From positions 133,518 through 153,347 of the forward strand of contig DAYL01000013.1 of assembly GCA_002508705.1 (NCBI GenBank): DNA of 19,830 nucleotides, in the 5' to 3' direction. The notes below the pieces were generated by a model that was given only the letters and a program-made list of their open reading frames with translations, was not told where the DNA came from and ran no database searches. Of this stretch, positions 1 through 19,830 are shown in pieces; position 1 is the first letter of the stretch, and each line of letters opens with the position of its first letter. The translations under genes and the position numbers were made by a program. This DNA comes from Methanoculleus sp. UBA374. Its GTDB lineage: Archaea; Halobacteriota; Methanomicrobia; Methanomicrobiales; Methanoculleaceae.

Positions 1-79
1 CGACGCGCTCGCTTCGAAGGGGAGCGAGTTCTTGGGGAGTTTTCCCGGAACAATTCCCTTCACAGCCGTTTTTTGTCCG

Positions 80-98
80 GGCGGCCGCCGCGGCCGCC
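80..98. repeat. GC-only inverted repeat upstream of adkA
   Basis: Perfect 8-bp arms GGCGGCCG (80-87) and CGGCCGCC (91-98) enclose a 3-base loop. A run of six T lies just before it (69-74), but no clear T run follows on the plus strand. It could be part of a terminator for the gene left of the window, probably secY by known archaeal gene order, but that gene is not visible here. The rest of 1-140 shows no gene I can support. Confidence 0.4.
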
Positions 99-141
99 GG
101 GTTTGGATGATTCCGAAAGGCATTATTCTTCAAGGCACGGA

Positions 142-171
142 TTTATTTTACTGCGAATGATACCCTACTGG
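142..171 (+). promoter_or_regulatory. Possible adkA promoter
   Basis: TTTATTTT at 142-149 resembles an archaeal TATA box. A start of transcription about 25 bases downstream would fall near 170, just before the ribosome binding site GGAGTGA (171-177). This would give a very short leader. The BRE is not convincing, so read-through from upstream is also possible. Confidence 0.35.
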
Positions 172-182
172 GAGTGAGAAAG

Positions 183-758
183 TTGGGAAAGAAAGTTGTC
201 GTTACGGGGGTTCCCGGTGTCGGGAAGACCACCGTTATCACCGGTGCGATGGAGAGACTGGCGGTCGAGGGCATCGCTTACGAAGCCGTAAACTTCGGCA
301 CGTTCATGTTTGACGTGGCGAGAAAGGAGAACCTGGTCTCGAATCGCGATGAGATGCGCAAACTCGGAAAAGACGTGCAGAAGCGTCTCCAGCAGGCGGC
401 AGCCTCGGAGATCGCTGCTATGAGTATTAACGCGAACGTCATCGTCGATACCCACAGCAGCGTCAAGACCCCGACGGGTTTCCTTGCGGGGCTGCCCGAG
501 TGGGTGCTCCGTGAACTGATGCCAGACATCGTCGTGCTGGTTGAGACCGACCCGGACCAGATCCTGATGCGTCGGCTTGGTGACGACTCGAGAGTCCGTG
601 ACATGGAAGGCTCCCGGGCGATTGCCGAGCACCAGGAGTTCAATCGCGCCGTCAGCGCGGCGTATGCGATGTATACCGGCTGCACTATCAAGATTGTCAG
701 GAACGAGAACTTCCTGCTCGAGAAAGGCGTCGACGACCTGGTAAGTGTGCTGAGGTAA
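183..758 (+). CDS. adkA: Archaeal adenylate kinase AdkA
   Basis: Converts AMP and ATP to two ADP in the cytosol. The archaeal AdkA family is distinct from bacterial Adk and usually about 190 residues; this product is 191. The N-terminal P-loop GVPGVGKTT is intact, followed by a conserved VDTHSSVKTP segment and the RRLGD...R arginine-rich region that closes over the phosphates. I chose the TTG start at 183 because GGAGTGA at 171-177 sits 5 bases before it and the protein then begins MGKKVVVTG, as in relatives; a GTG at 174 in the same frame would add three residues but has no good ribosome binding site. It is first of three tightly packed genes (adkA, DUF106, cmk), an order known downstream of secY in euryarchaea. 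Confidence 0.93.
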   Translation: MGKKVVVTGVPGVGKTTVITGAMERLAVEGIAYEAVNFGTFMFDVARKENLVSNRDEMRKLGKDVQKRLQQAAASEIAAMSINANVIVDTHSSVKTPTGFLAGLPEWVLRELMPDIVVLVETDPDQILMRRLGDDSRVRDMEGSRAIAEHQEFNRAVSAAYAMYTGCTIKIVRNENFLLEKGVDDLVSVLR

Positions 759-764
759 CCTGAT

Positions 765-1382
765 ATGGACCTGAAGAAGCACGGCCCGACAATCGCTCTC
801 GTGTTTACCATGCTCGTGATGCTCTCGTACAGCATCGAGTGGTTCCGGGTGGCGGTCGGTTCAGCGATGAATGTGCTGTTCGGGCCGTTCATCGACGTAT
901 TCGGTGTGCCGTTTTTCGTCATGATTCTGGTTCTTTCCAGCATTACCGGTCTCTATTCATCGCTCGTCCAGAAATATACCATTGATTACGAGAAGATGCA
1001 GGAGACGCAGGAGAGGGCGCGGGCATTCCAGAGAGAGTTCCGGGAGGCCCAGCTCTCCGGAGATGAAAAGAAGATCAAAAAACTCCAGGGAAAGCAAGAG
1101 CGGATGATGCAGGACCAGCTCGATATCTCCCGACAGCAGTTTACTCCGATGGCAATCATCCTCCTGCTGACGGTGCCGATCTTCTTCTGGCTCCTCTTCC
1201 GGCTCCCGCCGCTCGGTGCGCCGGCCACCATCACGAACGGCATCGTGCTGCCCTTCATCGGGACCGTCGGTCTCTCGGACTTTGCATTCTGGATTGTCCC
1301 GGCCTGGATTCTCTGGTACATGATCTGTTCGCTTGCTATCAGCCAGGTGATCAGGAAGTCGCTCAATATCGGAGGGCTCTGA
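765..1382 (+). CDS. EMC3/TMCO1-type (DUF106) membrane insertase
   Basis: A 205-residue integral membrane protein of the archaeal DUF106 family, relatives of YidC, Get1 and EMC3 (the Methanocaldococcus Mj0480 protein is the structurally known case). The predicted role is insertion of membrane proteins beside the Sec translocon. Visible layout: a hydrophobic helix near residues 8-25, another near 38-60, a charged coiled coil at about 70-122 rich in Glu, Lys, Arg and Gln, then helices near 128-147 and 172-196. This long cytosolic coiled coil between membrane segments is the family hallmark. The ATG follows adkA by 6 bases with GAGGTAACC upstream, and its TGA overlaps the cmk ATG by one base, so the three genes are probably one transcript. 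Confidence 0.9.
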   Translation: MDLKKHGPTIALVFTMLVMLSYSIEWFRVAVGSAMNVLFGPFIDVFGVPFFVMILVLSSITGLYSSLVQKYTIDYEKMQETQERARAFQREFREAQLSGDEKKIKKLQGKQERMMQDQLDISRQQFTPMAIILLLTVPIFFWLLFRLPPLGAPATITNGIVLPFIGTVGLSDFAFWIVPAWILWYMICSLAISQVIRKSLNIGGL

Positions 1383-1924
1383 TGCGGATAACCATCAGCG
1401 GGCCGCCGGGCAGCGGTACGACATCGCTTGCCCGGTATCTTGCCGCAAAGTACAGGCTTGACCTCATCTCCGCGGGAGAGGTCTTCCGCCAGCTTGCGAG
1501 GGAGCACAGCATGGACCTCGCTGAGTTCGGCAGGTTTGCAGAGAACGACCCTTCGGTCGATCGGATGATCGATACCCGGCAAAAAGAGATTGGTGAGAGT
1601 GCCGGGAACATCATCATCGAGGGCAGGCTCTCGGGCCGGATGGTCGAGAACGCCGATCTCCGGATCTGGCTCACTGCGTCGCTTCCCTGCCGGGCAAAGC
1701 GGATCGCGGGTCGCGACGGGATGGACGAAGAGGGGGCCCGGGCCTACACGGAGAACCGGCAGCGGTCGGAGTCCACCCGTTACCTGAACTATTACGGTAT
1801 TGAGATCGACGATCTCTCCCCCTACGACATCGTCCTTTCGTCCGAGACCTTCGGCGTGGAGGCACTCGGTGCAATCGTCGACACCGCAATCGCATGCCTT
1901 ACGCGACAGGCGGCCGCTCATTAG
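1382..1924 (+). CDS. cmk: Archaeal cytidylate kinase
   Basis: Phosphorylates CMP/dCMP with ATP. The 180-residue length matches the short archaeal Cmk family. The P-loop reads GPPGSGTTS, with Thr in place of the usual Lys; archaeal Cmk proteins commonly have this GTGTT-like form, so I do not read it as a defect. SAGEVFR and IIEGRLSG match the nucleoside-binding segments, and RIAGRDG plus the following Arg-rich stretch looks like the lid. It overlaps the preceding gene as TGATG. Its stop overlaps the atpD stop on the other strand, and the rpl34e/rpl14e/truB genes that often follow in other euryarchaea are absent here. Confidence 0.93.
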   Translation: MRITISGPPGSGTTSLARYLAAKYRLDLISAGEVFRQLAREHSMDLAEFGRFAENDPSVDRMIDTRQKEIGESAGNIIIEGRLSGRMVENADLRIWLTASLPCRAKRIAGRDGMDEEGARAYTENRQRSESTRYLNYYGIEIDDLSPYDIVLSSETFGVEALGAIVDTAIACLTRQAAAH

Positions 1925-2565
1925 CGGATCTCTCTTTTTGCTTTTATTTTTTTGATGCGCCGGAGCCGCGTCCATTCCTGTCGTTCCATCTCGTCGCGCT
2001 GATACTCGATAAACCGGTACATCTCCGTAAGTTCCGGGATAACCTTGAACTCCAGAGCATTCACCCTTCGGCGGGTTCGTTCGATATCGTCGAGCAGTCT
2101 CCTGACCCCGCCTTCGAGTTCGGCGCTTGCAATGATTGCTTCAAGGAGGTCTTCGTAAGCGTCGGCAGCGTCGTCGATGACCGGCGAGGTCCCGAGGATG
2201 CCGTAGCCCCGCTGGTCGAGCGTCTTCTTTACCATCACCGGCTCGAGGTCCGGGAGCCGCACCCCGAAGACGTTTTTGTGCCCGGTTGTGTAGGTCGGGA
2301 TGGTCTCGACCGAGAGCGCTGCGAGGAGCACGCCCGTTCCCCCCTCCATCATGGCGGCGATTGCCGCCATCTCCCGCGCCCCGGCGTAACGTTCCTCAAG
2401 TTTTTCGCGTTGCAGGGCAGCCCGATCGACGAGTTTGACGAGCTCCAGCATCATGCCGTCCAGTTTCATGGATAGGAGCCGGTGTATTCGCTTCGCAAGC
2501 GTCATCCGCCGCCTGACAATCAGGAGACCGGACCGGGTGGGTTTGATGTCGTCAGCCGTCGTCAT
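1921..2565 (-). CDS. atpD: A-type ATP synthase subunit D
   Basis: Central rotor stalk subunit of the A1AO ATP synthase, linking the A3B3 head to the membrane ring. The 214-residue length is as expected. The N-terminus (IKPTRSGLLIVRRRMTLAKR) and the ATSP-like GTSPVIDDAADAYEDLLEAI segment near residue 135 are typical, and the two ends are long heptad-rich helices that form the stalk coiled coil. The end is strongly basic (KKIKAKREIR). I chose the ATG at 2565 over more upstream codons because the protein then begins MTTADDIKPTR, close to the family start; no strong ribosome binding site is seen. It follows atpC by 10 bases. Confidence 0.92.
   Translation of the reverse strand: MTTADDIKPTRSGLLIVRRRMTLAKRIHRLLSMKLDGMMLELVKLVDRAALQREKLEERYAGAREMAAIAAMMEGGTGVLLAALSVETIPTYTTGHKNVFGVRLPDLEPVMVKKTLDQRGYGILGTSPVIDDAADAYEDLLEAIIASAELEGGVRRLLDDIERTRRRVNALEFKVIPELTEMYRFIEYQRDEMERQEWTRLRRIKKIKAKREIR
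1935..1953 (+). terminator. Oligo-T terminator of the adkA-cmk transcript
   Basis: Three T runs (1935-1939, 1942-1945, 1947-1953) follow the cmk stop by about 10 bases. Archaeal RNA polymerase stops at such T tracts without needing a hairpin. On the other strand the same bases are Lys codons of the atpD C-terminus. Confidence 0.6.
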
Positions 2566-2575
2566 GGTGCATGGC

Positions 2576-3703
2576 CTACAGGACGATGTACTGCCATATC
2601 CGTTCGGACGGCAGTTCAAATGTTTTTCCTCGTGCGATTGCCCGCAGGTTCGCGACCTCGTACCTCTTTCGCTCCAGGTATGCGATTACCGGCAGCACCG
2701 AAAACGGGTGGCGCCGGGATAGAGACTCCATCTGGCGGAGCCGGACGCGGGTGACCGCCATCTCGATTTCATGGACCGGCCGCCGCCGTTGGTGCCACCG
2801 CTCCCAGACCAGTTCCGCAGCGTCGACGCTTGCGAAGTCCGGGTCCTGCCGGAGTCCGCGCACCGCCTCTGCAAGGACCGGGGCAATATCGGTCGTGAGG
2901 AAGATGTTGACGAACTCTCCCTCCGTCTCGGTACCGTAGAGCCGCCGGAAGAAGGCGATGGGTATACGACCGCCCGGGATCATGGTCCGGTCGATGACCG
3001 TCATATCGCATGCCTCTTTTGCACAGTGGAGCCGGAGGAGGTTCTTCATATTGGTACTGTCGATCTCGAACCGGAGATAGGCGATCAACTCCTGACACCC
3101 GCTGCACCCGGACGAACCGAGGTTGAGCAGTCCTGCGTAGTACTGCCGATAGAGTTCGTTCTCGATCCGGGCAAAGACGCCTTTTTCTCCGCAGATCCGG
3201 TAGTATTCTGCAAGGACCGGGTAGAGCCGCCAGTCCCGGAGGCCTTCGAGGACGTCGCTACAGGTCGTGAAGGTGAGGAGGCGGTCGAGGAGCGCGCTGT
3301 CGACCTCTCCCGCCGGGATAAGGAGGTCGCGGACCTGCTGTCGGGGTACCTCGTGCACCGTGCCGCGCAGGACCGCCATGACGTTTGCAATGTCCCATCG
3401 GGTGAGGTATTCCCCGGTCAGGGTTTGCAGGTCTCCCGGGGCGATCTGCATGGCATGCCGGAACGACCGCGCCAGACTCCTGTTTACCGCCTCTTCAATG
3501 AGCTGGGCCCCGGCGTAGTCGTGCGCCAGGTCCACGACCTCCTGTCGGTACTCCTCCCGCCGCCCGAGGTGAGCAATGACTTCCGGGATGCTCATTTGCA
3601 TGATCCGCGGATACTCTTCACGGAAGATGAGGTTCGTCCTGCGGACCCGGAACCGGGTACAGGCATAGATGCACGATGGGGAGGATACCCCGGTCGGGGT
3701 CAT
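2576..3703 (-). CDS. atpC: A-type ATP synthase subunit C
   Basis: Subunit C is the socket on top of the membrane ring that receives the central stalk (equivalent to subunit d of V-ATPases). The 375-residue product shows family segments: YACTRFRVRRTNL near the start, YPRIMQMSIPEVIAHL, and EIDSTNMKNLLRL in the second half. I place the start at the ATG at 3703 because GGAGGTG at 3706-3712 lies at proper distance; the frame is open farther upstream, but that part does not look coding. A Cys cluster (GCSGC) lies near residue 245. The usual neighbours E, F, A and B are absent; only atpD follows, so the rest of the enzyme must be encoded elsewhere. Confidence 0.9.
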   Translation of the reverse strand: MTPTGVSSPSCIYACTRFRVRRTNLIFREEYPRIMQMSIPEVIAHLGRREEYRQEVVDLAHDYAGAQLIEEAVNRSLARSFRHAMQIAPGDLQTLTGEYLTRWDIANVMAVLRGTVHEVPRQQVRDLLIPAGEVDSALLDRLLTFTTCSDVLEGLRDWRLYPVLAEYYRICGEKGVFARIENELYRQYYAGLLNLGSSGCSGCQELIAYLRFEIDSTNMKNLLRLHCAKEACDMTVIDRTMIPGGRIPIAFFRRLYGTETEGEFVNIFLTTDIAPVLAEAVRGLRQDPDFASVDAAELVWERWHQRRRPVHEIEMAVTRVRLRQMESLSRRHPFSVLPVIAYLERKRYEVANLRAIARGKTFELPSERIWQYIVL

Positions 3704-3861
3704 GTTGCACCTCCATGTTCGTACTCTCTCATAAAGGCACACCTGGCGACGGGGGTGAGGCCCGGAGAGTTTCACGGTGGTGGTTGACGGTCGGCGCGAT
3801 GTTCGTTGCGGCGCTCCTGCTCTTTGCAGCGATGACCGGTTCCGGACCGGTTTCGCGCCCG

Positions 3862-3876
3862 CCAAATATATATACA
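3862..3876. promoter_or_regulatory. TATA-rich promoter between atpC and the ECF operon
   Basis: The 356 bases from 3704 to 4059 hold no gene I can support. The only strong signal is an AAATATATATAC element at about 3864-3875. Read on the plus strand it is preceded by CGCCCGCC, a passable BRE; transcription would start near 3895 and leave a leader of about 165 bases before the ECF S gene. Read on the minus strand it could serve atpC with a leader of about 135 bases. The direction cannot be decided by eye; it may act both ways. Confidence 0.45.
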
Positions 3877-4059
3877 TTAATGTTCTATTATGTGCAGTGG
3901 TGTGTACTATGTTGCAGGTCCCTTCCGTCTTGCCCCTCCTCACTGAGAATATCCCTGGGGGGTCCTTTCGGCCGTTGCCCCGGTCTCGCTGGCGCGAGCA
4001 TTGATTTCCCGAATTCAAACAGGATCGCTCGTTGAACACCATTTCCAGAAACTGATACC

Positions 4060-4626
4060 ATGAAATCGAGAGATATCGCAATTGTCGGCATACTCCTTGC
4101 CGTAGGGGCCATCATCAGGTACATGTCGCTCCTGATCCCCGGCCCCATCGTATCGAACCTCGTGATCGCCTTCTATAGCCTTGCCATCATCCTCATCGTG
4201 CCCACGTTCCGCGAGGCCCTCGGGATCGGCGTTGTGGCGGGCATCATATGCGCTCTCATCAGCCACTCGTTCTTCCCGCCTGCAAACCTCGTCAGCGAGC
4301 CCATCGGGGCGGTCGTCTGTCTCGGTGCCTACCTGGTGCTCAAGGAGCGCTTTGCTCTTGCCCCGGCCGTGACGACGCTTCTGGCCACATTTGCGAGCGG
4401 GTTTTCCTTCATCATCATCGCGCTCCTCGCCGTGGCCCCGACGATCCTTGGAACCTACGGAACCTTCGAGGCGTTCCTCGTGGTCACCGTGCCGATCGTC
4501 CTCATCACGGCGGCGGTCAATGCCGTCGTCGGGCAGGCGCTTGTGGTGCCGGCGTCGCGGGCTCTGATGCGTGGTGCGCGGCACGCGGCTCCGGCACAGG
4601 GTGCGAGGAAAGTCGATGAGTCCTGA
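4060..4626 (+). CDS. ECF transporter S component (substrate-binding membrane protein)
   Basis: A 188-residue, very hydrophobic protein with about five or six membrane helices and a short basic tail. The opening MKSRDIAIVGILLAVGAIIR and the LIVPTFREALGIGVVAGI segment resemble small S components of energy-coupling factor importers, with some likeness to the TrpP/ThiW-type group. The neighbours settle the role: the fused ECF ATPase overlaps its end by 11 bases and EcfT follows. The substrate (vitamin, amino acid or metal) cannot be read from the sequence, so I give no symbol. The ATG at 4060 has no clear ribosome binding site, but the first residues fit the family start. Confidence 0.78.
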   Translation: MKSRDIAIVGILLAVGAIIRYMSLLIPGPIVSNLVIAFYSLAIILIVPTFREALGIGVVAGIICALISHSFFPPANLVSEPIGAVVCLGAYLVLKERFALAPAVTTLLATFASGFSFIIIALLAVAPTILGTYGTFEAFLVVTVPIVLITAAVNAVVGQALVVPASRALMRGARHAAPAQGARKVDES

Positions 4627-6148
4627 GGCGGGCGAGGGGGGAGCCGTCCTCTCTCTTCGAGACGTCTCCTACACGTATCCCGGCTCCGACTCACCGGCTC
4701 TCGACGGGATCAGCCTCGATCTCCGGAAGGGCGAGATCGTCTTCGTTACCGGCCCTACCGGGGCCGGGAAGACGACTCTCTGCCTTGCCGCGTCCGGCAT
4801 CCTCCACCACGAGTACGGCGGCACGCTTGAGGGCGCGATCACAGTTGCCGGGAAGAACGTCCGGGACTACCGGGGCATGGCAGAGATCGGGAGGCGCGTC
4901 GGCGTGGTTTTCGACGATGCCGACGCCCAGCTCATCTTCACCACCGTTGAGGAAGAGGTGGCATCGGGGCTTGAGAACCTCGGGATCGCAAAAATTGAGA
5001 TGCAGCGGAGGCTCCGCGACGTGATGGAGGCGACCGGGATCGCCGACCTTGCGGATAGGGCCCCCCACACCCTCTCCGGTGGGCAGAAGCAGCGGGTCGC
5101 CATCGCCGCAACCCTCGCCCTGGGAACGGAGATCCTGATCCTCGACGAACCGACCGCCGAGCTGGACGCGGAGGCGACCCGGGCGGTCTCCGCCCTCCTC
5201 CGGCGGCTATCGGATGAGGGAACGGCCGTGCTCATCGTCGAGCAGAAATTCGCCGCGCTTGCCGCAATCGCGGACCGTACGGTCCTGATCGAAGGCGGGA
5301 AGATTGCACGGGAGGGGCCCTCTGCTGACATGATGCCGGACGGCCTCCCGGAGCCGCCGACGGACGGCGCCCGGCACCCGGCACCGGGAGCGGCCCGCCC
5401 GGCAGGGGCGTCTCCCATCATATCCGTCCGGGGGCTCGTCCACCGTTACGACGGCATTGCGGCCCTCCGCGGAGTCGACCTCGAGATTGCTCCCGCCGAG
5501 ATCGTGGCTGTGGTCGGAGAAAACGGGTCGGGGAAGACGACGCTCATCAAGCACTTCAACGGGCTGCTCCATCCCACCGAGGGCAGCGTCTTCGTCGACG
5601 GGCTCGATGCCGCGGCCATCCCGGTCGCAGAACTCGCGCGCCACGTGGGCCTGGTCTTCCAGAACCCGGACACCATGCTCTTCGCGGAGACCGTGGGGGA
5701 CGAAGTGGCGTTCGGCCTCCGGAACATAGACCCGGAGAGCACGGAGGAGCCGGTCGATGCGGCCCTTCGCGAGGTCGGCCTCCTCCACCGGAAGGCGGCC
5801 TACCCGCGGTCGCTCTCGCGGGGCGAGCGGCAGCGCCTGGCCATCGCCTGTGTCATCGCCATGAGGCCGGAGGTGATCGTGCTCGACGAACCCACGACCG
5901 GCCTGGACGCGCGGGAGGCGGCGCGGGTCATGGAGACCCTTTGCCGCCTTGCGGCGGAAGGCCGCACAATCATCATGGTGACGCATGATATGCGCCTTGG
6001 GGAGGAATACGCCGACCGTATCGTCAGGATGGAGCAGGGGAGCATCGTCGGCGACAGGAGAAAGTATGAGGAGGAACCATGCCTGAAATTATGCAGTACG
6101 TCATCCGGGAGAGCGTCTTTCACCGCCTCCACCCGATCACCAAACTGA
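4616..6148 (+). CDS. Fused double ECF transporter ATPase (EcfA1-EcfA2 type)
   Basis: A 510-residue protein with two ABC ATPase domains joined by a Pro/Ala-rich linker at about 243-266; it powers the ECF importer. Domain 1: Walker A GPTGAGKT (46-53), signature LSGGQ (153-157), Walker B ILILDEPT (173-180). Domain 2: Walker A GENGSGKT (301-308), signature LSRGE (400-404), Walker B VIVLDEPT (420-427), H-loop THD (456-458). Domain 1 has Asp at the usual Q-loop Gln (VVFDDADAQ, about 97-105) and Gln where the H-loop His belongs (VEQK, 208-211), and domain 2 has Arg in its signature. These changes all fall in one of the two composite ATP sites. The ATG at 4616 has GAGG at 4605-4608. The last 23 codons overlap ecfT. 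Confidence 0.9.
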   Translation: MSPEAGEGGAVLSLRDVSYTYPGSDSPALDGISLDLRKGEIVFVTGPTGAGKTTLCLAASGILHHEYGGTLEGAITVAGKNVRDYRGMAEIGRRVGVVFDDADAQLIFTTVEEEVASGLENLGIAKIEMQRRLRDVMEATGIADLADRAPHTLSGGQKQRVAIAATLALGTEILILDEPTAELDAEATRAVSALLRRLSDEGTAVLIVEQKFAALAAIADRTVLIEGGKIAREGPSADMMPDGLPEPPTDGARHPAPGAARPAGASPIISVRGLVHRYDGIAALRGVDLEIAPAEIVAVVGENGSGKTTLIKHFNGLLHPTEGSVFVDGLDAAAIPVAELARHVGLVFQNPDTMLFAETVGDEVAFGLRNIDPESTEEPVDAALREVGLLHRKAAYPRSLSRGERQRLAIACVIAMRPEVIVLDEPTTGLDAREAARVMETLCRLAAEGRTIIMVTHDMRLGEEYADRIVRMEQGSIVGDRRKYEEEPCLKLCSTSSGRASFTASTRSPN

Positions 6149-6864
6149 TCTTTGCGGTCGTCGTCGTGGTCCTCGCGGTGCTGACGAGCGACACTGTGAT
6201 GCTCGCGGTCCTTGTCGGCGTGATCGTGGCCGTAGCGGCGGCAGGAGGGCTCGTTCGCGACCTCCTGCGCCAGGTACCCCTGCTCGTCTCGCTCGCGGCA
6301 AGCCTGTTCGTCCTCACCATCCTCACCGTTCAGAGCGGGGAAACTCTCGGCTATCTGGTCCCGCCGGCTGTTCCGGTCATCGGCGGGGCCTTTCCCGTCA
6401 CGATGGGAGCGATCTCTCTTGCGGCCGCGATGTCGCTCCGATTTTGCAGTATGCTCTTTGTCTTCCAGCTCCTGGTCATCTCGACCCAGCCGCGCGACCT
6501 TGTCCACCTTATGGACCGCCTCCGGATGCCCGTGGACTACACGCTCATGTTCCTGATTGCCCTCCGGTTCATTCCGAGCCTGCAGCTTGAGGGAAAACGG
6601 ATCCATGAGGCGCAACTTGCCCGTGCCTATAACCCCGGGAAGGGATTTACCGGGAAGATCCGGGGTCTCTTCCCCATCATCATCCCCCTGGTCTCAAATT
6701 CTCTCGGGAAGGCCACGGTCCTCGGGCTGACCATCGATCTCCGGGGATACCGCTCCGGCCGGCGGACGCCCATGCGCGACCTCGCCCCGGGCAGAGCCGA
6801 TATCGCCGGGATCTTCTGTATGGGCCTTATGGTCGCCGGGTATCTGGCCGTCCTGGTCGTATAA
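6079..6864 (+). CDS. ecfT: ECF transporter transmembrane coupling protein EcfT
   Basis: The 261-residue scaffold that couples the ATPases to the S component. It has a block of hydrophobic helices in the first 110 residues, then further helices, then the cytosolic coupling helices. The first Ala-Arg coupling motif is clear in AQLARAYNPGKG (near 183-194). The second, usually Ala-Arg-Gly, reads IDLRGYR (near 220-226), a Leu for Ala change. A hydrophobic helix closes the protein. Start ATG at 6079 follows GAGGAG (6068-6073) at good distance. It is the last gene of the S-A-T operon, and the order and overlaps imply one transcript and one complex. Confidence 0.9.
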   Translation: MPEIMQYVIRESVFHRLHPITKLIFAVVVVVLAVLTSDTVMLAVLVGVIVAVAAAGGLVRDLLRQVPLLVSLAASLFVLTILTVQSGETLGYLVPPAVPVIGGAFPVTMGAISLAAAMSLRFCSMLFVFQLLVISTQPRDLVHLMDRLRMPVDYTLMFLIALRFIPSLQLEGKRIHEAQLARAYNPGKGFTGKIRGLFPIIIPLVSNSLGKATVLGLTIDLRGYRSGRRTPMRDLAPGRADIAGIFCMGLMVAGYLAVLVV

Positions 6865-6890
6865 CCCGGCACCGGTTCCTGCCCCTCTCC

Positions 6891-6970
6891 TCCTTCGCAC
6901 CTTCGATGCTCAAACTCGCCGTGCTCGCACTTCGTAACCTTTCGGTGTTCGAGTTTCCTCCTCTTCGGGG
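6891..6970. repeat. Imperfect tandem repeat after ecfT
   Basis: The segment CTTCGCACCTTCGATGCTCA (from 6893) is repeated imperfectly as CTTCGTAACCTTTCGGTGTT (from 6930), and a shorter CCTCTTCGGGG copy of its head follows near 6959. AAACTCG (6912-6918) and CGAGTTT (6950-6956) are also inverted partners. It lies in the non-coding gap between ecfT and the next gene. It has the look of a dispersed intergenic element, but I cannot check copy number. Confidence 0.45.
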
Positions 6971-7092
6971 AGACTGCACTTTGCGTGAATTTTTCGGTAC
7001 GGGAGATGACGGGAGGAGTTGATACGTCTCTGCCGGTGTCCCGCCGGTTTGACAAAGATTATACCGATGCCCGGATTAACGAAGTAACGGAT

Positions 7093-7491
7093 ATGCACGA
7101 CGGTACGCCACCGGCAGCGTTTGAGTTCTACATCGGCGGGAGCGTCGGGCCGTCCCTCTACGTCAGGCTTGTGGAGGGCCGACTTCTCTACGAATATGCG
7201 AGTGCGGGCGGTTACTCCGGCGTGGTGACCGAGGTCGCGCCGACACCGGAGGAGTGGGTCCGGTTCCTGGAGACCGCCGACCGGCTCGGTGTCCGGGAGT
7301 GGGAGCCGGAGTACGTCTCTCCATACTCCTGCTCCGACGTCACCTACTGGTACCTGCGGATGGAGATGGGTGGACGGACTGTCGTTTCCCGGGGTGCAAA
7401 CGGCTATCCCGGCTCCGCCGGTCCCGAAGTCTCGGGAGAGTTTCGGGAATTCCGCGCGGCGGTGGAACGGCTGATCGGGATGAATCGATGA
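7093..7491 (+). CDS. Conserved-looking small protein of unknown function
   Basis: I do not recognise this protein. From the ATG at 7093 it has 132 residues; the frame is open up to 6985, but the upstream part (Ser, Arg, Asp rich) looks non-coding and a TATA-like ATTATACC lies at 7058-7065, about 30 bases before 7093. No signal peptide or membrane helix is seen. The protein has alternating short hydrophobic strands, many aromatic residues, a PTPEEWVRFLETADRLGV helix in the middle, and a SCSDVTYWYLRMEMGG strand pair; it ends with an amphipathic helix. This suggests a small alpha/beta cytosolic protein. Its stop lies 6 bases from the stop of the convergent gene. Confidence 0.6.
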   Translation: MHDGTPPAAFEFYIGGSVGPSLYVRLVEGRLLYEYASAGGYSGVVTEVAPTPEEWVRFLETADRLGVREWEPEYVSPYSCSDVTYWYLRMEMGGRTVVSRGANGYPGSAGPEVSGEFREFRAAVERLIGMNR

Positions 7492-7497
7492 GGCGGT

Positions 7498-8241
7498 TCA
7501 CGGAAAGACTGATCTCAGATAGTTGAGACTTGACTCATACTGCCGGAACGATACCGGTTCGACGACCTTCGTGGCGTTCTGCGGAATGGCCTGCATTACA
7601 CGGCAGAACTCGATATTTCCTTCACCGCACGCCATGTGGTCGTCCCGGCTGCCGAAATTGTCGTGCAGGTGAACGTGGATCGCCCCTCCCCGTTCCAGGA
7701 AAGAGTCCAGGTTGCCGTTGACATGGGCGTGCCCCACGTCGAGGGCGAAACCGAGGCCGAGGTCGGCAAGACGGTCGAGAAACTCCGGCTCTCTGAAGAA
7801 GCAGATATCCCATGCCCCCATATTCTCGACGGCGAGACGGACGTTCACCTCCTCCTGGATTGCGGCGAGGTCGCCGAGCGAGCGGTTCAGGGCCTGCCCG
7901 GCGGCATCCTGCATCTCCTCTCCCCAGAAATGCCCCGGGTGAACGACCAGCCGTTCGGCGCCTATCCGGTCGCAGATCTTCGTGAGATCGTCAAGGACCC
8001 GGACGCTTGCCCTTCGCAGGTGCTCGTTGTCGGATGCGATGTTGATATCGGCGACCGGGGCATGGACGGTGTACCGGAGGTCAAACGAATAGCAGGCCTC
8101 TTCGGTGTGGAAGAGGGAGTGGGGGCCGTCGGAGAGGACCTCCGCACGGTTCGTGCGGCGGGAGATGAAGCCGAGCGCCTCTTCAAGCGTCCGGTCCATC
8201 AGGCAGCAGGTGGAGCACCCGATATCCTTTATCGGCGGCAT
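7498..8241 (-). CDS. TIM-barrel sugar phosphate isomerase / AP endonuclease-2 family protein
   Basis: A 247-residue xylose isomerase-like TIM barrel (COG1082 type). Metal-ligand motifs are in the expected order: TVHAP (58-62), VVHPGHF (99-105), VEN with Glu139, ALDVGHAH with Asp168 and His171, HVHLHDN (189-195), then DDHMACGEGNIEF (200-212) and the late VVEPV with Glu228. The family includes sugar isomerases, epimerases and DNA endonuclease IV; the substrate is unknown. I use the ATG at 8241 because MPPIKDIGCST fits the first barrel strand. It starts 23 bases after the stop of the upstream binding protein, so the two are likely co-transcribed; a link to the importer is only positional. Confidence 0.82.
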   Translation of the reverse strand: MPPIKDIGCSTCCLMDRTLEEALGFISRRTNRAEVLSDGPHSLFHTEEACYSFDLRYTVHAPVADINIASDNEHLRRASVRVLDDLTKICDRIGAERLVVHPGHFWGEEMQDAAGQALNRSLGDLAAIQEEVNVRLAVENMGAWDICFFREPEFLDRLADLGLGFALDVGHAHVNGNLDSFLERGGAIHVHLHDNFGSRDDHMACGEGNIEFCRVMQAIPQNATKVVEPVSFRQYESSLNYLRSVFP

Positions 8242-8264
8242 GGGACCCTGGCTACCGTTTCGTT

Positions 8265-9383
8265 CTACCTCTTCGTCCCGAATAGGGCGACGATGCACAG
8301 CGCACAGACGAGTGGGACCGCGCCGAATCCCGGCGCCCGGGCTGCAGGGGTTGTTGTCCTTGCGGGTGCCTCAAAGAGGTCCGGGTGAATGTCTCCCGCC
8401 ACCTCCTCGAGGGCGTCCACGATTCGCGGACCTCCCCGGCTGATGATATCGGCGTCGATGACATAAACATGGTTGTTCCTGACCGCTTCCAGGTTCTGCA
8501 TCCGGGACTCGTTCATGAAGTAGTTGTAGATGACGTTCTGTTCCTCTTCGGTCATGCCGGTGCCGGAACTGACGATAATGTACTCGGGGTCCGTGGCGAT
8601 GAACTCTTCAAGACCGACGATGCTCCATTCGTCAACCGAACCGAATGCGTTGGTCCCTCCGGCCATCGTGATAACCTCGTCCTGGAACGTCCCCCGTCCG
8701 CTGACCCAGATCGGGTCATGCCAGACGACATGGGCGACGGACGGCTTTTCCGCCAGATCTCCCGTCTTATCGGTCACTGCCCGGGTGCGGTTCTGGAGGT
8801 CAAGAGCAAGCGCCGATGCCTGTTCCTCCTGTCCGGTTGCCGCTCCGACGAGTTCGATATCCTTCAGGACATCGTCGATAGTCTGCGGGTCGAGGTAGAG
8901 GACGGTCATCCCGAGCCCTCTCAGGCGGTCGATCACCTCCTCCGTGTTGCCGAGCGCGGCAACGACCAGGTCGGGCTCCGCCGCGACCACCCGCTCGAGG
9001 TTGACACTGCTGTAGCCGCCGACCGTCGGTTTATCGGAAGCCTCCGGCGGGTAATTGCTGTAATCGGCGACACCGACGATCCGGTCCCCCAGACCGAGGG
9101 CGTACAGGATCTCGGTGTTGGAAGGGGCAAGCGAGACGATTCTCTGCGGTATTCCCCGGATGACGACGGTCTCCCCGGAGTCGTCGGTCACCGTAACGAC
9201 TCTCCCGGCGGTCTCCGTTGCCGCTGGAGTGAGTCCCCCGGATGAGAGGTTACCTGATTCTTCCGGGGGCGGGACGATGGGGGTGGTGTCTCCGTCAGGC
9301 GCGAGGGTTGCGCCCGCTGCACCAACAGACAGGAACAATGCAATGACCAGGGAGACGGAGACCATCAGGAGCATGTTTCGCAT
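8265..9383 (-). CDS. BtuF/FecB-like ABC transporter substrate-binding protein with PGF-CTERM anchor
   Basis: A 372-residue exported protein that captures a metal chelate, most likely cobalamin/cobinamide or a ferric siderophore, and hands it to the BtuC-like permease encoded upstream. An N-terminal signal segment (about 1-26) is followed by a Pro/Ser/Thr-rich stretch to about 65. The class III binding-protein fold begins with RIVSLAPSNTEILYALGLGD, and DYSNYPPEA matches BtuF-type proteins. The C-terminus is a Thr/Ala/Pro linker, then PGF (351-353), a hydrophobic helix and a final KR: a PGF-CTERM signal, processed by an archaeosortase and replaced by a lipid anchor. It has its own promoter, separate from the permease operon. 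Confidence 0.9.
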   Translation of the reverse strand: MRNMLLMVSVSLVIALFLSVGAAGATLAPDGDTTPIVPPPEESGNLSSGGLTPAATETAGRVVTVTDDSGETVVIRGIPQRIVSLAPSNTEILYALGLGDRIVGVADYSNYPPEASDKPTVGGYSSVNLERVVAAEPDLVVAALGNTEEVIDRLRGLGMTVLYLDPQTIDDVLKDIELVGAATGQEEQASALALDLQNRTRAVTDKTGDLAEKPSVAHVVWHDPIWVSGRGTFQDEVITMAGGTNAFGSVDEWSIVGLEEFIATDPEYIIVSSGTGMTEEEQNVIYNYFMNESRMQNLEAVRNNHVYVIDADIISRGGPRIVDALEEVAGDIHPDLFEAPARTTTPAARAPGFGAVPLVCALCIVALFGTKR

Positions 9384-9420
9384 AATTATAAATTTAATTG
9401 TGTTAGAGTAATAAACCTTT
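9384..9420 (-). promoter_or_regulatory. Promoter and palindromic operator candidate of the binding protein gene
   Basis: On the minus strand AAAGG (9416-9420) and TTTATTA (9409-9415) form a BRE/TATA pair about 28 bases before the ATG at 9383, predicting a nearly leaderless mRNA. Directly before the ATG lies the inverted repeat AATTA-N6-TAATT (9384-9399), placed over the predicted start of transcription, where a repressor could bind. A similar palindrome lies in the same place before the permease gene. Confidence 0.5.
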
Positions 9421-9446
9421 ACAAATTGACGCCTGCGGCCTCTCTG

Positions 9447-9469
9447 GACCTCTCACTTTTGCAGAGGTT
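9447..9469 (-). terminator. Possible terminator hairpin after the permease operon
   Basis: ACCTCT (9448-9453) pairs with AGAGGT (9463-9468) around a 9-base loop, in the gap after the JAB-like gene. No strong T run follows directly, so this is weak. Confidence 0.3.
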
Positions 9470-9487
9470 CCCCGGATTCGGTGGAGG

Positions 9488-10153
9488 TTATCCGCTACCG
9501 GGGCTGTGATCCCCGATCGCGTCGCCCGGCGAGGTAGATCCGTCGAGCCGGACCCGGGTGTAGGTCATGTCCATATCCACAGATATCGCATCCCAGAGCC
9601 GGTCACAGATCGTCAGGCGCTGCGAAGCGGGAAGCATCGCGCTCCGTATTCTGTAGCACCGGACGATGTCCCGGTAATGGCCTCTTGTAAAGAAAGGATC
9701 GCGGTTCGGCGGCGTCAGGATGAAGAGGTGTGTCCTGGTTGCGGCAAGCATCGCCTGCATGTTGAAGGCGCAGGCCGTCTGAATATCCGCGAGTGAGAAT
9801 GAACTCCCGAGAGGGTGGTTGTGGAGAAATATCGTCTGGAAAAGGCGAAATCGGTCCCGGTAATCGAACTGGATTGCTGCCCGCTCGCCTTTCAGGCAAA
9901 AGAGCAACTGCCCGGCCGGATCGAAGACGTATGCATATTCGCGCGGCCGGTCTTTTATATCCAGAGCATACGCAATAAGTTGCTCGTCCGTCGGACCGCC
10001 CCGGGGCAGGAAAGCCCGGTTGGCGGCCAGATCCGCGGTCTGCTGTCCTGCCCCGCAGGGTGAATGCGCGGGGTATGCGGGCCGGCGGTGCTGCAAGAGC
10101 GTGTCCTCTCTCTCCTCTCTGTCGGCGCCCGTGGTTCTGCAGCGGTGGGTCAT
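9488..10153 (-). CDS. JAB/JAMM-domain protein (putative metalloprotease fold) in the importer operon
   Basis: A 221-residue protein with a JAB/JAMM-like motif HNHPLGSSFSLADI: His111, His113, Ser120 and Asp123, with Glu90 as a possible catalytic acid. JAMM proteins bind zinc and cleave isopeptide or peptide bonds, or act as RadC-like proteins. Here the spacing between the His pair and the Asp is one residue shorter than in the RadC-type HNHPxGxxxPSxxD, a form I recall from phage- and plasmid-type JAB proteins. The first 50 residues are Arg/Ala rich and uninformative. The ATG overlaps the upstream ATPase stop as ATGA, so it belongs to the permease-ATPase transcript. The role in transport is unknown. 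Confidence 0.68.
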   Translation of the reverse strand: MTHRCRTTGADREEREDTLLQHRRPAYPAHSPCGAGQQTADLAANRAFLPRGGPTDEQLIAYALDIKDRPREYAYVFDPAGQLLFCLKGERAAIQFDYRDRFRLFQTIFLHNHPLGSSFSLADIQTACAFNMQAMLAATRTHLFILTPPNRDPFFTRGHYRDIVRCYRIRSAMLPASQRLTICDRLWDAISVDMDMTYTRVRLDGSTSPGDAIGDHSPGSG

Positions 10154-11391
10154 GCCGTCTCCCTGAGGATCTGCAGCACCCGGTCGACCCGTTCCGCCTC
10201 GACCGCCCCCCGGTCGAGCAGCCCGCGAACGATCGCTTCGGCCTCACCTCCGGTGAAATCCTGAAACGATTGGGTTTTGCTGTTGAGGAGTATAATGGGC
10301 TTGTTCCGGCGGCGCTCCAGTATCCGGATGTTCTCGATATTGCCCCATCCTATGGGCATTGCCGTGATGACGACGGCATGCGCCTCGTCGATGCACCGCT
10401 CAAGTTCGCTTCTGGCATCGGGAGAGATCGCGCAGAACGGCGCCTCGGCGACGCAGGGTATTCCCAATGCCGTTACCGTTGCATAGTCGGTGTCGAGGAC
10501 CGTGAGCACGCCGGCACTCACCCGGAACCCCTCCTTGTGGAGGGCGTAGAGGAGATCGGACCCCATACCCCCGCCGCAGACGACATGCACCCTCTCCGTC
10601 GGCCGATCTTTTGCGGTGCGTTCGTATATCGGGAGGACATAGGGCCTCCCTGTCAGCGGATGCGGTTTTACCAGTGCGTCGATCCCGTATACCGCCTTGA
10701 GCGTCTCCCGGGTCAGCACATCTTCAGGCTCGCCGACGGCAACAATCTTCTTCTCTTTGAGCATGATCAGGCGGTCGCAGTAGCAGGCGGCCAGGTTGAG
10801 GTCGTGGAAGACGCTGATTACCGTGACGCTTCCGGTGAGGTCTCTGATGATGTTGAGGATCTCGATCTGATGGCTGATATCGAGGTTCGAGGTGGCCTCG
10901 TCGAGCAGCAGGACCTTCGGTTCCTGCGTGAGCGCCCGGGCGATGAGCACCCGCTGCCGTTCGCCGCCGCTGATCTCGTGAACCGATGAATCGGCAAGGT
11001 GCGCGACGTTTGTGAGGTGCATGGCGCGGTCACAGACCTCCAGGTCCCGGGCGGTCTCGGAGGAGAGCCTCCCGATATAGGGGTGCCTCCCCATCATGAC
11101 GATCTCCCGCACGGTATAATCGAAACTGATCGCGATATCCTGCGGCACAACGGCGATCTGCTGTGCCAGCTCCCGGAAATTGAAGGTCGCAAGGCTCTGG
11201 TCGTTGAGGCGGACTTCTCCGGAATCCGGAGCGACGATCCGGCTCATCGCTTTTAAGAGCGTCGTCTTTCCCGACCCGTTCGGTCCGATGATCCCGAGGA
11301 TCTCGCCTTTATCGGCATAAAGTGAGATCGCCTCGAGGATCTTCTTTGCGCCGTAGGAGACGTCGATATTGATGATCTCGACCGATTTCAT
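10150..11391 (-). CDS. BtuD/FepC-like ABC importer ATPase with C-terminal nucleotide-fold domain
   Basis: A 413-residue ATPase for import of cobalamin or iron chelates. Residues 1-255 are a complete ABC domain: Walker A GPNGSGKT (36-43), Q-loop VVPQD (81-85), signature ISGGERQ (140-146), Walker B LLLDEA (161-166) and H-loop His196. From about 266 a second domain starts with VHVVCGGGMGSDLLYAL, a Rossmann-like glycine loop, then AGVLTVLDTDYATVTALG, EAPFCAIS and VVITAMPIGWGN. Similar tails occur on BtuD-like ATPases of other archaea as I recall; the function is not established. The start at 11391 overlaps the permease stop (ATGA). The frame stays open to 12213, antisense to the permease, which I read as a shadow. 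Confidence 0.9.
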   Translation of the reverse strand: MKSVEIINIDVSYGAKKILEAISLYADKGEILGIIGPNGSGKTTLLKAMSRIVAPDSGEVRLNDQSLATFNFRELAQQIAVVPQDIAISFDYTVREIVMMGRHPYIGRLSSETARDLEVCDRAMHLTNVAHLADSSVHEISGGERQRVLIARALTQEPKVLLLDEATSNLDISHQIEILNIIRDLTGSVTVISVFHDLNLAACYCDRLIMLKEKKIVAVGEPEDVLTRETLKAVYGIDALVKPHPLTGRPYVLPIYERTAKDRPTERVHVVCGGGMGSDLLYALHKEGFRVSAGVLTVLDTDYATVTALGIPCVAEAPFCAISPDARSELERCIDEAHAVVITAMPIGWGNIENIRILERRRNKPIILLNSKTQSFQDFTGGEAEAIVRGLLDRGAVEAERVDRVLQILRETA

Positions 11392-12401
11392 GCTTTCATC
11401 CGGCTCCGCAGAAGGTAGATGAAGAACGGTGCGCCGAAGCAGGCGGTCAGGATCCCGACCGGCATGTCGCCGGCAAACGTCCGCGTGAGCGTATCGGACC
11501 AGACGAGGAGGATGCCGCCTGCAAGGGCGGCAGCGGGGAGAAGGATGCGGTGGTCGGGTCCGACGATCAGGCGCATCACGTGGGGTGTGACCAGACCGAC
11601 GAACCCGATCGCTCCTGCGATGGAGACCGCTATGCCCGTCAGGAACGCGCTCACAAAGAGGAGGATCTGCTTCAATCGTTCGACGTTCACGCCCAGGTGA
11701 ATCGCATCCTCTTCCCCGAGCGAGATGATGTTGATGTCGCGGGCGTAGAGGTAGATGGCCACGCACCCTATCGGGATGAGGATGGCGACGAAGACGTCGT
11801 CCCACGAGACGTTCCAGAACCCTCCCATCAGCCAGAACATGATCTGGTGGAGGCTCCGGCCGGAGGTGTACATGAGGAAGGAGAGGAACGCGGAGAGGAG
11901 CATGGAGAGGGCGACGCCGGAGAGCAGGAGCGTCTCGACCGGGATCTTCCCGCCCTGGCGGGCGATGGTGTAGACGGTAAAAGTGGCGATTGCCGCCCCC
12001 ACGAATGCGAAGATCGGCAGTCCTGCACCCGCGAAGAGGACGATCGAGAGTGCGGCTCCGAGTGAGCCGCCGGCCGAAGTGCCGAGGATGTAGGGGTCGG
12101 CCATGGAGTTCTTGAACAGCCCCTGCATGGCCGTACCTGCTACGGCAAGCGCGCACCCGACCAGCGCTGCTGCAATCGCCCGTGGGGTCCTGATCTCCCA
12201 GAGGATCATCCAATCGGCATCATATCCGAGCGGACGGATGATGAGGCCGGTCTCCGGGCTCCAGATGATCGTCCAGGTTATCTCCGGGTTGAAGAGCGAC
12301 CAGATCGAGATACTGGTCGGTCCGAGGGCGACAGCAAGGATCATGCTGGCGAGAAGGATGCAGATGAGGATCGGGACTGCAATCAGCCTGCGTCTGGACA
12401 T
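11388..12401 (-). CDS. BtuC/FecCD-like ABC importer permease
   Basis: A 337-residue integral membrane protein of the FecCD family, usually ten helices, forming the channel for cobalamin or iron-chelate uptake. The opening helix is followed by LFNPEITWTII and then WEIRTPRAIAAALVGCALAVAGTAMQGLFKNSMADPYILGTSAG in the classical family arrangement (R(T/L)PR...G..L...G...Q...NPLA.P..LG...GA). Near the end, GLVTPHVMRLIVGPDHR matches the conserved GL..PH..R...G.DHR coupling loop that touches the ATPase. It heads a three-gene unit with ATGA overlaps. The start at 12401 lies just downstream of a TATA element and a palindrome. Confidence 0.92.
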   Translation of the reverse strand: MSRRRLIAVPILICILLASMILAVALGPTSISIWSLFNPEITWTIIWSPETGLIIRPLGYDADWMILWEIRTPRAIAAALVGCALAVAGTAMQGLFKNSMADPYILGTSAGGSLGAALSIVLFAGAGLPIFAFVGAAIATFTVYTIARQGGKIPVETLLLSGVALSMLLSAFLSFLMYTSGRSLHQIMFWLMGGFWNVSWDDVFVAILIPIGCVAIYLYARDINIISLGEEDAIHLGVNVERLKQILLFVSAFLTGIAVSIAGAIGFVGLVTPHVMRLIVGPDHRILLPAAALAGGILLVWSDTLTRTFAGDMPVGILTACFGAPFFIYLLRSRMKA

Positions 12402-12439
12402 TTTAATATAATAATTAAAGTTGTCTTGATATTATTAAA
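12402..12439 (-). promoter_or_regulatory. Promoter and palindromic operator candidate of the permease operon
   Basis: On the minus strand TTTAATAATAT (12429-12439) is a TATA-like box about 30 bases before the ATG at 12401. Between it and the ATG lies the perfect inverted repeat TTTAAT-N6-ATTAAA (12402-12419), covering the expected start of transcription. The AT-rich element may also serve the divergent gene at 12554, whose leader would then be about 95 bases. Confidence 0.5.
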
Positions 12440-12553
12440 TCCATTTTGTTATCTCTCACGCGGCAGGTTTCCGAAGATGGGCGCAGGATGGCCGGCCTGA
12501 TCTCCGTCATCCTAGGTAAACCTCATACGATTGGCCGTCAAATCTCTCCTTAT

Positions 12554-13519
12554 ATGGGCAACCTGAATGTTGTCGTGCTGGGACCCGCCGGTTACGCGAA
12601 GGACCTCGGGAAGAAAGGCACGGAATCCGATATCACCTTCTATAACCTGAAGAAGGGTGACGACACCGTCACCATCGTCGAACCGACGCGGTATCCCGAG
12701 CGGCTGGCTCCGCTCTTCTACGCCGCGTCGACGGCGGACGCGGCACTCATCGTGGTTGATGAGATCTCCCCGACGTTCGGCGAGTGGGTGCTGATGCTTG
12801 ATGAAGCGCAGATAGAGCAGGGCTACATCGTCCTCCGGAACTACTTAACTCCCGATGGGGTCGCGCCGCTTCTCCGGGGGACGGTGCTCGAACACTACCG
12901 GTTTGTGGACGAAGACCCGATTGCACTGCGCGACCTCCTGCTTCGCGAGGCACATGCCCGTACACCCGTTCCGCCCGGTGCCGGGACGGTGGGGACGGTC
13001 CCGATCGATCACCACTTCAACGTCCACGGCATCGGGACGGTCGTTCTCGGCGACGTGGTGCGGGGCGGCATTAAGAAACACGACGCCCTGAAGGTCTACC
13101 CGGGAGAACGGGCGGTCATGGTGCGCTCCATCCAGAAGCACGACAACGACTTTGACTGGGCCGCCGAGGGCGACCGCGTGGGGATCGCGCTCAAAAACAT
13201 CGAGTCCGATGATCTCGACCGCGGCTTTGTCCTCTCAAACGACCCTGCGGTCCAGACCCGTGCGACTCTTGAAGTGCAGGCGACGCTGGTCAGGTACTGG
13301 CCGACCCCGCTCACGGCGGGAACGGTGCTTCACGTCGGCCACTGGATGCAGTTCATTCCGGCGCGGGTGGAGGCGGTGCGGGACGGCGGCGACTGGCGGC
13401 AGCCGACGCTTACGCTTGCGCTGGAAAAAGACATCGTCTACCTCCCCGGCGATACGGCGGTGCTTCATTATCTCGAAGGGGGGAAACTCAGGATCGCCGG
13501 GCACATCAAACTGCCCTGA
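12554..13519 (+). CDS. SelB-like translation factor (aSelBL type) with degenerate GTPase domain
   Basis: A 321-residue relative of EF-Tu/SelB. The N-terminal domain keeps the overall layout but the nucleotide motifs are gone: the P-loop region reads VLGPAGYAKDLGKKGTESDIT, the G3 DxxG region reads EPTRYPERL (43-51), and no NKxD follows. Domain 2 begins around IDHHFNVHGIGTVVLGDVVRGGIKKHD (151-177), the standard EF-Tu beta-barrel start, and domain 3 follows; the C-terminal SelB extension for SECIS binding is missing. This matches the published aSelBL family, proposed to bind an aminoacyl-tRNA without normal GTP hydrolysis. I chose the ATG at 12554 because MGNLNVVVLG fits the first strand; the frame is open to 12446. 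It converges on the mtr operon. Confidence 0.85.
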   Translation: MGNLNVVVLGPAGYAKDLGKKGTESDITFYNLKKGDDTVTIVEPTRYPERLAPLFYAASTADAALIVVDEISPTFGEWVLMLDEAQIEQGYIVLRNYLTPDGVAPLLRGTVLEHYRFVDEDPIALRDLLLREAHARTPVPPGAGTVGTVPIDHHFNVHGIGTVVLGDVVRGGIKKHDALKVYPGERAVMVRSIQKHDNDFDWAAEGDRVGIALKNIESDDLDRGFVLSNDPAVQTRATLEVQATLVRYWPTPLTAGTVLHVGHWMQFIPARVEAVRDGGDWRQPTLTLALEKDIVYLPGDTAVLHYLEGGKLRIAGHIKLP

Positions 13520-13523
13520 ACGG

Positions 13524-13555
13524 ACCCTGGTTTCCAGGGTAACATACTCTTTTTG
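13524..13555 (+). terminator. Hairpin and T-run terminator of the SelB-like gene
   Basis: ACCCTGG (13524-13530) and CCAGGGT (13534-13540) form a perfect 7-bp stem with a TTT loop 4 bases after the stop codon, and a CTCTTTTTG tract follows at 13548-13555. Confidence 0.65.
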
Positions 13556-13686
13556 AGTGCTCCGGCTGTGGAGTTTTCCCCGGGTTCCGTCTCCTCTCGT
13601 ACCTGGCGGCGCTCGCATTCATGAAGCATCGTATTCCGGTTGCAGAGGAGATGCAACTTCGGGACAGTCACGGCGAAAGCCGGGCG

Positions 13687-13697
13687 GCAAAAAAAGG
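13687..13697 (-). terminator. Oligo-T terminator of the mtr operon
   Basis: On the minus strand the mtrH stop is followed directly by ACCTTTTTTTGCC; the T run covers 13689-13695. This is a typical archaeal T-tract end. Positions 13556-13686 hold nothing I can support. Confidence 0.55.
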
Positions 13698-14735
13698 TTA
13701 GATGAGTTTAAAGAACGGGTGAGTGTCGACCTGGGTGTCGATGCCGAGATCTCGCACCGCTTCCAGCACAACGATATCCACATAGGCCTGTGCGGTGATC
13801 ATCGCCTCGACGTTCTCGATCGGGCCGTACATGATGAGGTCGGCGCCGAGCGTGCTTGCAACCATGTTGCAGCCGATATCGGGCGCGGACCAGGCCGCCT
13901 GGCGCATACCGTCCGTCCCGCCGAGGTAGTGGTGCGTGAGCTGCTCGATGAGCGCGTCTTTGCCCTCGAGGCCGGCCAGCTGCTGCGACGGGGTCTTCTT
14001 CGTTCCCTTCCAGCGCTTCAGCCAGGTCCAGGAGACGGTCATGTTGTGGTAGGCGCCGCCGGTGGGGAGACCGTGGATTGCCTTGCAGGCAAGGATCTCA
14101 CGGTACGAGCCGCCGGAGCCAAGGCCGAGCGGGGTCGCTGCGGTATCGAGGATCGGGCGGGTGATGCCGCATTTCTCTGCGATATCGAGCATCCCCATCT
14201 CCTGTCCGGCAACGCCTCCCTCGGTGAGCACCTTCTCGCGTCCGGAGACCGACGGGTCGCCGGGGTTGAAGGCGAGGACGATTGCTGCGTTTACGTCGCT
14301 CTTTGCCAGGGCCTCCATGTTCTCGGGCAGGATCGAACCGTTGATGGAGTTGTAGATCGCACGGTCGGCGACGCCTGCCTCGGTGACGTACTGGCATGCG
14401 TGTGCAAGCGCCTTGGGTTCCGACGAGTCCATCAGGAACGCGGTCTTGTCATCGATGCTGCAGAACCAGTCGATGTAACTATCGAAGGCTTCAGCGTGTT
14501 CGGCAATCATCTGGATGAAGTGCGGAATGCCGGTGATATCCGAGAGTTCCTGGCAGCGGTTCCAGAGCCCCTCTGCCTTTACCTTGTCGATCTTTCCGGT
14601 GTGGTCATCCAGAACAACTTCGTGCTTGTTGTAGAAGATGGATGCACCGAGCACGGTCGGGTATTCTCCAGGCTGCCCGCCGATCTTGGTACCGTTGAAG
14701 TCGTGTACCGTCTGCTCTTTTTCGAACTTGAACAT
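13698..14735 (-). CDS. mtrH: Tetrahydromethanopterin S-methyltransferase subunit H
   Basis: MtrH is the soluble TIM-barrel methyltransferase that takes the methyl group from N5-methyl-tetrahydromethanopterin and gives it to the Co(I) corrinoid of MtrA. Family marks are plain: MFKFEKEQTVHDF start, GGQPGEYPTVL, AFLMDSSEPKA, VADRAIYNSINGSI, AAIVLAFNPGDPSV, PLGLGSGGSYREI, GLPTGGAYHNM, YGPIENVEAMITA and the final HPFFKLI. The product is 345 residues, a little longer than many MtrH proteins. The ATG at 14735 is preceded by GGAGG (14746-14750) with a 10-base spacer; an in-frame TTG at 14744 is too close to it. It is the last gene of the operon. Confidence 0.96.
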   Translation of the reverse strand: MFKFEKEQTVHDFNGTKIGGQPGEYPTVLGASIFYNKHEVVLDDHTGKIDKVKAEGLWNRCQELSDITGIPHFIQMIAEHAEAFDSYIDWFCSIDDKTAFLMDSSEPKALAHACQYVTEAGVADRAIYNSINGSILPENMEALAKSDVNAAIVLAFNPGDPSVSGREKVLTEGGVAGQEMGMLDIAEKCGITRPILDTAATPLGLGSGGSYREILACKAIHGLPTGGAYHNMTVSWTWLKRWKGTKKTPSQQLAGLEGKDALIEQLTHHYLGGTDGMRQAAWSAPDIGCNMVASTLGADLIMYGPIENVEAMITAQAYVDIVVLEAVRDLGIDTQVDTHPFFKLI

Positions 14736-14750
14736 ATTCGTCAATCCTCC

Positions 14751-15494
14751 TTACAGGTACCCCATCAATTTGGGTAGTAATACCAACAACATCATGAATA
14801 CAATCAAACCTGCGACCAGTCCGTACAGGATGCCGATATCGCGTCCGATCTTTCTTCCGACACGCTGGGCAATCTCTGCATCGACGAACTCGATCTTCTC
14901 CTCGATGGCGTTGAGCCGTTCTTCGATCTCAAGGAACTGCGGGTTCGCGCCTGCAACGGCAACTCCCGTTGTGCCGGCACCGCCCGCTTCCTTGACCTCG
15001 ACGACCATGGGTTCGGCCGAAAACGCACCGGGGTCTCTGGCCTTGAGTTCATCGATCTTGGCCTTGATGGTGCCCATGTCCTCGGTTTCCATGATGTTGA
15101 CGACCTCGACCTGGTCCTGGAAGCGCTTGATCGCTTCATCGGAGAGGTTCTCGATGAACGGGATGGCTCCCTGGGCCCCGACGATCTTGCCGCCGGCGAC
15201 TCCGCCGGAATGGAGGGCCATAAAACTCTGACCGGACAGGTGTCCCTTAACCTCCGTGCCGCAGCAGAGGATGAACCTGATGTTTGGGTCGGAGATGACG
15301 TTTGCGATGATCTTCTCAAGGCCGAGGTTCTCGGTCTTGCAGGACCCGGTGATTGCCGCTCCGGCATCGCAGATGCCCTGTTCGTCGAGATGGGAACCCA
15401 TGGTGACGACGCCGACGCAACTCTGTGGATCTCCCGTGTGGAAGTCGCCCTGAACGATCGGCCATCCGCTGGCCGGTGATTTTTTCTCGGCCAT
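14751..15494 (-). CDS. MtrA corrinoid domain fused to MtrG-like membrane segment (second MtrA copy)
   Basis: A 247-residue protein. Residues 1-174 are a full MtrA corrinoid-binding domain, including [12 protein letters not shown] with His85, equivalent to the lower cobalt ligand of MtrA. After a [10 protein letters not shown] linker, residues 186-247 match Mtr[38 protein letters not shown] and a single C-terminal membrane helix. It lacks the C-terminal helix of MtrA itself and sits exactly where mtrG is expected, between mtrF and mtrH. No other mtrG is present in the operon. It is therefore best read as MtrG carrying an added MtrA domain. The start follows the mtrF stop by one base, with GGGGGCGATC as ribosome binding site. 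Confidence 0.9.
14973..15494 (-). repeat. Near-identical DNA repeat, copy 1 (corrinoid domain of the MtrA-MtrG fusion)
   Basis: Codons 1-174 of the fusion gene match codons 1-174 of mtrA (15918-16439) without gaps. The proteins differ at 12 positions by my alignment (2, 24, 49, 66, 69, 92, 96, 100, 129, 131, 132, 165). The DNA is also nearly identical at silent sites; 15001-15060 and 15946-16005 differ at two bases. Similarity ends abruptly after the GGAG codons. Confidence 0.85.
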
Positions 15495-15495
15495 G

Positions 15496-15708
15496 TTAGA
15501 TCGCCCCCAGCATCAGTGCCGGAATCACGATCAGGAGCATGGCTACGGCGAGCCCGACTGTGAACCCGATGATTCCCATGCCCATGATCCCGGATTCGAG
15601 TTTGTTCGTGCGGGCAAGGATCTGTGCCTTGTACCGGATGGAGTTCATCATTGCATTGATTGCAGCCATCCGGATGGGGCCTGCTGCCTGTGTAGTTTCT
15701 TCTGCCAT
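15496..15708 (-). CDS. mtrF: Tetrahydromethanopterin S-methyltransferase subunit F
   Basis: A 70-residue subunit with a short soluble N-terminal part and one membrane helix at about 42-67. Segments [20 protein letters not shown] and [12 protein letters not shown] fit MtrF, which resembles the N-terminal part of MtrA/MtrB-associated small subunits of the Mtr membrane complex. The ATG at 15708 has GGGGTGAG (15713-15720) just upstream. It stands between mtrA and the MtrA-MtrG fusion, as in the standard operon order. Confidence 0.92.
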
Positions 15709-15713
15709 TTATC

Positions 15714-16439
15714 TCACCCCAGCAAGATGAACCCCATAATTACGAACGAGACGATGAGGCCGATCATGAGCCCCTCGATCTTACCCGAGTAGACACCGGC
15801 GGCAAACCTGTCGCGGTAGCCGATATCGGTGACCATCCGCTCGATGACTTTCATCCGTGCGTGTATCAGTGCCAGTTCTCCGGTGAGCGGCTGCACTTCG
15901 CCGGTTGCTTCTTCCTCTCCAGCACCGCCCGCTTCTTTGACCTCGATGACCATGGGTTCAGCCGAAAACGCACCGGGGTCTCTGGCCTTGAGTTCATCGA
16001 TCTTGGCCTTGATGGTGCCCATGTCCTCGGTTTCCATGATGTTGAGGATCTCGATCTGGTCCTGGAAGCGCTTGATCGCTTCGTCGGAGAGGTTCTCGAT
16101 GAACGGGATGGCTCCCTGGGCCCCGACGATCTTGCCGCCGGAGACACCGCCTGCGTGCAGGGCTATGAAACTCTGGCCGGACAGGTGTCCCTTAACCTCC
16201 GTACCGCAGCAGAGGATGAACCTGATGTTGGGATTGGAGATGATGTTTGCGATGATCTTCTCAAGGCCGAGGTTCTCGGTCTTGCAGGACCCCGCGATTG
16301 CCGCTCCGGCATCGCAGATACCCTGCTCATCGAGGTGGGAACCCATGGTGACGACGCCGACACAACTTTCTGGATCTCCCGTGTGGAAGTCGCCCTGAAC
16401 GATCGGCCATCCGCTGGCCGGTGATTTTTTCTCAACCAT
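15714..16439 (-). CDS. mtrA: Tetrahydromethanopterin S-methyltransferase subunit A (corrinoid protein)
   Basis: The canonical MtrA: 241 residues, a soluble cobamide-binding domain (1-174) and a single C-terminal membrane anchor (about 218-240). Its corrinoid carries the methyl group from MtrH to coenzyme M, and the conformational change is thought to drive sodium export by Mtr[13 protein letters not shown] contains His85, the cobalt ligand equivalent. The linker is acidic ([15 protein letters not shown]), followed by [23 protein letters not shown], typical MtrA. The ATG at 16439 follows GAGGTGA (16444-16450); an in-frame GTG at 16448 lies inside that site and is rejected as start. Confidence 0.96.
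15918..16439 (-). repeat. Near-identical DNA repeat, copy 2 (corrinoid domain of mtrA)
   Basis: Partner of the repeat at 14973-15494, same orientation, offset 945 bases. Between the two lie the C-terminal anchor of mtrA and the whole of mtrF. Recombination between the copies would delete those or make a single chimera. Confidence 0.85.
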
Positions 16440-16449
16440 GTTCTTCACC

Positions 16450-16734
16450 TCACAGCAGTCCTAATACGACGACACCGGCAACCAGAAGGCCAATTGCCAT
16501 GCCGTACCAGAATGCGGTCACGCTTCCGGCGATTTTCAGAACACCCTCCCTGTTCGGGAACGATGCGAGGAAGTTGCCCTCTCCGGAGAGCATACCGACC
16601 AGGTCGTCGGTGATCTTCTCGAGTTCCGCTACCTGCTCGAGCACGGGGGTGTACGAGACACCGGCGGTGGTGACGACGCCGACTATCGGGTCGGCAACCA
16701 GCCCGAACTCAGGCAGTACCTGAATGTATGCCAT
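16450..16734 (-). CDS. mtrB: Tetrahydromethanopterin S-methyltransferase subunit B
   Basis: A 94-residue Mtr complex subunit. It begins [21 protein letters not shown], typical of MtrB, has a short helical middle ([16 protein letters not shown]) and ends in one membrane helix (about 71-94). GGGAGGTG (16741-16748) precedes the ATG. The stop codon of mtrC ends directly before its start, with no gap. Confidence 0.94.
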
Positions 16735-17586
16735 TCAGGCACCTCCCTTTGGCTCAAGGATCGGCTTTGCGTCGAGCCATGCATAGGCATCACGTTTTGC
16801 AAGCGCGATGTACTGCGTGTAGGTGTAGATCCACCCGATGACCGAGACCACCAGCGAGACGAGAGCGGGAAGGAATTCGATGAATGCGAACGAGATGACT
16901 GCAATGGGGATCATGGAGAGGAATCCGCATTCTGCAGCGAGCATCAGCGTCCGGTCCTGCTTCTCCCCCGGCCCGAGGCAGGCGTTGAAGGAGTGCTGGA
17001 TGGCGATGGCGCCGAGCATGAAGATGACGGCAATGATGCTGCCACCGATGAGAGAGTATTCGTAGGTCTGCACGGTGAACCCGAGGATCGCGATCTCACC
17101 GGTGATCATGCCGAGGAACCCGAACGTTCCGCAGGCCATGGCTGCGAGGCCGAGCACGGTCATCGCACCGACGACTGCAAGTTCGATCAAGGAGGTGACC
17201 ATGACCGGAATGTCCATCCGGACTACGTGGTTTGCCATGATCCCGGCGACCGCACCGATGATCGCGGCGATGATGATCGTCACGATAGGCGCGAAGATGC
17301 CGGTCGTGGCTCCGAAGAGCGCGGCGATGACGCCGGACCCGAGCGCGATCATACCCGCCGACGGGACACCGGTGCCGAGACCGTAACTGCAGAGGTACTT
17401 GATCGTGTCGGTACCCCAGAGGAGTGCGGCCACGGCGGCGAGTCCGCCGAAGAACGAGAAGTACTGGGTCTGGGTGACCTCATTCAGGAGCGTCAGATAG
17501 ATGAAGACGAGCGATCCCACGAGCCCGTAGATCAGGATCCGGTTGTGGGGGATGCCGCCTGCTCCTACTTCAACTTTAACCGTCAT
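16735..17586 (-). CDS. mtrC: Tetrahydromethanopterin S-methyltransferase subunit C
   Basis: A 283-residue integral membrane subunit with about seven or eight hydrophobic helices. With MtrD and MtrE it forms the membrane core; recognised segments include GTDTIKYLCSYGLGTGVPSAGM and GVIAALFGATTGIFAPIV. Near residue 200 GAIAIQHSFNACLGPGEKQDRTLMLAAECGF is family-typical, as is the closing TYTQYIALAKRDAYAW. The start abuts the mtrD stop. A Gly/Ala-rich make-up fits tightly packed helices. Confidence 0.95.
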   Translation of the reverse strand: MTVKVEVGAGGIPHNRILIYGLVGSLVFIYLTLLNEVTQTQYFSFFGGLAAVAALLWGTDTIKYLCSYGLGTGVPSAGMIALGSGVIAALFGATTGIFAPIVTIIIAAIIGAVAGIMANHVVRMDIPVMVTSLIELAVVGAMTVLGLAAMACGTFGFLGMITGEIAILGFTVQTYEYSLIGGSIIAVIFMLGAIAIQHSFNACLGPGEKQDRTLMLAAECGFLSMIPIAVISFAFIEFLPALVSLVVSVIGWIYTYTQYIALAKRDAYAWLDAKPILEPKGGA

Positions 17587-18438
17587 TTAGAATACCCCCA
17601 CCAGTTCGAGCAGCGCGATCGAAAACATGCCTGCAACGGCGGATGCCACGGCGGCTGCAATGACCGCTCTCGGGAACCGCTTGAACTTGGGGTCGTGCGG
17701 CCCCTCGATCGTACCGGTGATGTTGTATGCGGAAAGCACGGCAACGATCAGGAATATGCCAATCGTGAAGACACCGGCAAGCGAGACGGCGACGGGTGCA
17801 ATCTGCTCGACCGTTGTGCTCAGGATGACGGGCAACTGTGTCTGGTAGACGCTGAGGAGCTCGAGGTAGATGAGCGTTCCGCCGAGGCCGCCGAGTGCGC
17901 CGCCGACGACGCCGCCGATCCAGGACGTGAACGGGAGACCGTGCCCCTCGGTACCCTGGCTCTTGTACTCGGGGAAGGTGTCGCCCGTGATCGGGTCCTT
18001 TGCGACCTTACCGGAAGCTGCCGGGATGCCCATGCCGAAGACGTAGATGATGTTGACCATCGTACAGGTGATTGCCATCAAGAGTCCGCCGCCGACCGCA
18101 CCGCCGGCGAGAGCGATACCGAACCCGAGCGGGGCGGCCCACGCTCCGCCGAAGAGTCCGGCAAGGCCGGCACCGGCGGCGAGCATCGGCACACCGGTCG
18201 CAATACCGGGCGCCTGTCCCATTGCTGCGGGCGCACCGCCGACCGGGACGAAGTGGACGCCGAACCCGACCAGGACGCCGCCGATGATGATGCCGATGAC
18301 GGCAAGCACTCCGGTCATCTGTATCAGGAAATAGGCGAGCACAATCGCGACGATGATAAGTAGAATGCTGATAACGAGGCCCATCCCCGTCGGGGGCTGG
18401 ATGCCTGAAGTCTGTTTTGGTCCGCCGAGCGCCGTCAT
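17587..18438 (-). CDS. mtrD: Tetrahydromethanopterin S-methyltransferase subunit D
   Basis: A 283-residue membrane subunit, six or so helices, Gly/Ala rich. The segment IIIGGVLVGFGVHFVPVGGAPAAMGQAPGIATG and the DPITGDTFPEYKSQGTEGHGLPF loop are classic for MtrD. The soluble loop probably faces the cytosol near MtrA/MtrH in the complex. The first 25 residues (ALGGPKQTSGIQPPTG) are polar. Its ATG overlaps the mtrE stop by the ATGA arrangement, implying coupled translation. Confidence 0.95.
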   Translation of the reverse strand: MTALGGPKQTSGIQPPTGMGLVISILLIIVAIVLAYFLIQMTGVLAVIGIIIGGVLVGFGVHFVPVGGAPAAMGQAPGIATGVPMLAAGAGLAGLFGGAWAAPLGFGIALAGGAVGGGLLMAITCTMVNIIYVFGMGIPAASGKVAKDPITGDTFPEYKSQGTEGHGLPFTSWIGGVVGGALGGLGGTLIYLELLSVYQTQLPVILSTTVEQIAPVAVSLAGVFTIGIFLIVAVLSAYNITGTIEGPHDPKFKRFPRAVIAAAVASAVAGMFSIALLELVGVF

Positions 18439-19337
18439 GATGATGCCTCCTCAGAAGGAGCTGTGTAGGGCCCGAAGGTCTTTCTTGCCCAGACCTCGAT
18501 GTAACGGTCGATGATGGCAAAGATCAGGATAATAACGATACCGACGATGACCGCTCCCCATCCGGCGGCGAGCGGCTCGAAGACCACGGTACGCCAGAGT
18601 TCAAAGAAGACGATCAGACCGAAACAGATACCCGACGCAGGGCCGCCGAGTTTCGCGCTGAAGAACCCGTTGTCAAGTGAGTTTCTCTGTCCGGCCTCGG
18701 CGTAGCGGACGATGTTGCCGGATGCAGAGATCGGGACACCGGCTCCGAACTTCTGCTCCTGGTACTGCCGCTCTTTTCCGTAGAACGGGTTACCGGTCGC
18801 CGACCCAGCTGAACCGAGTGCGATACCCCATACGAGCCCGAGAAGCGGGAGCGGGAAGGGGTGGCCGAGCGCGCTGATGATCAGGTGACACATCGCGACG
18901 GTGGTGAAGATGGCCACGAACGCATGCGCCATGGTCACGGTTGTCATCGACTTCAAGATGTCGATATAGACCGGCTGTCCGAATTTTGCGAGACTTGCAG
19001 TACGGCCGAGGTATGCGGTTGTCGCATAGATGCCCTGCACGAAGACCGCGAGAGCGCTCCCGAGCACAATTGCAAGTATCGGGTTTATCTGCATCGCCAT
19101 GAATGCCCAGGCAAGGCCTGCACCCAGAGCAACCCACAGGCCGTACGCGGGGGGTTCACCGGCAACTGCCTTGTTAAAGATGCGGTGAATATACCCCATT
19201 TGCGGAGCGAGCTGAACCTGAGAGTTCGGGTCACCCTGTGATCCGATGTCAGACTCAGTGTCTTCCGCAGCGCCGGCAACGGTTGCAAGAGCACCTGCCA
19301 ATGCGGTAATGCCGATGCCAAATATAATCTCTTCCAT
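18435..19337 (-). CDS. mtrE: Tetrahydromethanopterin S-methyltransferase subunit E
   Basis: First gene of the mtr operon; 300 residues. MtrE is the large membrane subunit thought to contribute the sodium path. An N-terminal helix is followed by an acidic soluble loop (EDTESDIGSQGDPNSQVQLAPQMGYIHRIFNKAVAGEPPAYG), a strong family mark, then several helices and YGKERQYQEQKFGAGVPI, then a last helix and a charged tail. AGGAGG (19345-19350) lies 7 bases before the ATG. Upstream lie a hairpin and a TATA box of its own, so mtr can be transcribed apart from mcr, though read-through from mcrA is possible. Confidence 0.96.
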   Translation of the reverse strand: MEEIIFGIGITALAGALATVAGAAEDTESDIGSQGDPNSQVQLAPQMGYIHRIFNKAVAGEPPAYGLWVALGAGLAWAFMAMQINPILAIVLGSALAVFVQGIYATTAYLGRTASLAKFGQPVYIDILKSMTTVTMAHAFVAIFTTVAMCHLIISALGHPFPLPLLGLVWGIALGSAGSATGNPFYGKERQYQEQKFGAGVPISASGNIVRYAEAGQRNSLDNGFFSAKLGGPASGICFGLIVFFELWRTVVFEPLAAGWGAVIVGIVIILIFAIIDRYIEVWARKTFGPYTAPSEEASS

Positions 19338-19352
19338 TCAGCATCCTCCTCT

Positions 19353-19367
19353 GGCGCATTTTGCGCC
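19353..19367 (-). other. Stem-loop in the mtrE leader
   Basis: GGCGCA (19353-19358) and TGCGCC (19362-19367) pair perfectly across a 3-base loop. The hairpin sits 2 bases upstream of the mtrE ribosome binding site in the predicted 5' leader. It could influence translation or protect the 5' end; there is no T run after it on the minus strand, so it is not a terminator for mcr. Confidence 0.55.
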
Positions 19368-19417
19368 GGAGCTGTAAGTTCAAAACCTTTTTGGTTCATT
19401 TAACAGTTGTTTATGAC

Positions 19418-19443
19418 TTAATTAAAGGTTTCGAAAAGTTTCG
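19418..19443 (-). promoter_or_regulatory. Promoter of the mtr operon
   Basis: On the minus strand CGAAACC (19427-19433) followed by TTTAATTAA (19418-19426) is a good BRE/TATA pair, predicting a start near 19395 and a leader of about 58 bases. CGAAAC occurs again 10 bases upstream (19438-19443), and GTTTCG in opposite orientation at 19456-19461; these may be protein-binding sites. Confidence 0.6.
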
Positions 19444-19509
19444 TCGATATTGGAGCGAAACGTTAAAAATCGACTGGGAATACCCGTATTAGTCATTCCT
19501 GGTTACTCT

Positions 19510-19523
19510 AAATAAAAAAAAAT
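19510..19523 (-). terminator. T-tract terminator after mcrA
   Basis: A run of nine T on the minus strand (19514-19522) followed by ATTT lies about 11 bases past the mcrA stop. It would end, or weaken, transcription from mcr into mtr. Confidence 0.6.
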
Positions 19524-19533
19524 TGTGTTGGGT

Positions 19534-19830
19534 CTACCGGGCCGGGATGATGAGCGAGCGCTCGCCGGCGGGCATAAACTCGCGGATTGCACCCTTCGCG
19601 AACTCGCGGCGCGGTTCGGAGAAGTCGAACTTCAGGGCCGGGTCGGCGAAGCAGATCTTCACCCGCGGGTCGAAGCACCACGCATCGCCGCGGCCGTAGT
19701 GGGCGCCCGCGACGATTGCGGCGTACTCACCCTGGTGTCCGACGTTCATCGCGTAGTTCGGGTAGTTCGGGCCGCGGACCTCGCCGATCGCGCCCTCGTC
19801 TCCACGGATGGAGAGCGAGTTTGCGGAGCC
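19534..19830 (-). CDS. mcrA: Methyl-coenzyme M reductase alpha subunit, C-terminal part (truncated by window)
   Basis: Only the last 98 residues are in the window; the gene continues past base 19830. The visible part reads [20 protein letters not shown], then [39 protein letters not shown] and [13 protein letters not shown], the well-known end of McrA. Mcr reduces methyl-coenzyme M with coenzyme B to methane using coenzyme F430, the last step of methanogenesis. Its position just upstream of mtrE on the same strand is the mcr-mtr arrangement known in several methanogen orders. Whether this is the Mcr or the Mrt isoenzyme cannot be fully settled from this end alone, but adjacency to mtr favours Mcr. 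Confidence 0.95.

Follow-up and report, generated by a model that had tools for sequence, protein, structure and literature searches.

The mtr operon in the window (the whole stretch of Methanoculleus sp. UBA374 DNA that was analysed, 19,830 nucleotides) carries, in the place of mtrG, a single gene in which an MtrA corrinoid domain is joined to MtrG, and a canonical mtrA is retained upstream of it. The reading that we consider likely is that this fusion serves both as MtrG and as a second methyl carrier, so that each protomer would hold two interchangeable carriers; its assembly into the complex, its cobamide loading and its role in turnover we infer from the gene and its relatives. Mtr is the sodium-pumping methyltransferase that performs the energy-conserving step of methanogenesis from CO2, and the Methanomicrobiales include common biogas methanogens. 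At stake is whether this ion pump runs with two mobile carriers per site: a whole order has a second corrinoid domain on the stalk, whereas the available Mtr structures come from species with one carrier per protomer. The fusion is the Methanomicrobiales mtrA-2b, already known and published in 2015 (Wang et al., PMC4632066). Beyond the 2015 description, the present analysis contributes a prevalence count, the invariance of the B12 site, the constraint on the copies after conversion has lapsed, and an insert in MtrH.

A complete operon, E-D-C-B-A-F-[A-G]-H, occupies the minus strand between 19337 and 13698. Its genes and the features within them are as follows.

18435..19337, minus strand: mtrE (PF04206)
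17587..18438, minus strand: mtrD (PF04207)
16735..17586, minus strand: mtrC (PF04211)
16450..16734, minus strand: mtrB (PF05440, E 4.3e-31; aligns from residue 1 with 9qtp_E)
15714..16448, minus strand: canonical mtrA, mtrA-1 (TIGR01111, 343.8 bits against a cut-off of 249; likely start ATG 16439)
16185-16187, minus strand: codon of the ligand His of canonical mtrA (from the sequence)
15496..15708, minus strand: mtrF (PF09472, E 8.2e-20)
14751..15494, minus strand: mtrA-mtrG fusion gene, mtrA-2b (uninterrupted 247-codon frame, 247 aa)
14979..15485, minus strand: MtrA corrinoid domain of the fusion, residues 4-172 (Pfam PF04208, E 2.9e-84)
15240..15242, minus strand: His85 codon of the fusion, predicted lower axial cobalt ligand (gtg on the plus strand, CAC on the coding strand)
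15024..15038, minus strand: RDPGA in the fusion, a variant of the connectase-cut motif KDPGA (motif from PMC10154401)
14781..14942, minus strand: MtrG part of the fusion, residues 185-238, stalk helix and membrane anchor (PF04210, E 2.9e-23)
13698..14744, minus strand: mtrH (PF02007, TIGR01114; matches 9qtp_o; probable start ATG 14735, 345 aa)
13908..13985, minus strand: MtrH insert typical of the order, about residues 251-276 counted from MFKF (from alignment)

The sequence-only reading had proposed an MtrA corrinoid domain with His85 joined to MtrG in mtrG's place, and one frame, between mtrF and mtrH, indeed matches both PF04208 and PF04210. The MtrG match is nearly complete (positions 10-63 of 64 of PF04210), and the fusion scores above both NCBIfam cut-offs, TIGR01111 for mtrA and TIGR01149 for mtrG. 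The canonical mtrA, said to be kept two genes upstream, is there with its ligand His, and its product is complete and has its own membrane anchor; the profile matches across the operon genes likewise bear out that the operon has no stand-alone mtrG. The fusion is 70% identical to canonical MtrA over 240 residues. Its full-length matches in Methanoculleus records are 83-92% identical, and its corrinoid domain matches the solved MtrA chains with E values of 5e-70 to 3e-59.

The MtrG part aligns with solved chains from other lineages (9qtq_S and 8q3v_G) and retains the conserved GRDIGILYG segment of the MtrG helix and the membrane anchor. At the N-terminal strand, with which stand-alone MtrG takes part in the MtrB-F-G sheet, the profile match of the fusion starts at position 10 as against 1-4, but a 13-residue segment of the fusion is in register with the VVVDPxDFNEV of stand-alone MtrG; nearly all of MtrG thus appears to survive in the fusion. 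A five-model structure prediction (mean pLDDT 68.8) gave the MtrA fold and one long helix from residue 185, with low confidence over residues 169-207, and a Foldseek search with the model returned the MtrA crystal structures 5l8x/5laa at target TM-scores of 0.86-0.88. From DPG to the GRDIG helix the fusion has 60-63 residues and from DPG to IGY MtrA-1 has 50-53, leash lengths that are only roughly comparable, GRDIG and IGY being different landmarks. MtrA, B, F and G all have their N-termini at the cytoplasmic end of the stalk (PMC10998594). Since MtrG and MtrA both enter the stalk from that end, the fused and the canonical domain would share one side. The M. mazei complex has an extended sheet built from the N-termini of MtrB, F and G, in which the N-terminal strands of MtrB dock the MtrH dimer (PMC12774963).

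We looked for the same arrangement in 232 genomes of the order of Methanoculleus sediminis (genome G001, locus L004), taken as Methanomicrobiales. An MtrG match at E <= 0.001 occurs in 179 of the 232 and is absent from 53; each of the 179 has exactly one, and a second match at this threshold was not seen. Judged from these genomes, it is therefore unlikely that the window's organism has a separate mtrG elsewhere. Of the 179 MtrG loci, 120 were read: 97 are intact, 20 are partial (16 at contig ends, three at N gaps, one with a frameshift) and three end in the linker, where the contig ends. The fusion that the sequence-only reading had suggested seeking in Methanomicrobiales mtr operons is, then, present intact in 97 of 120 loci, a count that is incomplete, the 59 MtrG places outside the 120 including contig-start fragments and three frames of 203-244 aa. 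The weak MtrG scores of two genomes (G046, G142) belong to fragments in which the contig ends inside the MtrG part. An mtrH match was found in 185 of the 232 genomes, which is consistent with many drafts being without the whole operon. Outside the order, the MtrG matches listed from a sample of 392 genomes of the phylum lie in frames of 73-143 aa, and all 30 of the best-scoring loci have a stand-alone MtrG with one MtrA within about 3 kb.

Near-identical MtrA domains break assemblies, and N runs and contig ends fall within them. N runs lie inside the fused MtrA domain at L187, L200 and L211 and inside the canonical one at L137 and L161; at L187 and L200 stretches of the canonical domain are missing as well, and L198 has a frameshift. 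These apparent cases of degenerate or trimmed fusions were read as assembly faults. Natural trimming of the fusion was not seen among the 120 loci: at least part of the MtrA domain precedes MtrG in 117, and the other three stop at a contig end. As N runs and contig ends fall inside the near-identical domains, the counts of mtrA, mtrF and mtrG in the order's draft genomes are probably too low. At four of the 120 loci (L144, L167, L175, L211) mtrB is followed directly by the fusion, with neither the MtrA-1 anchor nor mtrF between them. No MtrF match was found in these four drafts, and only G185 among them shows another MtrA piece, located where a different contig ends. The missing canonical mtrA and mtrF likely reflect collapse of near-identical repeats, since collapse in a short-read assembly predicts exactly this B-[AG]-H product; a real deletion by recombination between the MtrA repeats would give the same one.

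The two MtrA domains within a genome evolve in concert. Both domains were complete in 87 pairs, namely the window and 86 of the 120 loci, the other 34 being left out as incomplete; a fusion replacing mtrG with canonical mtrA kept can thus be read whole in the window and 86 other genomes. Identity between the domains averages 97.2% at the amino-acid level within genomes and 78.4% between genomes. In a maximum-likelihood codon tree of the 87 pairs, same-genome copies are sisters in 68 (in 56 the support is 0.9 or more), the window pair among them with support 0.99; the remaining 19 include lapsed lineages and close relatives. Raw identity places the window's paralog, at 92.9% over 168 residues, level with its best orthologs (92.9 and 93.5%), and in 23 of the 87 pairs the paralog is surpassed in similarity by the closest ortholog. 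Base identity is 0.92-0.97 in every 12-codon bin along the MtrA domain, and in an ungapped comparison the next three 5-codon bins past the domain end give 0.79, 0.53 and 0.38. With identity down from 0.92 to less than 0.4 over these 15 codons, homogenisation is largely confined to the corrinoid domain. For a Methanomicrobiales species the 2015 paper puts the identity of its two MtrA domains at 92.4%, which it attributes to gene conversion (PMC4632066). Conversion between the domains has lapsed in the lineages represented by L178, L181, L159, L160, L189, L191, L134 and L135.

The cobalamin site is retained in both copies. Residue 85 is His in all 87 fusion copies and all 87 canonical copies, and His85 of the fusion corresponds to His84 of M. 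marburgensis MtrA. Contact residues named in PMC4915002 were mapped onto the window with a shift of zero for Asp17 and Ile111 and of one residue for 52-84; Asn82 of that paper, a backbone contact, is Lys83 in the window. Ten positions, D17, K53, T54, E55, N56, G58, N65, K83, H85 and I111, are invariant in both copies of all 87 pairs, out of 63 invariant columns among 168. The pocket positions Tyr18 and Val61, hydrophobic neighbours of the base in PMC4915002, vary. No column of the corrinoid domain separates fused from canonical copies (168 sites, 87 pairs): the largest difference between copies, 0.115 at residue 142, was reached by 20 of 300 label swaps, and residue 9 on its own was reached by 14 of 2000, which is not significant over 168 sites. 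The sequence-only reading had offered doubled methyl loading, alternation between the carriers and a stand-by copy; these are all candidate roles, and the lack of copy-specific residues argues weakly against specialised ones.

Gene conversion alone could keep the copies alike, so that in most genomes the conservation of the fused copy does not count as evidence of its own, and for this reason the lapsed lineages are the informative cases. In four genome pairs (L178/L181, L159/L160, L189/L191, L134/L135) the two copies of a genome have diverged to dS 0.71-1.62 and dN 0.065-0.099, and dN/dS between copies is 0.04-0.12. Between orthologs of the same four pairs, dN/dS is 0.03-0.06 for the fused copy and 0.04-0.08 for the canonical one. 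By these ratios both copies are constrained in the lapsed lineages, and the fused copy is not consistently freer. The invariance of the B12-site residues, together with purifying selection where conversion has lapsed, supports the view that both corrinoid domains are functional.

With the fusion acting as MtrG and second carrier, its C-terminal helix would replace MtrG in the central MtrABFG stalk, where MtrG helices form a three-helix membrane seal, and its N-terminal domain would be a second B12-carrying MtrA domain on a flexible leash. Two carriers per protomer, attached to the MtrA and the MtrG anchor respectively, would make six per trimer; these would serve the active sites of MtrH, of which the M. 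mazei complex has six, as well as the three MtrCDE cavities. The operon has a single gene each for C, D and E, so the cavities would remain three and six carriers need not raise turnover.

Three other explanations were weighed. That the fused frame is an artefact of assembly or annotation has practically no chance of being right, and we consider it refuted. Near-identical copies do break assemblies, and in many records N gaps, contig ends or probable collapses interrupt the MtrA domains, but the window's two copies differ at 12 of 168 residues and 6.3% of bases (DNA identity 93.7%), 97 other genomes have the fusion intact, many of them on contigs of >1 Mb, and it was published from complete genomes (PMC4632066). 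The assembly artefact that the sequence-only reading had named as fatal to its proposal is thereby set aside by the intact loci of those other genomes. It is improbable, though less so, that the gene is kept for the essential MtrG helix while its corrinoid domain, structural or on stand-by and with no carrier role of its own, is maintained by conversion from mtrA-1. The gene is the sole source of MtrG seen and so cannot be lost, and conversion between the MtrA domains is frequent. Against such a passive role, the copies that have escaped conversion are strongly constrained, the fused orthologs as described above and with the ten contact residues kept, and among the 120 loci no fusion trimmed of its MtrA domain was seen.

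The anchors might also exchange corrinoid domains, if connectase or a related activity cut the (K/R)DPGA motif of both copies and rejoined the domain to either anchor. Connectase does cut MtrA at KDPGA, between D and P, at the junction of the catalytic and membrane parts, and reversibly (PMC10154401), and DPGA is retained in both copies of all 27 pairs from genomes with a connectase match. The motif does not discriminate, however, being present in both copies in 55 of 59 pairs without such a match; the connectase family (PF09894) matches in only 73 of the 232 genomes of the order; and the window's motif has R, not K, before DPGA. At this candidate site both window copies have an 11-residue segment followed by (V/I)VE, and K and R each occur in the order. 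DPGA is lost from the canonical copy in one lapsed lineage (G116, G118) and from the fused copy in another (G204, G208). We regard such exchange as very improbable, and a carrier on each of the two anchors as the better account.

MtrH of the order is longer by an insert of about 26 residues, which all 40 order loci measured have and none of 30 loci outside the order has. The spacing from WxWLK to PDIG is 37-43 residues in all 40 and 11-17 in all 30 outside; five further order loci, with MtrH frames of 341-343 aa and no recognised start, stand outside the 40. The insert follows the positive patch Arg239/Lys242/Lys243 (M. mazei numbering) at the exit of the active-site cavity (PMC12774963), and none of the papers listed by a literature search names it. 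Its role may lie with the second carrier or with the order's own pterin, and recognition of the pterin tail would explain it equally well. The insert co-occurs with the fusion, yet this amounts to one origin event. In the M. mazei complex three MtrH dimers provide six MtrH for three MtrA, and binding of MtrA to the membrane-distal MtrH was considered unlikely there for steric reasons (PMC12774963). A more elaborate proposal is that Methanomicrobiales Mtr is a double-carrier pump in which six corrinoid domains match six MtrH sites, the MtrG-anchored domain serving the membrane-distal MtrH and the insert being part of the remodelling. We find this doubtful; the match of six carriers to six MtrH is arithmetic, not evidence.

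The published mtrA-2b shares with the window's gene its domain order, its location between mtrF and mtrH, the upstream mtrA-1 and the homogenised MtrA domains, and its authors call both MtrA paralogs essential, citing another study (PMC4632066). There is no difference of kind between the two, and the window contributes another member. The 2013 study behind the essentiality is said to concern Methanococcus maripaludis, hence the A-F type. Later papers from 2018 (PMC6053082) and 2023 (PMC9982363) cite Wang et al. 2015. A related arrangement, mtrA-2a, is an MtrA-F fusion of the Methanococcales and Methanocella arvoryzae that likewise places a second MtrA domain on a single-helix stalk subunit, but its partner is MtrF, its gene lies between mtrA-1 and mtrG, and its origin is given as independent (PMC4632066). 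The [AF]F operon of TACK archaea resembles the fusion in joining an MtrA domain to an MtrF-like anchor; there, however, mtrA is fused with a duplicate mtrF, and no doubled carrier is described in the excerpts of PMC9982363. The solved Mtr complexes (8Q3V from M. marburgensis; 9QTQ/9QTS from M. mazei) share the corrinoid domain with the fusion and differ from the window in having one MtrA per protomer and a stand-alone MtrG. A term search found neither 'fusion' nor 'fused' in the main texts of the two cryo-EM papers on Mtr, and none of the papers listed by our literature searches presents a purified Mtr, biochemistry or a structure of the complex from Methanomicrobiales.

Profile comparison relates the MtrA-1 anchors of the order (81 sequences) to MtrF (90), with a probability of 81-86% and E of about 1e-6, and gives 2% or less against MtrG (78) and MtrB (118). 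With an anchor thus related to MtrF, canonical MtrA itself looks as if it had arisen earlier by joining this corrinoid domain to an MtrF-like anchor, a view that fits the [AF] operons of TACK archaea (PMC9982363). The A-G fusion would then repeat that solution, this time with MtrG.

The window also holds transporter genes. Beside the mtr operon lie genes for a Peripla_BP_2 binding protein, a FecCD permease and an ABC ATPase (8265-9383, 11388-12401 and 10150-12213, minus strand), which resemble systems for the uptake of B12, haem or iron chelates; B12 as the substrate would suit a corrinoid-demanding enzyme. Farther along, at 4060-6864 on the plus strand, is an ECF-type transporter, whose parts are a membrane protein resembling TrpP, a double ABC ATPase and a protein of the CbiQ family.
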